Source: Candidatus Bathyarchaeota archaeon
GTDB lineage: Archaea > Thermoproteota > Bathyarchaeia > 40CM-2-53-6
NCBI GenBank assembly: GCA_005888755.1
Contig: VBBQ01000025.1
Location: 1 to 64,000, forward strand
Direction of reading: 5' to 3'
DNA: 64,000 bases
Part shown: positions 1 through 64,000 of the stretch, one piece after another
How the letters are laid out: each line of letters begins with the position of its first letter
Position numbering within the stretch: the first letter of the stretch is position 1
Translations under genes and position numbers: made by a program
The notes under the pieces: generated by a model
The model's input: only the letters and a program-made list of their open reading frames with translations
The model's database searches: none
Told to the model about the DNA's origin: nothing

Positions 1-211
1 TGGGCCTGTCTGCGCAATCGTTCGAAAGTAGCCCAATCTTGCGCTTGCACGAAAGTATCAGGCGAAACGCCGCTATAAGTTGTCATAGAAACCGGCGAGA
101 AACGCGATCAATAGATCTAGCGAAGGTAATAGAGAAGATACTTTTATTCACGACAGAAAGATGAGGATTCGATTTCAAGGACTGAAAATTTCGCCTCTGG
201 CAGAAGTAAAA

Positions 212-393
212 TGGTGCGGGGGGTGGGATTCGAACCCACGAAGGCCTACGCCACGGGATAGCACACCCGCGTTTTGCCAAGGGCATCAATCGTATCGATA
301 CCTTTGCCATATTGGGTCTTGAGTGTAGCGCGCGCGTGCTAGGCGCGACCCGCCCATTTGGTCAGATATTTGACCTGACTCTGGTACCCCCGC
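212..393 (-). tRNA. tRNA-Leu(CAA) with three intron-like insertions
   Basis: On the minus strand the acceptor strand GCGGGGG (387-393) pairs with CCCCCGC (216-222), followed by discriminator A and an encoded CCA. The T arm is GTGGG-TTCGAAT-CCCAC and there is a long class II variable arm. The anticodon loop CTCAAGA carries CAA. Removing 358-369 (12 nt, D loop), 325-348 (24 nt, position 30/31) and 260-317 (58 nt, canonical 37/38) leaves exactly 85 nt plus CCA with a perfect CGGGA/TCCCG anticodon stem. The 24-nt insertion fits a BHB: inner helix CGCG/CGCG, bulges GGT and ACA, central helix GGCG/CGCT. The 58-nt one has inner CCC/GGG and a central helix with one T-T mismatch. The 12-nt one has central GGTC/GACC with two AAA bulges but no inner helix. 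Confidence 0.88.
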
Positions 394-540
394 AGGAAAA
401 ATCCAACATCAGCCTTCTCAAATATGCCTTAGTGCGCGTCACATCGAGGGACCTTTGTAGCGTCCTGACCCTCTCGTTTCGAGCCCGCGGGAAAGATATT
501 ATTGGACGAATGCAATTCTCTTGCATTGCAGGGATCTTCC

Positions 541-1134
541 ATGTCTCAAACACAGACGAGAAAACAGAGGATTCTGGGAGATGTCAAGAAGAAGCGTCGC
601 CAGGGAACAGTAATCACATACCTAATTGTGGCGATCCTTATCGCAGTGATAGTCGGAGGAGGCATTTATGTGCTCACCTTACCTAGGGACTACATACTCA
701 TACCTGGTGGTATTGGGTTTTCGAGCACTTGTGCACGACCGTTGCATACCCATGACACATCTGGGACAATCCATGTTGAAACGGATGTAAATCAGAACTA
801 TACAATTGGCGATTTCTTCTTGATCTGGGGAAAGGTTTTCAATAGCAGCGGAATATTTCCGTCGAACCAGCCCCTACCTTCCTATTTGGACCGCTGCGTA
901 ACAGGTAATCTGCTTTACCATTCCCACCCGTCAGTGACTATACAATACAGGAAGGACTTCCCGACTGTGATCAACATGACGGTAAATGGCGCACCAACAG
1001 TGCCTAACCCCAATCCAAACCTCCAGCTGCCTCGAAACGCTGCAACCTCGAGTGCAACCTGCAGCCCAGGACCTTCGTGCGTGCCTTTCAATATTGTCAT
1101 CATGTATGGTCCAGGGATACCCGCTAGTTTCTAG
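541..1134 (+). CDS. membrane-anchored extracytoplasmic protein, unknown function
   Basis: The 197-residue protein begins with about 17 charged residues, then one membrane helix (about 22-44), then an outward domain rich in N-x-S/T sites. The region after the helix has an HTHDTSGTIHVE-type stretch followed by YTIGDFFLIWG, a pattern I associate with uncharacterised exported proteins of soil archaea and bacteria. I chose the ATG at 541 (MSQTQT) over the longer ORF at 502 because the extra N-terminus is poor in quality. It is the first of three consecutive exported-protein genes and probably belongs with the cupredoxin and beta-propeller downstream. Clustered His residues could bind metal; that is inference only. 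Confidence 0.75.
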   Translation: MSQTQTRKQRILGDVKKKRRQGTVITYLIVAILIAVIVGGGIYVLTLPRDYILIPGGIGFSSTCARPLHTHDTSGTIHVETDVNQNYTIGDFFLIWGKVFNSSGIFPSNQPLPSYLDRCVTGNLLYHSHPSVTIQYRKDFPTVINMTVNGAPTVPNPNPNLQLPRNAATSSATCSPGPSCVPFNIVIMYGPGIPASF

Positions 1135-1381
1135 AAAATACCGACTTCGAGTTGGAAGCAGACTCTATGCTCTAGACCATCCCAACAGTTCCTGTATAAG
1201 GAACGCCTTCTAATTTTTCTGAGAGAGAAAAATCTCCACCCAAACCGCTCGGAAACTGCGGGGAGGCACTAACCAGGCGTCTACACTGACACGGACCATA
1301 TGTGCCAAGACTCTTTTAGTTGCTTTTTCATGTGTCAGATCCGTCCGACTCGCCATCGAGCATGATTCGTGAGATGAGCTG

Positions 1382-1801
1382 TTGAGAACTAGCGAGATGA
1401 TCATAATCGCACTGGTCGCAGGGGTCCTTGCGACAGGCGGAGTCTTGGCGGTAGTGCTCACTCCTCCCCCGTCTCCCTGCACAGGAGTCACCGGAGCACT
1501 TCGCTCATTCACGATTATTGTAGACTCGACTGGCTACAACGGCAGTGTGTCCAAAACCGGATCTTGGCCGGTTGTCACGGTCCAACGTTGTGACAATGTG
1601 GTTTTCACCGTGATCAATAATGCCACCGAGTCTCATGGATTCGCTGTAGCCTACTACTCCAACGTCGGTTTGGAGCTTGTAGGAGGAGCGCACCAGACTC
1701 TAAAGTTTCAAGCTACGAGGGCCGGACAGTTCCAAATTTACTGCACGATTAATTGCTCAATTCACCGCCAGATGCAGAATGGCCTTCTGAACGTCACTTA
1801 G
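1382..1801 (+). CDS. membrane-anchored cupredoxin with CuA-like motif
   Basis: A 139-residue protein with an N-terminal membrane anchor (about 6-27) and a cupredoxin fold. The copper-site candidates are a His in ESHGFAV and the C-terminal cluster CTINCSIHRQM. COX2 and nitrous-oxide-reductase CuA sites read C-x3-C-x3-H-x2-M; here the spacing is C-x3-C-x2-H-x2-M, one residue short. It may be a binuclear-copper electron carrier or a degenerate/mononuclear relative. The start is TTG 1382 or ATG 1397; both leave the anchor intact. It lies 22 bp upstream of the propeller gene, probably co-transcribed. Confidence 0.8.
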   Translation: MRTSEMIIIALVAGVLATGGVLAVVLTPPPSPCTGVTGALRSFTIIVDSTGYNGSVSKTGSWPVVTVQRCDNVVFTVINNATESHGFAVAYYSNVGLELVGGAHQTLKFQATRAGQFQIYCTINCSIHRQMQNGLLNVT

Positions 1802-1822
1802 GCATCACTCGCGGAGACTATA

Positions 1823-3346
1823 ATGCGACTGTTATACGCGATCGCTCCAATCCTTATCCTCATTTTCCTCTCCCAGCTCGCCTTCTATGCGGCTTCCCCC
1901 ACCAATGTTGCTCACCAGCCAGATATTGTCCAATTCGGCCCGCAAACATATGTGACCTTCATGCAGAAACCGCTAGATCCTAGCCCCAGCCCGTGGGTCC
2001 TTTATCCAACTGATAATGCGGTGTGGGTCGCAGGAATATCCTCAGTAGCGCCCGCAACCTCTCAAATCCGGGAATATTTCTTAGTGAATGGAACTTCGAA
2101 GCCGGTAGTCAATCTCGCGAACGTAACAATCAGCTCCTTAGTTGCTGATACTCGGGGGCGAGTTTGGTTCACGGACAATTCGACACTTGCATATTACGAC
2201 AGCCAGCGCTTGACAGTGAATAAGACGATAACTTTTCCTAACCAAAGCCTGCAGTATTTGGCGCTAGACCATCAGGAGAGAATATGGATGACGGTGTTGG
2301 GTTCTGGTGGCGCCAGCAGCAGCCTCGTGATGCTCGACCCTTCTGATGGCTTGAACCGGACCTATCCAGTTCGGACAAGCAACGCGTTCATTCAAGGAGT
2401 CACCATAGCTCCTGACAATACGATATGGTTCGCAGAGGCTGGTTCGAGGAAGCTTGGTCGTCTTGCCTGTGACAGCTGCAGTATCACCGAGTTTTCTCCG
2501 CCTTCCTCTCTCAACCTCGCAGCGCTTACGCAAGTGGCGGTCGACAACTCTGGCAACGTTTGGTTCACCGACCACGAGGGGGATAATCAATTCGGAGTGT
2601 TTAACCTGCAAACCAATGTTTGGAAAACCTTTCCGATCGGTTATTGCCCTGACGCTTGTGTTTCCGGGCTTCCTAATGCGATCTTTGTTGACACCCGAAA
2701 TGAAATCTGGTTCTCAGAACACATTGCTGGGAGAATAGGACACTATGACCCCTCTAGTAATGTCCTAACAGAATATTTTGTCTCTCCCACTCCCACCACT
2801 TTCCCGTTGGTCTGGTGGGCAAGGCCCGGGCCCAACAATCTCGTATGGTTTGTCGCCAACGGGCTTGGCGAAGTGGGTTATGTCAACGCGAGTTTGCCTG
2901 TTCCGTTGACTCTTGCAGGTCCTGCAGGTGATGTTGTTATCCAGAAAGGAAGCTCAAAGAGTATTCCCGCTAGTGTCAGCTTTCAGGGCCCTGGGACAGT
3001 GTCCCTCGGCGTATTCCCCTTGACCCAAGACCAGCCGTCTTCTAATTCTCCTGCCCAGCTCTACGGGTCCGGGCCATCGGACATCGGGCCTAGTAACAGT
3101 CCTCAAACAGCCACAATAACTGTCTCAGCTTCTTGGAGCGCGATCCCTGGAGCCCGGTACGTGGCTATTACTGCCACTGAGAATAACGTGGCCGTGAGTG
3201 TTCATGTTAGAGTAGTAGTCGTGGAAGCTTCGGCACCGGTTGTTGCTCTGGGTTTCTCGTCCGCGATCGTTCTTGGAGGTTTCGCGGTCTATTTGCGAAG
3301 ACCCAGAAAGTCCAGGCTCCAGCCCGCGAAAAGAACAAGAAAATAG
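1823..3346 (+). CDS. Vgb-like beta-propeller, surface-anchored
   Basis: A 507-residue protein with an N-terminal signal/anchor helix, several blades of the virginiamycin-B-lyase-like type (recurrent V-W-F-T-D and I-W-F-S-E motifs), an Ig-like region around 370-470, and a C-terminal membrane helix followed by a basic tail (RRPRKSRLQPAKRTRK). It is therefore probably held at the outer face of the membrane. Many archaeal Vgb-like propellers are binding or sensing proteins and not antibiotic lyases; no lyase role is claimed. It follows the cupredoxin gene and may act with it. Confidence 0.8.
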   Translation: MRLLYAIAPILILIFLSQLAFYAASPTNVAHQPDIVQFGPQTYVTFMQKPLDPSPSPWVLYPTDNAVWVAGISSVAPATSQIREYFLVNGTSKPVVNLANVTISSLVADTRGRVWFTDNSTLAYYDSQRLTVNKTITFPNQSLQYLALDHQERIWMTVLGSGGASSSLVMLDPSDGLNRTYPVRTSNAFIQGVTIAPDNTIWFAEAGSRKLGRLACDSCSITEFSPPSSLNLAALTQVAVDNSGNVWFTDHEGDNQFGVFNLQTNVWKTFPIGYCPDACVSGLPNAIFVDTRNEIWFSEHIAGRIGHYDPSSNVLTEYFVSPTPTTFPLVWWARPGPNNLVWFVANGLGEVGYVNASLPVPLTLAGPAGDVVIQKGSSKSIPASVSFQGPGTVSLGVFPLTQDQPSSNSPAQLYGSGPSDIGPSNSPQTATITVSASWSAIPGARYVAITATENNVAVSVHVRVVVVEASAPVVALGFSSAIVLGGFAVYLRRPRKSRLQPAKRTRK

Positions 3347-3354
3347 GTTGAGTG

Positions 3355-3663
3355 TTAGAGTAGTTCTATTTCGATGAAGACATCGTCGGGGGCTCTTATC
3401 CGCATCAGTCTCTTCAAGAATCGTTCGTTCGGATCCACGTCGATGAGGCGTTTGTGAATCCTCATCTCCCACTTATCGAAAGTGTGAGTTCCCTGACCCG
3501 CGGGTGATTTTCGAGACGGGACAATTAGCTTCTTGGTTGGCAGCGGAATCGGTCCTTTCAGCTTGACGCCTGTCTTGTCGGCTATGTCTTTGATCTCGGT
3601 GCAGATGGTGTTGATGTCCTGGGGGTCTGTGCTGGAGAGGCGAATTCTAGCTTTGGAAACCAA
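3355..3663 (-). CDS. rps10: ribosomal protein uS10
   Basis: A 102-residue uS10, the small-subunit protein of the head near the A site. Family features are the N-terminal [15 protein letters not shown], the loop PLPTKK, and [16 protein letters not shown]. The start is TTG at 3663: an in-frame TGA lies a few codons upstream and the conserved sequence begins immediately after. It follows EF-1 alpha as in most archaea, but 250 bp separate them and a TATA-like TTTTTAA on the minus strand near 3722-3728 suggests its own promoter. It converges with the propeller gene (8 bp between stops). Confidence 0.95.
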
Positions 3664-3913
3664 CCCAAGACACCTTCATTGTCAACCTTTGTAGCGAAGA
3701 GTCAGGGCTGGTCCAGTGCGGTTAAAAACCTTGGTGTAAACTCTCGCGGAAATCTCGCTCCTGAACGCACGTGTTCCTCTAGCAACAAAGATCGTTCTGA
3801 GCCGGGCGAGTACGTTACGACCCGAAAAGAAGACGGTTCAGCGATTAGATGAGAGATCCGTTGACCCTTGTTAGGGCCTTGGAGTGTCCTTGGACTGTTA
3901 CTTCGGTGCCGAA
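3664..3913. promoter_or_regulatory. intergenic between EF-1 alpha and S10; TATA-like box for S10
   Basis: This 250-bp stretch has no convincing ORF or tRNA. On the minus strand AAGGTTTTTAACC (about 3720-3732) resembles an archaeal TATA element, roughly 60 bp before the S10 TTG, which would give a leader of about 35 nt. I see no other clear element. Confidence 0.4.
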
Positions 3914-5212
3914 CTAGCCTTTGGTGATGATCTCTTTGACTACGCCGACTCCGACGGTGCTCCCCATGTCCCGGATGGCAAATCTTCCAAGCTCGGGAAT
4001 ATCGGAGAACGCTTCCAAGACCATGTTGTGCAATGGTTTCATCTTCACCAAGGCGCTATCGCCGACCTTGAGGAAGCTAGGCTTCTCCTCGACCACCTGG
4101 CCTGTTCGCGGGTCAATCTTCTTGATGAGTTCCTCGAAAGTCACACCGACAGTAGCGGTGTGAGCGTGCAACACTGGGGTGTATCCTGCGGCGATGGCGG
4201 TCGGGTGGTAGATAATAATAATCTGTCCGATGAATTCCTTAGCGATCGTCGGCGGCTTGTCGGTGTGGCCCATGACTTCTCCCCGTCCGATCTCGTTCTT
4301 CGCGACGCCTCTGATGTTGAAGCCGATATTGTCTCCAGGCTCGGCCTTCGTCATCCGCACGTGATGGGTTTCGATCGATTTTACCTCGCCTAGTTTTCCG
4401 GAGGGATTGAAGATGACCTTGTCACCATCCCTCACAACACCCGTTTCGACACGTCCCACGGGAACAGTTCCAACACCGGTGATCGTGTACACGTCTTGTA
4501 TCGGTACGCGCAATGGTTTGTCCAATGGCTTCGGTGGCGGAATGAAATCGTTGAGCGCATCGAACACTGTAACCCCCTTGTACCACGGCGTGTTTGTGCT
4601 CTTTTTCGACAGGTTATCGCCCAGCCATCCGCTGGTCGGGACGAACGGGATCTTTGTAATGTCAAAGCCTACAGTCTTGAGCAATCCTTCGAGCTCTTTC
4701 CGGCATTCTTTGTATCGTTCCTCGGAGTACTTGACCGTCTGGTCATCCATCTTGTTGATAGCTACGACCAAGTTCTTCACTCCAAGAGTTCTAGCAAGGT
4801 AAGCGTGTTCTCTAGCTTGTCCCCCTGGTCCGACGGCGACTTCGAATTCACCCTTCTTACCCGAGATGACAAGGATGGCTACGTCTGCCTGGCTTGCACC
4901 AGTGATCATGTTCTTGATGAAGTCCCGGTGTCCGGGCGCGTCGATGATCGTGTAGAAATTCTTCGGTGTCTCAAACTTTTGAAAGGACAGATCGATGGTA
5001 ACTCCTCTTTCTCTCTCTTCCTTGATCGTGTCTAGGACCCAGGCGTACTTGAAAGTATCACCGGCTCCGGTCTTTTCGGATTCTTTCGCGTACTGCTCGA
5101 TCGTTTTCTGATCGATGTATCCTGCATCGAACAGAAGGTGACCTGTTAGCGTGCTCTTTCCATGGTCGACGTGACCCATCACAATCAGGTTGAGATGGGG
5201 CTTTGCGGACAT
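3914..5212 (-). CDS. tuf: translation elongation factor EF-1 alpha
   Basis: A 432-residue aEF-1A, the GTPase that brings aminoacyl-tRNA to the ribosome. Visible G motifs are GHVDHGKST (13-21), DAPGHRDF, and NKMD, followed by two beta-barrel domains (GVGTVPVGRVETG, and HAHTATVGVTFEELIKKID). Length is normal for archaea. A purine-rich AAAGGAG lies 15-20 nt upstream of the ATG, and a strong TATA box (CTTTTTATAAAG) sits about 50 bp upstream. It is divergent from glutamate dehydrogenase. Confidence 0.98.
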   Translation of the reverse strand: MSAKPHLNLIVMGHVDHGKSTLTGHLLFDAGYIDQKTIEQYAKESEKTGAGDTFKYAWVLDTIKEERERGVTIDLSFQKFETPKNFYTIIDAPGHRDFIKNMITGASQADVAILVISGKKGEFEVAVGPGGQAREHAYLARTLGVKNLVVAINKMDDQTVKYSEERYKECRKELEGLLKTVGFDITKIPFVPTSGWLGDNLSKKSTNTPWYKGVTVFDALNDFIPPPKPLDKPLRVPIQDVYTITGVGTVPVGRVETGVVRDGDKVIFNPSGKLGEVKSIETHHVRMTKAEPGDNIGFNIRGVAKNEIGRGEVMGHTDKPPTIAKEFIGQIIIIYHPTAIAAGYTPVLHAHTATVGVTFEELIKKIDPRTGQVVEEKPSFLKVGDSALVKMKPLHNMVLEAFSDIPELGRFAIRDMGSTVGVGVVKEIITKG

Positions 5213-5262
5213 TGTCTTAGTTCAAACTCCTTTCTCGAAACGGAGAGAGCAAACGCCGCGTT

Positions 5263-5275
5263 TCTTTATAAAAAG
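5263..5275 (-). promoter_or_regulatory. TATA box of EF-1 alpha
   Basis: The minus strand reads CTTTTTATAAAG, close to the archaeal TATA consensus. With the usual 25-nt spacing, transcription would begin near 5238, leaving a short leader carrying the AAAGGAG ribosome binding site (5228-5234). Confidence 0.6.
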
Positions 5276-5400
5276 CCTTGTTCTCCGGCTTCCACTCTTC
5301 TAACCGGAGAAAAATCTAGAACAGTGATTTTTCCCTGAATTCTGAAGAAAGGTCTAAATGGGAAGTTTCTCGCGGCTTGTTCGATTCGAAGGCATATTGA

Positions 5401-6690
5401 TTGCTAGAGACCACTTCTAAGCACGAAGCTGCTCCGTCAAGCCACGGCATGCAAAAGACCCAGTACGACATTGCCGTAGAACAGTTCCAGCGGGCAGCTG
5501 ACCTGATGAAGCTTGACCAGAATGTTCAGGAGATTCTTCGAAAACCTAGAAGAATTCTCAGCATAAACTTCCCTGTCAAAATGGACGACGGCAGAATCCT
5601 TCTGTACCAAGGATTCAGAAGCCAGCACAACAACGCCCTAGGACCCTACAAGGGCGGAATCAGATACCATCCTAACGTCACCATCGAAGAAGTAAAGGCG
5701 TTGTCAATGTGGATGACGTGGAAGTGCGCGGTCGCGGGCATACCTTTCGGAGGCGCGAAAGGAGGCGTCACGGTTAACCCGAAACTCCTGTCCAAACACG
5801 AACTGGAGAGACTCTCCAGAACATTCTTCTCTCTCATAAGCGAGATTGTCGGCCCGTTCCGGGACATCCCCGCTCCGGACGTCTACACTGATTCTCAAAC
5901 TATGGCCTGGTTCATGGATGAATACAGCAAAACCGAAAGGAACAACGCCAACGCGGTCGTGACAGGTAAGCCGATAATAATCGGAGGCTCCCTCGGAAGA
6001 GATTCGGCCACAGGGAAGGGAGTCGCGGTCAGCGTTGAGGAAGCGGCGAGACATCTCAAGATCGACCTGAAGAAGGCAACCTGCGCAGTCCAAGGCTGGG
6101 GAAACGTAGGCTCGTTCGCCCACCAATTCCTTGAAGAAGCCGGAGTCAAAGTTGTCGCCGTCTCCGACTCAAAGGGAGGAATTCACAAGAAAACAGGCCT
6201 ATGGTTCAACGAAGTAGCAGCCTACAAGAAGAAGAACAAGAGCATGGCGAACTTGCCCGGGACCGAGAACATCTCGAACGAGGAACTCCTCGAACTAGAC
6301 GTAGACATACTGGTACCGGCTGCGCTAGAGGATGTCATCACAGAAAATAACGCTCGAAACATCAAGGCTAAGCTGGTCGCCGAGGGCGCTAACGGCCCGA
6401 CGACACCTGAGGCCGATGACATACTCTTCAAGAACGACGTTACCCTGATCCCGGACATCCTAGCAAATTCTGGCGGTGTAAGCACAAGCTATCTTGAATG
6501 GGTGCAGAACCTCCAACACCTCTGGTGGACCGCTGAAGAAGTTGACCATCGCCTGACAGCGATCATGAAGAAGGCCTTCGCCGAGGTCTGGAAGACCAGT
6601 CAGGAGCAGAATGTCGACATGCGTACCGGAGCGTACGTCTACGCTATTGGCAAGGTTCGAGACGCTATGGAGATCCGAGGCTGGGTTTAG
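5401..6690 (+). CDS. gdhA: glutamate dehydrogenase
   Basis: A 429-residue hexameric-type enzyme interconverting glutamate with 2-oxoglutarate and ammonium. The catalytic N-terminal domain has GPYKGGIRYHP, KCAVAGIPFGGAKGG (substrate lysines) and the Asp in DIPAPDVYTD; the Rossmann domain has GWGNVGSFAHQF, and the C-terminal helix has ANSGGVSTSYLEW. The track start is TTG 5401; the first roughly 16 residues are not conserved, so an internal start at the second Met is possible. A weak TATA-like TCTAAAT lies about 45 bp upstream. Confidence 0.96.
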   Translation: MLETTSKHEAAPSSHGMQKTQYDIAVEQFQRAADLMKLDQNVQEILRKPRRILSINFPVKMDDGRILLYQGFRSQHNNALGPYKGGIRYHPNVTIEEVKALSMWMTWKCAVAGIPFGGAKGGVTVNPKLLSKHELERLSRTFFSLISEIVGPFRDIPAPDVYTDSQTMAWFMDEYSKTERNNANAVVTGKPIIIGGSLGRDSATGKGVAVSVEEAARHLKIDLKKATCAVQGWGNVGSFAHQFLEEAGVKVVAVSDSKGGIHKKTGLWFNEVAAYKKKNKSMANLPGTENISNEELLELDVDILVPAALEDVITENNARNIKAKLVAEGANGPTTPEADDILFKNDVTLIPDILANSGGVSTSYLEWVQNLQHLWWTAEEVDHRLTAIMKKAFAEVWKTSQEQNVDMRTGAYVYAIGKVRDAMEIRGWV

Positions 6691-6705
6691 AAGACTTCGA
6701 AGCGG

Positions 6706-7161
6706 TCAGTCTAGCAACGCGGTAAGCTTTCGTTCCTCGCGTGCCTCATCGGCCATAGCATCCATCGCCATCTTGTGAGTAACCATGTCAGTGTCTCGCG
6801 TCTTAGTGGCGAGTCGCTGGTAGAATTCGAGTGAAGACCTTTCAAGTTTCAAACTTTCCTTGATCATCGCCTTCAGATCGTTTCCTCTGCGCGGCGGCTC
6901 CGAGTAAGAAAAGAAGGCTTTCTTCTCCCATTCGACCGGTTTTGACACTGGCACTCCTCCTAGCTGGATGATTCTCTCCATGAATCTTGACGCGTGGTCC
7001 CATTCTCCGTCAGCCATTTCCTTGAAGAGCTTCGAGAGGGGCAGTGAGCTTATTCCGGTCGCTATCTTGCTCAAGTATAGGTATCGGAAGGCAGCCAAGG
7101 TCTCTCCGGCAAGAGCTTGGTTGAGGTCATCGAGAAGCGTCGGTTCTTTCTTGACTGACAA
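6706..7161 (-). CDS. ferritin-like di-iron protein
   Basis: A 151-residue four-helix bundle. Metal-ligand candidates are E20 (ALAGETLAAFRY), E53 and H56 (DGEWDHASRF), a Glu in KLERSSLEFY, and the C-terminal DEAREERKL; these match the spacing of bacterioferritin/DPS-like proteins. It probably stores iron or detoxifies peroxide. It converges with gdhA (15 bp between stops) and is divergent from the UbiA gene. Confidence 0.85.
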   Translation of the reverse strand: MSVKKEPTLLDDLNQALAGETLAAFRYLYLSKIATGISSLPLSKLFKEMADGEWDHASRFMERIIQLGGVPVSKPVEWEKKAFFSYSEPPRRGNDLKAMIKESLKLERSSLEFYQRLATKTRDTDMVTHKMAMDAMADEAREERKLTALLD

Positions 7162-7272
7162 GACAGGTCAAACCACTGCGTAGGCTCCGAGAGTCTTTTT
7201 AGCCTTATTCCAAGAGCTGGATGTTGTGGAAATCACAAGGCCAAGGACCCTGCAAGGGACGAGATCCTGAGT

Positions 7273-8139
7273 ATGTCGAGCCGCACCATGTCGACTCACT
7301 TGAACGCGTACTTGGCGCTGATACGACCCCCAAATACCATAATGATCGGGCTCGCGGTGGCTATCGGTGAAGCGATTGGACTTGGCAAGCTCCCAGGACT
7401 CAGAGAGGCCGTTTTCGGGTTCCTGACCGCCTCGCTGATGATGGCGGGGACAATGGTGGCCAATGACGTTTACGATGTCGAAATTGACCGAGTGAACAGT
7501 CCAGGGCGGCCTCTCCCTTCCGGAAGGGTGAATACCCGAGAAGTCATTGTCCTAGCAGTAGTTCTTTCAGTAGCTGCGATAGGGTTCTCCACCCTCCTCG
7601 GTCTATGGACCTTCTTGACTGCACTTCTAGCTCTCGCTCTGATGATTTACTATAACACGAGGGGAAAAAAGACAGGGCTTATAGGAAATGCGGTTGTTAG
7701 CTTCAACGTCGCCTTGCCTTTCTTCTTTGGAGGGCTCGCGGTGAGTAAGATCAGTCCTCTGCTCTTCATCTTTTCAGTCGTCGCGTTTCTTGCAAACTTT
7801 GGGCGAGAGGTTGCGAAGGGAATCGCTGATGTAAAGGGCGATAGCCTCCGTCAAGTCCGGACCCTAGCAGTGGTCAGGGGGACCAAGGTTGCAGCACTTG
7901 CGTCTGCAGGATTGTTTGTCACCGCGGTTTTGCTTAGCTTCCTCCCGCCGTTTCTCGAAAGTATTTCCCTCTTGTATTTTCCTCCGGTGATAGTCGCGGA
8001 TGTCGGCTTTCTCTATTCAGCATACAGACTGATGAGTAATCAGACACCTGAGAACATCCGAGCTGTCAAGGGTCATGTTCTGGTGTGGATGCTGTTAGGC
8101 CTTGTGGGTTTTCTTCTGGGCAGCGCGGCTCTCCTTTGA
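7273..8139 (+). CDS. UbiA prenyltransferase, probable digeranylgeranylglyceryl phosphate synthase
   Basis: A 288-residue, about 8-9-helix UbiA-family enzyme. The two Asp-rich Mg-diphosphate motifs are NDVYDVEIDR and KGIADVKGD. In archaea this subfamily transfers the second geranylgeranyl chain in membrane ether-lipid synthesis. The genomic context supports that: it converges with the mevalonate-pathway operon, its 3' end overlapping the HMG-CoA reductase gene by 45 bp. The start ATG 7273 or the second Met (7288) are both possible. Confidence 0.88.
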   Translation: MSSRTMSTHLNAYLALIRPPNTIMIGLAVAIGEAIGLGKLPGLREAVFGFLTASLMMAGTMVANDVYDVEIDRVNSPGRPLPSGRVNTREVIVLAVVLSVAAIGFSTLLGLWTFLTALLALALMIYYNTRGKKTGLIGNAVVSFNVALPFFFGGLAVSKISPLLFIFSVVAFLANFGREVAKGIADVKGDSLRQVRTLAVVRGTKVAALASAGLFVTAVLLSFLPPFLESISLLYFPPVIVADVGFLYSAYRLMSNQTPENIRAVKGHVLVWMLLGLVGFLLGSAALL

Positions 8140-9414
8140 CTTTGACGTTTCGAGCAGCAATTCTCTAGCCCTGTCCAAGCGAATCTTCCGTTCGGCGACC
8201 ATCTTGTCCGCCAACAAGTCGATCAGATCACCTTGAGCGCCGGCCATAGCGGCGATATTTCTCGCGTGCAGGGACATGTGTCCCTTCTGAATCCCTTCCG
8301 CGGCCAAGGCTCGTAGAGCAGCCATGTTCTGGGCTAAGCCCACCGAGGCCATGACCTCGCCAAGTTCGCGTGCCGTCTTGACGCCAAGAATCTTCAGGGA
8401 TATCTTGGCGATAGGGTGAACCGCGGTCACTCCCCCGATTATCCCGACCGCAGCGGGGATCTCGATCGTCCCAACCAAGTTTCCTTTCGAGTCCTTCTTC
8501 CATATTGTGAGCGGAGAGTAATGTCCAGATCGCGCCGCGTAAGCATGGGCCCCTGCCTCTATCGCCCTGGTGTCATTCCCAGTGGCTAAGCAGACGGCTG
8601 TTACGCCGTTCATTACTCCTTTGTTGTGGGTTGCGCATCTGTAAGGGTCGGCCGCTGCAAACGCGTAAGCCTCCACGATCCCATCAACAATATCCTCACC
8701 TCCGAGGGCATCTTTCGAAACTGTCACAGTGGCTCTGGCAATTCTCTTGTCTGCAAGGTTTGAGATGATCCGCAGTCGGGCTTGACCCTTGGAGACATTC
8801 TCAAGCATCGGTGCGACCGCTTCTGCCATCGTGTTGGCGACATTGGCCCCCATGGCATCGCGGCAGTCGACCAGAAGCTCTGCGATGACCATTATCCCAA
8901 CTTGGCTGGGCAGGATTCTGACGCGGAGGTCTTTTGCCCCTCCGCCCAAAGAGAGCAGGGTCGGGTCCTGCTGGTTGGCTTTCTCAAGGATCTCTTTTCT
9001 CGCTGAGAGGATCGCCTTCTCAGCATCTTTCGGCGAGGGACATTTCACTATCTGAATCTGGCTGATCATGACAGGTTCCGTGCTGGTGGCTGTGAAGCCG
9101 CCTGTTGGTCTAGCCATCTTGGCCGCATTGCTAGCCGCAGCGACGACCGACGGTTCCTCGATGGCCATCGGTACCAGGTAGTCTCTTCCGTTAACTAGGA
9201 AGTTCGTCGCGATTCCGAGAGGGATCGGAAATATGCTGATGACGTTCTCGATCATTCGTTGAGCGGTCGCGATGGGCATTGATCCGTTTGCTAGGGTCTG
9301 GGCTTCCTCTGAGGTCAAGCTTGCGAACTCTTTGACCATTCTGAGCCTCTCTTCCAAGGGAAGCTTGTAGAACGAGGCAATGGTTGATCTTCTGTTTAGA
9401 ACCGGCGTTTCCAA
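8095..9414 (-). CDS. class II (bacterial-type) HMG-CoA reductase
   Basis: About 439 residues if begun at TTG 9414, just past the IDI stop; the longer ORF-track start lies inside the IDI gene. It reduces HMG-CoA to mevalonate, the committed step of isoprenoid lipid synthesis. Motifs are those of class II enzymes known from Pseudomonas mevalonii: EEPSVVAAASNAAK, DAMGANVANTMAE, GGVTAVHPIAKISLKILGVKTA, and the catalytic His in KGHMSLHARNIA. Most archaea have class I HMGR, which lacks EEPSVVAAAS, so this gene looks acquired. It is the last gene of the S13-HMGR operon. Confidence 0.95.
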   Translation of the reverse strand: METPVLNRRSTIASFYKLPLEERLRMVKEFASLTSEEAQTLANGSMPIATAQRMIENVISIFPIPLGIATNFLVNGRDYLVPMAIEEPSVVAAASNAAKMARPTGGFTATSTEPVMISQIQIVKCPSPKDAEKAILSARKEILEKANQQDPTLLSLGGGAKDLRVRILPSQVGIMVIAELLVDCRDAMGANVANTMAEAVAPMLENVSKGQARLRIISNLADKRIARATVTVSKDALGGEDIVDGIVEAYAFAAADPYRCATHNKGVMNGVTAVCLATGNDTRAIEAGAHAYAARSGHYSPLTIWKKDSKGNLVGTIEIPAAVGIIGGVTAVHPIAKISLKILGVKTARELGEVMASVGLAQNMAALRALAAEGIQKGHMSLHARNIAAMAGAQGDLIDLLADKMVAERKIRLDRARELLLETSKSKESRAAQKKTHKA

Positions 9415-9416
9415 AG

Positions 9417-9950
9417 CTAAGCCCCGGGTGGACCGAGGTTTTCCTTTCTCAGTCTGTTGAATGCGATCGGGAACCAGGGAGTATATTTCTTGGGGTCTTT
9501 CTCCAAGTCTTTTTGGAGGTCGGTGAGGGTGATCCATTTCCAGTCGTCTACCTCTTCGGGATTCGGTTTTGGGTCTCTATCGTATTGCCCGACAAAGACA
9601 TGATCAAACTCGTGCTCTGTCAAGCCGCTCTTCGGGTCGGTCGCTTTGTAAACGAAGCTAAAGGTCTCTTTCAACGGCGTATCAAAGCCCAACTCTTGCT
9701 TCAGCTTTCTGTGAACTGCAGCCTCTAGTTTCTCGCCTTTTGTCGGATGACTGCAGCACGGGTTGCTCCAGAGGCTTTGAAAGTGATGCTTAGCCTTCGA
9801 CCTAAGTTGGAGAAGCGCCTCGTTCTTGGAATTGAAAATGAAGATGGAAAAGGCGCGGTGCAGCTTTCCACCATCGCGATGAGCTGCTAGTTTTTCTTCG
9901 TATCCAATGGGGTTGTCTTTCTCGTCGACTAGAACAATGATCTCGGGCAT
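9417..9950 (-). CDS. idi: isopentenyl-diphosphate delta-isomerase, type I (Nudix)
   Basis: A 177-residue Nudix-fold IDI converting IPP to DMAPP. Visible are HRAFSIFIFNSKNE, the catalytic-Cys context WSNPCCSHP, the Nudix-like KLKQELGFD, and EHEFDHVFVG with DWKWI. Most archaea use the unrelated flavin type II enzyme; type I is reported from haloarchaea and some others. The adjacent mevalonate kinase and HMG-CoA reductase make the role secure. No isopentenyl phosphate kinase gene lies beside it, although many archaeal versions of this cluster have one. Confidence 0.95.
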   Translation of the reverse strand: MPEIIVLVDEKDNPIGYEEKLAAHRDGGKLHRAFSIFIFNSKNEALLQLRSKAKHHFQSLWSNPCCSHPTKGEKLEAAVHRKLKQELGFDTPLKETFSFVYKATDPKSGLTEHEFDHVFVGQYDRDPKPNPEEVDDWKWITLTDLQKDLEKDPKKYTPWFPIAFNRLRKENLGPPGA

Positions 9951-10018
9951 TTTCTCTATCCGTTTATCGGGATGTGAGCCGCTCTTTTTCTGCCTTTCCG
10001 ACCCGAAGTCATCTCAGA

Positions 10019-11011
10019 TTAGTATACTCCCTGCTTGTCGAGGGACACGTTGTAGATCGTTCCTCCCTCTCTTCGCAGTTCTCTCGCTATGCGGGATTGA
10101 GTCTTCTTGTCAGGGCATAGCGCTATTATGCATCCGCCGCCTCCAGCGCCTGTGAGTTTGGCGCCGAGAGCTCCTGCTTCCCTCGCCCTAGCCACAAGCC
10201 TGTCCAGCCTAGGAATTGAGACACCGATCTGACGAAGTAACTCGTGATTTCTGTTCATCAGAGACCCCAGCTCGCTGTCGCCCTCGGTTTTTAGTGCCTT
10301 GACCACCGCATTCGACATTGTAGTGATCTCCTCTAGATGCGTTTGAAACCTATCGGTTTGTTTCCGCGATCGCTTCACAACCGACCCTACCAAGGCTTTG
10401 GTTGACCGGTGAATTCCTGAGTCGCAAACAAGAATCGTGGGTGGTCGTTTGACGTTGATCGGATTGATCTTTGAGGGCTTTCTGAACTGGATAATTCCAC
10501 CGAAGGTGCAAGTTGCTTGGTCGACCCCCGAAGGATGCCCGTGAAGGTAGTTCTCTGGAATGAAAGCGAGCTTGAAGATTTCTCGTCGGTCAAGTCGAAT
10601 CCCTCTTGACTTGGCTACTGCTGAGATGGTTGCGACTGTGGTGGACGCAGAGGATCCCAGGCCCGCGCCGATTGGAATCTCGCAATTCGCATCTACATGG
10701 AGGCCCCGTTCTTTGCTTGCTAAGTGGTCGAGTGTAGCGTTCGCTGCGAGACGTAGTGGCTCTAGAAGCTCTTGGTTGTTTGCGGCTGACGCCCCCTTGT
10801 CGACGTCACTGACTAGATGTAGTGGAATGTCAGCTGTTACCTCGATCTCCCCACTCTGGGAGGGCCTCACATCAATCTCTGAGTAGAGATTGACAGCCAT
10901 GGCAACTGCCGGCGCGCCGAGGACGACGAATTGTTCCCCTGATAGAATGATCTTTCCAGGCGCTCTGGACGATACGGTCGCTGGAGAAGTTCTCGGCGAG
11001 AACGATCTCAC
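10019..11011 (-). CDS. mvk: mevalonate kinase
   Basis: A 330-residue GHMP kinase phosphorylating mevalonate. Motif 1 is APGKIILSGEQFVV, motif 2 is PIGAGLGSSAS, and motif 3 is KLTGAGGGGCI. I chose GTG 11011, whose GTGA overlaps the MEMO stop; the longer track start is out-of-frame shadow of MEMO. The enzyme feeds the mevalonate branch whose other members (IDI, HMGR) follow. Confidence 0.95.
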   Translation of the reverse strand: MRSFSPRTSPATVSSRAPGKIILSGEQFVVLGAPAVAMAVNLYSEIDVRPSQSGEIEVTADIPLHLVSDVDKGASAANNQELLEPLRLAANATLDHLASKERGLHVDANCEIPIGAGLGSSASTTVATISAVAKSRGIRLDRREIFKLAFIPENYLHGHPSGVDQATCTFGGIIQFRKPSKINPINVKRPPTILVCDSGIHRSTKALVGSVVKRSRKQTDRFQTHLEEITTMSNAVVKALKTEGDSELGSLMNRNHELLRQIGVSIPRLDRLVARAREAGALGAKLTGAGGGGCIIALCPDKKTQSRIARELRREGGTIYNVSLDKQGVY

Positions 11012-11856
11012 TTCGTAAATGCGATCGCCGCGTAACCAACAACTGACCGCTTGTCTCCAGCCGTGTCTCCGCTCGTCTGATACGAAAGCAATTTTGCATG
11101 TCTTGCCCCGAGGATCTTGGACGCGTGTAGAACGGCCGTGACGGGACCGTATCCGCAAGCCGAGACATTTTTCTCTTCGATCACGTCCTGGAATTTTTTC
11201 TCGTCCATTTCGAGCACGGCCTCGATGGCTTCCAAGTCCTTCTTCTTCGCCGATTCGTAGGGTTCGTAGTGACTCCAATCTGAAGAGGCGATGAGCACCG
11301 CTCCCGTCTCTGCGGACGCCTTGGCGAGGGCGTCGCCTATTTGCATGCTCGTTTCAAGATCCTGAAGCATCATACAGATCGGTACGAACTTGAAGCGTCT
11401 TGGATAGATGAATTGTAGGAAGGGAAGTTGAACTTCTATCGAGTGTTCTCTCTTGTGGGCTTCCTCTTCAACGTCGATCAGACCTGAGAATTTCGCAATC
11501 GAAGAGGCCAAGGGGTTGTCCACGGGAACTTCACCGAGCGGAGTTGCCCACTGCCCCTCCGTCATTGTTGAGACGCCGCTACCATAACCGGTATGGTTAG
11601 GTCCCAGAATTATCATAGATCCCCGCAAGCCCGACGAGGCAAGTTGAAAGTAGCTGTGGGCAGCTACAGGTCCGGAATAATCGTATCCCGCGTGGGGCAC
11701 GACAAACCCCACTAGCCTGTCGTCTGGTGTTGCTGGAATGGAGGGTACCGATCTTGGTCCGAGCGGGTGCAGGAAGCAGTTGTGTATCTGGGTTCGAAGT
11801 GCGCCTTCAGTGTCGGGGTAGAAGGTGCCAGCCTGTGCGGGCGGGCGTGTTTTCAC
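11008..11856 (-). CDS. MEMO1-family protein (AmmeMemoRadiSam system B)
   Basis: A 282-residue protein of the MEMO family, related in fold to extradiol dioxygenases. It shows PAQAGTFYP, VPHAGYDYSGP, LGPNHTGYG, HSIEVQLPF, and SDWSHYEPY, the His residues lining the would-be metal site. The biochemical role in archaea is not established. The gene sits between rps2 and mvk, as in many archaea, with a GTG start overlapping the S2 stop (GTGA). Confidence 0.95.
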   Translation of the reverse strand: MKTRPPAQAGTFYPDTEGALRTQIHNCFLHPLGPRSVPSIPATPDDRLVGFVVPHAGYDYSGPVAAHSYFQLASSGLRGSMIILGPNHTGYGSGVSTMTEGQWATPLGEVPVDNPLASSIAKFSGLIDVEEEAHKREHSIEVQLPFLQFIYPRRFKFVPICMMLQDLETSMQIGDALAKASAETGAVLIASSDWSHYEPYESAKKKDLEAIEAVLEMDEKKFQDVIEEKNVSACGYGPVTAVLHASKILGARHAKLLSYQTSGDTAGDKRSVVGYAAIAFTK

Positions 11857-12533
11857 GCCTCTCCACCAGAAGCTCGTCCCATGGGCATGGCGGCAAGCTT
11901 CGTTTCAAAGTCATCCACGGTCAGGGGGATTGTTCCGTCTTGGGGAAGTTCTCCCCTCTCGCGGAGCACTTGTCTGGCGAGCAACCAGTAGACCACAGCG
12001 AGAGCTCTCCTTCCCTTGTTGTTTACCGGGATAACGAAATCAACCCCGGAAAAGACGTTGTCAGTATCGCACAAGGCAATGACCGGCACGCCTACGGAGG
12101 TGGCTTCTTTGATTGCTTGCCAGTCGGCTCGGGGATCAGTGACAAGGACGACTTGTGGCTCTGCGTGGTGGGGCTGGAGAGGATTGGATATGAGTCCTGG
12201 CATGAATCGGCCGACTATTGGAACTGTACGCGTGATCTCTGCGAACTTCTCCACAGGAGTCTTACCGTAGAGTCTCGAAGACACGGCCAGCACTCTTCCC
12301 GGGTCGAATCGACCCATGAATCTGGCGGCGATCCTGATCTTTTCGTTGGTCTCGCCGATGTTGAGGATGAACAGGCCATCAGGGCGGACTCTGAAAATGT
12401 ACTTTTCCATGTCCACCGTTTTGATCCGCGTGCCAATGTGCAGTCCCGCAGCCAACAGCTCTTCAAGAGAGAGAAGCAGGTTTTCTGCTCTCGGTATCGC
12501 TTCTCTATCCTCGATGTCTTGGCTTTCCAACAA
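11853..12533 (-). CDS. rps2: ribosomal protein uS2
   Basis: A 226-residue archaeal uS2. Diagnostic are AAGLHIGTRIKT near the N-terminus, GRFDPGRVLAVSSR, GRFMPGLISNP, and VTDPRADWQAIKEA. The start is TTG 12533, 11 nt after the RpoN stop. No enolase gene lies between RpoN and S2, unlike in many archaeal versions of this operon. Confidence 0.97.
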   Translation of the reverse strand: MLESQDIEDREAIPRAENLLLSLEELLAAGLHIGTRIKTVDMEKYIFRVRPDGLFILNIGETNEKIRIAARFMGRFDPGRVLAVSSRLYGKTPVEKFAEITRTVPIVGRFMPGLISNPLQPHHAEPQVVLVTDPRADWQAIKEATSVGVPVIALCDTDNVFSGVDFVIPVNNKGRRALAVVYWLLARQVLRERGELPQDGTIPLTVDDFETKLAAMPMGRASGGEA

Positions 12534-12543
12534 GGTTCCTCGT

Positions 12544-12768
12544 CTAGATGATCTCGGCTCGCTTCTTGGCAGAGACTTGCGGGTACTTCAGGAACTCGTC
12601 GATTATTTCAACGTGGGTTATGAGCATTCTTCGGCAGCAGTATCGTCGGATCCCTAGCTCGTCTAGTACCTTGATGGGCCGATCGCCAGCCCGGACCCGT
12701 AGGCTAAACGTTTCCCATTTGTCGGCTATCTGTTTGCCGCAGGTAAAGCATCTTACTGGTATGATCAT
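12544..12768 (-). CDS. rpoN: RNA polymerase subunit N (RPB10 homologue)
   Basis: A 74-residue zinc protein of RNA polymerase assembly, beginning at ATG 12768 ([14 protein letters not shown]). The zinc ligands are CFTC near the N-terminus and the CC pair in RRYCCRRML. The track gives a longer ORF, but its first 51 residues overlap S9 in another frame and are not part of RpoN. Confidence 0.97.
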
Positions 12769-12782
12769 TTTTCTTTTCTCTC

Positions 12783-13193
12783 TTACCTGTACGATTTCTG
12801 TTTTCTTCTTCGTGCACTTGGCCCGCCGAACTTTTTCGGTTCGGTTACTCGTTGATCCCCGGCTAACATTACTCTGTCGAAGGCGATGAAGTTCTTCCTT
12901 AGCTCGCTGCTCTTGGTCCACGAGGCGAGTGATCGTGCGATGGCGATTCTGGCCGCCTCAGCCTGACCCATGAAACCTCCGCCGTTGACTGATACCCGGA
13001 TGTCGACGCCTTTGGCCCGGTCTCCGGCGATAATTAGTGGTTCTTGAATTTTCATCCGAACAACCTCTGGACTAACATAGTCCAGGGCTATATCGTTGAA
13101 GTAGATTCGGCCTTTTCCAGGTTTTACAACAGCTCGCGCTATCGCGGTCTTTCGCTTACCTGTCTCGAGTACAGGCTTCTTCTTCTCACTCAG
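12783..13193 (-). CDS. rps9: ribosomal protein uS9, apparently CTG-initiated
   Basis: A uS9 of 136 residues if begun at CTG 13193. The conserved N-terminus [23 protein letters not shown] lies upstream of the first ATG (13055), so the 90-residue track ORF is truncated. The reading frame has no ATG/GTG/TTG before the conserved part; CTG AGT GAG AAG gives M-S-E-K, a normal S9 start, and its CTGA overlaps the L13 stop. The C-terminus ends in the usual basic tail [19 protein letters not shown] run about 8-12 nt upstream could serve as ribosome binding site. Confidence 0.93.
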
Positions 13194-13651
13194 GCGGGAA
13201 TGCCCCCGATCTCTTCTGCCAGTTGAGCAACGGTGATGAAGGGAACTCTCAGCTTTGACGCGTTTGCATGGGACACGGTGTTGTAGGTTTTTCCCTCGTA
13301 CTCTTTGGGAACCCCAACGTACACGATAACTCTGTGGAACGCCTGTTTTCCATGACTCTTCTTCCAGGGAAGCATTCCCCTGATGACTCTCCGGACATAG
13401 TTGTCAGGCCTCCTAGGATGAGTTGGGGCTTTTTCCTGGTTGCCGAGCGTTCGTGTTTTCAGTTTTGTCTTGGCCCGGGCGACAACTCTGGCCTTTGTAC
13501 CGGAAATAATAGCTCGTTCAGCATTCAGCACAACCATCTTTTTTCCTTCGAGGGCTTGCTTCGCAACATAGCTCGCCATTCTTCCAAGAATCAGATTTGA
13601 CGCGTCAACAACCTCTTCCTCCGGCGAGAGACTTGCAACTATTTTTTTCAA
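13190..13651 (-). CDS. rpl13: ribosomal protein uL13
   Basis: A 153-residue archaeal uL13. It shows VVDASNLILGRMASYVAK, VVLNAERAIISG, the basic region RPDNYVRRVIRGMLPWKKSHGKQAF, and VYVGVPKEYEGK. The TTG start overlaps the RpoD stop (TTGA). No L18e gene separates RpoD and L13 here, although that is the common archaeal order. Confidence 0.97.
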   Translation of the reverse strand: MKKIVASLSPEEEVVDASNLILGRMASYVAKQALEGKKMVVLNAERAIISGTKARVVARAKTKLKTRTLGNQEKAPTHPRRPDNYVRRVIRGMLPWKKSHGKQAFHRVIVYVGVPKEYEGKTYNTVSHANASKLRVPFITVAQLAEEIGGIPA

Positions 13652-14283
13652 CTCTCGGTCATTCCTCCAAGCCCTTCGCCGAAGCTAACGGATTTCGCGT
13701 TGATTATCCGTGCGGCCTCAAGGACGATCTTTTCGGGAGGCATCGTTCCAGTCGACTCGACAAGGAAAGTGAAGGTCCGAGCCTTTTCGTCATAGTTGTA
13801 GGTCGCGGCTGAGACAGATTGCCATTTCGCGTGGACGTTCCCTCTCCCTAGCCGAGCGTAGGCTTCTAGCTTGATCTTTTGGCCAGCTGTAAGTTTCACG
13901 ATGGGGATCCTGTCGGAGACCGGCTTGACCTCCGGGTTCTCAGGCTTAAGCTGGGAGGAATAGACTACCTCAACCGGTTCGGAGGCCTCTATCTCTAGAG
14001 AGAATGACGCTCGACACTTTTCGCAGCCCAGCTCACTCTTACAGGTGCATTCTTCAGGCAGGTTGTAAGAGGTGTCAGTTGTAACCGGGATCAGTCCGAG
14101 ACGGTGCGCGAGGATCTCATCATACATAACAGAGTTGTTTTCAAGGATCATGACATCGTCGATCGCCATCACCGGGATCTCCGAGATCATTATCCGGCGC
14201 AGGGCATTAGCGAAGGCAGGTGATACGTCTGAAAGCACGAAGCGGAGAGTCTCTTGTTCCTTGCTCAGGAGTTTAATGTCCAT
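13648..14283 (-). CDS. rpoD: RNA polymerase subunit D (RPB3/alpha homologue)
   Basis: A 211-residue assembly-platform subunit. Typical are FANALRRIMISEIPVMAID, LAHRLGLIPV, the cysteine cluster CTCKSELGCEKC (possible Fe-S or Zn ligands, as in crenarchaeal and thaumarchaeal D subunits), and the Gly-rich end SFGEGLGG. Gene order is conserved with L13 downstream, but the S11 gene expected upstream is replaced by a membrane-protein gene. Confidence 0.97.
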   Translation of the reverse strand: MDIKLLSKEQETLRFVLSDVSPAFANALRRIMISEIPVMAIDDVMILENNSVMYDEILAHRLGLIPVTTDTSYNLPEECTCKSELGCEKCRASFSLEIEASEPVEVVYSSQLKPENPEVKPVSDRIPIVKLTAGQKIKLEAYARLGRGNVHAKWQSVSAATYNYDEKARTFTFLVESTGTMPPEKIVLEAARIINAKSVSFGEGLGGMTES

Positions 14284-14451
14284 CTAGCTATCATACTTCC
14301 AGGATGAAGGTGACCCGGGCAAGCGGTCCGGACTTTATTTAAAGCTGACGAGAAAATGAGCCCGAAAAACCGCAACCGCCACGAAAACAGCCCCAGCGAC
14401 CGACTCTGGCAGCTTGGTCAGACTGTGAATTGCTATATAGAGAAGGAATTG

Positions 14452-14997
14452 CTAGATAGAGAAGAATAGGATTCCGAAGTAGATATTGACCAGCCCGATG
14501 CCGATTGCTATCGGCGGGAAGGCCAGCACCGAGCCTATGAACTCAAAGAGGTCCTCCACAAATCTCAGCAGGGTATAGATCGCGAGAGTTGCGATTAGGA
14601 AGACAATCACGAGAACGGTGGTGCTCGTAAATAGTGATGGGAGAAATGTTCTGAGAAAGTATGCAATTAGCAACCCCAACGCTAGGGAGATTATAGATGC
14701 CCACCGAACGTTTCGAACGGGACGGGATATGAGCAGGATCCCGAGCAGAATCATGGCCGGCAAGAAATACTTCAGATAAGGCGAACTTGTCGACGCGCCC
14801 GCGACCGCTTCAGAAATCGCGCTTGAGAGAAATCCTAGGCCAAGAGCATAGTCAACTGAGACTATGAGCACTAGAATTCCGACAAGGAACCCTAGAACAG
14901 ATAGCGCGCGTCCGAGCCCCTGCGAAATGCGTTTGAAGAGGGGCGCGCAGGCACAGAGTCCTCCTACGACCAGTATTATGCCTGCGGATAAGACCAT
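14452..14997 (-). CDS. multi-pass membrane protein of unknown function inside the ribosomal operon
   Basis: A 181-residue protein with about five to six hydrophobic segments and no charged catalytic motif. I do not recognise a family. It sits between S4 (48 bp away) and RpoD (168 bp) where S11 is normally found in archaea. Its stop is followed by about 165 bp without a gene, so RpoD may have its own promoter. Confidence 0.75.
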   Translation of the reverse strand: MVLSAGIILVVGGLCACAPLFKRISQGLGRALSVLGFLVGILVLIVSVDYALGLGFLSSAISEAVAGASTSSPYLKYFLPAMILLGILLISRPVRNVRWASIISLALGLLIAYFLRTFLPSLFTSTTVLVIVFLIATLAIYTLLRFVEDLFEFIGSVLAFPPIAIGIGLVNIYFGILFFSI

Positions 14998-15045
14998 GAC
15001 CTGTCCTGGTCTCGAATGGAGTACGAGTTTAGTTTAAGTGGCTTG

Positions 15046-15732
15046 TTACTTTTTCTCTGGTTCGGGCTCCGCCGTGAGTTCTTCCTCCGGCTCGACGAGC
15101 TCCAAGGGTTGTTCCGCCTGAACCTCTTCTTTGATCTCAGGTGAAACCGGGAGCACGGGCATAGCTGGTCCCGCGACTATCGGCGCTTCTTCAATGACCC
15201 TAGCGAGTCTTTTTCCCCCGGGAGCCGCTCTCGCGGGATGCTGAGCATTGGTCAGTGGGCTTCTCTGATCGAACGCGATTCTCGACTCTTCATCACGTTT
15301 GACAATGTAGCTCGGCACTGACACGATCTCGTTTGCTACGCTGATGTGACCGTGACTGACGAACTGGCGGGCTTGGTGGATGCTTCTTGCCAATCCCGAC
15401 CTGTAAACGATCGTCTGCAGGCGCCGCTCCATCAAGTCCTTGACATTGAGATCGAGAATGTTGTCAACGCTCGCGGATTCGGGAAGGATGCCGAGCCGTG
15501 CAAGACGCTTAAGGTATTGACTTTCAATCTGGGACTTTGCATCTTCAGAGGCACCGAGGAGAGTTCTTGCTATGCCCCTTATCTTCGAAAGCATCGTCTC
15601 GTGACGTCTAAGTTCCCGCTTGTTTCTAAGACCATACTCGCCGAGAAGATGGAGCTCGGCTTCAAGCTGTTCCTTTCGCCATGGATGGCGAGGAGTCTCG
15701 TATGTCTTTCTCGGCTTTCTAGGGTCTCCCAA
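15046..15732 (-). CDS. rps4: ribosomal protein uS4
   Basis: A 228-residue archaeal uS4, a primary 16S-binding protein. The S4 RNA-binding domain is visible as ERRLQTIVYRSGLARSIHQA followed by RQFVSHGHISVANEIV. The C-terminus carries an acidic and Pro-rich extension of about 50 residues (many E, P, V) beyond the usual 170-180 residues. It starts three bases after the S13 stop. Confidence 0.97.
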   Translation of the reverse strand: MGDPRKPRKTYETPRHPWRKEQLEAELHLLGEYGLRNKRELRRHETMLSKIRGIARTLLGASEDAKSQIESQYLKRLARLGILPESASVDNILDLNVKDLMERRLQTIVYRSGLARSIHQARQFVSHGHISVANEIVSVPSYIVKRDEESRIAFDQRSPLTNAQHPARAAPGGKRLARVIEEAPIVAGPAMPVLPVSPEIKEEVQAEQPLELVEPEEELTAEPEPEKK

Positions 15733-15735
15733 GGC

Positions 15736-16236
15736 CTACTCCTTCTTCTCTTCCTTTTTCCCTGTAGCCGCAGCGCGTGCCGCTTCCATGAGAACTTTCT
15801 TCTTGACTCCTACAGCTTTTCCTGAGCGCCCCGTAGTTCTTGTGCGCTGGCCCCTCACTTTCAGTCCCAAAGAGTGTCGGATTCCCTTCCAGCTCTTGAT
15901 GTCCTTCATCAGATCGATATCGGCCTTGTTTCTGAGAGCGAGATCTGGCCCGACCAAGTGCATGTCTCGTCCGCTCTCGATATCCTTTCTTCGATTGAAC
16001 AGTCGTGAGGGTATTCCGTGTTTTGCAGGATCCTTGATGATGTCTTCTAATCTTGAAATCTCCGCCTCGCTGAGGCTTCCTATTCTCGCTTCAGGGCTTA
16101 TCCGGGCTACTTTCACGACGGCTTGGGCGAAATTTGGCCCAACTCCTCGTATCCTGCTCAGCCCGAACGGCACTTTCTTGGTCCCATCGACGTCCGCGCC
16201 GAGTACGCGGAGGATGAGCCTAAACTCTCTTGACAT
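15736..16236 (-). CDS. rps13: ribosomal protein uS13
   Basis: A 166-residue uS13, first gene of the long minus-strand operon. Features are FRLILRVLGADVDG, the helix-hairpin-helix GVGPNFAQAVVK, HLVGPDLALRNKADID, and the basic C-terminus LGLKVRGQRTRTTGR. A TATA-like TTAAATTAAG about 35-45 bp upstream (16270-16279, minus strand) implies a very short leader. Confidence 0.97.
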   Translation of the reverse strand: MSREFRLILRVLGADVDGTKKVPFGLSRIRGVGPNFAQAVVKVARISPEARIGSLSEAEISRLEDIIKDPAKHGIPSRLFNRRKDIESGRDMHLVGPDLALRNKADIDLMKDIKSWKGIRHSLGLKVRGQRTRTTGRSGKAVGVKKKVLMEAARAAATGKKEEKKE

Positions 16237-16405
16237 CGCGCTTACACGAGGAAGAGGAAGCTTCCCTTATCGCTTAATTTAACGTTTCGACTTTGCGACA
16301 GCTTTGCGCCTCACGTTACAAGCACTTAACACGTCTTTGCGTGATCCGTTTTTGATCTCGCCGACTGGAAACTCATTCCCTTCCACTGGAAATTTCTGAG
16401 TTTGC

Positions 16406-16485
16406 GAAAATTTTTTTCGGTGAAAAAGTTCGTGCAACAAATATTTTCTACGACAGCGGATTTTTTTCTCACCGGAAAAAATTTA
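16406..16485. promoter_or_regulatory. A/T-rich inverted repeat between rps13 and speD
   Basis: The left arm GAAAATTTTTTTCGGTGAAAAAG (16406-16428) is matched by the reverse complement of the right arm (about 16460-16485), sharing a CGGTGA core flanked by T and A runs. About 31 nt separate the arms. It lies in the 351-bp intergenic region from which rps13 and speD diverge, upstream of both predicted TATA boxes, so it could be a regulator-binding site or a cruciform. Confidence 0.45.
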
Positions 16486-16508
16486 CCAACGAACTCGGTT
16501 GATGTGTA

Positions 16509-16521
16509 AACAATTCTTAAA
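16509..16521 (+). promoter_or_regulatory. TATA-like box for speD
   Basis: The sequence CAATTCTTAAATACG about 70 bp before the speD ATG resembles BRE/TATA. The predicted transcription start near 16545 would leave a leader of about 40 nt. Confidence 0.4.
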
Positions 16522-16587
16522 TACGCCACGCGCCTTGTTGATCATTCATCCGAAAAATATTCGCAAGAAGAGAAATCAACTCCAGAA

Positions 16588-17010
16588 ATGTTCGGACCAC
16601 ATCTTACACTGGATTTGTCGGAGTGTAATCCTGAAAAGCTCTCCGACCTTTCTTACATCTACGATCTCCTAGACGAGCTTCCGGACGTGATCCACATGCA
16701 CAAGATCACGGCGCCATACGTGTTCGTCTACAAACCCAACGAGAATCCAACCGAGTGGGGAATCAGTGGCTTCGTGATCATCGCCGAGAGCCACATCAGC
16801 ATTCACACCTTCCCCGACAACAAGCACGCCTTTATGGACATTTTCAGCTGCAAACAATTCGACATTCACAAAGCCGTCAACTACATCACATCGAAGCTTG
16901 AGGCCCAGAAGGCCGACAAGAGACTCTCCGGAAGAGGAAAAGAGTACCCACGCCAAGTCATGGCAGCGAGAGAGATCGTGGCAAGATCGCGACCAGCTCT
17001 AAAACACTAG
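16588..17010 (+). CDS. speD: S-adenosylmethionine decarboxylase proenzyme
   Basis: A 140-residue prokaryotic-type AdoMetDC (in some archaea the same family decarboxylates arginine). The self-cleavage site that makes the pyruvoyl group is in AESHISIHTFP, between E67 and S68. The conserved Cys is in DIFSCKQFD. It would supply decarboxylated AdoMet for spermidine or related polyamines. The family has arginine-decarboxylase members in Crenarchaeota, so substrate cannot be fixed from sequence alone. Confidence 0.92.
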   Translation: MFGPHLTLDLSECNPEKLSDLSYIYDLLDELPDVIHMHKITAPYVFVYKPNENPTEWGISGFVIIAESHISIHTFPDNKHAFMDIFSCKQFDIHKAVNYITSKLEAQKADKRLSGRGKEYPRQVMAAREIVARSRPALKH

Positions 17011-17132
17011 AGCGCCCGAGAACGGCTCTTCCTCCCAAAATCACGACTCTATCTGCTTCCCTGCTACGTACCACAACGAAACCTTAAATGACGAATTCTA
17101 CCGACCGATGACGAAGCTCTAGAAGTGAGACT

Positions 17133-17429
17133 GTGCCAACTATCGAAGTCGGACGCGTCTGCGTCAAGCTCAACGGTAGAGAAGCCGGACGCAAGTGCGT
17201 CATAGTCGACGTTATCGACAAGAACTTTGTTCTAATCACCGGACCCAAGAAATTAAACGGAGTCCGCCGCCGTCGAACCAACGTCAAACACGTCGAACCG
17301 ACATCCGAGACAATAGAGATCAAGAAGGGCGCAGCCGACGAGGACGTCGCGAAAGTAGCTGAAAAGGCGAAGAAGACAAGCTATCTGAAAGAGATAGTCA
17401 CAATCAAAGAGATCAGCGTAGCAGCCTAG
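17133..17429 (+). CDS. rpl14e: ribosomal protein eL14
   Basis: A 98-residue KOW-domain protein of the large subunit found in archaea and eukaryotes. Diagnostic: EVGRVCVKLNGREAGRKCVIVDVID and GPKKLNGVRRRRTNVKHVEPT. The start is GTG 17133; a CTTAAATGA TATA-like element sits about 45 bp upstream. It precedes cbf5, the common archaeal pairing, but here the pair is detached from the SecY-Cmk block 3.6 kb away. Confidence 0.95.
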   Translation: MPTIEVGRVCVKLNGREAGRKCVIVDVIDKNFVLITGPKKLNGVRRRRTNVKHVEPTSETIEIKKGAADEDVAKVAEKAKKTSYLKEIVTIKEISVAA

Positions 17430-17526
17430 CCGTAACCAGAACGACCACCATCTCATGTTGTCCAGCACTTTTTCTATGACAGTTTAAGAACCAGAAACTC
17501 CTCTGTCTCTATTGGAGAAAAATCGG

Positions 17527-18569
17527 ATGTCACAACAGGCTCCCTGGAATAGGCCACAGAAACTGCTCACCAAGATCGACGAGGAAACAGACCCGGCTTT
17601 AGGCTGTCCACCGGAGAAGAGGACGATTGATCAACACATCAGGTTCGGTTTGATCAACTTGGACAAGCCTTCAGGGCCGTCAAGCCACGAAGTCGTTGCC
17701 TGGGTCAAACGTCTACTGCGGCTGCATCACGCTGGCCATGGTGGAACTCTAGAGGTCCCGTTCAGGGCCGGAGTAATCCAATGGTCACAGGCGTGCTCCC
17801 GTTAGCTCTAGAAGACGCTACCAAGACCATCCAGGCATTCCTCCTCACTGGCAAGGAGTACGTCTGCCTAATGACAATGCACGGCGACGTAGACGAGACC
17901 AAACTCCGCGGAGTCTTGAAGGAGTTTGTCGGCGACATATTTCAGAAACCTCCTGTGAGAGCCGCGGTAAAGAGGGAGGTCCGGAAAAGAACAATCTACT
18001 ACATCGATGAGGTAGAGATTGATGGACGACATGTTCTCTTCCGCGTCGCCTGTCAAGCAGGTACTTACATCCGCAAACTAGTTTACGATGTCGGAGAAGT
18101 CCTGGAAGTAGGAGCCCACATGCGAGAGCTTCGGAGGACGAGATCAGGATCTTTCACTGAGGGAGACATACACTCCCTCTACGACATCCTCAAGATCTCC
18201 CAGGCCTCCGAGGACGAGAGAGATGAAATGGTCAGGCAGATCGTGAGACCGATGGAGGATGCCTTCGCCTATGTTCCGCGAATCTATATTCGCGACTCCG
18301 CGGTCAGTTCGATATGCCACGGCGCCGATCTTGCTGTTCCAGGCATAGTCAAGCTGAGCGAGGGAATACGTCCGAAGACCGCGATTGCGCTCTTCACGCT
18401 CAAAGGAGAACTTGTCGCTCTATCAAAGGCCCTCATGGGAACTGAACAGATGATGAAGGATGAACGTGGACTCGCTGCAAAAACCGTCAGGGTGATCATG
18501 CCGACCGACACTTATCCAAAGCTGTGGAAGCCAAAGCACTCGCACACAGTAGTGAGGCAGTTCAATTGA
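17527..18569 (+). CDS. cbf5: tRNA/rRNA pseudouridine synthase Cbf5 (dyskerin homologue), split by a 23-nt intron
   Basis: Catalytic subunit of H/ACA RNPs. The track shows two ORFs in different frames (17512-17805 and 17781-18569). Exon 1 (17527-17752) ends ...HAGHGGTL plus one base; exon 2 (17776-18569) resumes with P-M-VTGVLPLAL. Joining them restores GGTLDPMVTGVLP, including the catalytic Asp, and gives 339 residues, normal for archaeal Cbf5 with its C-terminal PUA domain. Without splicing, the Asp is replaced by Glu and a stop is reached in 18 codons. The start is ATG 17527 (or TTG 17512); the TATA-like GTTTAAG near 17480 favours the ATG. Confidence 0.93.
17753..17775 (+). other. BHB-type intron in the cbf5 pre-mRNA
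   Basis: The 23-nt insertion folds as a textbook bulge-helix-bulge: central helix CTCT (17747-17750) with GGAG (17770-17773), 5' bulge AG^A, 3' bulge TA^A, inner helix GGTCC/GGGCC closed by a 6-nt loop, and a short imperfect outer helix. Cleavage after the second base of each bulge, as the tRNA-splicing endonuclease does, yields an in-frame GAT (Asp) codon. cbf5 introns of this type are established for Sulfolobales and Desulfurococcales. Confidence 0.88.
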
Positions 18570-18745
18570 CAAGCCTGAGCCAGAGCAAAGTCACTTTTGT
18601 CTGCAACTGTGGAGACGAGATCACGGTAGAAGTCAAACCCGACCAGGAGAACGAGGTGGTTTGTTCAAAGTGTGGCCAGGAATACCGGTTCTTTGGACAG
18701 AGCGTATTGAGATTTAGAACTGGCTCAGAAGACACGGAACACTGA
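18566..18745 (+). CDS. small zinc-ribbon protein
   Basis: A 59-residue protein with FVCNCGDEI and VVCSKCGQEY, four Cys able to hold one zinc. I place the start at TTG 18566, whose TTGA overlaps the cbf5 stop; the track ORF begins earlier inside cbf5. The overlap suggests translational coupling to Cbf5, but no function is known to me. Its 3' end overlaps the convergent M50 gene by 21 bp. Confidence 0.7.
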   Translation: MTSLSQSKVTFVCNCGDEITVEVKPDQENEVVCSKCGQEYRFFGQSVLRFRTGSEDTEH

Positions 18746-19570
18746 GACCGCGACCGCTATCCAAAGCGGGATCGCGACTGCCGCCCAGACTCTGCGATCC
18801 CAAGTGAAGACCTTCTGCCCATCCAGAATGAAGAAGGGAATCATGTTGAATGCGGCGAGCACCAGATTGATCTGAACGCCCTTTTGAAGAAAATAGAAGC
18901 TACCACCGACTACGATGTCTCCGAAACCGAAAGCTGTGGAGACCACGAGGGCAACCCCGAATATTGCAGCAGCACCTATGTTGACGAGGGGTCCGACGAG
19001 CGATATTATTCCGTTGGCCTTCCGGTCGATTCCTTCGCCGAAGTAGCTTGACCGGGAGGCGATGTAAACGGCGCCCGGAGCGGCGAAGATGAAGGTTCCT
19101 TGGGAGATTACTGCGAATAGTAAGGCCATTATTGCACCGACAGTCCACAGCTTGAATTCTGCCCAGCATCCATATCGTTGAGCACTGAACTTGTGCGCAA
19201 GTTCGTGACCGAGGAACCCCGTTCCTATCACGAGGATAGTGAGCAGGAAAACTTCTAGAATCTCGACTGGTCTTAGGCCGCCGAACACGTATCTCATCGA
19301 GAAGCTGAGGCCCAGGACTAGTAGAGCCGCGCTCAGAGCGTAGAGTTCTCGGCTCGAGATTGATGCTAGTTTCGGTGCTCTGATCAGTCTCAGGTTTGTC
19401 CCTGATGAACGCCGCTCGACTCGGATGATGGGTTTTGGAGCTCGCGCCTGTTGGATATTCGGGCATTCGTGGTTTTCGGGCAGTCGATGGTAGACGCAGT
19501 GAACGCGACCGCAGTATCTGCAAGTGTAGGGGATGAATTCTTCCGCCCCGCAGACGGCGCAGCGTTCCAT
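18725..19570 (-). CDS. AN1-type zinc finger fused to M50 (site-2 protease-like) membrane peptidase
   Basis: The first about 40 residues have the Cys/His pattern of an AN1 finger (CAVCG, CRYCG, CVYH, HEC). After a basic linker come about six membrane helices with the M50 metal motif HELAHKF and the second-site Asp in FILDGQK. Such fusions are known in archaea and are presumed intramembrane proteases with a cytosolic zinc-binding head; the substrate is unknown. Confidence 0.88.
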   Translation of the reverse strand: MERCAVCGAEEFIPYTCRYCGRVHCVYHRLPENHECPNIQQARAPKPIIRVERRSSGTNLRLIRAPKLASISSRELYALSAALLVLGLSFSMRYVFGGLRPVEILEVFLLTILVIGTGFLGHELAHKFSAQRYGCWAEFKLWTVGAIMALLFAVISQGTFIFAAPGAVYIASRSSYFGEGIDRKANGIISLVGPLVNIGAAAIFGVALVVSTAFGFGDIVVGGSFYFLQKGVQINLVLAAFNMIPFFILDGQKVFTWDRRVWAAVAIPLWIAVAVSVFRVF

Positions 19571-19871
19571 GAGGGTCGCGTGAACATTTACTGTTGCCCC
19601 CTTAAAATCGTGCCTGCAAGAGGGAATACTTCCCAGTAACGAATGCGTGTGTTGGTCGGTTACGCGAGGCTTAGAATCGCATCTCGTGAAATGGCCGACT
19701 CAAGGGTGGCGTCCCCCGGATGCGGACACTGCCATTCGCCCGTTAAGGGTTGACGGCTGGCCCGCACCCACCGCCACTCTAGTTCCTACTTCTACAACGA
19801 TCAATTGTCTCTCGGGTCTTTTCGTATGTATCCCAAAGGGGAAAATAGCTCTTGTCAATGGCATAAGCTGG
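19571..19871. other. intergenic region, possible structured RNA
   Basis: About 300 bp without a convincing gene. Within about 19703-19785, GTGGCG and CGCCAC can close a long stem that contains CCGT/ACGG, which suggests secondary structure. I do not recognise SRP or RNase P RNA signatures. The ORF at 19647-19940 runs through the tRNA and is not credible. Confidence 0.25.
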
Positions 19872-20000
19872 GCCGGGATTCCTGAGCCTGGTACAGGGCA
19901 GTCCACGCCGAGAAGTGTGGGCCTAGGCCTGGAAAAATAGGCTCCTGTCAGCCTGTGGTCCTTGCGGGCCGCGTGGGTTCAAATCCCACTCCCGGCGCCA
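19872..20000 (+). tRNA. tRNA-Ser(GGA) with two introns
   Basis: Acceptor GCCGGGA (19872-19878) pairs with TCCCGGC (19990-19996), then G and an encoded CCA. T arm GTGGG-TTCAAAT-CCCAC; long variable arm GGTCC-TTGC-GGGCC. Removing 19902-19926 (25 nt, position 29/30) and 19935-19949 (15 nt, canonical 37/38) gives an 86-nt tRNA with a perfect CAGGC/GCCTG anticodon stem and loop CTGGAAA. The first intron has inner helix CCAC/GTGG, bulges AGT and AGG, central helix GGGC/GCCT. The second has central CTGG/CCTG (one mismatch) and bulges AAA and TCA. Confidence 0.92.
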
Positions 20001-20097
20001 GTACAAACCCGGTCTCGGCTGGAGAAATCTTAGGTAACGTTCGGGCTTCTCTCCTGCGAATATAGCATCTAACCTGCTGATTACATCGATTCCCGAC

Positions 20098-20457
20098 TTG
20101 ACAAGTGCTGGCTCCGATCCTGAAGAGGATCAGTACTTGACCATATCGCGTTGGCGTGAGACCGAGAGGGCTCATATGATAAGCGCGATTCATGAGATGA
20201 TAGAAGAGGCAAGGAAAAAGGCAAAGTCCAAGCCCGCTCCAGCGAACGAGAGAATTAGATGGACACGTCTTGCGGGTCAGCTAATTTGGTACAAGGATTC
20301 TATTCTAAGGAGCATGACCCAAGAGGCGATGGAGAAGGAACTCATAGTCTTGAAAAAGAAGGTTCTAGAGAAGAAACCCGAGGAAAAACCTCCACCTGGC
20401 TACATGTGGTTTGGACAGCCACCCGTCAAACAAGACCACACGATCAAGCCGAAGTAG
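20098..20457 (+). CDS. small charged helical protein, unknown function
   Basis: A 119-residue, Lys/Glu-rich and mostly helical protein (HMISAIHEMIEEARKKAKSK, then ELIVLKKKVLEKKPEEK) ending in a Pro-rich tail. No recognised domain. The start is TTG 20098; a later Met (20176) is possible. It stands alone between two tRNA genes. Confidence 0.55.
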   Translation: MTSAGSDPEEDQYLTISRWRETERAHMISAIHEMIEEARKKAKSKPAPANERIRWTRLAGQLIWYKDSILRSMTQEAMEKELIVLKKKVLEKKPEEKPPPGYMWFGQPPVKQDHTIKPK

Positions 20458-20735
20458 TCGTCAATTCTGCGCCGAACAAGGCGAGACGAAGCTACAACCA
20501 GCCCCGATCCCGATTCTAGACAATCGATATTTTGGAGCACGACATTTCACGCTTGTCGCTACAGGAATACGCACACTTCGAAAAACAACAGACAAGCCGA
20601 TAATGCGCCAGTCCTCCGAGAACAAGCCCAGAATCCAGCCCAGACAGAAATGGGTCTCGACAAGAAAAAATTCTAGATTTCAGAAAGTCCCCCGCGCCGC
20701 AGAGTGCATGAGTAGGAGGACTAGAACTGATTGTT
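20458..20735. other. intergenic, no feature seen
   Basis: About 280 bp between the small helical protein and tRNA-Leu. The plus-strand ORF 20411-20812 is low in quality and runs into the tRNA. I see no promoter, repeat or RNA signature. Confidence 0.4.
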
Positions 20736-20850
20736 TGGTGCGGGAGGTGGGATTCGAACCCACGAACCCCTACGGGACAGGCGCCTCAGGCCTGCGCTTC
20801 CACGACCCTTGATCGAAAGGGTCTCTTTGACCTGGCTTGGCAACTCCCGC
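20736..20850 (-). tRNA. tRNA-Leu(GAG) with a 27-nt intron in the D arm
   Basis: Acceptor GCGGGAG (20844-20850) pairs with CTCCCGC (20740-20746), then A and an encoded CCA. Anticodon arm CAGGC-CTGAGGC-GCCTG, anticodon GAG; variable arm TCCCGTAGGGGTTC; T arm GTGGG-TTCGAAT-CCCAC. The D arm is broken by 20798-20824; removing it restores GCC...GGC and an 85-nt tRNA. The insertion has a perfect 7-bp inner helix GACCCTT/AAGGGTC flanked by bulges AGA and AAG, consistent with a relaxed BHB at a noncanonical position near 23/24. Confidence 0.9.
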
Positions 20851-21036
20851 ATACCAAGTCCCTTCCCGTATTACAACTCCGCAGATAGAAGGCCCTAATT
20901 GGCTTTCCCCGCTCTATCCAAAATCCCGTCTGGATCGACAGTACTGGAAAAACGTTTAATTCCGCCGCGACCGGTCCCACCGAACACTCAGACTAGAGCA
21001 TGCTCTAGCAGCCAAAATCATAAGCGTGAACCCGAC

Positions 21037-21483
21037 ATGACCACAGCAAAGAGAAAGACCCGAAAGCTCCGCGGATCTAGATGTCACGGCTGGGGACGTT
21101 CCGGCCAGCACCGAGATTCAGGAATGCTCGGGGGTCATGGCAACGCAGGCTGGAAACGCCACAAATGGTCCGCGGTCATACGCTACGACTTGCAGATGGG
21201 AAGTAGAGGCTTCCACCCGGTCAGGCAAAAAATCACGAACGCGATCAACGTAAGCGACCTGGTCCTGCAATTAGACCGGCTGATAGAGGAGGGCTCTGCG
21301 AAACAGGCTGGCAACATGCTCGAAGTTGACCTTGGAAAAGCAGGCTACCAGAAGCTTCTGGGAAACGGCGTAGTAAGCCAGCCGCTAAGAATAATTGTTG
21401 CGAAGACCTCCGAACGTGCCCAAGAGAAAATTGGAAGGGCAGGTGGAGAAGTCGTCCTCCCAACAAAGAACAAACAGGACTGA
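21037..21483 (+). CDS. rpl15: ribosomal protein uL15
   Basis: A 148-residue uL15 beginning at ATG 21037 (MTTAKRKTRKLRGSRCHGWGR). Gly-rich GQHRDSGMLGGHGNAGWKRHKW and the C-terminal globular part are typical of archaea. The longer track ORF adds 46 unrelated residues. It is the first gene of the L15-SecY-AdkA-DUF106-eL34-Cmk operon. Confidence 0.96.
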   Translation: MTTAKRKTRKLRGSRCHGWGRSGQHRDSGMLGGHGNAGWKRHKWSAVIRYDLQMGSRGFHPVRQKITNAINVSDLVLQLDRLIEEGSAKQAGNMLEVDLGKAGYQKLLGNGVVSQPLRIIVAKTSERAQEKIGRAGGEVVLPTKNKQD

Positions 21484-21489
21484 TCACTA

Positions 21490-22986
21490 ACGGTCAGGTT
21501 CATAGAACTATTCCAACCCCTGACCAGAATCCTCCCCGGAGTCAGATCACCAACGAGAGACGTTGGTTTTACAGAGAAGCTGATCTGGACAGCCATCACT
21601 CTCGTCGTTTATCTGATAATGGCCGAGACTCCAATCTACGGAATCACACATACCGGGAATATTAACGACCAGTTCGGACCTCTTCGAGTCATCTTCGCGT
21701 CAAACCGCGGAACACTTGTCGAGTTGGGAATCGGGCCTATAGTCACAGCCGGACTAATCCTGCAAGTACTCTCCGGCTCAAAGATGATCAATGTCGACTT
21801 CACAAATCCAGCAGACAGGGCCTTGTTCACCGGCGCGAGCAAGGTACTATCGGTGTTCATGACAATCTTCGAAGGAATAGCCTTCCTGATAGGAGGGGCA
21901 TACAATGTCACAAACACAGCCGGACAACTTATCACACCTAGCTTACAAGCTCAATTTCTAATCCTCGTCCAGCTGGTGGTCGCAGGAGTAGTGATCATCC
22001 TCCTAGACGAGATGCTGCAGAAAAAATGGGGCTTTGGCAGCGGAATCAGCCTGTTCATAGCTGCAGGAGTCTGCCTCTCCATAGTATGGAGCACCATCGG
22101 ACCAATATCGCCCGTCGCAGATGGCAAATACTTCGGCGCGATCTTCGCCTTCGCCCAATCCATTGGACCCGTGCTCTCCAGCCCTGGAAGCTTCTCCGCA
22201 TGGCAGGGCGCGCTCTACAGGGGAGGAAGCGGGCTTCCTGACATGGTCGGACTCTTCACCACCCTAGGCGTATTCATCCTCATAATCTACCTCAACGGAC
22301 TCCGCGTCGAAGTCCCAGTCTCCTACGCACGATACCGAGGCTTCCGAGGACGCTTCCCCATCAAATTCTTCTACGTATCCAACATACCCGTCATCTTCGC
22401 CGCCGCACTCTTCGGAAACATCTTTTTCATAGGACAACTCCTCTTCCAAAGATACAATCCAACTTGTTCTAGCACAGGTCTAAACTTCTGGCTCAGCCTC
22501 TTCCCCGGCTGCTTCGTCCCTACAAGCTCGACAAACGCGCAACTCGTACCTAGCAAGGGACTTGCATACTACACGTTCGCCCCGAGATCCATCACCGTCG
22601 TTCTCCAGGATCCGATCAGAGCCGCCGTCTACATGGGCATATTCGTCCTCGCATGCGTCTTCTTCGCCGTGACATGGGTCGAGGTGGGCGGAATGGATTC
22701 GAAGACCGTAGCAAAACAGCTGATCGACTCTGGAATGCAAGTAGAAGGATTCAGACGTTCCGGCACCACGATCAGACAGATTCTCGACCGCTACATACCC
22801 ACGGTAACAATCATGGGAGGAATCGTCATAGGCACCATTGCAGCGGGCGCCGACTTCTTGGGCGCTTTCGGAACGGGAACGGGGATTCTACTGACAGTAG
22901 GCATCATCGAACAATACTACGAGATACTGGTCAAAGAGAGAATCACCGAAATATACCCTGGAGTAAAGGGATTCCTCGGACAGTGA
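21490..22986 (+). CDS. secY: preprotein translocase subunit SecY
   Basis: Ten-helix channel of the Sec translocon. The track begins at ATG 21619 inside helix 1, but the open frame continues upstream with RFIELFQPLTRILPGVRSP and GFTEKLIWTAITLVVYLIM, the normal archaeal N-terminus. Between the L15 stop and this sequence there is no ATG, GTG or TTG; the in-frame codons are TCA CTA ACG GTC AGG, so the real start is non-canonical (ACG 21490 placed tentatively) or hidden by an error. Full length would be about 498 residues. Confidence 0.93.
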   Translation, partial: TVRFIELFQPLTRILPGVRSPTRDVGFTEKLIWTAITLVVYLIMAETPIYGITHTGNINDQFGPLRVIFASNRGTLVELGIGPIVTAGLILQVLSGSKMINVDFTNPADRALFTGASKVLSVFMTIFEGIAFLIGGAYNVTNTAGQLITPSLQAQFLILVQLVVAGVVIILLDEMLQKKWGFGSGISLFIAAGVCLSIVWSTIGPISPVADGKYFGAIFAFAQSIGPVLSSPGSFSAWQGALYRGGSGLPDMVGLFTTLGVFILIIYLNGLRVEVPVSYARYRGFRGRFPIKFFYVSNIPVIFAAALFGNIFFIGQLLFQRYNPTCSSTGLNFWLSLFPGCFVPTSSTNAQLVPSKGLAYYTFAPRSITVVLQDPIRAAVYMGIFVLACVFFAVTWVEVGGMDSKTVAKQLIDSGMQVEGFRRSGTTIRQILDRYIPTVTIMGGIVIGTIAAGADFLGAFGTGTGILLTVGIIEQYYEILVKERITEIYPGVKGFLGQ

Positions 22987-22995
22987 CCCAGGAAC

Positions 22996-23586
22996 TTGTC
23001 CCGCACCATCATAGTAGCAGGCATACCCGGGGTCGGCAAAACCACGGTTCTACAAGAACTGGAGACCGTCGCTCGCGAAAAGAACATTCCATTGAAGATA
23101 GTGAACTTTGGAAACGTGATGAACGAACTCTTCAAGAAACGTGGAAAAACCGTCCATCGGGACCACATGCGACGCCAGGATCTTGAGCTCCAGGCTAAGG
23201 TCCAGGAACAAGCTGCACGCGAGATCGGAAAGACCGGCGGCAAATCAGCACTAGTCGTTGACACCCACATGTTCGTCCGAACCAAGGATGGAATCTGGCC
23301 GGGAACGCCCCGAAGAGTCTTAGACCAGCTTGACCCTGGCCTCATCATTCTGATCGAAGCGGACCCCGAGGACATTGCGAGGAGAAGGAATGCAGACAGA
23401 ACACGTGAGAGGGACAGCAAGACCGTAGACGAGGCACGCACAGACCTCGAATGGTCAAGGTACATGGCAAGCGCCAACGCTGTTCTAGCTGGCGCGCCTA
23501 TCCAGATAGTTCTGAATCCAGATGGGCATCAGAGACGAGCGGCGGAGGACCTATTAGCGCTAATCCAGAAGAGGACACTACAATGA
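22996..23586 (+). CDS. adkA: archaeal adenylate kinase AdkA
   Basis: A 196-residue archaeal-type adenylate kinase interconverting AMP, ADP and ATP. P-loop GIPGVGKTT (9-17), then VVDTHMFVRT and the Arg-rich IARRRNADRTRERD. Starts at TTG 22996, 9 bp after secY, the order conserved in archaea. Confidence 0.94.
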   Translation: MSRTIIVAGIPGVGKTTVLQELETVAREKNIPLKIVNFGNVMNELFKKRGKTVHRDHMRRQDLELQAKVQEQAAREIGKTGGKSALVVDTHMFVRTKDGIWPGTPRRVLDQLDPGLIILIEADPEDIARRRNADRTRERDSKTVDEARTDLEWSRYMASANAVLAGAPIQIVLNPDGHQRRAAEDLLALIQKRTLQ

Positions 23587-24137
23587 GTTTCATCGACGAC
23601 ATTCTGAACACCCTGGCCGCACCGCTCAGCCAATACAGTCATCCGCCCTCTGCTACTCTCCTGGTTCTGGCCGCAGCAATCGTTCTCTCACTGATCACAA
23701 TGTCTGCTAACAGGTTCCTCGTTAACTACAAGATGATCGCAAACTCAAGACGAGAGTATATGACTTGGACGAGCGCGGTGCGTAAAGCCAAGAAAGATGG
23801 AGACGAGAAAGCGCTCGAGAAGCTGATGAGACGCCAGTCGGCGATGATGAAGATGAGCTCGCGATCGACCTTCGAGCAGTTTAAGACATACCCGATCACA
23901 ATCGTACCTTTTCTCTTGATCTACTATACCGTAGTAAGGGCGATCGGCTCGATCCCAGTAGCTTACGCGCCCCTAGTCCTTCCGTTTACCACGACGACGG
24001 GTAATGACATGTTTTCTGTACTGTCCTTGTTCTACTGGTATCTCATCTGCTCATTTACTCTGAGCATTCCACTGTCAAGGTTGTTTGGAGTCCAATCTTC
24101 GTTCTCGATGACTCCAACAACGGGAGATTCTAGTTGA
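23583..24137 (+). CDS. DUF106/EMC3-like membrane insertase
   Basis: A 184-residue three-helix membrane protein of the archaeal Oxa1/YidC superfamily (DUF106), related to eukaryotic EMC3. A membrane helix near 25-45 is followed by a coiled-coil hairpin (KMIANSRREYMTWTSAVRKAKKDG ... RRQSAMMKM) and two more helices. It probably inserts membrane proteins with SecY, whose gene is just upstream. The ATG overlaps the adkA stop by four bases. Confidence 0.92.
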   Translation: MSFIDDILNTLAAPLSQYSHPPSATLLVLAAAIVLSLITMSANRFLVNYKMIANSRREYMTWTSAVRKAKKDGDEKALEKLMRRQSAMMKMSSRSTFEQFKTYPITIVPFLLIYYTVVRAIGSIPVAYAPLVLPFTTTTGNDMFSVLSLFYWYLICSFTLSIPLSRLFGVQSSFSMTPTTGDSS

Positions 24138-24406
24138 CGCGTCCCTCGCAGAGGACGAGTGGACGCCGGAAGAAAGTGCTTACTCTCCCATCGGGCATTC
24201 GAACTATCCATTTTAGCGCCAAGGCGCACAAGAGTGCGCAATGTTCCCGATGCGGAGCACAGCTGCATGGAGTAGTGACAGGGAGGCCAGTCGGAGTGGC
24301 AAAGAGTTCGCGCGTTCCCTCGCGTCCGTTCGCTGGAGTGCTGTGTGGCAACTGTCTCGCGTCTGAGATTAGACGAGTTGCTCGCGCGTCAGGTTCTATC
24401 GATTGA
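24134..24406 (+). CDS. rpl34e: ribosomal protein eL34
   Basis: A 90-residue zinc-binding large-subunit protein of archaea and eukaryotes. Motifs: RTIHFSAKAHKSAQCSRCGAQLHGVVTGRP and GVLCGNCL, the two CxxC pairs. TTG start overlapping the DUF106 stop (TTGA). Confidence 0.94.
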   Translation: MTRPSQRTSGRRKKVLTLPSGIRTIHFSAKAHKSAQCSRCGAQLHGVVTGRPVGVAKSSRVPSRPFAGVLCGNCLASEIRRVARASGSID

Positions 24407-24999
24407 TTGTGACAGTTAGCGGGCCGCACGGGTCAGGCAAATCTACGTACGCAGAGAAGCTCGCCGGATCGCTCGGTCTCCGTCATGTATCAGCTGGGCT
24501 AATGTTCAGAAAACTAGCCGAGGAGAGGAAGATGCCGTTGGAAAAATTTCAGGAGATGGCTGCCGCTGATCCGAGTATTGACCGGTTGGTAGATGAGAGG
24601 ACGATGCTAGAGGCGGAGAGGGGGGATGTGGTGGTTGATGGACAACTTGCAGGGTGGGTTTTGAAGGAGATTTCTGACCTCAGAGTCCTACTAACCGCTC
24701 CATTAGTGGTGCGTCTGGAGAGGATTGCCGCAAGAGACCATATTGCTCTGGAGGAGGCGAGGAGGCAGACACTACACAGGGAAGGAGTACAGGCGGAGAG
24801 ATATCGCAAACATTACGGATTCAGCGTGGATGACTGGTCCATATACCAACTAATCCTCGATACCAGTTTCGGCTCGATTGAGGATACCGCAAAGATCCTT
24901 CTCGCCGCCGCTCTTACAGCGAAGAAAGCGAAGATCGGGAATGCTCCAGACAAGATCCCCGGAGTCCAGACTATTCCAGCTGATACCGCTCACCCATAA
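24403..24999 (+). CDS. cmk: cytidylate kinase
   Basis: A 198-residue archaeal CMP kinase. P-loop SGPHGSGKST (6-15), followed by LRHVSAGLMFRKLA and VVDGQLAGWVL; the Arg-rich region AARDHIALEEARRQTLHRE lines the active site. TTG start overlaps the eL34 stop (TTGA). The C-terminus runs about 15-20 residues beyond typical homologues. Confidence 0.92.
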   Translation: MIVTVSGPHGSGKSTYAEKLAGSLGLRHVSAGLMFRKLAEERKMPLEKFQEMAAADPSIDRLVDERTMLEAERGDVVVDGQLAGWVLKEISDLRVLLTAPLVVRLERIAARDHIALEEARRQTLHREGVQAERYRKHYGFSVDDWSIYQLILDTSFGSIEDTAKILLAAALTAKKAKIGNAPDKIPGVQTIPADTAHP

Positions 25000-25149
25000 A
25001 CCATACACGGACCGCGACAAAGTAGTGAGCAGGTCCGACATCATATCTGGATAGCCCCAGCAACGATTCTCTATCGGAACCATCGTCCAGTAACAACATG
25101 CTCATTCCGGAGAATCTGGTCATGATCGTGCATGTCCCTCCGGGGTTGA

Positions 25150-25788
25150 CCTCTTCTGGCAGTCCAGAGCACAGAACTAGTAGTTCAAGAGACAGGGAGT
25201 CGAAGCGCTGAACTCGTCTTTGGCTCCATAGACGGCCTATTTTCCGTCCTCGGCATCATTTCAGCAGCAGGTTCAGCAGCACTCATACCAATACAGATCT
25301 TCGCAACAGGTGTAGGAGGAGCGGTCGCGGGTGCACTCTCCGTCTTTGCCGCAACCTATCTAGCCGAGACACACGAAAAGAAAACTCAACTACTTGAGGC
25401 AATGACACGGACGAACCGCCAGCGGTCAAGACAGACCAACGGCAACAAGAAAAAACCAGTTCCCCTCACAACGGAACATCCGAAGATCCATCGACTGTTA
25501 GGAAAAATCAATCGAAGAGCGTTAGGCTCCGGAATAGTCACAGCCATAACGTCCGCTCTCGCATCCTTGGTTTTGCTGTTTCCCCTTGTCCTATTCCCTG
25601 ACACATATGCCGTAACCGCATCAATAGTCATCGGGGTCGTGTTGCTCTTCTTGCTAGGAGCCTTCCGAGGAGTCACTCTCAAACAGTCAGCTGCGAAATC
25701 CGCCGTGAAAATGGTCGTTCTAGGAATTCTGGTAATCTTGGCGAGTAAAGTCCTCGGGTCCTACGTTCTGAAGCTCGTAACCCAGTAG
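25150..25788 (+). CDS. VIT1/CCC1-like membrane transporter, start unresolved
   Basis: The track lists only 25402-25788, but the same frame continues upstream with ELVFGSIDGLFSVLGII and GGAVAGALSVFAATYLAETHEKK, the hallmark first part of vacuolar-iron-transporter-like proteins; the C-terminal part holds two more helices. The frame opens after a TGA at 25147 and has no ATG/GTG/TTG before the conserved region; only CTG 25156 is available. An ATG ORF (25098) in another frame ends at the junction, so a one-base frameshift is also possible. Likely Fe/Mn transport. Confidence 0.65.
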   Translation, partial: PLLAVQSTELVVQETGSRSAELVFGSIDGLFSVLGIISAAGSAALIPIQIFATGVGGAVAGALSVFAATYLAETHEKKTQLLEAMTRTNRQRSRQTNGNKKKPVPLTTEHPKIHRLLGKINRRALGSGIVTAITSALASLVLLFPLVLFPDTYAVTASIVIGVVLLFLLGAFRGVTLKQSAAKSAVKMVVLGILVILASKVLGSYVLKLVTQ

Positions 25789-26775
25789 CTAAGGAATGCC
25801 ACCGGCAAGAATCTTCACCAATTTTGAGGAATCGATGTTTCCACCGGACACTACGCATACAATTTTCCCTGGCCCAGCTTTACCTGTAGTGGCAGCAGCG
25901 ACAGATGCCGCTCCAGCACCTTCGGCAACAACTCTATTGCGTTCTATCAAGAGCTTGATGACGGTGGCGATCTCTGAGAGAGAAACGACCAGGGGCAGAA
26001 GCAGGTTTCTTGCTCGTTCCCACATCTCGGGCAGAACGCTTTTTCCACCGATGCCATCAACGAAACTGGGAGTTCTATTGATCTCTTGGGCTGAACCGGC
26101 GGCGAATGACGCGGACAATGGTGCGGCGGTTTCCGGCTCGACAGCGTAGACTCGAGTCTGGGGACTCTTCGCGCGGATGGCTGATGCGATCCCTACAGAT
26201 AGTCCTCCACCGCCAAATGGTATCACAACTGACTGGACGTCGGGTAAGTCTTCGAGGATTTCCAGGCCCGCGGTTCCGTTTCCTGCCATCATTCGGACAT
26301 CTGCGAAAGGGTGGATGAATACGGAACTGTCAAGTGGAGGATATCGATGAGTAACGACAACCTTCCAGACTTCGTCAAAGGAGACTTGGATGATTTTTGC
26401 GCCGAACCTTCTGATCGCTTCTAGCTTCGTCTCCGGAGCATTGTCTGGAACGATCACTGTACATGGAATCTTGTTTTGAAGTGCTTGCCAGGCGAGGGCC
26501 TGGGCCATGTTTCCCGCGCTGCAGGTGTAGACTCCACGCTTCCTTGCGTCTGGACCCGCGAGGGCGATGGCGTTGCTGGCGCCTCGGACTTTGAAGGAGC
26601 CGGTCGGCTGTAAGTTCTCCAGTTTCAGAAAGATATCTGCAGGCGCATCTTCAACGTTCAAACGGACGAGTGGAGTTCGTAGAACTGTCCCCTTGATCCG
26701 TTCTCTGGCCTCTTCGATGAGTTTCAGGGGTATCGCACCGCGGGTTTCCGAGCCTGGAATGGTCTTCTCTAGCAT
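25789..26775 (-). CDS. threonine/serine dehydratase, PLP fold type II
   Basis: A 328-residue enzyme of the threonine dehydratase/serine racemase family. The PLP lysine is in PTGSFKVRGA, the phosphate cup is IPFGGGGLSVG, and the C-terminal SGGN is typical. No C-terminal ACT domain, so it is the catabolic or unregulated form. It is divergent from RidA (71 bp), which hydrolyses the enamine such enzymes release. Its stop abuts the stop of the VIT1-like gene. Confidence 0.9.
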   Translation of the reverse strand: MLEKTIPGSETRGAIPLKLIEEARERIKGTVLRTPLVRLNVEDAPADIFLKLENLQPTGSFKVRGASNAIALAGPDARKRGVYTCSAGNMAQALAWQALQNKIPCTVIVPDNAPETKLEAIRRFGAKIIQVSFDEVWKVVVTHRYPPLDSSVFIHPFADVRMMAGNGTAGLEILEDLPDVQSVVIPFGGGGLSVGIASAIRAKSPQTRVYAVEPETAAPLSASFAAGSAQEINRTPSFVDGIGGKSVLPEMWERARNLLLPLVVSLSEIATVIKLLIERNRVVAEGAGAASVAAATTGKAGPGKIVCVVSGGNIDSSKLVKILAGGIP

Positions 26776-26846
26776 TAGTGACCAGCAGGCTGATGCTGGG
26801 TCTCAACTCTTAAACACCAACGGAGCAGGCCGACCAGCTGGGTCTC

Positions 26847-27239
26847 ATGAAAAAGGAAGCTGTGAAAACGGGTCCCGCGCCGCTCGGCCTCCCATTCTCG
26901 CCCGCTCTGAAGTATGGAGAGTTATTGTTTGTTTCCGGGCAAGGACCAATCGACAAAAACGGGAAGGCAATTTCTGGAGATATCAAAGCACAAACAAAGG
27001 CTACTCTAGAGAATTTCAAGAGGATCATGGACGCTGCAGGGTCCAGTATGGACTGTGTCCTCCAGACGACGATCTATCTCAAGGATCTAGCCGAATATTC
27101 TGCGATGAACGAGACCTACTCCAGTTTCTTCAATGACCCAAAGCCCGCGAGGACGACTATCCAGGTGGGCGACCTGCTCTTTGGGATGAAGGTGGAGATT
27201 CAGGGCATTGCTTATGTCCCTGACAGACAGAAGAAATAG
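26847..27239 (+). CDS. ridA: RidA/YjgF enamine/imine deaminase
   Basis: A 130-residue RidA-family trimer subunit. Motifs SPALKYGELLFVSGQGP, GDIKAQTKATLENFKRIMDAAG, and PARTTIQVGDLLFGMKVEIQGIAY, with the active-site Arg in PARTT. Divergent from the threonine/serine dehydratase, a functional pairing consistent with 2-aminoacrylate or iminobutyrate clearance. Confidence 0.93.
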   Translation: MKKEAVKTGPAPLGLPFSPALKYGELLFVSGQGPIDKNGKAISGDIKAQTKATLENFKRIMDAAGSSMDCVLQTTIYLKDLAEYSAMNETYSSFFNDPKPARTTIQVGDLLFGMKVEIQGIAYVPDRQKK

Positions 27240-27606
27240 CATCAGCAATCCTTCTCGGAGAAGGCGGTTCCTGAAGGACAGCAAACACCAGTTCCTCTAT
27301 CTCACTACCGAAGGGTGGAAGACCAAGACACTCCACAGAATAGAAATCTGGTACGTCCGACACCGAGGACGATTCTACCTCATATCACAATACCGTGACG
27401 AGGCTCACTGGGTACAAAACATCAAGAACCATCCGCGAATCTCTTTCGAGGTGGACGGCGACAAGTACGTGGGACTGGGCCGAGTCGTGGATGCTGGTGC
27501 TGAGCGGGAACTGGCCAAGATTGTAACGGAACTCATGGACGCCAAGTACCAATGGAACGATGGACTGATCATAGAACTCCGGCCAGAGCCAGGCAGTCAG
27601 CAATGA
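27214..27606 (+). CDS. deazaflavin (F420)-dependent nitroreductase-family protein
   Basis: A roughly 130-residue split-beta-barrel protein of the DUF385/deazaflavin family: QFLYLTTEGWKTKTLHRIEIWYV, then GRFYLISQYRDEAHWVQNIKNHPRISFEV. These usually bind F420 or FMN. It overlaps the end of ridA by 26 bp from ATG 27214, suggesting co-transcription. Exact substrate unknown. Confidence 0.82.
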   Translation: MSLTDRRNSISNPSRRRRFLKDSKHQFLYLTTEGWKTKTLHRIEIWYVRHRGRFYLISQYRDEAHWVQNIKNHPRISFEVDGDKYVGLGRVVDAGAERELAKIVTELMDAKYQWNDGLIIELRPEPGSQQ

Positions 27607-27672
27607 CCAATCTCCACATTCGAGAGTTTACTCTTATATCGAGCATCCAGCTCGCTTTCTAGAGGAGTACAG

Positions 27673-28122
27673 TTGACGGTTTCAAGCCAGCTTTCAGTTG
27701 ACAAGAACGTTGAGTTTGTCGAATTTCAGCGCCTGAAGGATTTGTCGGACAGCGGCGCGGTTGAAGCTCTCGCGAAAGAATTGGGGGTGGTTTATGTTAC
27801 CGCGATCACGCGGGACGGCTGTTCAGGATGCATGGAACAGAAGCCACTGTTCCGAGAGCTCGCGCAAAAGATGAACTCCGATCTTGGCGGGAGGGTTCAT
27901 TTCGCAAATGTTCATGTTCGCTATTCTGAGAACGATCGAGCCGAGTCCTGGGGTAGCAAGAGAATCTTTCGACATGCCGCTTATCCAACGTACATAGTTC
28001 ACGTGAGATCCAAGAATGGCGTCCTTGAGGTTTACAGGGCGATCTATCCCAGTATGGAGGAGCTGGAGAAGCAGACAAGGGAATCTCTGGACCTGGCGAA
28101 GTTCTACAAGGAAGCCGCTTAG
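27673..28122 (+). CDS. thioredoxin-like protein
   Basis: A 149-residue protein whose core AKELGVVYVTAITRDGCSGCMEQKPLF has a CxxC redox motif (CSGC) followed by a thioredoxin-like strand and the cis-Pro region HAAYPTYIVHV. The TTG 27673 start follows a TATA-like ACTCTTATATC about 40 bp upstream. Function beyond dithiol-disulfide exchange is unknown. Confidence 0.78.
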   Translation: MTVSSQLSVDKNVEFVEFQRLKDLSDSGAVEALAKELGVVYVTAITRDGCSGCMEQKPLFRELAQKMNSDLGGRVHFANVHVRYSENDRAESWGSKRIFRHAAYPTYIVHVRSKNGVLEVYRAIYPSMEELEKQTRESLDLAKFYKEAA

Positions 28123-28139
28123 AAGAAGCTGGAAAACAT

Positions 28140-28355
28140 CTAGGTCGCAGCTGCTTCGAGATTGTAGAGGCCTGCGAGAGCGTCTTGGATACCATTGTTG
28201 TCGAACAACCGGAAGAATCCGCCTAGGACGAGAAATAGGCCGCCGAGTTGTAAGCTGAGGACTGCTCGCTCGTAGCCGAGTGTCCGGGAACCTAGGAGTA
28301 GCGACGAGAGCGTCAGTGCCAGGCCGAGGAAGGCTACAAGCTTGGTCTTTAACAT
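28140..28355 (-). CDS. small two-helix membrane protein
   Basis: 71 residues with two hydrophobic segments (LVAFLGLALTLSSLLLG and AVLSLQLGGLFLVLGGFFRLF). No family recognised. It converges with the thioredoxin-like gene (18 bp). Confidence 0.55.
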   Translation of the reverse strand: MLKTKLVAFLGLALTLSSLLLGSRTLGYERAVLSLQLGGLFLVLGGFFRLFDNNGIQDALAGLYNLEAAAT

Positions 28356-28807
28356 ACCAGCACTACAGCATCAATCACAAGATAGGGAATGCAAGATTCA
28401 GCTATAATGCTGACCCAACCTTCTCACGGAACAATAGTAAAAGCAAAGAATGGAGATGAGCACTTTCACGTCGCGTGTTGCTCTGTGCAATACTCCCCTT
28501 TCCGGCGAGAGGATTTGCTGGTCTGGCAGGGTTTCCGGGCGAGTCCCGCGATTCAGGGCGTGATTCTGGCGTAGATGCCAGGGCGAAACTAGCGGTCTTA
28601 TCGCCCTGTCACGAACGATCTCTCGGGCAGTGAAGGGAAGGCGTCCCAGATTCGACATCAGGGCTGATAACGGGCGACTTTTTCCATGTATTAGGCGACT
28701 TCTTGCATCTCTTGTAGAGGGATCATGTACTATGGCGCGTTGTATGCCTCGGAATAAGAGAGCGTCCAAGAAGGCGATTCGGTCGTGGGCGTTTCTTCAG
28801 GTATGTC
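28356..28807. other. 452-bp gene-poor stretch with alternative hairpins
   Basis: The overlapping ORFs here (28389-28574, 28398-28769, 28630-28836) show no protein-like character. CTGGC-GTAGAT-GCCAG (28566-28581) and CAGGGCGA-14nt-TCGCCCTG (28579-28608) share CAG, so only one can form at a time. The surroundings are rich in short complementary GC segments. I see no RNase P or SRP RNA signature. Confidence 0.35.
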
Positions 28808-29362
28808 TTACCGGAACTTGTCAGGAAAATGTTTGACAATACCCTTGTAGAGTGCATCCGCGAGAGTCAATATCTCAGTGTAAATATCGTCAAAGGCTAA
28901 GATTGCGTCCTTCCATTTCTTGCCGAGTACTGCTACAGCCTCCTTCTTCGTCAGATCAAGGTGCTGTTTCAACAAGTCGGAAACGTCGCGCCTTGGCCAG
29001 TTAGGGTTTGCACCGCTCAGGAATTTGGCAATCTCTTCTGCGTTATCAGACCATTGCTTGTCTTCTTCCTGGAATTTCTGCTGGTTTCCATTCTTTGCAG
29101 CTCCGACGAGCTCGACAGCGATCTTGATGTGCTGTTTCAATAAACCAGTGAGCTTGTTTCCGGCATCCTTTCCATAGTACTGGGAGACCGCGTCCCCTAT
29201 GTGCTCCTGATTCTTGAGCAATCTCTCCGCAACGGCATCAGCATTTGACGCGCCAAGCCCAGCAGCAATAATGTACTCGCGCGTATAGAATACATGGTCA
29301 GACCAGAGCTTCCGCATCCCAACTGCAAGCGAGTGCTCCTTTTCATTCATAGTAGTCTGCAT
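28808..29362 (-). CDS. conserved helical protein, unknown function
   Basis: A 184-residue, all-helical protein with two similar halves: KLWSDHVFYTREYIIAAG ... LLKNQEHIGDAVSQYYG and LLKQHIKIAVELVGAAKNG ... DLLKQHLDLTKKEAVAVL. Conserved H, Q and W positions recall a family widespread in soil bacteria and archaea, often misnamed. No catalytic motif evident. Confidence 0.75.
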   Translation of the reverse strand: MQTTMNEKEHSLAVGMRKLWSDHVFYTREYIIAAGLGASNADAVAERLLKNQEHIGDAVSQYYGKDAGNKLTGLLKQHIKIAVELVGAAKNGNQQKFQEEDKQWSDNAEEIAKFLSGANPNWPRRDVSDLLKQHLDLTKKEAVAVLGKKWKDAILAFDDIYTEILTLADALYKGIVKHFPDKFR

Positions 29363-29518
29363 AATCCGAACCGCTTCCGAATTTCACGATCCCGCGTATT
29401 TAAGCGCGAAACATGCAAGAACCCTGAGTCGTGGGTGCGCAAGTCCCACCGTGCAATTTGAGAACGAGAGACCAATTGTCTATAGGCTTAAACCAGCAAG
29501 ACGCGTTTTGTTTCTGTA

Positions 29519-29896
29519 ATGTCGAAACCTGTGCTGACTGTCGAGCTGAAAGCTTTGCAGGACCGCTCGAGCGAAGCGGCTCAATTTCTAAAATCCAAGG
29601 TCGAAGGGAAAATGAAGACCAAAGGAACGCAGCTCCAGATCGAAGGCGCAAAAACCAAAGAAGTCAAACTGCTACTCCACAAGTTCCTCCACCACCAAGG
29701 GCTAAGCCACTACAGGGTCCTCAGCCAGAGCGGGGTCCTAGAAGTTACGCCGCCAGAGAAGCATGTAGTGCATGAACCGGAACGCGTAGGGTCCCCACCA
29801 ACTGCACCTCAAACGACCCCATACTATTTCCCGCAAACACCAGTTCTAACGCCGGAGAAAAAGAAGAAGGCCAAGCCCAAACACAAGCACGAATAA
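29519..29896 (+). CDS. small basic protein with eL22-like pattern
   Basis: 125 residues. The first about 75 (AAQFLKSKVEGKMKTKGTQLQIEGAKTKEVKLLLHKFLHHQGLSHYRVLSQSGVLEV, read in parts) have the length, basic helix and RVL...EV strand pattern of ribosomal protein eL22; the C-terminus is Pro- and Lys-rich. The identity is only inferred from pattern; no canonical archaeal family is certain. ATG 29519 is preceded by a TATA-like GTCTATAGGCTTAAA about 35-40 bp upstream. Confidence 0.65.
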   Translation: MSKPVLTVELKALQDRSSEAAQFLKSKVEGKMKTKGTQLQIEGAKTKEVKLLLHKFLHHQGLSHYRVLSQSGVLEVTPPEKHVVHEPERVGSPPTAPQTTPYYFPQTPVLTPEKKKKAKPKHKHE

Positions 29897-29906
29897 CGCA
29901 GGAGCA

Positions 29907-30287
29907 CTAGTCGCCTTTTGCAGGCTCGCCTGCTTTCGATGGACCCACAATCTCCACCACATACCCTTCAGGATCTCTGAAGCCAGCCGACCGCGTCCCC
30001 CACGGCCGATTCGCCGGAGGACCGTCGAACTTCACACCTTTAGACTTGAGAGACGAGTAAACCTCATCGACATCATGAACCTCCAGGTGCACCTCGATCG
30101 TTGAACGGGAGAGAGGCGGGGCCTTGGTGAGCCTATGAAAGGCGAGCCGGGACCCTTTAGTGTCAAACATGATGAAGTTCTCGTTCTCCTCGGCAACTGG
30201 AAGACCGAGAGTATCCTTGTAGAGCTTCTTCACCTGATCGAAATGGACTGCCCAAAGTGTCAGGTAAGACAGCTTGCTAAGCCTCAT
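29907..30287 (-). CDS. VOC-family (glyoxalase fold) protein
   Basis: About 126 residues from ATG 30287 (MRLSKLSYLTLWAVHFDQV); the track ORF adds 14 unlikely residues. Typical VOC features are VKKLYKDTLGLPVAEE, EVHLEVHDVDEVYSSLKSKGVKFDGPP, and RDPEGYVVEIV with the metal-ligand Glu. Substrate unknown. Confidence 0.85.
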   Translation of the reverse strand: MRLSKLSYLTLWAVHFDQVKKLYKDTLGLPVAEENENFIMFDTKGSRLAFHRLTKAPPLSRSTIEVHLEVHDVDEVYSSLKSKGVKFDGPPANRPWGTRSAGFRDPEGYVVEIVGPSKAGEPAKGD

Positions 30288-30412
30288 GAAACGGGTCCTA
30301 ACTTGTCTAGCGAGATTGCGATTTAGCACATTCGGGAGCTAATCGAGGATTCCAGAACATGACTCTATTAGGAGCGGCGACAGTGGTAGGTGGTATTAGT
30401 TTGACAAAATTT

Positions 30413-30580
30413 ATGATGTCGCTTCGCGACGAGAACTATCGCGTCCTAACAGGCGCCGCAATAGACCGAGGAATTTCCGTGCAAGAACTCCTCCGAGCCG
30501 TGATCATACCCGACTGGGTCAAAGAGACCCCCCAAGGAATAGTCGCCAACACCTGGCCCTCTATCAGGCCGCGTCGTTAA
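30413..30580 (+). CDS. small ribbon-helix-helix-like protein
   Basis: About 55 residues from ATG 30413: SLRDENYRVLTGAAIDRGISVQELLRAVIIPDWV has the strand-helix-helix spacing of RHH DNA-binding proteins. The longer track ORF starts at 30359. It may be a regulator; no partner identified. Confidence 0.55.
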   Translation: MMSLRDENYRVLTGAAIDRGISVQELLRAVIIPDWVKETPQGIVANTWPSIRPRR

Positions 30581-30658
30581 CCAAGGCAACGCCGCCAACT
30601 CGGTCTTCCTTATTACCATCTTATTAGGGACGACTACGAACGAGCCGGAGGAAGAAAC

Positions 30659-30820
30659 ATGGCGAAACAGGTAACATGCGACTGCGGCTTCATGCTACGC
30701 ACACCATCTGATGATGAACTAGTGAAACATGTCCAACTTCACGCAAAAGACACTCACAGCATGGATCTCACTCCAGAACAAGCCCTAGCACGGGCCGCTT
30801 CAGTAGAAGCAACAATATAG
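30659..30820 (+). CDS. DUF1059 small metal-binding-like protein
   Basis: A 53-residue protein too short for the ORF track: ATG 30659, stop 30818-30820. VTCDCGFMLRTPSDDELVKHVQLHAKDTH matches the DUF1059 family (CDCGF plus two spaced His), small proteins thought to bind metal. The upstream GAGCCGGAGG is a possible ribosome binding site. Confidence 0.82.
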   Translation: MAKQVTCDCGFMLRTPSDDELVKHVQLHAKDTHSMDLTPEQALARAASVEATI

Positions 30821-31008
30821 GCCTAAAAGTTCGGGGAACCCCGCCGGAAACCTCCTTCTTTATTTCACTGGTCAGCTAGCGAACCGACCTCTAAAGCATC
30901 ACGTTAGCCACAAAGTATTGAACTTGGCCCAGTCACTTAGTCGGATCTAAACCCGGTCAGGGAACGATTTTCTTATCAGCGAGAATCTGCAGACTTGGTC
31001 TGAGCGCT

Positions 31009-31443
31009 TTGGACGTGGGAAATAGTGAATCGTTTCTTGGCGGATTCGCAAGCGGATTTCTCGCGAGAGGCCTCACTCATATCGGATATGGAATTTACTT
31101 CACAACGAGCAGACTGATCGGCATAGACCTAGGCGCGAACGGCGGTAGTGCCTTGGGCGGCACAATGGCCGGCTTTATTCACGGGGAGCTCATGCCACAG
31201 CTCTCTCCAGAAGAGAGCGCCAAGACGATTACAGATCTCGAACGGATGAGGGACTTCGAGATGGAGAAGAATCAGATAAGTCGAATAGAACTCAAGAAAC
31301 CGGGACTACTCGGAACCGGCCATATCGTAATTACGCCGAAAGAGGGGAAACCGGAGAAGATTACTCTGCGGCACCGGATAGCCTACGATAGACTAATGAC
31401 ACTCAGGCAAGCGTTCAGCCCTGAACTAGTGAGATCGTCTTAG
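31009..31443 (+). CDS. hypothetical protein with Gly-rich N-terminal half
   Basis: A 144-residue protein. The N-terminal 60 residues are Gly/Ala-rich and amphipathic (FLGGFASGFLARGLTHIGYGI, ANGGSALGGTMAGFIHG), perhaps membrane-associated; the C-terminal half is charged, with an ITPKEGKPEKITLRHR strand segment. No family recognised. The start is TTG 31009 or GTG 31015. Confidence 0.6.
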   Translation: MDVGNSESFLGGFASGFLARGLTHIGYGIYFTTSRLIGIDLGANGGSALGGTMAGFIHGELMPQLSPEESAKTITDLERMRDFEMEKNQISRIELKKPGLLGTGHIVITPKEGKPEKITLRHRIAYDRLMTLRQAFSPELVRSS

Positions 31444-31500
31444 AACCTTTGTTCATAGCAAGCGGATCGTTTGCAACTCCTCGTAAGTCTTAAGACAGTG

Positions 31501-31586
31501 CCACCGTAGGGGTTAGAATCAACGGGCGCGTGAGTGGTGCCTTCCACCCGTTGCGCCATACAAACCCCGGAGTAGGGAGGCAAAAA
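31501..31586 (+). promoter_or_regulatory. structured 5' leader, candidate riboswitch
   Basis: Upstream of the ECF-S-like gene. P1 GGGGTT (31509-31514) pairs with AACCCC (31563-31568); inside it, P2 CAACGG (31520-31525) pairs with CCGTTG (31548-31553) and P3 GTGG (31534-31537) with CCAC (31544-31547). GGCGC (31525-31529) could also pair with GCGCC (31553-31557). The ribosome binding site GGGAGG (31576-31581) follows directly, so ligand-dependent folding could mask it. It matches no riboswitch class I know. Confidence 0.5.
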
Positions 31587-32285
31587 ATGCACGCATGGAA
31601 TAGAACAGGTCAGACTCGTGTCACAACAATAGAACTAGCGCTAACCTCGACTCTCGCCGCTGTCTACATTGTTTCAGCATTCTTCGCCCTTACCCCGTTT
31701 ATCGGTGGCCCGGGTTTTATCACACTAGAAATCGTTATGCTCCCGATCGTAGCTTTCCTACTCAGGCCAATTCTCGCCACGGTTGCCGTCCTCGTCGGTA
31801 GCATAGGGTCAGCATTCATCCAGACAGGCTTCTACTCTACCTTTGGGTTTGCAGGACTATTGATTCCACTACTGGCCGTTGCGCTAGGGAGCATTGCCTT
31901 CCACTACGAATGGGGAGCAATCATTCCATGGGGGTACGTCTTGGCAGGCGCCGTCTACTATGTCCTATTCTCAAAAGGAGGAACTCTCTTTTGGCTAGCA
32001 CCATATACCCTCGTGATAGCCTCCCTGCCAGCGGCGCTAAGAGTCAGAGAACCATACCGGCTAGGTCTACTCGCCCTTTACACAGCAATGTCCGAGCAGG
32101 TGACATTGAATGTCCTCAGCATTTCGCTTCTGAATCTCACAGGAGCCTTTTGGACGGGCGTTACACCCCTCATGTTCCTTGAACGAACAATAGCGACCCT
32201 TGGAGCCTTCGCGGTCATCGTCGCCCTTAAATCCCGACTTGGAACAAGACTCGAACTAGGACACGTCCTGAGGGAGGTGAAGTAG
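31587..32285 (+). CDS. ECF-transporter S-component-like membrane protein
   Basis: A 232-residue protein with about six hydrophobic segments resembling vitamin-binding S components of energy-coupling-factor transporters (GGPGFITLEIVMLPIVAFLLRPILATVAVLVGSIGSAF). I chose ATG 31587, which has GGGAGG 5 nt upstream; the track start GTG 31530 falls inside the leader hairpins. The ligand is unknown; no ECF ATPase lies nearby, so shared energising modules would be elsewhere. Confidence 0.7.
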   Translation: MHAWNRTGQTRVTTIELALTSTLAAVYIVSAFFALTPFIGGPGFITLEIVMLPIVAFLLRPILATVAVLVGSIGSAFIQTGFYSTFGFAGLLIPLLAVALGSIAFHYEWGAIIPWGYVLAGAVYYVLFSKGGTLFWLAPYTLVIASLPAALRVREPYRLGLLALYTAMSEQVTLNVLSISLLNLTGAFWTGVTPLMFLERTIATLGAFAVIVALKSRLGTRLELGHVLREVK

Positions 32286-32290
32286 AAGGC

Positions 32291-32491
32291 ATGTGCGTTA
32301 CAGCAGTAGTGAAATGTTGGCACTGTGGAGAATGGTTCGCAAAACAGGCTGACCGTGGTGAGTTCGAAAACTGCCCGTTCTGTGGAAAGGGCTTCGAACA
32401 ACTCAGCGTTGAGGCACAACGGGCTGTAAAAGCGACCCTTGCGCCATTCTTCGAAGTGCCTCATCTGAAAGAGAGACCCCTCACTGCATAA
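32291..32491 (+). CDS. small zinc-ribbon protein
   Basis: A 66-residue protein with VVKCWHCGEWF and NCPFCGKGF, a CxxC-x15-CxxC zinc ribbon. It starts 5 bp after the ECF-S-like gene, so it is likely co-transcribed. Function unknown. Confidence 0.75.
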   Translation: MCVTAVVKCWHCGEWFAKQADRGEFENCPFCGKGFEQLSVEAQRAVKATLAPFFEVPHLKERPLTA

Positions 32492-32515
32492 GGTGAACGT
32501 TTTCTGGTCAAAATC

Positions 32516-32538
32516 GAGGCCCTTTTTTCGAAGGCCTC
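32516..32538. terminator. hairpin between convergent genes
   Basis: GAGGCC-cttttttcgaa-GGCCTC is a perfect 6-bp inverted repeat with a T run in its loop, placed between the convergent zinc-ribbon and dinB stops. A likely bidirectional terminator or end-forming hairpin. Confidence 0.5.
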
Positions 32539-32570
32539 CTTTCCCTAATTTGAATCGGTCAAAAATATTT

Positions 32571-33653
32571 CTAGGCGAGTTTTACCTGCTTACCTTCCGC
32601 AGGCTTTAGATCAGATAGCCTAACTCCAACTAGTCTCATCTTACGTCGATCTTTCTCGAACTCTCTGAATAACAACGTCACATATTCCCGGATGACTCCC
32701 AAGTCATCGACATATCCGGTGTGAGTTTTTTCCCGTGTAAACGTTACGAACCCTTCGAACCGGACCTTGATCCCAACAGTCCGATACCACAAACCTTCAC
32801 CCAAGAGTCTGTCGTGAACCTCGTGACTCAGAGACTCTAACGCGTCACGGACCATAGTCTTGTTCTGAATATCTCTCTCAAAAGTCTGCTCAACACTAAT
32901 CGATTTCCGCAGACCCCTTTCTTCCACCGGTGTCTCCTCGATTCCGTTCGCTATGGCCCAAAGCCAGATACCACCTTTTCCAAACCAATCTGTGAGCTTC
33001 TTCGCCTCTACCTCGCGCAATTGACCTATAGTTTCGATCCCCTTTTCATGCAGAAATTCAGTTGTCTTCTTTCCCACGCCGCTGATCCTACTAACGGGTA
33101 GCGGTTCGAGAAATTTGTCGACCTGTTCTGGCTGAACCGCGGTAAGTCCGTCTGGCTTCTGCATGTCCGAGGCCATCTTCGAAATGGACTTGCTTGGAGA
33201 TATCCCGACGCTGACGGTAAGACCTTCTCGTTCTTTCAAGGCATCTTTCAGTTTGGAAGCTAGCAGTTTCGCGTCATCGTAGGTCTTGCATCTCTCGCTG
33301 ACGTCCATGTATGCTTCGTCGATGCTGGTCTGTTCGAAAATATCCGCAAAGCCCCGCATGATATTCATCACTCTCTCCGAGGTTTCGCCATAGAGTTCGA
33401 AGTCGGGCGGGACATAGATTCCCCGAGGACATAGCTTCCAGGCCATACTGATCGGCATACCGGATCGAACCCCAAACTTTCGGGCCTCGTAAGAACAGGA
33501 GGTTACGACTCCGCGGCCCTTGCCATTTTTCGGGTCTGCACCCACAATCAATGGCTTGCCTTTTAGTGAAGGGTCCCGATGGATCTCGCAGGACGGATAG
33601 AAAGCGTCCAGATCGCAGTGAAGAATTATTCTCGACCTAGAGTTGGTAGACAT
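32571..33653 (-). CDS. dinB: Y-family DNA polymerase IV (Dpo4-like)
   Basis: A 360-residue translesion polymerase. Catalytic acidic residues are in HCDLDAFYPSCE and SIDEAYMDVS; the fingers carry CSYEARKFGV and the little-finger domain follows ISGVGKKTTEFL. It lies downstream of two minus-strand genes (retropepsin-like and ParB-like) and next to the divergent PolD gene. Confidence 0.95.
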   Translation of the reverse strand: MSTNSRSRIILHCDLDAFYPSCEIHRDPSLKGKPLIVGADPKNGKGRGVVTSCSYEARKFGVRSGMPISMAWKLCPRGIYVPPDFELYGETSERVMNIMRGFADIFEQTSIDEAYMDVSERCKTYDDAKLLASKLKDALKEREGLTVSVGISPSKSISKMASDMQKPDGLTAVQPEQVDKFLEPLPVSRISGVGKKTTEFLHEKGIETIGQLREVEAKKLTDWFGKGGIWLWAIANGIEETPVEERGLRKSISVEQTFERDIQNKTMVRDALESLSHEVHDRLLGEGLWYRTVGIKVRFEGFVTFTREKTHTGYVDDLGVIREYVTLLFREFEKDRRKMRLVGVRLSDLKPAEGKQVKLA

Positions 33654-33656
33654 TTT

Positions 33657-34046
33657 CTAGCTTTCGAAGTTGTAGGCAAAGCCCAGGTGTCTCGTGGGCT
33701 TCAACAAACCAGTTTCCGAATCGACTTTGAGCCCAAAGTCTTCGAGGAACTTCGCTCCCAATACGGGGGAGGCACCCTCGTAGGCCGCGGCTAGAGTTAC
33801 GTTCTCGCGGCCGTGAGCCGAGACTATTATCGAATAGATTGGAGCCTCAACAATGCTACCGCCTTCCAGTTCCAGCTTCGCCTTCAGAGATTCTGATAAA
33901 GCACCCACCTCAAACAAGATATTAGCTGGCAGAATCGTGAAGAAGACCGTCGGGTCAATTGAAACTCCGGAAATATCTCTCTGGCCTTTCTCGCCTTTGA
34001 CCGAAGCTCTCGTGAAAGCCGCGGACACAGCTCCAACCTGCAGCAT
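33657..34046 (-). CDS. retropepsin-like protein lacking the catalytic DTG
   Basis: A 129-residue domain with the layout of archaeal/bacterial clan AA proteases: VFFTILPANILFEVGAL, then a strand pair, GASPVLGAKFLEDFGLKVDSETGLLKP (the usual LG...LE..GL.VD). Where active members have D-T-G-A, this one has D-P-T-V, so it is probably catalytically inactive. Its stop is 4 bp before the dinB ATG, suggesting co-transcription. Confidence 0.7.
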   Translation of the reverse strand: MLQVGAVSAAFTRASVKGEKGQRDISGVSIDPTVFFTILPANILFEVGALSESLKAKLELEGGSIVEAPIYSIIVSAHGRENVTLAAAYEGASPVLGAKFLEDFGLKVDSETGLLKPTRHLGFAYNFES

Positions 34047-34147
34047 AGTAATGGTTTCCCTGCCAGATAAGCTTCAGAGTAGGCCGTGGCCTCGAAAACA
34101 GTCAAGTCCAGCCTGCTTCTGTTCTGCCCTTTTGAGATTTGGGCCTA

Positions 34148-34621
34148 TCATCTCATGATAGAAGTGCCAATATACGCATAGGTTTCAGGTAAGCCCATTT
34201 CTTGCAGCGTCGAGTGACGACAATATCCATCGACAAGAAGATTTTCTTCACGCAACAAAACTATCGGCCAAATAACTGCCCTGCGTGCCTCCAACGCTCT
34301 ACGCAACTCCGACCGGCGTTCTTCCAGTCGCTCCGCGAACTTTCGACCAGTCTTGACGTCAGAAGAGTTCAGGATCAGAGGATTCAGTCGCACATCGTTG
34401 ATGTTGACAACTTCCAGCCTCCACTTCCGTTTTGGAAGCGAGTTAAGCAAGGCGTCGTCTCGTAGGTCCCATCCCATGCTCTCCAGATCTGCTTCGAGTT
34501 CCCGCCGGACCTCCGTGTTGATGAGATCATGGATATCATCTGAATCCTCAAACACTCGATATTCGATGCTGCCAAGTCGACGCACCGTTGTCAGGTTCTC
34601 CATTATAGGACGAACTATCAT
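34148..34621 (-). CDS. ParB/sulfiredoxin-like domain protein
   Basis: A 157-residue protein whose C-terminal part (VIWPIVLLREENLLVDGYCRHSTLQEMGL) has the DGYxRHxxLxxLG signature of ParB/Srx-fold nucleases or nucleotide-binding domains; the N-terminal half is acidic and helical. It is upstream of dinB on the same strand and divergent from PolD DP2. Confidence 0.75.
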   Translation of the reverse strand: MIVRPIMENLTTVRRLGSIEYRVFEDSDDIHDLINTEVRRELEADLESMGWDLRDDALLNSLPKRKWRLEVVNINDVRLNPLILNSSDVKTGRKFAERLEERRSELRRALEARRAVIWPIVLLREENLLVDGYCRHSTLQEMGLPETYAYIGTSIMR

Positions 34622-34807
34622 AGTGTCGAGGCGCCTTCGACAGGGGAACAGTCGGCCATTGTTGCATCTCTAACTGCTCCGGTCCCACTCTTAAGACTCG
34701 CTCCTCAGACAAGCTATGCGATCGCCTAGCCTAGAAACAGTTTCGGTCATCTCAACAAGAAATCGACCGTTAACCCTTTTACGGTAGCCGAGGGTCGAAG
34801 GTCCGTC

Positions 34808-37800
34808 GTGCAAGTTCTAGAGAACAGGCCCAACCAAACCTATCCGGAAAAGATCGAGGAAGAATACCATCGGCAATACAGAATCGCCTCAGAGGCCCGG
34901 TCGAAAGGACTTGACCCTTCGTGGAAGGTTGAATCACAAACAACCTATGATCTAGCTGAGCGTGTGGAGAAATCAGTCGGGCCAATCGGAGTCGCAACTC
35001 GAATCCGAGAATTGAGCAAACTAATCTCCCGTGAAGAGACAGCGCTGAAGATTAGCGAAGACATAGTTCTGGGCCACTTCGGAAGCCTTGAGCCTGAAGA
35101 CGCCGCCGAACAGGCAATTCGTACAGCGCTAGCGGTGTTGGACGAGGCCGTGACTGTGGCGCCAATTCAAGGAATCCACGACGTCAAGATCCGAACAAAC
35201 GTGGATGGATCGAAGCACCTAGCCGTCTACTTTGCAGGCCCAATGCGGGCGGCCGGTGGGACGGAGATGGGCTTGACCATGATCGTCGCCGACTACGTAC
35301 GTCGACAACTGAACATTCCACCTTATCATGCCTCAGAACAGGAAGCGATGAGATTCGTCGAAGAACTACGTTTGTACGAGCGATCTATCGCCCGTTTCCA
35401 GTATCGAAACCCCGATAGCGTGCTCAAAGACGCGATCATGCGTCTAACCGTCGAGCCAAACGGAGTGGAAACAGACCCCGTCGAGGTGACAGTCAACCGG
35501 AATCTGATGAGGATAGAGACCAACCGGGTCAGGGGCGGAACACTGCGAGTGGTAAATGATGGACTGCTAGGAAGATCAACCAAGGTTCTGAAGATTGTTG
35601 AGAAGCTTGGCTTGGAAGGCTGGGGATGGCTGGCTGTGATGAAGACCTCGTCATCAGAAGGAGAAGAAGCGAAGGAGTTCATGTTCATGGAGGATGTTGT
35701 CGGTGGCCGCCCAATCTTCGCTTTTCCTGGAGCGGCGGGGGGTTTCAGAATTCGATATGGCCGTTCGCGAAACACTGGAATGGCATCCGTTGGTGTTCAC
35801 CCGGCCACGATGGAGGTTCTAGGGGGCTTTCTGGCGATAGGGGTCCAGATGAGACTGGAAAGGCCGGGAAAGGCAGGCATCGTCAACGCAGTTGATAGTA
35901 TCGAGCCTCCTGTTGTGAAGCTCATCGATGGTTCAGTGATGAGGATAGATTCACCTCAAGAAGCAAAGGCGCTGCGGGACAAGATTCAGAAGATACTATT
36001 CCTCGGCGACCTAATGGTAGGATATGGGGAATTTCTTGAGAACAATCGGGCGCTGGTCCCGTCAGGGTTTGTCGAGTCGTGGTGGGCGCAGTTATTAGAA
36101 GAGAAGCTCTTGGAACAGGAAAATAGGAACAAAGCACAACAATTGCTGAATATTTCGGCAGAACGATTGCAGGACTTCGCTAAGAGCCCGTTCTCCGTTA
36201 GACCACGGGCGAGCGAAGCAATTGGACTATCTCAGACCCTCGGGATTCCTCTGCACCCGGCGTACATACACTTCTGGAGTCAGGTTACCGTTGAAGACAT
36301 ACACTATCTCCGCGAGAAACTAATCCACTACCTAGACGACTCCTGCGTTCTTCCGTATGATGAAAAGCTGAAGGACATTCTCGAACAGGCTCGAATGCCC
36401 CACAAGATGGTTGCCGGTGCAATCCAGCTCCTAGACGATGATGCCCTAGTTCTCCAAACGATTCTGAATCTCGGGGCCCCATCGACAACGGTCAAAGGAG
36501 AAAACTCGCTAGAAGCGTTGAGCATGCTAGCAGGATTCCCAATCAAGAACAAAGCGCCCATCTTTGTCGGGGCACGCATGGGACGCCCAGAGAAGGCGAA
36601 GGAAAGGATCATGACTCCAAGGGTCCACGGCCTATTTCCAACCGGCCAAGCAGGCGGCCCACGCCGTGATGTGATTGAAGCATCGAGGAAATCGGTCGTA
36701 ACCTTGGAACTAGTAGACCGAAATTGCTCGCAGTGTGGTCGGTGGGAATCGAAGCTCAGATGCCCAAGCTGCGGACACGAAACGCGGATGAGTGTAAACT
36801 GTTCAAAATGCGGCCAACCATCGCACGATTCCTCCTCCAATTGCAACGGATCGCTCGTCGCCTACCGGAGCGTCAACCTAAACCTAGTCGAAATGCTGGA
36901 AGAAGCAGTCAGGAGGCTCAAGCTGGGAAAAATGGAAGGATTGGTAAAAGGAGTGAAGGGTCTCATCAACAAGACGCGAATGCCCGAGCCCCTGGAGAAG
37001 GCGCTGCTACGTGCCAAATCAGATGTCTCCGTGTTCAAGGACGGAACCCTGCGGTTTGACGCATCAAACGCAGTCTTAACCCAGTTCAAACCCGGGGAAA
37101 TTGGGCTGAGCCTTGAGAAAGCCCACGAGATAGGTTACGCGAAGGACACGGACGGTTACGAACTCTCAGACTCGAAACAGTTGTGCGCTTTGGAGATACA
37201 AGACCTCGTTGTCTCGGAGGCTTGCGGCGAGTACCTGTTGAAGGTCTCCCGGTTCCTAGATGACCTCCTCAGCTCTTACTATGGAATGGACAAGCTCTAC
37301 AAGGCGTCGAAAAGAGAGGACCTCATCGGGCATCTGGTCGTCGGGCTATCACCTCATACATCCGTCGGCGCAGTGGGAAGAATTGTCGGATTCACCAAAG
37401 CAAGCGTCTGCTACGCCCACCCGCTATACCATGCTGCGAAACGGAGAGACTGCGACGGAGACGAAGACTCCGTGTCCCTTTTGCTCGATGTGCTGTTGAA
37501 CTTCTCCAGGGAATACCTTCCAGACAGGATTGGGGGGTTAATGGACGCCCCACTACTCCTCGCTCCACTCCTAAACGCGACCGAGGTGGCGCGGCAAGCA
37601 TTCAACATCGAAACAATCACCGCTTTCCCCATCGCTTTCTACGAAAAAACACTGGTCGGAGCGAACCCTAAGGAGATCGAGGATCTCGTCCCAACCCTCA
37701 ACAACGCCCGGGAGTCTTCGTCGGGCAACTGGAACATTGGATTTACCCATCCGACGGAAGATCTAGACCGAGCGCGGTTGACAAGCGCCTACAAGGAACT

Positions 37801-38215
37801 ACCGACGATGCTGGAGAAGGTCAAAGAGCAGCTCGACCTCGCGGACAAGATCGTGGCTGTGAAGGGAGAAGAGGTAGCGAGGAAGGTCCTTGGCACGCAT
37901 ATTCTACGAGACTTAGTAGGGAACTTGCGAACGTTCACGTCGCAGAGATCGCGATGCTCAAAGTGTAACTGGAAACCGCGTCGCGCACCATTGAAAGGAG
38001 TCTGCGTGAAGTGCGGAGGCAAGCTGGGACCCACCGTATTCAAAGCAGGGGTCGAGAAATACCTCCAAGTCGCCTTTGACATGGTCAAACGGTACAATGT
38101 CGGTGAATACTACCGTCAGAGACTCGACCTGATCAAAGTCGAACTGGACGAGACATTCAGACCGGCTGTGGAAGATAGGACGCAAACGAAGCTCTTGGTG
38201 GGAGATTTCGCTTAG
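34808..38215 (+). CDS. polC: DNA polymerase D large subunit (DP2)
   Basis: The 1135-residue catalytic subunit of archaeal replicative PolD. The active-site motif is RRDCDGDEDSVSLLL; GPMRAAGGTEMG and GAARMGRPEKAKER-type segments (here IFVGARMGRPEKAKER) are conserved. Two zinc modules are visible, CSQCGRWESKLRCPSCG...CSKCGQ and CSKCNWKP...CVKCGG. The start is GTG 34808. No intein is visible. The small subunit DP1 is not in the window. Confidence 0.97.
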   Translation: MQVLENRPNQTYPEKIEEEYHRQYRIASEARSKGLDPSWKVESQTTYDLAERVEKSVGPIGVATRIRELSKLISREETALKISEDIVLGHFGSLEPEDAAEQAIRTALAVLDEAVTVAPIQGIHDVKIRTNVDGSKHLAVYFAGPMRAAGGTEMGLTMIVADYVRRQLNIPPYHASEQEAMRFVEELRLYERSIARFQYRNPDSVLKDAIMRLTVEPNGVETDPVEVTVNRNLMRIETNRVRGGTLRVVNDGLLGRSTKVLKIVEKLGLEGWGWLAVMKTSSSEGEEAKEFMFMEDVVGGRPIFAFPGAAGGFRIRYGRSRNTGMASVGVHPATMEVLGGFLAIGVQMRLERPGKAGIVNAVDSIEPPVVKLIDGSVMRIDSPQEAKALRDKIQKILFLGDLMVGYGEFLENNRALVPSGFVESWWAQLLEEKLLEQENRNKAQQLLNISAERLQDFAKSPFSVRPRASEAIGLSQTLGIPLHPAYIHFWSQVTVEDIHYLREKLIHYLDDSCVLPYDEKLKDILEQARMPHKMVAGAIQLLDDDALVLQTILNLGAPSTTVKGENSLEALSMLAGFPIKNKAPIFVGARMGRPEKAKERIMTPRVHGLFPTGQAGGPRRDVIEASRKSVVTLELVDRNCSQCGRWESKLRCPSCGHETRMSVNCSKCGQPSHDSSSNCNGSLVAYRSVNLNLVEMLEEAVRRLKLGKMEGLVKGVKGLINKTRMPEPLEKALLRAKSDVSVFKDGTLRFDASNAVLTQFKPGEIGLSLEKAHEIGYAKDTDGYELSDSKQLCALEIQDLVVSEACGEYLLKVSRFLDDLLSSYYGMDKLYKASKREDLIGHLVVGLSPHTSVGAVGRIVGFTKASVCYAHPLYHAAKRRDCDGDEDSVSLLLDVLLNFSREYLPDRIGGLMDAPLLLAPLLNATEVARQAFNIETITAFPIAFYEKTLVGANPKEIEDLVPTLNNARESSSGNWNIGFTHPTEDLDRARLTSAYKELPTMLEKVKEQLDLADKIVAVKGEEVARKVLGTHILRDLVGNLRTFTSQRSRCSKCNWKPRRAPLKGVCVKCGGKLGPTVFKAGVEKYLQVAFDMVKRYNVGEYYRQRLDLIKVELDETFRPAVEDRTQTKLLVGDFA

Positions 38216-38230
38216 AAAAGGGCTGGAAGC

Positions 38231-38494
38231 GTGACACCGCCCTACCATCCACGTGCCTACATCTCCGGAATGAGAAACGTCAACCGAGGGCTAGCATCGA
38301 GATCAAAGATTATTGAGACCATGGAGAAAGGAAAGACACGAGTCATCGAGATTAGCGAGAAGACTGGCCTTACTGAAAGCTGTGTTAGTCATCACCTGAA
38401 GCTTCTCCTCAAACAAAGAGTCGTCTCAGCTGCGGCCGTTGGGCGGGGAAACCGGTGGACCCTGACAAAGTACGGACAGGAAAAACTGGGTTGA
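38231..38494 (+). CDS. ArsR-like winged-helix protein
   Basis: An 87-residue protein: SRSKIIETMEKGKTRVIEISEKTGLTESCVSHHLKLLLKQRVV is a winged helix with a typical recognition helix, followed by a wing (AVGRGNRWTLTKYG). Immediately downstream of PolD (15 bp), so possibly in the same transcript. The target is unknown. Confidence 0.78.
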   Translation: MTPPYHPRAYISGMRNVNRGLASRSKIIETMEKGKTRVIEISEKTGLTESCVSHHLKLLLKQRVVSAAAVGRGNRWTLTKYGQEKLG

Positions 38495-38521
38495 ATGCCC
38501 GCTTACTATGAAGCCCACTCA

Positions 38522-38532
38522 CCAAAAAAAAG
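38522..38532 (-). terminator. oligo-T terminator of the CHRD gene
   Basis: On the minus strand CCATCCCCTTTTTTTTGG (T8) lies 28-38 bp past the CHRD stop, as expected of an archaeal factor-independent terminator. Confidence 0.5.
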
Positions 38533-38559
38533 GGGATGGTCGATCCTGTACGATTGGGG

Positions 38560-39138
38560 CTAATCGTCGCCTTGGTCGTTCTCGCTCTCGTTCTCGTGCT
38601 CGTGTACTAGCTGGCCTCTGATCTCGCCCATTGGATTTGCTTTGGTGTGGACGTTGACGTACGTATTGTCTGAGAGGAGGGCTTTGACGAAGTCGTCCCA
38701 GCTCGTGATCGTTGGACTGGCTTTGGTGTTGAGGTCAGCTGCGGTCCTAGTCCCTTCAGCCAGGGTCTTGCAACCGTGCGGCGAGGAGAAGAGCGGTTGG
38801 CTAGTGAAGAAGGGAATGATTACAGGCCCATTAGTTCCTGCCGCGCCTACGTGGATGTGCGATGCTGTCACGTTGACGATGTCGCAGACTATCACGCGGA
38901 AGTCGATCGCGGTGCCATTGTCAACAAGTCTGACGGTCGCCATTCCGAATGCCTCTGTGGTTACGGGACCTACCTGCTGGTTCCCAGTGAGGTCGATGTG
39001 GAATGTGACTTGATGGACCTTGTTGTGTTCGTCGGACGTTTCATGCCCCTGGTGTTCCGCAATTGCTGGGGCTATTTGGAGCGTGGCTACGAAGACCGCT
39101 AGAGAGACGAGGAGAACTATCGATAATGCTTTTTTCAA
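38560..39138 (-). CDS. secreted CHRD-domain protein
   Basis: A 192-residue protein from TTG 39138, preceded by GGAGG at 7 nt spacing; the track ORF adds 20 residues. A signal peptide (ALSIVLLVSLAVFVATLQIAPAIA) leads into a CHRD domain (FHIDLTGNQQVGPVTTEAFGMATV ... HIHVGAAGTNGPVI ... YVNVHTKANPMGEIRGQL). The C-terminus is His/Asp/Glu-rich. CHRD domains bind ligands or metal in some proteins; the role here is unknown. Confidence 0.88.
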   Translation of the reverse strand: MKKALSIVLLVSLAVFVATLQIAPAIAEHQGHETSDEHNKVHQVTFHIDLTGNQQVGPVTTEAFGMATVRLVDNGTAIDFRVIVCDIVNVTASHIHVGAAGTNGPVIIPFFTSQPLFSSPHGCKTLAEGTRTAADLNTKASPTITSWDDFVKALLSDNTYVNVHTKANPMGEIRGQLVHEHENESENDQGDD

Positions 39139-39285
39139 ACTAAAACCTCCGTAGCTCCCGTATCTTCCAGGATAAGGATTTATGATTTTTCTAGTCAAAG
39201 CGACTCCAGGATAGACAAGGATAGAAAAGGCTGTTCATAGAATCCTAGTAATGAGCCAATGTTCTCGCGAGGAATGCTTGGTCCA

Positions 39286-40047
39286 TTACTGAGCTGGCAC
39301 TATGGAAGCTGGTTCCTTCTGGATCTTCACGGTGGCAGAGACAGCTCGGTCGTCAGCATTCTCCACGACGAAGAACCATTTCCCCTTCGAAGTCGCAGTA
39401 AATTCCAGCGTCGCTTTTTCGACGCCCTCCTCGCCTGTCTCGCTCCAGAATTCCTCGCCCTGATCTAGGTTGTCCAGATTGTCTTCATCGAGGAGATAGA
39501 CGCTGACAAGGCCGGTTGCAGTGACCTCGCCTGAGAAATCCTCCCCAGCGTCCAGCTCTACATCATACTCCGTATAATCGCCCTTGGCAATTGTCGGGTT
39601 GAAGTTTGGACCCTCCTTGACAGGCAGGGGTCTTGGCGTAGGCGCTACCTTTGGCAAACCGGGTTTCGGTGTGCTAACTGTAGGAGCTGAGAGTTTAGGG
39701 CCAACTTTCGGTCCGAGAGTCCTAGCTGGCTCTGATTTGGGCGGCGTCATTTGATCGATTCTTGCGGATGACGAATGGCTTGGAGGAGAGTGTTTCTCTG
39801 CAGTTCGATGTTGTGGAACCTCGGCCTCAGTTTGGGAACGATGCGTTGTCGCAGGAATCTTCGGGGAGAGGCGCGATGTCATAGGCCCCCTAGGCGGGCT
39901 GATATTGGCCAGCAACGGGAGCACCAACGAGAGAAGGATCAGAACACCCGCAATCGGCCATGATATCACCTGAACAAAGGCCACAATTGTCACGACTATC
40001 GCGACCACATTGCCGAGGAGTAGCAGGGGTCTAGAGCCCATGGCCAT
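39286..40047 (-). CDS. membrane-anchored Pro-rich protein with C-terminal beta domain
   Basis: 253 residues: two close membrane helices (about 8-50), a Pro/Ser/Lys-rich linker (about 50-150), and a beta domain (DYTEYDVELDAGEDFSGEVTATGLVSVYLLDE ... GKWFFVVENADD) resembling PPC/GOLD-like sandwiches. The beta domain is probably extracytoplasmic. Unknown function. Confidence 0.7.
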   Translation of the reverse strand: MAMGSRPLLLLGNVVAIVVTIVAFVQVISWPIAGVLILLSLVLPLLANISPPRGPMTSRLSPKIPATTHRSQTEAEVPQHRTAEKHSPPSHSSSARIDQMTPPKSEPARTLGPKVGPKLSAPTVSTPKPGLPKVAPTPRPLPVKEGPNFNPTIAKGDYTEYDVELDAGEDFSGEVTATGLVSVYLLDEDNLDNLDQGEEFWSETGEEGVEKATLEFTATSKGKWFFVVENADDRAVSATVKIQKEPASIVPAQ

Positions 40048-40174
40048 TACCGGAATGACCTGAGGTATCTTGGCCGGTTCAAAATGGAATTGTAACCCGG
40101 AAAGCTCGAGGGTGGGGGTGCGGGATTCTTCTATTTCAGTAATTCTTCGCGTCGAGTTCCCTAACTTGGTCCCA

Positions 40175-40558
40175 TCACTCTAGCGGGACAAAGCCCTGAT
40201 CTCCTAGCTTTGCCTTCGCCTGCTTGAGGGTCCAGGCTCTTGCGAAATATGACAAGGCGATAGCCGGAAGCAGAACCAAGCTGACAAGCACTAACAGAGA
40301 ACTGAGCGTAATCTCGCTGGAAGCTCCGGTGGGCTGTTTGTTCATCGTATCTGGTTGGGTTGATTGGATTGATGAGGTGGTTCCCCTAGGATTGGAGCCA
40401 GAAGTTGTCGGAGTCTGAGTCGAAGGTGCGAGAACCCCGGGCAGAATGACCAGCCCAAGGCCGATCAGCAAACCCAGCGTCAGACTTAGTCCAGCTCTCG
40501 TCCGTCTCCCGAGCCTCAAATTTCGAACCCTCTGCTCCCCTTCTTCCATGATACTCAT
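40175..40558 (-). CDS. two-helix membrane protein, unknown function
   Basis: About 127 residues from ATG 40558 (MSIMEEGEQRVRNLRLGRRTRAGLS); the longer ORF overlaps the wHTH gene upstream. Two hydrophobic helices (LGLLIGLGLVILPGVLA and LLVLVSLVLLPAIALSYFA) flank a Thr/Ser/Gln-rich loop. Likely co-transcribed with the wHTH membrane protein 50 bp upstream. Confidence 0.6.
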   Translation of the reverse strand: MSIMEEGEQRVRNLRLGRRTRAGLSLTLGLLIGLGLVILPGVLAPSTQTPTTSGSNPRGTTSSIQSTQPDTMNKQPTGASSEITLSSLLVLVSLVLLPAIALSYFARAWTLKQAKAKLGDQGFVPLE

Positions 40559-40607
40559 GGGCTTTGGCTCCGCATAATCCCACGGGTTAGAACAGCCCGA
40601 TCCGCTA

Positions 40608-41054
40608 TCAGAACGGCCTCGACCTCCACGCCCGCAAGGTCTCGCTCCACGAAACCGCAACCGCGGAGATGCCGAAGACAAATGCCATGATATTGTGTGT
40701 GGAAAAATCTGGTGGATAGATGATAGGGTACAAGGCGAGCATGACCGTGAACATGGTAGAGTAGAACAGGTATCGTGGAAGCATAAATCCCAAAACCCCG
40801 ACAAAGTTCTGCAAAACCCCGACCTTGACCAGCTCGATCAGATGATATTCGCCGGTCGAGTCCTTCTCTAGGAGTCCCAGATCCTTCAGTTTTTCCAGAT
40901 GATGCAGGGCAACACTGGGGCTACTCAAACCCAAGGCTCTCTGAACAAGCCTAACACCGACAACCTGCTTCTTTGACCCGAGAATATGCCAGTAGACACG
41001 CAAAGTCACGCCTTTCAGCTCGGACTCGATAACTCTCTCTCGTTCTTCCGCCAT
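40608..41054 (-). CDS. winged-helix regulator with membrane helices
   Basis: 148 residues: an N-terminal winged helix (YWHILGSKKQVVGVRLVQRALGLSSPSVALHHLEKLKDLGLLE) followed by two membrane helices (VLGFMLPRYLFYSTMFTVMLALYPIIY and NIMAFVFGISAVAVSW). A membrane-tethered transcription factor is the natural reading. It may regulate the adjacent exported-protein genes. Confidence 0.75.
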   Translation of the reverse strand: MAEERERVIESELKGVTLRVYWHILGSKKQVVGVRLVQRALGLSSPSVALHHLEKLKDLGLLEKDSTGEYHLIELVKVGVLQNFVGVLGFMLPRYLFYSTMFTVMLALYPIIYPPDFSTHNIMAFVFGISAVAVSWSETLRAWRSRPF

Positions 41055-41200
41055 GAATCCTCGATCCTCCTGAGGGTGAGGGAACTCCTTTGGTTCAATT
41101 CAAGCTTACCCGTGAAAACGAGGGCGTTCGGGTTTCCGAACACCATGTTCTAAACACTGGGATTAAGCCCACGTCCCACCCTACCATATGACGAACAAGC

Positions 41201-43093
41201 ATGATACTCCGCAAAGCAACAACAGCATACCTACTCATCCTCACCAGCCTCACACTCATCCCGGTCTCCGTCTATCTCACAACTCCAACAGCCCATGCAA
41301 TGATCCCGTTCACTTCTTACCAAGACCTGCAGGAATTCGTTCACGGGGGCGGATGCCGCACCACCGCGCCTAGCCTGGACAATCGAGGCGGTCTTACTAC
41401 CGGTCTAGCAACAACGGGCCCCGCCTCCCAATCGAACGGTGCTTCAAGTCAGAGTCCGACCCATTCTGAAACGAATCAGCAGGTGTCTGGCGTTGATGAA
41501 CTAGACACAGTCAAGAACGACGGCCAGTACATTTACACGATAACAAACAACACCGTCGCCATAGTCCAAGCGTACCCCGCAACAGATGCAACCCTTGTCT
41601 CGAAGGTCACTGTCAACGGAACTTTGCAAGGAATATTTGTAGTCGGCAACAAGCTTGTTATCGTAAGCGAAATTCCAGGATTCCCATATCCGTATTATGG
41701 AGGAGGCGCAAAGGTTCCTGCACTAGGCATTGGTGCTCCTCAACCCAGCAACATTGCAACGATATACCCTATTCAATTCTCAGGGACCACTTCGCTCTTC
41801 GTTTTCGACATCAGCGACCATGCCGGCCCGGTGCTCACGACCAGGGTTGAGGTAAACGGGACCTTAGCCGGTGCTCGTCTTATCGGAAATTACGTCTATG
41901 TTGTCGCAACACAGCCTGTTTTCTGCTACGGCGAGATCTTGCTCCCGGAGCAGATCATCAATGGTCAAGCGGTAAAAGCTATGCCTGTACAAGTCTATCA
42001 CTCGGACATCATCGACCAAGGGTACAGCTTCACCACGATCCTCGGGTTTGATACGACAGAGAACAACCCCCATCCTGCTGCGAAGATCTATCTGATCGGA
42101 ACGACTAGCACGATCTACGTTTCTCTGCACGACGTCTACCTCACACAGCCAGTGTGGAGCCAGAGCCAGCAAACAATAGTTCACCGTATCAGCATCGACG
42201 GCCTCGCAATCAACTACCAGGCTACAGGCGCAGTACCCGGACACGTTTTGAACCAGTTCTCCATGGACGAATACAATGGATACCTCCGCATCGCAACAAC
42301 CAACTGTTGCAGCCAGAGTGGCGATCCCACGCCCCTCGCATACACGCCAGTCAACCAGCAAGAGACAAACGTGTACGTTCTCGACAAGAGCCTCCACACC
42401 ACCGGAAAACTCGAGGGACTCTCTCCGGGCGAACAGATCTATTCTGCCCGGTTCACGGGCGACAAAGCGTACCTTGTCACCTTCAAGCGAACAGACCCAC
42501 TCTTTGTCATTGGCCTCCGGGACCCCGCGAAACCCACGGTGCTCGGCCAACTCAACGTGACAGGCGTCTCAGACTACCTACAACCATACGACGAGACACA
42601 TCTTATCGGAATCGGCCAGTCAGGCACGGACGTCGTGTGGGAGAACGCGGTCCGGTTCACAGGTCTCAAGATCAGCCTCTTCAATGTCACAGACCCCAAA
42701 CAGCCAACTGAGACAAGTCGATACCTGATCGGTGGTCCCGGAACCAGCTCGCCTGCAATCACGGACCACAAAGCAGTCCTATTTGACAAGACACTCAACC
42801 TCCTCGTGATCCCAGTCGAGATAACCGCACAACCGCAGGACGCAACGTACTGGTACTCTTACCAGCCTATCTGGCAAGGAGCCTACGTCTTCAATATCAC
42901 ACCCGACAAAGGCTTCGTCTTCAAGGGCGGAATAACACAACTGCAAAGCGGCCAACTACCAACATGGCAGGACAACAACCTCTTCATCACCAGAACACTC
43001 TACATTGGAAACGTGCTATACACCATCTCAAACAACATGGTGCAAATGAACAGTCTCACAGACCTGTCAGAACTAGGCTCAGTCAGCCTATAG
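41201..43093 (+). CDS. secreted beta-propeller protein (COG4880-like)
   Basis: A 630-residue exported protein: signal peptide (YLLILTSLTLIPVSVYLTTPTAHA), a Gly/Ser/Thr-rich linker, then a large C-terminal beta-propeller with SGVDELDTVKNDGQYIYTI and repeated DISD/NVTDP strands typical of this archaeal family. Many N-x-S/T sites suggest S-layer-like glycosylation. It is divergent from the wHTH membrane regulator. Confidence 0.85.
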   Translation: MILRKATTAYLLILTSLTLIPVSVYLTTPTAHAMIPFTSYQDLQEFVHGGGCRTTAPSLDNRGGLTTGLATTGPASQSNGASSQSPTHSETNQQVSGVDELDTVKNDGQYIYTITNNTVAIVQAYPATDATLVSKVTVNGTLQGIFVVGNKLVIVSEIPGFPYPYYGGGAKVPALGIGAPQPSNIATIYPIQFSGTTSLFVFDISDHAGPVLTTRVEVNGTLAGARLIGNYVYVVATQPVFCYGEILLPEQIINGQAVKAMPVQVYHSDIIDQGYSFTTILGFDTTENNPHPAAKIYLIGTTSTIYVSLHDVYLTQPVWSQSQQTIVHRISIDGLAINYQATGAVPGHVLNQFSMDEYNGYLRIATTNCCSQSGDPTPLAYTPVNQQETNVYVLDKSLHTTGKLEGLSPGEQIYSARFTGDKAYLVTFKRTDPLFVIGLRDPAKPTVLGQLNVTGVSDYLQPYDETHLIGIGQSGTDVVWENAVRFTGLKISLFNVTDPKQPTETSRYLIGGPGTSSPAITDHKAVLFDKTLNLLVIPVEITAQPQDATYWYSYQPIWQGAYVFNITPDKGFVFKGGITQLQSGQLPTWQDNNLFITRTLYIGNVLYTISNNMVQMNSLTDLSELGSVSL

Positions 43094-43116
43094 CATAACG
43101 ACCAAAAAACCCCTTC

Positions 43117-43138
43117 CAGTTTTTCTTTTTTTCTCTCT
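43117..43138 (+). terminator. pyrimidine-rich terminator
   Basis: CAGTTTTTCTTTTTTTCTCTC-type T tract about 25-45 nt after the beta-propeller stop, the usual archaeal terminator form. Confidence 0.5.
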
Positions 43139-43210
43139 TAGCCAGTTGCTGGTCTCACATGGACCAGTTAGGCAGTACGGGTTCGAGAATCGAGGACGAG
43201 TTCTGACTTA

Positions 43211-43555
43211 CTAGATGTTCCAGCTTCGTTTAAGGACAGGCTTGATCCGGATATAGGTTCCGGGTCCCATGTATCCGGTATGCTTGACGATGTCCGCTTT
43301 TCCTTGTATCTTAATCCCGCGCGGCGCCCAGGGTTTCATCGTCTTGAGATCATCCACAACGAACGAGGCTCGAGGATTCTCAAGTACGTTCTTGTACTTC
43401 ATGGTGTTCATGACGTCCCGGCCGCTGACATAGACGTACTCACCATCGGTATCGAAGCTGACAGCGGCAACATCCGGCCTTCCTGACTTGGACGATGTTC
43501 CGATTCTGGCTAGCGGCTGAGATTTCAGATACGCAATCTCTTTCTCACTGAACAA
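43211..43555 (-). CDS. PPOX-class F420-dependent protein
   Basis: 114 residues of the pyridoxamine-5'-phosphate-oxidase-like split barrel: LKSQPLARIGTSSKSGRPDVAAVSFDTDGEYVYVSG and NVLENPRASFVVDDL, as in F420-dependent PPOX proteins. Together with the deazaflavin protein at 27.2 kb this suggests F420 use. Substrate unknown. Confidence 0.85.
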   Translation of the reverse strand: MFSEKEIAYLKSQPLARIGTSSKSGRPDVAAVSFDTDGEYVYVSGRDVMNTMKYKNVLENPRASFVVDDLKTMKPWAPRGIKIQGKADIVKHTGYMGPGTYIRIKPVLKRSWNI

Positions 43556-43650
43556 TAGTCACAGCTCTTGATAGGAGATCATCTTCGTCTTCGTATAAGG
43601 CTGTCTCGCTGTCATCAAGCTTGCGGACGTTTGTGACAGGGAAGTCTGAA

Positions 43651-44478
43651 TTATTTCTGGAACTGTGCCATGCTGCTTTGTAAAGGTCCGGGTTCCTTGG
43701 ACAATTCTTTCCAGTCAAGTTCGGCGAGTCCTGCGAGCCGTCGGAATTCGTTCACAGACCCGGGCCCGAAACCGGCGAAATGGTTGTTGAAGAAGATGAA
43801 GCCCTGTTTGAACAGACTCGACTTTTCCTCTAGAGCAGTGTACCATTTCCGCATCGTCTCCCCCTGGTCCCTCTGTTTCTCGCCAAAATTTGTTATCGAA
43901 CGATCGCCCACCATCCGCAAATACGCCACATTAGAGGTGGCCTCAGGTGGAGCAGAAGCATACTGGTTCTCGGACCAGACTAGGCTGACTTTGTTTTTCT
44001 TCAGCAGCTCGTAGGTGTCGGGCTTGAACCACGATTTGTTACGGAATTCAATAGCATGGACATAGCTCTTGTCAGTTAGTGCGAGAAAGGTCTCCAGAGC
44101 CTCCTTGTCTTTCTTGTAGTTGAACGAGGGCGGGAGCTGAATCACCAATGCTCCGAGTTTTTCTCTCAACTCGGACATTGCCTTGTAAAACCGTTCTAGT
44201 TGCGCCTGACTGTCTCGCAGTTTCAGCTCGTGCGTTATTTTCTTTGGAAATTTCGCCGTGAAGAGGAAACCCTCAGGGGTCATACGTTTCCAATTGGCGA
44301 CCATGAAAGGAGAAGGCGTCCGATAGTAACTCGAATCAATTTCGACGGCATTGAAAACTTGTGAATACATCCGAAGATAATCAGCAGGCTTCGTGTCCCT
44401 AGGATAGAAGGGGCCGACCCAGTCCTGGTAGGACCAGCCGCTGCACCCGATTCTCAGCTTCTTTGGATCAAAAGACAA
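43651..44478 (-). CDS. DUF72 TIM-barrel protein
   Basis: A 275-residue DUF72 protein (COG1801): RIGCSGWSYQDWVGPFYP, FNAVEIDSSYYRTPS, FLFTAKFPKKITHE, and FFNNHFAGFGPGSVNEF. Biochemical function not established. A second DUF72 protein is at 59242. Confidence 0.93.
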   Translation of the reverse strand: MSFDPKKLRIGCSGWSYQDWVGPFYPRDTKPADYLRMYSQVFNAVEIDSSYYRTPSPFMVANWKRMTPEGFLFTAKFPKKITHELKLRDSQAQLERFYKAMSELREKLGALVIQLPPSFNYKKDKEALETFLALTDKSYVHAIEFRNKSWFKPDTYELLKKNKVSLVWSENQYASAPPEATSNVAYLRMVGDRSITNFGEKQRDQGETMRKWYTALEEKSSLFKQGFIFFNNHFAGFGPGSVNEFRRLAGLAELDWKELSKEPGPLQSSMAQFQK

Positions 44479-44531
44479 AGGGTCCTGACAGTGCTCTAGG
44501 AGGTTGTTAAAAGACTCTTGACCGCCAACAC

Positions 44532-45356
44532 CTAGAACATAGGTGTGTTAGAGAACACGATACCCTGCTGCGTGATCTGGTAGAAGTATCCTCGTGAAGG
44601 TGTCGGATTACGCCCGATTCTCAAAACCTTCAACGTGCCCCCTTTCAACAAGACCTCTCCCTGTCGTTTCCTCATCTCGATTACGCCGTCCGCCAGGTTC
44701 GCGGTCGCGTTTTCCACGTTTACATCTACGACCTCCGTATGTAAGACCGAGATCGTTACTGCTCTCGCGATCTGTGTTGCAAAACGCATCACCTGAACAT
44801 ACTGGTAGACACGTCTTGCTTCCGCTAGAAGGAAAAATGGTGTGATGGAGTCCATCACGATTACCTTAGGCCCGACGCTTGGCTTCATCGCAAAGCTTCT
44901 CCCGAGGGCGAGGAGATCCTGAAACTTCAACGTCTCTTCCAAGATATCACCCGGCTCCATTTTGGGAAGCGACTCGGCTAGCTTCTGAGCTCCGAGCGAG
45001 AACATGTCGACAAATTCGAGACGTCCTTCCTCTTCGATCTTCGTCACCGCGATGTGATGGTCCTCGAGACCTAGCTTGACCACATCAGCGGGATCGTCTA
45101 TGCAGTAGTAGAGGAGCTGGCACCCTTGACGAAGGAAATTCGCAACTAGTTCTCGGACGAGAGCAGATTTGCCGCTTCCAATCGGGCCCATCAGCGCTAC
45201 ACTGGACGGCCGAGGGAAACCTCCTCCGCTGACCTTGTCAAGAATAGGGATGCCCGTTGGCTGCACTGCCTCTATTCTATGATCAACTGGGGACGGTTTC
45301 AAAGGTCGCTGTTTTCCTTGTCCACCAGACAAGTGCTCTAGTTCGAAAGGGGCCAT
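44532..45356 (-). CDS. KaiC-like RecA-fold ATPase
   Basis: A 274-residue single-domain RecA/KaiC family protein. Walker A GPIGSGKS, Walker B KVIVMDSI, and GIPILDKVSGGGFPRPS at the N-terminus. Archaeal homologues act in signalling and archaellum-like or unknown processes; no partner is obvious here. Confidence 0.88.
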   Translation of the reverse strand: MAPFELEHLSGGQGKQRPLKPSPVDHRIEAVQPTGIPILDKVSGGGFPRPSSVALMGPIGSGKSALVRELVANFLRQGCQLLYYCIDDPADVVKLGLEDHHIAVTKIEEEGRLEFVDMFSLGAQKLAESLPKMEPGDILEETLKFQDLLALGRSFAMKPSVGPKVIVMDSITPFFLLAEARRVYQYVQVMRFATQIARAVTISVLHTEVVDVNVENATANLADGVIEMRKRQGEVLLKGGTLKVLRIGRNPTPSRGYFYQITQQGIVFSNTPMF

Positions 45357-45388
45357 GTAACTTGGACCTGTATCCTAAAGTGACAGTA

Positions 45389-46039
45389 TCATTTGCTCGA
45401 CCGGAGTTTCGCCAGGCCCAGAACGAACGTCCCGCAGAATATTCCCAGAAAGACTCCGCCGAGAACGTCACTTGGGAAGTGCAATCCCAAGATTACCATT
45501 GAGACCCCTGTAGAGATCGCGAGGACAATGAAGGGAATACGCCAAGCTGCATACCTAGACCATATCACGGTGGCGACCGTAAAGGCGTTTGTCGTATGTC
45601 CCGAAGGGAATCCAGGATTGGTAGGAATTTCACCGCGCGCAGATATTCCGAGTGAAGGTATCTGGAATGGTCTTGGAAGGTTGAACGCCGCTTTCAACAG
45701 GTCCGTCAGAGCCATTGCTGTAACGATCGCCACGGCCAGTATCAGCGAACTGGTCCATTCATTGCTATCTTTGCGGAAGACATAGAGCCAGAAAACCAGT
45801 GGGACCCAGATGAGATCACCCACTGTCGCTATTCCATAGATTAGAGGTACAAGGGTATTACCGGATATGAGATTGTAGAGGGCATTAGAGAGGTACATGT
45901 CTGCAGATGTTCCGAGTATCCGGAGACCAAGCAACGCAACGACGAATCCTATGATACAAGCTAGGATTACTCGTTCTGCGGCCCGCAGGCTCTTGACCCA
46001 GGACCTTAGGTCCAGCCCTGCTCTTCCTAGTAGAGACAT
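45389..46039 (-). CDS. PAP2-type membrane phosphatase
   Basis: A 216-residue six-helix protein with the three PAP2 motifs: KAAFNLPRP (KX6RP), PSGHTTNAF (PSGH), and the His/Asp of LHFPSDVLGG. Likely dephosphorylates an isoprenoid or lipid phosphate at the membrane. Confidence 0.92.
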   Translation of the reverse strand: MSLLGRAGLDLRSWVKSLRAAERVILACIIGFVVALLGLRILGTSADMYLSNALYNLISGNTLVPLIYGIATVGDLIWVPLVFWLYVFRKDSNEWTSSLILAVAIVTAMALTDLLKAAFNLPRPFQIPSLGISARGEIPTNPGFPSGHTTNAFTVATVIWSRYAAWRIPFIVLAISTGVSMVILGLHFPSDVLGGVFLGIFCGTFVLGLAKLRSSK

Positions 46040-46127
46040 CTGGAAGAGCCTAGTTGATCAGTTGTCATAATGTGAGTGGCCTGAGCCCTCACTTTTATTA
46101 GCACCGCACGGGCGGTCTCGTTCTCCC

Positions 46128-47024
46128 ATGCTCATACTAGGCGGCTCCGCGAGCCAACCGCTCGCGGAGAAAGTCGCAAAGGAACTCGGCCAAGAAGCTG
46201 GGCAGTTGGAAATCAAACGTTTTCCGGACGGCGAAAAATATCTCCGAATTCATGGTGACGTCAAGGATCAGGACGTCGTAGCGGTTCAGTCTCTCTATCG
46301 AACACCTGATGAGTACATATTCGAACTTCTCCTGTTGATCGATACGCTCAGAGACATGGGGGCCCACTCTATCACGGTCGTAGCCCCATACCTCGCCTAC
46401 GCTCGGCAAGACTCTCGATTCTATCCGGGGGAAGCAGTCAGCTCTGCATCGGTAGCTAGGCTTCTAGAAGCTGCGGGAACAACATCGTTCCTTACAATTG
46501 ACTGCCACCTTCACAGGCTGGGAGATGTTGCGAAGGTCTTCAAGATCCCGGCCCGCAACCTCACCGCAATGCATGAACTGGGAAAGTACGCACGAGATCA
46601 TTTCAAACCACACAACCCTATCGTGATCGGGCCCGATGAGGAGGCTGGCCAGTGGGCTGCGGTCGTGGCGAAGGAGCTGGACGCTGAGCACACGGCGTTT
46701 CGGAAAGTACGAGTTCGAAAAGAGGGCATGACTGCTTCAAAGGTGGAAGTTGATACGGGAGGTGTGGAGTTGAAGGGCCGAGACGCAGTTTTCGCTGACG
46801 ACATCATCAGCACGGGTGGAACTATAGCGGAGGCGGCGAAGGCTTGTAAGAAAAAGGGAGCGAGACGCGTCTTCGTGCTCTGTACCCACCCTGTTCTCGC
46901 AGACGGTGCCCTCGACCGGATCAAGAAAGCTGGAGCGGTGAAAGTGATCGGCACTGATACGATGCCGAGCCCGATAAGCAAGGTGTCGGTCGCACCTGTC
47001 ATCGCTGCAGCGCTGAAGAGCTAA
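46128..47024 (+). CDS. prs: ribose-phosphate pyrophosphokinase
   Basis: A 298-residue PRPP synthase of nucleotide and histidine synthesis. Motifs: KRFPDGEKYLRI, APYLAYARQDSRF (PRPP loop), ITIDCHLHR, and the PRPP-binding DDIISTGGTIAEAA. The ATG is right after a TATA-like TTTTATTAGC. The sugar-kinase gene follows 62 bp downstream. Confidence 0.96.
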   Translation: MLILGGSASQPLAEKVAKELGQEAGQLEIKRFPDGEKYLRIHGDVKDQDVVAVQSLYRTPDEYIFELLLLIDTLRDMGAHSITVVAPYLAYARQDSRFYPGEAVSSASVARLLEAAGTTSFLTIDCHLHRLGDVAKVFKIPARNLTAMHELGKYARDHFKPHNPIVIGPDEEAGQWAAVVAKELDAEHTAFRKVRVRKEGMTASKVEVDTGGVELKGRDAVFADDIISTGGTIAEAAKACKKKGARRVFVLCTHPVLADGALDRIKKAGAVKVIGTDTMPSPISKVSVAPVIAAALKS

Positions 47025-47085
47025 AAGCACATTTCCACCTGCGATGACGCGGCGTTGTCCACTGTGACGGGGAGAGAGGCATAGT

Positions 47086-48033
47086 TTGCTGCCGGACCTC
47101 GTTGTTACTGGAGCCTTAAACTGGGACGTCAACCTCTTCGTCAAGCGTCTTCCCCGACCCGGAGAAGAAGTGGTCGTGGAGAAGGTTGACCGGGTCCCGG
47201 GAGGAAAAGGCGGGAATGTCTCGGTTGCAGCATCTCGAATCCTCGGCCAGAGAAAAGTGGCCTTGCTGGCCTGTGTCGGAAAGGATGAGATCGGCAAGAG
47301 ACAGTTGTCGATTCTCAAACAGGACGGAGTGGACACGTCTGCAGTCCAGACGTTGATCAAACTTGAGTCGGGACAAGCATACATTACAGTTGACGAGAAG
47401 GGTAGGAACAATATTGAGACCCATTTCGGGGCAAATGCTGGGCTGAAGCGGGACCACATCATGCTCCCAGAGGTCCAGAATCTCTTCGGTAATTGCCGGA
47501 TGATGGTCGTCATAGACCCACCGCGACACGTCGCCGGGAGAATCCTCTCGGAAGGACGCCGCCTCCGACGATCCGTCCTCTGGCATCCAGGCGTCTTGAC
47601 AAGATTCGGAATGGAAGAGTTTACTGGCGAAATGGAGGGTTTGGACTATTTGGTCCTCAATGAACATGAGGCGCTGGCATTTTCCGGAACACGCACTCTA
47701 GCAGAATCTGTCTCCGCTTTCAATAAGGTCGCGCCGAAAATGAGGATTATCGTTACGTTAGGAGGCAAGGGGTTCGCGTTTTATGATAAGGGGAAGCAGT
47801 TGAGGATGAAGAGTGTCGATCTAGCGAAAATGGGACGGAAGATCGTTAACACAACAGGTTGTGGAGACGCGTTTGTCGGAGCGTTCGCAGCCTACAAGGT
47901 CCTAGGCCTTGCAGACATCGAGGCGCTGAAGCACGGAAACATGGCAGCAGCCCTCAAGGCGGGTAAACCAGAAACCAGGGGAAGCCCGACCCGGAAAGAG
48001 CTTGAAGAGTTCTACCAGAAATATCCGGCCTAG
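47086..48033 (+). CDS. PfkB-family carbohydrate/nucleoside kinase
   Basis: A 315-residue ribokinase-fold enzyme: GALNWDVNLFVKRLPRPGEE, PGGKGGNVSVAASRI, and the anion-hole/catalytic NTTGCGDAFVGAFAAYK. The neighbour prs hints at ribose or nucleoside phosphorylation feeding PRPP; substrate not certain. Starts at TTG 47086. Confidence 0.9.
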   Translation: MLPDLVVTGALNWDVNLFVKRLPRPGEEVVVEKVDRVPGGKGGNVSVAASRILGQRKVALLACVGKDEIGKRQLSILKQDGVDTSAVQTLIKLESGQAYITVDEKGRNNIETHFGANAGLKRDHIMLPEVQNLFGNCRMMVVIDPPRHVAGRILSEGRRLRRSVLWHPGVLTRFGMEEFTGEMEGLDYLVLNEHEALAFSGTRTLAESVSAFNKVAPKMRIIVTLGGKGFAFYDKGKQLRMKSVDLAKMGRKIVNTTGCGDAFVGAFAAYKVLGLADIEALKHGNMAAALKAGKPETRGSPTRKELEEFYQKYPA

Positions 48034-48145
48034 CTTTCCATCTCAACGGACGGTTCTGATCATATGTTTAGTTCCAATAAGAGTCTGTAGGGTTCACTTT
48101 AATTGGCAGAATGGCAATCGCTCCCTAACGGAGTATCGATGTGTT

Positions 48146-49252
48146 GTGAGTACTGTCGAGGTCGCAAAGTGGGATCAGGCTGTCGCATGGCTGTTAAAGA
48201 ATGAGAATCCGAGCGTTCGATACTGGGCGCTCAAGGATATTCTCGGAAGATCCAAGACAGATACCGATGTTGTAGCAGCGTTGAATGGGATCCCATCTTG
48301 GGGTCCCGTTGCCGAATACTTGAGCGAACAACACCCAGCAGGATACTGGGGCGATGCGGAAGACGTGTACTGGCCCAAGTGGAGGGCAACTGTTTGGGCG
48401 CTGATATTGTTGGCTGAAATGGGTGTCCCAGGGACGAATCCCTCGATCAAGAAAGGCAGCGAGTATTTTCTGCGGGTCATGGATGGGCAGGACCGTTCTT
48501 GGCCCCCACCGAAGTATCCGGACGAGGATTTGCGAGGATGGCGTTTAGTCTGGGAGCCCTGTGTAACGGGCAACATGGCACGGACGCTCGCTGAGTTCGG
48601 GTTTGAGAATGATCCTCGGGTGCGCGAGATGTTCGAATGGCTTGTAAAGCACCAGCGTGATGATGGAGGATGGAACTGCGACACGGAGGGACGAGACGGT
48701 AAGACGGTTCACCATAGCTCGTTCATGTCGACGATCGAACCCTTGTGGGCGTTTTCTTCCCTCGATCCTCAGAAATGGCCACGTGGCGGACGGGAAGCGG
48801 TGGAAAGAGGCGTGGAATTCATGCTTATGCACCACCTATTCAAGAGCGACAAGTCCGGCAAGGTGATTCAGCCGGAATGGACCGAATTGCATTTCCCTCT
48901 ATTCTACTTCTATGACATTCTCCATGGATTACGAGTTGTGACAGCGCTTGGATTTGGTCGACAAGAGAGGACCAAAGATGCCGGGGAGTTGTTGCTGTCG
49001 AAACGGTTGCCGGATGGGACTTGGCCGATGGAAGCCACATACATTCGATCGCTGCGACGGAATTTCGTGAAGGACGCGAAGACGGGACAATGGAGTTCCG
49101 TGCAGGAGGAGGGCATTGACCGCTCCAACGTGTACAAGAGCACTGGAAAAGGAGTGGAGGTTCCGAGCATTTACGCAAGCTTGGGCGAGGTGGGCAAGGC
49201 CAATCCCTGGGTGACCCTGAACGCCCTTCGAGCCCTTAAGGGCCGCGAATAA
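48146..49252 (+). CDS. terpene-cyclase/prenyltransferase-fold alpha-toroid protein
   Basis: About 368 residues from GTG 48146 (VSTVEVAKWDQAVAWLLKNENPSVRYWAL); the track ORF overlaps pfkB and adds about 48 unlikely residues. Repeats such as VKHQRDDGGWNCDTEG and LSKRLPDGTWPMEATY are the QW-like motifs of squalene-cyclase-like toroids. Homologues are often misannotated as nitrogen-fixation proteins. No DxDD cyclase motif is seen, so cyclase activity is not supported. Confidence 0.8.
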   Translation: MSTVEVAKWDQAVAWLLKNENPSVRYWALKDILGRSKTDTDVVAALNGIPSWGPVAEYLSEQHPAGYWGDAEDVYWPKWRATVWALILLAEMGVPGTNPSIKKGSEYFLRVMDGQDRSWPPPKYPDEDLRGWRLVWEPCVTGNMARTLAEFGFENDPRVREMFEWLVKHQRDDGGWNCDTEGRDGKTVHHSSFMSTIEPLWAFSSLDPQKWPRGGREAVERGVEFMLMHHLFKSDKSGKVIQPEWTELHFPLFYFYDILHGLRVVTALGFGRQERTKDAGELLLSKRLPDGTWPMEATYIRSLRRNFVKDAKTGQWSSVQEEGIDRSNVYKSTGKGVEVPSIYASLGEVGKANPWVTLNALRALKGRE

Positions 49253-49623
49253 CGGATCACACAGCACAGCGACCGGTTGAATCGCGGATTGTTAGAATCG
49301 GCGGTTTTCACGAAGGAAGGAGGAACTGGGATGAGCCGGTGAACGTGGGAAACTCGGCGTTTCACGAAGGGCGGGGCGCGGGAAAAAACCGCCCCAGGGG
49401 GTCACATAATAGTTATCAGAAAAAAATAGTTACAGAAAAGAAAAGCTACGTAAGAACAAAAGTTACGAGAAAAGAAATGTTTCGAAAAAGATTGTGCTGT
49501 ATGGTCCTTTCAAATCGGCACTAGCGTCGAACGTGTCCAAGCATATCGATGGATGTGTGCATCTAGCTACCCTGCTAGATAACGACTCGATTGTGTCTCG
49601 GACGGCCCGAAGTGGGCTCTGCC
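49253..49623. repeat. intergenic region with direct and tandem repeats
   Basis: 371 bp without a firm gene. TCGGCGGTTTTCACGAAGG (about 49298) and TCGGCGTTTCACGAAGG (about 49352) are direct repeats about 54 nt apart. A GC hairpin GGGCGG...CCGCCC follows (about 49370-49395), then four imperfect purine-rich units of about 17 nt beginning AGTTAT/AGTTAC/AGCTAC/AGTTAC at 49411, 49428, 49444 and 49461. Confidence 0.5.
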
Positions 49624-49905
49624 ATGGGCTTCCTGGTAAGGTTCGAGAGAATCGTCAAGTCGTTGATGAGCCTCGTCTTAATCGTAGGCTTTGCCGGCAC
49701 CCTCTTCCTTCTATTCATCTTCCTCACCACGCCTCCAATAACGACGATTACGGAAACGGGTGTTGGGGTCCAAGGCATCTACACCTACAAGATTACGAAT
49801 ATCCCCGTTCAGGGGGTTCCTTTCTTCTGGGTCTTTACAAGCCTGATCTCATTGTCTGCAGGGCACACGTACAAGTCTTGCCAAGCATCTCTTCCTCCAC
49901 GCTAA
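49624..49905 (+). CDS. possible small membrane protein
   Basis: 93 residues from ATG 49624 (MGFLVRFERIVKSL), one strong helix (SLVLIVGFAGTLFLLFIFLTT) and a Thr/Ile-rich tail with a second weaker segment. No family recognised and the reading frame quality falls at the C-terminus; could be a short real protein or chance. Confidence 0.4.
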   Translation: MGFLVRFERIVKSLMSLVLIVGFAGTLFLLFIFLTTPPITTITETGVGVQGIYTYKITNIPVQGVPFFWVFTSLISLSAGHTYKSCQASLPPR

Positions 49906-49983
49906 GGGCAATCATCCGCCCACGGCGGTAGCAGACCCGAACTATACTTAGAAAGCACCACTGGAGTGCAGATACAGGACAGT

Positions 49984-50148
49984 CTAGCTCTTCATTTCCG
50001 ATTTCGCGGTGGACGGGACTTTCTGCTCCTTCCAAGTCGATCCGCAAACGTGGCAGTTGTGATACCTAAACTCGTCCGTTTCTCCAGATGAACGGCTGCA
50101 AGGACCCGTGGTGCTGCAGACGGGACACGTGTGGGTTGTCTGCTCCAA
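49984..50148 (-). CDS. small zinc-ribbon protein downstream of the M24 peptidase
   Basis: Too short for the track: 54 residues from TTG 50148 to the TAG at 49984. THTCPVCSTTGPCSR and YHNCHVCGSTW form two CxxC pairs. It begins 22 bp after the M24 stop and may be co-transcribed. Function unknown. Confidence 0.55.
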   Translation of the reverse strand: MEQTTHTCPVCSTTGPCSRSSGETDEFRYHNCHVCGSTWKEQKVPSTAKSEMKS

Positions 50149-50169
50149 CGTATTGGTCGATTCCGAGTG

Positions 50170-51366
50170 TTATCCGACCCTGATTATGTCTTCCTGTGGC
50201 TTAGATAGTTGTCGGTAGCCGCTCGCCGTGACCAGGACATCCTGTTCCAGATTGCATGTTCCAAGCTTGCTTGTGACTGAAGGTTCGATCGTAAAGACCA
50301 TGTCCTTCTGAACCGGCTTCTCCACCTGCTTACCGTACCTGTTCGGCCACCTTGGACCGAGTAGCGGCCCGATCTCATGGGTACTCCGGCCCAATACGTG
50401 TCCCAGAGCATGCTTGTACTCCGGATAGCCTTTCTTGACGATTAGTTTTCTGCCGGCACTATCGATCTTGTAACCTACAGTCCCTGGCTTCAGGGTTGCG
50501 AGAGCGGCATCGTTTGCAGCTCTAGCAGTCTCGAACATGCGCTTCACCGAGCTAGGAATATTTCCGGGCCCAACGAAGTAGACTCGCTGGATGTCACTAC
50601 AATAGCCTTCATAGTTGACTCCGAAATCGAGTTTGACGAAATCGCCGTTCCGAATAGTGGTGTTGTGATAGCCTATGTGGCCCATGGGATCGCCTCCAAC
50701 GTTCACGGATGGACAACGGTCAAAAGCCCAGGCGGTCGATAGCCCCCTTTGGGCGAGAAGTTTGTGCGCGAACTCGTGTACATACCTGTCCTTCTTGCCG
50801 GGTCTGATAGCACTCTCGACCTCGTCATAGACCTTCTCGCACTCGACTATCGCTTTCTTTAACAGTTCAACTTCCTCAGGGACAAGCCTCGCACGCAACG
50901 CAATAGCCAAGTCCTCCCCTGACACGAACCGTTTGGAATATCCCTTCAGTGCCCGTTTGAGATATGCTTCCATGCCGCTCGTTATACCATCTGCAGCGCC
51001 TTCGTCGTAACTTGAGTTGACGGCGATGCTCTTCGGCTTCCTTCTTCCGATTATCTGTTTCAGTTTGGGAGCGGCGCCCTCGCTTGCGTATCCAACGACC
51101 TCGTCGTAGAACTTGTTCTGCTTGATCGTGTCGACCTCCAGGCTTCCGACAACAGCGGTCTTTGTTCCATCTTGGTCGATTATCGCCGCGGACCTCCATG
51201 TCAGATCGCTGAACCTAAGATCCTGAGCTAGTGGATCCTCATTCCCTTCCCGGGTGAACGTGATCCAGATGTCTATTCCCTGTTCCCTCATTGTTTGCTG
51301 AATCCATTTCAGCTTCTTCCGGAGAAATTCCATCTTGAGGGGGACTTTGTCGAGCTTCACGAGCAA
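50170..51366 (-). CDS. M24-family Xaa-Pro aminopeptidase-like protein
   Basis: A 398-residue creatinase-fold protein with N-terminal accessory domain (WITFTREGNEDPLAQDLRF) and the pita-bread domain. Metal ligands are visible in KLDFGVNYEGYCSDIQ (two Asp), GHVLGRSTHEIGP (His), FTIEPSV (Glu) and NLEQDVLV (Glu). Likely a prolidase/aminopeptidase P relative. Confidence 0.9.
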   Translation of the reverse strand: MLVKLDKVPLKMEFLRKKLKWIQQTMREQGIDIWITFTREGNEDPLAQDLRFSDLTWRSAAIIDQDGTKTAVVGSLEVDTIKQNKFYDEVVGYASEGAAPKLKQIIGRRKPKSIAVNSSYDEGAADGITSGMEAYLKRALKGYSKRFVSGEDLAIALRARLVPEEVELLKKAIVECEKVYDEVESAIRPGKKDRYVHEFAHKLLAQRGLSTAWAFDRCPSVNVGGDPMGHIGYHNTTIRNGDFVKLDFGVNYEGYCSDIQRVYFVGPGNIPSSVKRMFETARAANDAALATLKPGTVGYKIDSAGRKLIVKKGYPEYKHALGHVLGRSTHEIGPLLGPRWPNRYGKQVEKPVQKDMVFTIEPSVTSKLGTCNLEQDVLVTASGYRQLSKPQEDIIRVG

Positions 51367-51522
51367 TCACCCTCACGAGAGTCGACTTATTGCTTTCTGT
51401 TCCGACGACTTTTACACGCGTCACCCGTGAGGATAGAACTCCAACCATGGGACCTCTTTACCGTGGAGTCAAGCTCGACCGAACGCCAAGGCTATTAGTA
51501 CTGGACTCCTGAAATCAACACG

Positions 51523-52109
51523 ATGCAAACGGAGCACTACTCGACCAGCCAATTCGCCAAGGACGTCGACACGATCTTCCGGAATACTCAAACGAGTCAG
51601 AAGTTCTGAGACATATCAAACTGCTTCTTGAGAAACTCATCCAGAGCCCCGGATCGATTCCATCCGAAGCCTTCACGCCGAGAAAGGACAGATTCGCGAT
51701 GAACCTCATTCATATGCCAAGGGACGAGGCGTTCTCCATAATTGGAGGAGTCTGGCATCCTGGCCAGACAACTCCAATCCACGACCACCTCACATGGGCG
51801 CTTATCGGGGTCTATGATGGCGAAGAGCGGGAAGCGCTGTTCCGCAGAACCGACGATGGTTCAAATTCCAAGATTGCGAAGATCGAGAAGGTTAGCGAGA
51901 AGATCAACACCAAAGGACACGTGACAGTTCTGGGCCACCGTGGCATCCACAGAGTCGACAATATTTCAGGAAAATCCACAACGAGCATTCACGTCTATGG
52001 CCGTGATATCGGCTATGCGGAACGACACAGCTACGACCCGGTTACCGGAGAGATAGGTAGGTTTGTTTCTGGATACTGCAACGTCCTCCGAGACACAGAA
52101 CGATTCTAG
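51523..52109 (+). pseudogene. cysteine-dioxygenase-like cupin, apparently frameshifted
   Basis: The track ORF 51699-52109 (136 aa) has the family core: VWHPGQTTPIHDHLTWALIGVY (cupin His ligands), RRTDDGS, and VYGRDIGYAERHSYDP. Upstream, ATG 51523 opens a frame encoding HYSTSQFAKDVDTIFRNTQTS, which stops at 51607; the cupin frame between there and 51699 reads VLRHIKLLLEKLIQSPGSIPSEAF, the expected next helix. Together they make about 195 residues, the normal length, so a one-base loss or two-base gain near 51600 splits the gene. Could also be a sequence error. Confidence 0.75.
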
Positions 52110-52330
52110 AAGTTCTCCGCAGACGTCAACTCCTTGAAACCAAGACTTCGTTGCTTCTCAGTCTCATGACTTGACGTTGTGCCTCAAGCTCGCCGGGGAA
52201 CTGTCCGAGCAGAAAACGTTTGAGGGGCCATGGCATCCGCAAGGTCGTTTTTTCATATACGATGAATAGTGCCCAGCTGAACGAGAAGACAAATCCCGTT
52301 AGCTCTTCACGCTCCTAGTTCCGTGGTAGA

Positions 52331-52918
52331 CTATTCTAGTTTCTCACTTATCTCCATAGCGTCTTTGGTAGTGTCCGAGAATTCTAGGAGAGTTTCAATT
52401 GTCCGGCTCTTAAAGAGACCCTTGTTTCTGACATATTCTAGATAGTCTTGCATTTGATCCTTGAATATGCCCACGTTGTCTGCGACGATGACGCTGCCCT
52501 TGTGAAGATTTTTCTCGACTGCTTTCAGATAGGCTAGATATTCTGTCTTCTCAGCGTCCAAGAAGACGAGATCGAAGGTTCCCGAAAGCTTCCTCAATTC
52601 TGCTGTTCCATCTCCTTCTATCATCTTGATCCTCTCTTCCATGTTTGCCCGCTTGATGTTCTTCGTGGTTATGCGCACATGTTCCGGGCTCTTCTCGACC
52701 GATATGATCTCGACTCCAGGGTGCGAGTTCTTGGCCATAAGTACGGCAGAATAACCATAGAGAGCTCCGACCTCCAGAATTCGTTTCGGCCGAGTCTTCT
52801 TCACGATTTCCGCAAGAATCTTTCCCTTGACGGGGCCGATAGATGGGATGAACGAACGTTGTCCAATCGCCTCGATTTCTTTGAGGACAGCGTCCGCGGG
52901 GTCCAACTGCTTCTTCAA
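52331..52918 (-). CDS. SAM-dependent O-methyltransferase (COMT-like)
   Basis: A 195-residue class I methyltransferase: RILEVGALYGYSAVLMA (SAM site), EIISVEKSPEHVRI, and FDLVFLDAEKTEYLAYL, as in cation-dependent O-methyltransferases. Substrate unknown. Confidence 0.9.
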   Translation of the reverse strand: MKKQLDPADAVLKEIEAIGQRSFIPSIGPVKGKILAEIVKKTRPKRILEVGALYGYSAVLMAKNSHPGVEIISVEKSPEHVRITTKNIKRANMEERIKMIEGDGTAELRKLSGTFDLVFLDAEKTEYLAYLKAVEKNLHKGSVIVADNVGIFKDQMQDYLEYVRNKGLFKSRTIETLLEFSDTTKDAMEISEKLE

Positions 52919-53013
52919 TGCCTAAACTCTCCTACCAAATTGGCAAGCTATACTCTACGAAAACACACCAAGGTCTCGCCCTTAAATGGGCTTCTCGTTA
53001 GGCTCTCTTTCCT

Positions 53014-53478
53014 TCAGAGAAACAGTTCTTTGTAACCAGAGTGCCCGGTTTCCATGTGGTGTTCGTCAAGCTCGAACTTCTTACCGGGAGAGCTACGAAA
53101 ATCGCACTCAGCGCATTCGAAGATGTGAAGTAGCTGGCCTTCTACATTCTGCCTACTCCCACCTTGAGAGCTTTTCTCGGCTGTTTTTGACTGGCGTTTC
53201 CGAACTTCCTCTAGCTTCTTGACCGCCTCAGGTCCACCGATTTCTTCTATCATCTGAAGCAAGAGTTTCCGTTCTACTATCTTGTCGTGCACCGTAGCTG
53301 TAGATGTGAATTTGTCGAAAGCTGACTTACCGGGAGCGGAATCACCTGGATGCTCGATCTCGAACATCTCTTGCTCTACCTCTAGAATTTCCCGTATGAA
53401 GAGGTCCACCTCTCGTTCCTTCGCTTTCTCTTCAATCAGCTTCGCGATTTCGTCTTTGTCGAGGCGGGCCTTGGTCAT
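53014..53478 (-). CDS. helical protein with C-terminal C2H2-like finger
   Basis: 154 residues. An acidic/basic helical N-terminus (DEIAKLIEEKAKEREVDLFIREILEVEQEMFEIEH) and helices through about 110 precede FECAECDFRSSPGKKFELDEHHMETGH, a C-x2-C...H-x4-H zinc finger. Archaeal C2H2-like proteins often bind nucleic acid or protein; role unknown. Confidence 0.7.
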   Translation of the reverse strand: MTKARLDKDEIAKLIEEKAKEREVDLFIREILEVEQEMFEIEHPGDSAPGKSAFDKFTSTATVHDKIVERKLLLQMIEEIGGPEAVKKLEEVRKRQSKTAEKSSQGGSRQNVEGQLLHIFECAECDFRSSPGKKFELDEHHMETGHSGYKELFL

Positions 53479-53532
53479 AGCCCCGTCCTTAGACGAATCG
53501 GGGACTTCAACATTCAGTAACCCCTCTGCTTT

Positions 53533-53823
53533 ATGAGAGAGAACTCATGCTCCGAACCCAGGTTGCGAAAGAGCAGGCTCGAGTCTCCCCGACATGCCTT
53601 CGTTAACTACCAGTTTGTGGTTACGACCTTTGCTGCGGCAGTAGCGACCATTATCATAGGTTTGTTCGGTGCCTTGGACAAACCTACACCGAATCTCGCG
53701 TCTCAGAGTCTTATTGCTATAGCTGCTTTTTCTTGCAGGGGCTTCTATTGTAATGACTTCGACATGAGACAAGCGCTGAAGGGGGTTCCCGAGATGGCGA
53801 ACAAACTCGCGGTCATTTTGTAG
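53533..53823 (+). CDS. possible small membrane protein
   Basis: 96 residues with one clear hydrophobic helix (FVVTTFAAAVATIIIGLFGALD) and a second weaker segment. The first about 20 residues are basic and perhaps not translated. Weak support. Confidence 0.35.
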   Translation: MRENSCSEPRLRKSRLESPRHAFVNYQFVVTTFAAAVATIIIGLFGALDKPTPNLASQSLIAIAAFSCRGFYCNDFDMRQALKGVPEMANKLAVIL

Positions 53824-54215
53824 GCGCTGCGTGAAATACTACTGCGAGAAGCACCACCACGAGCATAGGGAAGGGAAGTTTGACGGTTAGGGAGACTAAT
53901 GGAACCCTTCAGCCAGTCAAGTACCGGTCTCTCGGGGCAAATCGATACAACAACCGAAGAGGTGTACTACCGCCTGCGGATAACTCTAGGTTTGTGATGA
54001 TTGCTAGAAGAATTGCTATAATCTGATGTTTTGTGTGAAGGGAAAACGACCTGAAAAGACCTCTTTCCCCGCCTTTCCTATGTTCAAGCCATTGATTGAC
54101 AGCCTTGTAAAGTCATATCCGGTGCCTACCTAGTTCTCTAGAGAGACAGTAGCCCCGGTTCAAATCTAGCGAGTCATAAGGGTCTTCATAGGAAAAGACA
54201 GGGGAAACGGCAAGA
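53824..54215. other. 392-bp gene-poor stretch
   Basis: No credible ORF. Contains the C/D-box-like sequence listed separately and an isolated CCCCGGTTCAAATC near 54150 whose flanks do not pair as a tRNA T arm. Confidence 0.4.
53993..54056 (+). ncRNA. candidate C/D-box sRNA
   Basis: GTGATGA (53994-54000, box C), CTGATGT (54023-54029, combined D' and C') and CTGA (54051-54054, box D) occur in the right order within about 60 nt in an intergenic region. The C to D' spacer is 22 nt, longer than the usual about 12 nt, and the terminal stem is weak, so confidence is low. Confidence 0.25.
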
Positions 54216-54614
54216 TTGCAGCTGAGAATGCTCAAGGGCAAGATTCACAGAGCACGAGTGACAGGTTCGGATCTCAACTACGAGGGAAGCATCGAGATAG
54301 ACTCGTCTCTAATGGAAGCGGCTGGCATTCTCCCGTTCGAGAAAGTCGATATCTGGAGCATTACAACCGGCGAAAGGTTCTCCACCTACGCGCTCCCCGC
54401 CGACCCGCGAAGCGGAATAATCGCGCTCAACGGAGCCGCTGCCCGAAAAGTACAGCCGGGAGACGAGATCATTATCACAGCCTTCGTATCGATGAACGAG
54501 AAAGAGGCCGAACAATGGAGTCCGAAGATCGTCTTTGTCGACGAGAAGAACAGGTTCAAACCTATTACTCATGCTCTCAGAACGCTAGCCCACCCGCGAA
54601 AACTAGCCCACTAA
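54216..54614 (+). CDS. panD: L-aspartate 1-decarboxylase, pyruvoyl type (PanD)
   Basis: A 132-residue proenzyme making beta-alanine for coenzyme A. The self-cleavage site is E-G24-S25 in LNYEGSIEID, with MLKGKIHRARVT before it and GERFSTYALP (Tyr58) and LNGAAARKVQPGDEIII after it, all as in bacterial PanD. Archaea mostly use an unrelated PLP decarboxylase, so this is probably of bacterial origin. Starts at TTG 54216 (or ATG 54228). Confidence 0.93.
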   Translation: MQLRMLKGKIHRARVTGSDLNYEGSIEIDSSLMEAAGILPFEKVDIWSITTGERFSTYALPADPRSGIIALNGAAARKVQPGDEIIITAFVSMNEKEAEQWSPKIVFVDEKNRFKPITHALRTLAHPRKLAH

Positions 54615-54651
54615 GCACGTCGAACAGGCAGCCGGAAAAACTCCCGCTCCG

Positions 54652-55278
54652 TTAATCTTGTTTCTGTGCAGACGCTAGGAACATCGGGATCTTCACCGCC
54701 TTATCGTCTTGCGTGCTAGAGCAGCAAGAAGACAACGCATCAACATTTACCTTCTCTAGTCCCATGTCTTTCAACATAGCGGCAATGTCCTCCATTTTGA
54801 ACCCAAGCCATAGGTCTGCGTGCTCCTTCCGGAGCCATTCGTGGGTATGTTCTTGGAGGTCGGAGAAGGCGATTCTCCCTCCCGGTTTGAGCACTCTGGA
54901 CATCTCTGCGACCGCTGCCTTTGGGTGAGGGCAGTGGTGCAATACCATGTTGCCGATCACCACATTGACGGACGAACCTAGCAACTGCATACGTTCCACA
55001 TTTCCAATTCGAAATTCCACTTTTCCTTTCCCCAGTTTCGCAATTGCTTCATCGCTCATCCCCCTTGAGAAGTCGAGGGCGATGACTTTTCGGGCGATCA
55101 TCGCAGCTGCTTCCGTCAGAAACCCCGTTCCAGCGCCTACGTCTAGAACGGTGTCGTCAGGACTGATTCGAGCCGCGTTCAACACAGCGTCCCGTACCTC
55201 TTCGCCATAGAAGCTCTTTCTCATCACATCCCATTGAGGAGAGACAAGTTCGAAGTAATCCCGCACTCTACGCGACAT
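54652..55278 (-). CDS. SAM-dependent methyltransferase
   Basis: A 208-residue class I methyltransferase: TVLDVGAGTGFLTEAAA, VIALDFSRGM, VVIGNMVLHHCPHP and LKPGGRIAFSDL. Near the C-terminus is SSCCSSTQDDK, a double Cys that could bind thiophilic metal, but assignment to an arsenite methyltransferase is not supported. Substrate unknown. Confidence 0.85.
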   Translation of the reverse strand: MSRRVRDYFELVSPQWDVMRKSFYGEEVRDAVLNAARISPDDTVLDVGAGTGFLTEAAAMIARKVIALDFSRGMSDEAIAKLGKGKVEFRIGNVERMQLLGSSVNVVIGNMVLHHCPHPKAAVAEMSRVLKPGGRIAFSDLQEHTHEWLRKEHADLWLGFKMEDIAAMLKDMGLEKVNVDALSSCCSSTQDDKAVKIPMFLASAQKQD

Positions 55279-55365
55279 GGACGTCTAGACCGTCCAGCTA
55301 GAATCAGTTAAAGAATGCGCAAGCGTACATTTGTTTTCCAAGATACGATGTTTGGCTGATGAAGC

Positions 55366-56055
55366 GTGGTGGTTGAATCTGATTTCTACAGGGTCCGGCT
55401 TCGATTCAAACGCCTCTTCGCCGACCCCACAATCTTCGAGGACCAGAAGAACGCCGTCCGACGGTTTCTCATATCCCCACATCTCCCAAGCAGCCAGGAT
55501 GCCATCTATCAGATAACAGACTATATTTCGCCCTCTGATAATGTCGGGAAGTCCCCTGACATTGCCGGGACCGCCAGGTACATTCACCGCGGAAGGGTCA
55601 TTCGTTCAGAGTACCTAGAAAACGCGAACGTGACATTGGAGTATGCAGATTTCGGCAGCGGTCTCTCGCCCAGTGATCATCAGAGACTGTGGAAGAGACA
55701 GAAGTGGGGACGAATGAACTTCGACCTCGAGGAATTTCACCATGAGCACTTGATGATCGAGATACCTGCTGTTGCTGAGCTCTATGAAATGCTGCGCACT
55801 AGAGCTGACCCGACTGCGCTTGTAGATGTAGAGCTTCCAGATCTTCCAGACAACTTTTTCCGCTCAGCAGTCGGCTACTTGGAAACTCGATTGAAACAAC
55901 TTGCCGAACTGGAACACCTGACGATCGACATCTATGTTGCCCGAGACCTGCTTGCTGAGGAGAAGGCGGCCTTGGAGAAGAGACTGACTCGTCCGTCGAC
56001 GCAGTCTACGATCTACATCATGTTGTCGAAAGCCGAAGCAACCGCGCAGCTCTAG
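55366..56055 (+). CDS. hypothetical protein
   Basis: 229 residues with alpha/beta character and no recognised domain; a region near 30-60 rich in aromatic and Arg residues, and a C-terminal helix (TRLKQLAELEHLTIDI followed by DLLAEEKAALEKRL). Starts GTG 55366, overlapping nothing. It faces the methyltransferase head to head. Confidence 0.6.
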   Translation: MVVESDFYRVRLRFKRLFADPTIFEDQKNAVRRFLISPHLPSSQDAIYQITDYISPSDNVGKSPDIAGTARYIHRGRVIRSEYLENANVTLEYADFGSGLSPSDHQRLWKRQKWGRMNFDLEEFHHEHLMIEIPAVAELYEMLRTRADPTALVDVELPDLPDNFFRSAVGYLETRLKQLAELEHLTIDIYVARDLLAEEKAALEKRLTRPSTQSTIYIMLSKAEATAQL

Positions 56056-56079
56056 CGTTGTTTGCTCAAGGCAGAAAAT

Positions 56080-56478
56080 CTATGCGACTTGCTTGTAGGA
56101 TTCGACGAACTCTGGATCGATTACTCCCGAAATAACTTTCTCCGAACCGTCGGGAAGTATTACCGGCGTACCTGCAGCGTGGTAGGGGAGCTCGAATCTT
56201 TCCAGTTTCTCGGGAGATTCGACTTCGAAGAGTTTTCGGCAGGCTCCGTTCTGGTAATGGAAGCAGTAGATTTTCTCGACACGTCTCTCTCCAAATCCGC
56301 CTGCTCTCCCTCCGGCGGCATGGCCTTCTTCAGGAAGTTGGAGAATGTAAACGGAATTTTCTCCTTGAAGCGTTTTCAGATCGACCGGGCTTTGGGCGAC
56401 CAGTATCCGACGGCCTTTCTCGGAAATGAGATGCGAGAGCTCTTCCAGAGGGGTCATGCTAACCTGAACCTCTTCCAC
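56080..56478 (-). CDS. hypothetical protein
   Basis: 132 residues; alternating beta/alpha, with RRILVAQSPVDLKTLQ, GERRVEKIYCFHYQNGACRKLFE and GTPVILPDGSEKVISGVIDPEFV. I prefer it to the opposite-strand ORF 56062-56484 because it has better charge balance and a plausible C-terminus. No family recognised. Confidence 0.55.
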   Translation of the reverse strand: MEEVQVSMTPLEELSHLISEKGRRILVAQSPVDLKTLQGENSVYILQLPEEGHAAGGRAGGFGERRVEKIYCFHYQNGACRKLFEVESPEKLERFELPYHAAGTPVILPDGSEKVISGVIDPEFVESYKQVA

Positions 56479-56556
56479 ATGTAGAGATAAGCTCTGTTAA
56501 TTTGTCGTCGGGCGTCTCTCTGACGTATTAGTCAGGTTTAAGCCCTTGAATCCCTT

Positions 56557-56835
56557 GTGCTGGCTGTTAAGTCTGACTGGCAATACTGTGTTCCATCATG
56601 CGAGGTGCTTCGTTTGCTGGAGTTGTTCAGGAGGATGGTTAATGAGTCTCTGCGGATAGGTATAGCCAACGATGCATCGTCGCTGAGAGCTCTCGCTACT
56701 CTCCTACAACCAGCTCGCCCAGTACGATTCTCCAAGCTACTACAAGCTCTGCGCAATATCAGGCGCCGCTGGAATACTAGCGGCTAGGAAGAAGTCTATC
56801 CGGAGAGGTTACTCCACTAGGACCCACGAAGAGTT
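56557..56835 (+). pseudogene. TnpB/OrfB (IS200/IS605-type) N-terminal remnant
   Basis: Frame 1 (56557-) encodes LAVKSDWQYCVPSCEVLRLLELFRRMVNESLRIGIANDASSLRALA and then, from about 56702 in another frame, SYNQLAQYDSPSYYKLCAIS and AAGILAARKKSIRRGYSTRT. Together these are the N-terminal part of an OrfB transposon nuclease (the R-MVN, PSYYKLCAI, ARKKSIRRG signatures). A frameshift splits them and the RuvC catalytic part is missing, cut near the next gene. No IS ends are seen. Confidence 0.75.
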
Positions 56836-56863
56836 AACAGAATCTAGAAGTATCTATGCGCGC

Positions 56864-57127
56864 TCAGAGGAAGCTGATCGTCGCGTCCTTTCTGCCGATT
56901 CGGACCAGTTTTTCGATCTCTTTGCTGTCTTCCTCGTTGAGTGGGGTGTAGAGCCGGTTGTCGTTGTCGTTGCCTGAGTATCTGCCGGCTATGAGATATG
57001 CGTCCTTGTTCGATTCTTTCAGTACAGTGACACGGTTCAGCGCGTCCCTCGCAGTGTAGAGATAGAGAGGGCTTGGATCGAACTTCTGAACGTCCTTCTT
57101 GGAAAGCTGCTTTTTTTCAATAGGCAC
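56864..57127 (-). CDS. small hypothetical protein
   Basis: 87 residues, charged: VQKFDPSPLYLYTARDALNRVTVLKESNKDAYLIAGRY and ENDKEIEKLVRIGRKDA-like C-terminus. No family recognised. Small enough that confidence is moderate. Confidence 0.55.
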   Translation of the reverse strand: MPIEKKQLSKKDVQKFDPSPLYLYTARDALNRVTVLKESNKDAYLIAGRYSGNDNDNRLYTPLNEEDSKEIEKLVRIGRKDATISFL

Positions 57128-57215
57128 TGATTGAGTCGCCCGCGGCCTACCACGACCGTGATCTTAGTTAAGTCTTCACGACAAAGGGTGCCCCCTATAT
57201 CGAAGCGCTATTGGT

Positions 57216-57536
57216 ATGGCTCAAATGTCGAACGTCGACCCGAGTCGCTCTGATCGAAAAATGAAAATGCCCATGCTCGTATTGGGAGTGGTAGTACTAG
57301 TCGCAGGTCTCGGAACCTGGGGCTACCTTTACTCAATGAACATACACCATACAATTCAGCTCGGAGGCTTAGGCCTGGCAGTCTTGGGCGCGATTATCGC
57401 TGTTGGAGGCGCTATGAAGACGGTAAGTGTCGGAGCTACCACAGGTGCAGGACAGTTCGCCTGTGCAAAGTGCGGTGCCAAGTTCGGCTCGGAAGCCGCT
57501 CTGAACCAGCAGACCAAAGACAAACACGGAATGTAG
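57216..57536 (+). CDS. membrane protein with C-terminal C2H2-like finger
   Basis: 106 residues: two helices (PMLVLGVVVLVAGLGTWGYLYS and IQLGGLGLAVLGAIIAVGGAM) and FACAKCGAKFGSEAALNQQTKDKHGM, a C2H2-type finger. A TATA-like CCTATATCG lies about 20 bp upstream. Unknown function, possibly a membrane-tethered zinc protein. Confidence 0.7.
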   Translation: MAQMSNVDPSRSDRKMKMPMLVLGVVVLVAGLGTWGYLYSMNIHHTIQLGGLGLAVLGAIIAVGGAMKTVSVGATTGAGQFACAKCGAKFGSEAALNQQTKDKHGM

Positions 57537-57628
57537 CCCACTCAAGCCGCCTCCCTGCAGAAAAGACGACTTCAGCAAGCTTCTCTCGAATTGTCCCTCA
57601 TTTTCTTAGGGTTCTAGCATTCAAGAGT

Positions 57629-58108
57629 TCACCGAATTTTGGCTAGGCGTTCCAAATCTTCGCCGGTAATCTGCATTACACGCCAGTGCTCTCGGAATCT
57701 GGCACCTTGGCGCTGGTATGCTTGGATGGCCAACGCGTTCCAGTCAAGCACTTCCCATCGTATGCCATAGCAGTCTTCATCGAGCGCGATGCGGGCGAGC
57801 TGGATCATGAGCGCTTTGCCGATGCCTCTGCCGCGGAACTCTGGTCGAACGTAGAGATCTTCAAGGTAGATTCCTGCCTTTCCCTGCCAGGTCGAATAGT
57901 GGTGGAAGAAGAAGGCCATTCCCACAGGCACACCGTTCCACTCTGAGATTATCACTCGAAACTTGGGATTAGAGGTGAATCCATCGCGACGCAGGTCATC
58001 TTCGGTGGCATGGACGGCATTAGGCTCCCGCTCATATTCAGCTAGTTCTCGTATGAATGAGAGAATGGTAGGTATGTCTTGAGGATCTGCCTTTCGAATA
58101 TGCAGCAT
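57629..58108 (-). CDS. GNAT acetyltransferase (SSAT-like)
   Basis: A 159-residue N-acetyltransferase: FFFHHYSTWQGKAGIYLEDLYVRPEFRGRGIGKALM is the signature of the diamine/thialysine N-acetyltransferase subfamily, with the acetyl-CoA loop RGRGIGKA. Likely acetylates a small amine. Confidence 0.9.
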   Translation of the reverse strand: MLHIRKADPQDIPTILSFIRELAEYEREPNAVHATEDDLRRDGFTSNPKFRVIISEWNGVPVGMAFFFHHYSTWQGKAGIYLEDLYVRPEFRGRGIGKALMIQLARIALDEDCYGIRWEVLDWNALAIQAYQRQGARFREHWRVMQITGEDLERLAKIR

Positions 58109-58242
58109 GGCGATTAGGAGTTGGACTCTAAGATTTCAATCATTTTCTGGAGAATGATTTAAGCACCGAGCGGGCAGACCCCTTCATAGCCTCAGCTAGA
58201 GTTGGTCAGAGAATCGAAGATTCGAGAAGTTTCAGTCTCTTG

Positions 58243-58545
58243 TTAGACCTTGAGCTGGCCTGATCTTCGGAGAGATTCAACTTGTCCTTGGGTGTACCTG
58301 AACATGATGTCACCGCGCTCTGGTTGGAAGTCCCAAGGAGCGACCAGGACTGTATCGCCCATCTTGATCCAGACACGGCGTTTCATTTTTCCCCGAATTC
58401 GACACACTCGGGTGACGCCGTCCGCGCATTCGACCAGTACTCTGTCATAGCCCAGGAGATTCTTGACGGTCCCGTAGAGCTGGCCTGGACCAGGTGTGAG
58501 CATCTCGCTGAGGTTGGCCTCGCTGAGGACCTTTCGCTTACCCAT
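58243..58545 (-). CDS. eif1a: translation initiation factor aIF1A
   Basis: A 100-residue OB-fold factor: GQLYGTVKNLLGYDRVLVECADGVTRVCRIRGKMKRRVWIKMGDTVLVAPWDFQ is diagnostic. It acts in start-codon selection on the small subunit. Normal length. Confidence 0.96.
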   Translation of the reverse strand: MGKRKVLSEANLSEMLTPGPGQLYGTVKNLLGYDRVLVECADGVTRVCRIRGKMKRRVWIKMGDTVLVAPWDFQPERGDIMFRYTQGQVESLRRSGQLKV

Positions 58546-58614
58546 ACTATCATCCTGCTAGAGCGTAGCGGTAATATTAAAGGTCAAAATGGAGAATCGT
58601 AATCCTAGGACCTC

Positions 58615-59175
58615 CTAGTTTTTCCATTTGACTGAGCAGCCGAAGGGTCTTGTCTCCTGGACTGAAGGCTTGTGGCCTGCGAGGATCGCGTCCAATGCGT
58701 CCCTGAGATCCTTGGTTTTCACCGATTCAGGGTTTCGGTTGTCATCGATTCTACCCTTGTATCGAAGTCGCCTTTGCTGGTCAAACGCGAAAACGTGCGG
58801 CGTACAAATTGCGCCGTATTTCTTGGCGATTTCTTGCGTATCGTCTCTCAAGTAGGGAAAGTTGAAGCCACGTTCTTTAGCCCTCTTGATCATGTTCGGA
58901 TAGCTGTCTTCCGGATAGCCGGTGTCGTCGTTACTGTTTATCGCCACTAGGGTGACTCCTTTCGCTGAATAATCCTTCTGGATCTGAACCATCCGGTCTT
59001 CGTAGGCTTGGACGTAGGGGCAGTGATTGCAGCTGAAGACGACTACCACCGCTTGCTTGTCTGAGAGGCTCTTCAAGCTGTGAGTCTTGCCATCCACTCC
59101 CTTCAATTGAAAATCGACAGCCGACGACCCAAGTGGAAGTCCGACTGATTCAAGGGTTGTAGGTAACGTAGGCAT
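58615..59175 (-). CDS. thioredoxin-like redoxin
   Basis: A 186-residue AhpC/TSA-Redoxin-fold protein with a CxxC-type site VVVFSCNHCPYVQAYEDRM and the cis-Pro region GAICTPHVFAFD; C-terminal tail beyond the fold. Likely thiol oxidoreductase or peroxiredoxin-like; the family is common in soil prokaryotes. Confidence 0.88.
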   Translation of the reverse strand: MPTLPTTLESVGLPLGSSAVDFQLKGVDGKTHSLKSLSDKQAVVVVFSCNHCPYVQAYEDRMVQIQKDYSAKGVTLVAINSNDDTGYPEDSYPNMIKRAKERGFNFPYLRDDTQEIAKKYGAICTPHVFAFDQQRRLRYKGRIDDNRNPESVKTKDLRDALDAILAGHKPSVQETRPFGCSVKWKN

Positions 59176-59241
59176 AGTCGGATTGGAACGAGGAAGGCCT
59201 TAGAAACCTTTCCGACTGTGATTCATTGAGGCCCGGCCGAA

Positions 59242-59952
59242 TTGAAAACACAGGCGATGGTAGGCGTTTCAGGTTTCAGCTATGCTGGGTGGAAAGGAAA
59301 CTTCTACCCGCAGAACCTGAAGAGTGAAGATTTCCTGTCCTATTACGGTCAACGGCTCAACAGTGTGGAAATCAACAGTTCCTTCTACGCTCCTCCGAGC
59401 GTTTCGATGGTAAAATCGTGGGCTGGCAGGACCGGCGACAATTTCCGGTTCTCTTTCAAAGCGCCAAGACAGATCACGCATATCCTGAAACTCGGGAAAG
59501 GATCGGTTGAAGCGACAGAGAGACTTGGGGTGACATTGAGATCTCTTGGAGAGAAGAACGGTCCGGTTCTGTTCCAGCTTCCGCCATATTCGAAACAGGA
59601 CTTGAAGCTGCTGGAAGATTTCCTCGCGAACACTTCCAAAATGCGAGAGAGAGTGTTCGAGTTCAGACATGAATCTTGGCTGAACGATCTCACATATTCA
59701 ACTCTAGAGAAACACGACGCCGATTTCTGCATTGCAGAGACCGAGGATATGAAACCAGTCTTCAAAGTGACAGGAAAAACGCCGTATTTCAGGCTGCGAA
59801 GAGAATCATACGATGAGAAAATGATTGATGACTGGACTGAGCAGATTAGGGAAACGAGTCGGGGGAGCGAGTCTGTCTATGTCTATCTGCGCCACGACGA
59901 AACTGGAGACAATGCCGCTAGGGCGTTGAAGATTCTAGAATCGTTAGCTTGA
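59242..59952 (+). CDS. DUF72 TIM-barrel protein (second copy)
   Basis: 236 residues: VGVSGFSYAGWKGNFYP, LNSVEINSSFYAPPS, FRFSFKAPRQITH, GPVLFQLPPYSK and EFRHESWL. Shorter than the DUF72 at 43651 and clearly diverged. Starts TTG 59242 or ATG 59257. Confidence 0.9.
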   Translation: MKTQAMVGVSGFSYAGWKGNFYPQNLKSEDFLSYYGQRLNSVEINSSFYAPPSVSMVKSWAGRTGDNFRFSFKAPRQITHILKLGKGSVEATERLGVTLRSLGEKNGPVLFQLPPYSKQDLKLLEDFLANTSKMRERVFEFRHESWLNDLTYSTLEKHDADFCIAETEDMKPVFKVTGKTPYFRLRRESYDEKMIDDWTEQIRETSRGSESVYVYLRHDETGDNAARALKILESLA

Positions 59953-59999
59953 AAAGAAAGACTCGTAGTCGCCCCACGCAATCGGCTTGAAAGATTATC

Positions 60000-60476
60000 T
60001 TAGGTCGTCTTTGCAGCTGCTTTCTTGAGTTCTTCGTAGTTGGGTTCCTTGGTCGGGTCGTCGCTGACCCATTTGTAGACAACGACTCCATTGTGATCTA
60101 GTATGAAGACGGATCTCTTTGCGACCGTGTATCCTTTGAGGTTGCCGAAGTTTTCGTGGTAGACATTGTAGAGTTTTACAACTTCTCTGTTGTAGTCAGA
60201 GAGGATTGGGAAGTTGAGGTTGTTGTTCTGTGCGAAGGCTTTGTTCGTGAATGGATCGTTGACGCTTATTCCCACGACCTGTGCGTTGATCTTGTTCAGC
60301 TCTTGCATGTTGTCCCGCAAGGTGCACATTTCACGGGTACATACCGAGGTAAATGCTCCCGGAAAGAATGCGAGAACTGTCGCACTATTGGGTTTCAGAA
60401 ACTCGTTAACGCTGCGAGGTTTCCGGTCGGTGTCTGGGAGTGTGAAGGTTGGAGCTTTTTCGCCCTGGCTGACCAT
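60000..60476 (-). CDS. peroxiredoxin (BCP/PrxQ-like)
   Basis: A 158-residue peroxiredoxin. Peroxidatic Cys46 in FTSVCTREMC with a second Cys at 51 (C-x4-C, as in BCP/PrxQ), the P-x3-T-x2-C context GAFTSVC, and cofactorless two-Cys chemistry. Reduces H2O2 and organic peroxides. Confidence 0.93.
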   Translation of the reverse strand: MVSQGEKAPTFTLPDTDRKPRSVNEFLKPNSATVLAFFPGAFTSVCTREMCTLRDNMQELNKINAQVVGISVNDPFTNKAFAQNNNLNFPILSDYNREVVKLYNVYHENFGNLKGYTVAKRSVFILDHNGVVVYKWVSDDPTKEPNYEELKKAAAKTT

Positions 60477-60618
60477 TCTCAGTCGAGTTGGCCAAGTGTT
60501 TGTGGACGTTTCTAAACCTTACAATCTGTGACAGGAAGGTTGAGTCCAGAAAGGGCAAGAGGGGTCTGGTGAGCTCTAAAAATAAAGTTGGGGAGCCTAG
60601 GAGTGTCTTCTAGGCCCA

Positions 60619-61134
60619 CTAGTCGCCGTTGCCTTGATCGTCCGAGTTGTCCTTATCTTTGTCGTCCGCGCAACCGCTAGCATCATCGGTGTCGTGGCCG
60701 TGAGAGTGAAGCCCGTGACTGTTGGCTGTGTCGTTATCGGTCTTGGTGGAGTGAGTTGCGTCGTGCAACGGGTTGTGTTTGCCTAGAGCTGCCATGAACC
60801 CATGCGCTTTCGCAACAATTGACTTGTCTTGTTTGTCCTGTTTGTCATGTCCTTTTGCAAGATGTTTGCCTTCGTTAGTGTGGCCGCCCGGCCCTGTGCT
60901 GTCCTCAGAAGTACACGTTGTCGGGCTGGTGTCAGTTGAACAGTTACTGGTACAAGTCGAAGCTGGGGTTGTCGTCGTGGTCCCCCCGTTGTTGTTATTG
61001 CCGTTTGTGTTGCCGCCGTTGCTGCTTGAAGCTTGTAACGCTGGACCGTGTAGAAGGAAGGGCACGAGGAAAGCGCCAATTCCCGCGACGATTAGGGCGA
61101 TAGCGCCCACTTTGCGTTTGGTCGATGAATCCAT
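60619..61134 (-). CDS. exported His/Asp/Asn-rich repetitive protein
   Basis: 171 residues: signal/anchor helix (VGAIALIVAGIGAFLVPFLLHG), a Gly/Asn/Thr-rich linker with paired Cys, and a tail dense in His, Asp and Lys (HATHSTKTDNDTANSHGLHSHGHDTDD). Likely metal-binding surface protein. Low-complexity throughout. Confidence 0.65.
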   Translation of the reverse strand: MDSSTKRKVGAIALIVAGIGAFLVPFLLHGPALQASSSNGGNTNGNNNNGGTTTTTPASTCTSNCSTDTSPTTCTSEDSTGPGGHTNEGKHLAKGHDKQDKQDKSIVAKAHGFMAALGKHNPLHDATHSTKTDNDTANSHGLHSHGHDTDDASGCADDKDKDNSDDQGNGD

Positions 61135-61281
61135 TTTTTTCCTATCTCCCTTTTCTTGGAGTTGAAAGCCCGATTGAGAGGGCCGAGTATATGATACAAC
61201 GATTTGAACACCCAGAAAGGTGTCAAACTGTAGCGGCTGCTCTAATTGATCTTTGGGTGTTTGGGAGTGTGAGATTTCGAC

Positions 61282-62565
61282 CTATAGTACTCGGAGAAAG
61301 AGATAGAGGATGATAAGGTTCGGAATCGTTACGAGAAGTCCGACCTTTGAGAATTCAACGAATCCGAATCCTGACCCTCGACTCTCCGCTTCTTCTAATA
61401 CAATCACATTGCTGGCTGCGCCTAGGAGGCTGATGCCTCCAGCCAGCGTGCTGGCACCGGCCAGCGCCATCCAAGGTTTGACATCGGCCCCGGTGAAGCC
61501 TGCGGCTTGCATAGCTTTGATGTAAACTGCGACAAACGGAACGTTGCTCAAGAGCTGGCTGAAGAATGCGCTCGCCAAAATTATCGTGACGATCGAGAGC
61601 CCGGGATCCGATTTGCTGAGAACTGGCAAGTAGATCATTAGGCTTTGGAGAGCGTTTGATTCCCAGAACGCTTGCATCACGATGAAGAGGGAAATGAAGA
61701 AGAGGATAATTCCCCAGTCAACTGATCTTAGGATCTCGCTTCGTCTTCCACTGCCGAGGAATACGATCGTGGCGCCGAGGAGTGAGATGGTTCCGAGGTT
61801 GAAATTTCCCTGAACCCCAAACAGCCCGGCGATGCCGACTAGGAAGAAGCCTAGCACAACTATTCCTGCAGCCCATCCAGAAAGCTTTGCCAGCTTCCGA
61901 TCTTTGATCGCTTCTCTAGGATTAGCCTGGAGTTGTGTTAATGTCGAGTTTGCGAATTCTTTTCTATAGTACCATCTGAGAATTAGATAGGTCGCTCCGA
62001 GCCCTGCCAAGGTCGGCGGGGCAAGATAGTAGAGAAAATCCAGCATGGGGTTTGGAATTCCTGTTGACAGGGCGATCAGAAGGTTCTGCGGATTACCGAT
62101 GGCGGTCATTGTGCTTCCAATGGTTACTCCGAGGGCGAGCGTGATGAGAAAGACTCCAGGTCTGATCCGCAATTGCTTGGCCACACTCAGCATGATTGGT
62201 GTGGCCATTAGCGCCAACGTGTCGTTCACCAGGAACGCCGACATCATGCTTATTCCGACTAGCACCAGGCCGAAGGCTTTCTGCGGCGACTTTGCAACGC
62301 GCAGCAGTCTTAAGGTAAGGTACTCTAGGAGTCCGGAGAGATCCATCGCGGCAACCACCGAGAACATTCCGAGGAGGAAGAAGATCACGTTGAGATTGAT
62401 TGATGCGTAGGCGTCTCCTAGCGGAATTGACCCTGAGAAGATCATTGCGACGGCTCCTGTCATCATGATGGTCCAGACGGGGATGCGAAACCACCGGAGG
62501 TTTCGTAAGACTATCAGGACGTAAACTGCTACGAAGATAGCGATTGGGAGATAGAAGAGGGTCAA
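61282..62565 (-). CDS. anion/Na+ transporter of the IT superfamily (ArsB/NhaD-like)
   Basis: A 427-residue, about 11-12-helix transporter with the two-fold repeat of ArsB/DASS-type proteins; MTAIGNPQNLLIALSTGIPNP and SLLGAASNVIVLEEA are the paired substrate-binding loops. Substrate could be an anion (arsenite, dicarboxylate) or Na+/H+; not decidable from sequence. Confidence 0.85.
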   Translation of the reverse strand: MTLFYLPIAIFVAVYVLIVLRNLRWFRIPVWTIMMTGAVAMIFSGSIPLGDAYASINLNVIFFLLGMFSVVAAMDLSGLLEYLTLRLLRVAKSPQKAFGLVLVGISMMSAFLVNDTLALMATPIMLSVAKQLRIRPGVFLITLALGVTIGSTMTAIGNPQNLLIALSTGIPNPMLDFLYYLAPPTLAGLGATYLILRWYYRKEFANSTLTQLQANPREAIKDRKLAKLSGWAAGIVVLGFFLVGIAGLFGVQGNFNLGTISLLGATIVFLGSGRRSEILRSVDWGIILFFISLFIVMQAFWESNALQSLMIYLPVLSKSDPGLSIVTIILASAFFSQLLSNVPFVAVYIKAMQAAGFTGADVKPWMALAGASTLAGGISLLGAASNVIVLEEAESRGSGFGFVEFSKVGLLVTIPNLIILYLFLRVL

Positions 62566-62708
62566 CTCAGGCAGAGATCCGACGGGATTCCTTCCAGTCT
62601 AAACAGTGTGGAGCTGCTACGAATTTCTCATCAAGCCGGACTCTCTACGAGAGGTGAGATTCAAATCTAGGCTCTTTTCAGGCCGGGCTCCACTCTGCGC
62701 CAGATGCC

Positions 62709-63104
62709 TTACAGTTCTTCGAGCATCTTCTGGGACCAGAGGAGTGAAGCCTCCGGTTTCTTCGGGGAATCCTTGTCCTTTTTGACTTTCGGCCTGGTAG
62801 GAGGTTTCTCTGGTATGGATGCCTCTGGAATCAGGCCTTTGTTGGGAAGAACTGGTTTGGGGCCTGCAGGGTCTTGGCCCTGTCCGATAACAGCGCCTGC
62901 TGGATCGCGTAGGATACCGTTCTCGTAATAGGCCTTGTAGTGGCCGTTGTAATCGTAGATGAACCCGTCATCGTCCATCCAGGCGATGTTGTGGCCATCA
63001 AAGTCCACAATTCGATGGTCTTTCAGTAGCCTATACCTTGCTGTCCCATTCTCATCCCATATCACATCGATTTCTTCTTCTTCGGCTTCTGGTCCTAGTT
63101 CCAA
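62709..63104 (-). CDS. beta-flower-like domain protein
   Basis: 131 residues: DEDGFIYDYNGHYKAYYENGILRDPAGAVIGQ-type repeats (here WMDDDGFIYDYNG and YYENGILRDPAG) resemble the 4-fold beta-flower domain, with a Pro/Lys-rich C-terminus. Unknown function. Confidence 0.65.
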   Translation of the reverse strand: MELGPEAEEEEIDVIWDENGTARYRLLKDHRIVDFDGHNIAWMDDDGFIYDYNGHYKAYYENGILRDPAGAVIGQGQDPAGPKPVLPNKGLIPEASIPEKPPTRPKVKKDKDSPKKPEASLLWSQKMLEEL

Positions 63105-63445
63105 GTTCGTCTCCTCAACCGGTTATGTGTCAACCTAAGAAGGTTACCGATGATATTGATAGCAAAGTAAAGAACTTGGTGTGATGCGACATTGACTATC
63201 TGAGCACTTCGCTGTCTAACCCGATCACGGTCCAACGTAGATATACTAGTCCAGACGCAAGATCGCACTGAACAGGATTGCCGCGTCAGTCAAGGACTTT
63301 CCGTATTAGGAATCGGCAGAAGAAGACGAACAGGTCTAGAAAGCGTACTGGTTCTAGTCGAAAGATAAGCAACCCTTTCAAGAGCAAACTCAAGAGCACA
63401 CATTAGCCGAAGAATCACTCCCTTGGCGAGAGGGACACGAATGTG
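63105..63445. other. intergenic, no feature seen
   Basis: 341 bp between the beta-flower-like gene and the M20 peptidase fragment. I see no credible ORF, repeat, tRNA or clear promoter. Confidence 0.4.
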
Positions 63446-64000
63446 TTAGCTACCCATTTTGCTAAAGTTGTCCAAGAACGTAACGAAGGACTTCTCCATT
63501 GAAGCCAGGCCACCTGTCGGCCCTTTTTCGTCTATGACAATGTACTCGTTAGGTGAGTGTTGCAGAGCTCCGTGGCCGAGTCCTCCGATCACCACTGGAA
63601 GGTTGAGGGGTTTTCGGTTGAAAAGTGCAAAGGGTGCGCTTCCCGCGATCGTAGGCCACAACTCCGGATCTTTTCCCAATTCCTTGTAGGATTTGATTAC
63701 GGCTTGGGCGGCTGGGCTTTGATAGCTTGTCCGCGACCATCCGTACCCTGATTCCACGACGCGTATCTGGATATCCTTGAAGCCGTAGGCGTCCAGATGG
63801 TTTCTGATCATCGGCATCACGTCATCCTTCCTCATGTTCGGTACAAGTCGAACATCGATTTTGACCGTGATCTTGTAGGGGAGCAGAGTCTTTGTTTCCG
63901 GTCCCGTGTAGCCGCTCACTATGCCGTTGATGTTGAGGGTTGGATCGAAAAGATACTTCTTCAACGCCTCTATTCCGTGGCTGTCGCCGATGAACCTGTC
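63446..64000 (-). CDS. M20-family metallopeptidase, 5' end outside the window
   Basis: The C-terminal about 184 codons of a dinuclear zinc peptidase/deacylase; the reading frame continues to the window edge (DRFIGDSHGIEA before the track's LKKYLF). The dimerisation domain (YKITVKIDVRLVPNMRKDDV) and the catalytic-domain end (GGLGHGALQHSPNEY with a metal-ligand His) are visible. The N-terminal metal motifs are not in the window. Confidence 0.88.
   Translation of the reverse strand, partial: DRFIGDSHGIEALKKYLFDPTLNINGIVSGYTGPETKTLLPYKITVKIDVRLVPNMRKDDVMPMIRNHLDAYGFKDIQIRVVESGYGWSRTSYQSPAAQAVIKSYKELGKDPELWPTIAGSAPFALFNRKPLNLPVVIGGLGHGALQHSPNEYIVIDEKGPTGGLASMEKSFVTFLDNFSKMGS

Follow-up and report, generated by a model that had tools for sequence, protein, structure and literature searches.

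A modified base of archaeal tRNA is made from 7-deazaguanine. The closest described regulatory systems are the preQ1 riboswitches, for which a 2024 review distinguishes three classes without mentioning archaea and describes sequestration of the Shine-Dalgarno (SD) sequence as common; the same review gives preQ1-I for bacterial phyla only (PMC11625349). As of 2021, the fluoride riboswitch was the only natural archaeal riboswitch determined experimentally (PMC8241225). Among open-licence papers, we found no archaeosine riboswitch, preQ0 riboswitch, or class-IV preQ1 riboswitch. According to the queuosine field, 7-deazaguanine transporters are still missing (PMC5372724, PMC11130926).

The window analyzed here, a 64,000-nucleotide stretch of DNA from a soil Bathyarchaeia genome (G000), carries at positions 31525 to 31583 a 59-nt RNA element which contains the SD and is 5'-adjacent to the ATG at 31587 of a gene encoding an ECF-S-like membrane protein. 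We deem this element almost certainly a real and widespread cis-regulatory RNA and, on comparative sequence grounds, probably a riboswitch for 7-deazaguanine that represents a new structural class, with ligand binding predicted from its structure and gene context. An initial annotation of this DNA had proposed a riboswitch ahead of a vitamin-transporter-like gene. The placement before the SD and ATG of the ECF-S-like gene was correct, and the riboswitch guess gains support from covariation and from the lack of a match to any known RNA family, with the secondary structure corrected as described below and ligand binding remaining the predicted part. The wording "vitamin-transporter-like" can be narrowed, since the identical leader type precedes genes encoding QueT (the preQ1/preQ0 S-component) and QueE. 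The conserved architecture consists of helix P1, the internal loop GUGA/CCGUU, helix P2, and a hairpin loop which pairs with the SD (Table 1), and its consensus reads GGCGS-GUGA-GUGG(g)-nCCU-(c)CCAY-CCGUU-SCGCC-(A/U-rich)-AAACCCCGG(A/U)GU-GGGAGGn. Most instances lie just 0 to 8 nt from the start codon, and the position of the TATA-like box predicts a transcription start only a few bases 5' of P1.

Table 1. Coordinates of the leader element, its probable promoter, and the gene that follows, numbered along the window
Feature	Position	Strand	Remarks
Probable archaeal TATA-box region (aagtcttaagac)	31482..31496	+	Conserved AAGTCTTAAA in genus leader alignment A1; putative promoter role
P1, 5' strand GGCGC	31525..31529	+	55/55 cells pair within the genus; compensatory GC/CG, UA, and AU across the phylum
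Internal loop, 5' side GUGA (candidate ligand pocket)	31530..31533	+	Nearly invariant in alignments A2, A3, and A5
P2, 5' strand GUGG	31534..31537	+	100% of cells paired in the 46-sequence alignment; 43/44 in the same-gene genomes
Hairpin-loop GCCU, anti-SD strand of the pseudoknot	31539..31542	+	4/4 bases pair with the SD in 98/120; compensatory changes
P2, 3' strand CCAC	31544..31547	+	All cells paired in the 46-sequence alignment
Internal loop, 3' side CCGUU	31548..31552	+	No variation in alignments A2 and A5; replaced by CCGAU or CUGCU in some divergent copies
P1, 3' strand GCGCC	31553..31557	+	Pairing conservation and covariation
Conserved AAACCCCGG tail	31562..31570	+	AAACCCC retained in most divergent variants as well
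SD GGGAGGC	31575..31581	+	AGGC (31578-31581) is the pairing partner of the hairpin loop
ECF-S-like membrane protein, 232 aa (proposed 7-deazaguanine S-component)	31587..32285	+	Swaps with QueT under a common leader; homologue beside QueC in G511

The folding energy of the window element is unremarkable (z = -1.0), and the case for a conserved structure therefore rests on comparison. All four pairings listed in the initial annotation are possible in the window sequence, but only two of them are conserved among the 11 genomes carrying the same gene (the window's included), whose relatives share 51 to 94% protein identity and whose leader is nearly invariant. GGCGC/GCGCC, offered there as a merely possible pairing, is the true P1, paired in 55/55 cells, and the GTGG/CCAC helix is the true P2, paired in 43/44 cells; the GGGGTT/AACCCC and CAACGG/CCGTTG helices pair in just 32/66 and 45/66 cells, respectively, and were rejected. 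Compensatory changes in homologues, a check which that annotation had called for, were found in both P1 and the loop-SD pairing. P1 features both-sided changes at three pairs, a result reached by 0 to 2 of 500 shuffles while slid controls gave no double changes, and the same picture was repeated in a separate alignment test. P2 varies on one side only (GU for GC) and is thus backed by conservation and not by compensation. Full 4-bp pairing between the loop nCCU and AGGn' of the SD is seen in 98 of 120 instances; the variable loop-SD pair forms in 97/117, versus 75 +/- 3.5 in shuffled sets, with 0 of 20,000 shuffles reaching the observed value. When the pseudoknot is included, double changes occur at six pairs, versus 2.7 +/- 0.9 in shuffled and 0 to 1 in slid alignments; the shuffle tests ignore phylogeny and the pairing columns were picked by rule, shortcomings offset in part by the slid controls and by the divergent instances. 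In the latter, the pairing is kept with other letters: UCUC/GAGA in Methanosuratincola, GCUCCG/CGGAGC, and UUUCCGA/UCGGAAA, where no SD is recognizable. High sequence conservation renders much of the core uninformative for covariation. The leader thus displays what is generally expected of a riboswitch, namely, a covarying conserved RNA structure in the 5' leader and an expression platform coupled to the fold through the compensated loop-SD pairing, with coupling of this platform to a ligand predicted.

Two further candidates were not retained. Close relatives keep a CCC/GGG hairpin beside the SD, but some divergent variants keep CCCC and lose GGG (CCCC...CGGAGC), so that we do not count it as core. 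A leader-encoded peptide with an in-frame GTG start was rejected because the leader length varies out of frame.

At E <= 1, a first covariance model, built from 11 leaders, found matches in 192 of the class's 257 genomes (best E, 6e-20), most of them far below this threshold and usually one per genome. The second model, built from 46 diverse sequences, matched 87 of 397 genomes of the phylum, families outside the class among them; it scores the window element at 80.4 bits (E = 4.8e-19), and its only other match in G000 is weak (E = 0.32). Scanning all GTDB species genomes for the exact pattern returned 102 stretches, nearly all from Bathyarchaeia, while matches outside this class include Methanomethylicota, metagenome-assembled genomes (MAGs) labeled "Thaumarchaeota/Nitrososphaerota," and one Asgard MAG. 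Exact-pattern or regex matches in Alloalcanivorax, Henriciella, Streptomyces, and Saccharopolyspora are followed by neither QueT nor QueE and look like chance occurrences. One motif-QueT locus (L202, MHDC01000015.1), titled "Microgenomates group bacterium RBG_16_45_19," is probably a misbinned archaeal contig. The Rfam scan, likewise suggested in the initial annotation, gave no match to any known RNA family: the window element had 0 matches, with no preQ1 family even at E <= 10, and ten diverse homologue loci had none at E <= 1. Nothing was found when phage records were searched by BLAST with the motif.

For the 123 distinct pattern matches in the loci analyzed, the next gene encodes a QueT-like protein in 101 cases, a window-type protein in 12 (11 genomes), and QueE in 6, the remainder being one contig end and three chance bacterial matches. 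Representative QueT proteins score well above the cut-off of PF06177; for representative QueE proteins, the QueE models are the best match yet fall below the strict cut-offs, and the other QueE assignments are based on similar N-termini. QueC or GAT-QueC comes next in several motif loci, in the order motif-QueT-QueC in Methanomethylicia (L267, L269, L271, and L279), in Bathyarchaeia (L272), and also in G023, G025, and G028, or as QueC-family genes following motif-QueE (L184 and L116). By annotation or linkage, all the motif-linked genes belong to 7-deazaguanine (preQ0/preQ1) metabolism, and the genes downstream (QueT, QueE, and QueC) are the transport and synthesis genes expected under a preQ1 riboswitch, their regulation being suggested by position. 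When the 30 best QueT loci were taken by protein score alone, 25 had a motif match, one of which (L232) belongs to the neighboring gene; the motif was present in 0 of 11 paralogous S-component loci. A few QueT genes have no motif (L204, L210, L215, and L233).

Several loci depart from the common arrangement. Upstream of QueT in L225, there is only a weak match (E = 0.13), and this leader may contain a strongly diverged copy of the motif or a different element. G069 and G071 to G073 (e.g., L232) carry paired QueT genes about 1.2 kb apart, only one of which is preceded by the motif. An extra motif copy in a QueT genome (G017:C44, L274) lacks a long open frame 3' of it; a degenerate or frameshifted S-component may lie there. 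In the window's genus, a paralogous second S-component family (L013, L014, L016, and L021 to L023) lies 3' of a conserved small gene and is without the motif.

The window protein itself belongs to no Pfam or NCBIfam family; Pfam returned 0 matches at E <= 10, so that the QueT model PF06177 is unmatched as well. Alignment of its profile to archaeal QueT with hhalign gave a probability of 51%, suggestive at most, and its AlphaFold model is weak (pLDDT, 60), with RibU and BioY appearing in Foldseek among insignificant matches only. We read the role of the gene from its genomic association, that is, the leader it has in common with QueT, mutual exclusion, and QueC adjacency. Across the genus and its sister genus, the window-type gene is present in 11 genomes and QueT in 8, with an overlap of 0 and both under the same leader; the chance of this exact split is about 1e-5, assuming that the genomes are independent. 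G511, from a different family of the phylum, carries a variant motif followed by a homologue 38% identical to the window protein and then by a QueC-family gene. In light of these associations, the window gene is likely to encode a new S-component for a 7-deazaguanine base and is a candidate for the missing transporter. A small zinc-ribbon protein gene lies 3' of it at 32291-32491 (+), and relatives of this small gene adjoin the window-type gene in L004, L009, and L011 (read on the reverse strand), making it a likely operon partner.

G000 encodes an archaeosine-type TGT that scores above the family cut-off. QueC was not found in this genome, where partial matches reach about 25 bits versus at least 200 bits for the genuine QueC proteins that other families in the order have. 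The genus mates searched likewise have TGT and lack QueC, except for one incomplete genome without a TGT match. Since TGT is kept and QueC absent, G000 should rely on preQ0 import. A PTPS-family gene in G000 was not counted as QueD, as it sits among riboflavin-type genes. Elsewhere in the window, at 20739-20850 (-), a tRNA match of 112 nt has a length that suggests an intron.

The element most likely operates as a translational OFF riboswitch sensing a 7-deazaguanine, with the control direction and the ligand predicted from the arrangement of its parts. An abundant 7-deazaguanine base would occupy a pocket that the GUGA/CCGUU internal loop builds together with the AAACCCC tail, and would stabilize the pseudoknot between the P2 hairpin loop nCCU and the SD AGGn'. 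The SD would then be hidden, ribosomes would be kept from initiating, and the base would no longer be imported or synthesized, whereas with scarce base the SD would be free and the S-component translated. As ligand, preQ0 is the most probable, with preQ1 or the archaeosine base as possible alternatives; preQ0 is favored over preQ1 because archaea make archaeosine from preQ0 (PMC5485725).

The same structure, SD pairing, and gene set would be seen if the leader were the site of a regulatory protein, such as the archaeosine TGT, some other tRNA-modifying protein, or a ribosomal protein, which represses when free of substrate, so that the RNA senses no metabolite. Invariant internal loops also occur in protein-bound RNA elements. 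However, the regulon comprises only genes of 7-deazaguanine uptake and synthesis, usually with one copy per genome as in known preQ1 riboswitches, and the compact, pocket-like core persists across Thermoproteota and in one Asgard MAG; we thus regard a protein site as unlikely. The possibility that the riboswitch is real but responds to a different ligand (another purine or a vitamin), the S-component being only QueT-like, draws on the window-type S-component matching no family; moreover, we know of no measurement of the substrate specificity of archaeal QueT. It is nonetheless very unlikely given that QueE, whose 7-deazaguanine product is fixed, is under the same motif and that QueC is repeatedly next in motif loci.

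At the DNA level, the arms GGCGGGTGAGTGG...CCACCCGTTCCGCC form an imperfect inverted repeat just 3' of the TATA-like box and might constitute the operator of a transcription factor. Against this stand the asymmetry of the conserved GUGA/CCGUU internal loop, the covariation of the loop-SD pairing, which lies outside the palindrome, and the short distance to the start codon (mostly 0 to 8 nt), making an operator extremely improbable.

Returning to the 7-deazaguanine riboswitch, we lean slightly toward considering it an archaeal fourth structural class, whose ligand would be preQ0 or the archaeosine base and not preQ1. It would serve three gene families, among them an S-component of no described family which replaces QueT in part of the genus, and would range over most of the class Bathyarchaeia, Methanomethylicia, Nitrososphaeria-related lineages, and one Asgard MAG. 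Few natural riboswitches have been validated in archaea, and this element is widespread, compact, and linked to an archaea-specific tRNA modification. It suggests how archaea without QueC could regulate preQ0 uptake, and the ligand hypothesis is directly testable.

Compared with known systems, the element differs from the Thermococcus fluoride (crcB) riboswitch in ligand, structure, and genes, although both are archaeal. Like preQ1-II, found in queT/COG4708 leaders of Bacillota, it precedes queT and is a compact pseudoknot with the SD in the fold (PMC11625349), but its consensus is another one, it is archaeal, it is found ahead of queE and a new S-component as well, and it has no Rfam match. 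With preQ1-III it shares the position upstream of queT and the pseudoknot; the expression platform of preQ1-III is far from the aptamer (PMC11625349), whereas in the present element the hairpin loop pairs directly with the SD, and the model gives no match. The preQ1-I riboswitch (compare PMC11625349) consists of one hairpin, the loop of which pairs with a 3' tail overlapping or bordering the SD, with an A-rich stretch after P1, a design which the element resembles; unlike preQ1-I, it features an extra P2, the GUGA/CCGUU loop, and the C-rich AAACCCC tail, again with no Rfam match. The mechanism proposed here therefore resembles that of the SD-sequestering preQ1 riboswitches, while the RNA itself, by model search, lies outside the preQ1 Rfam families.
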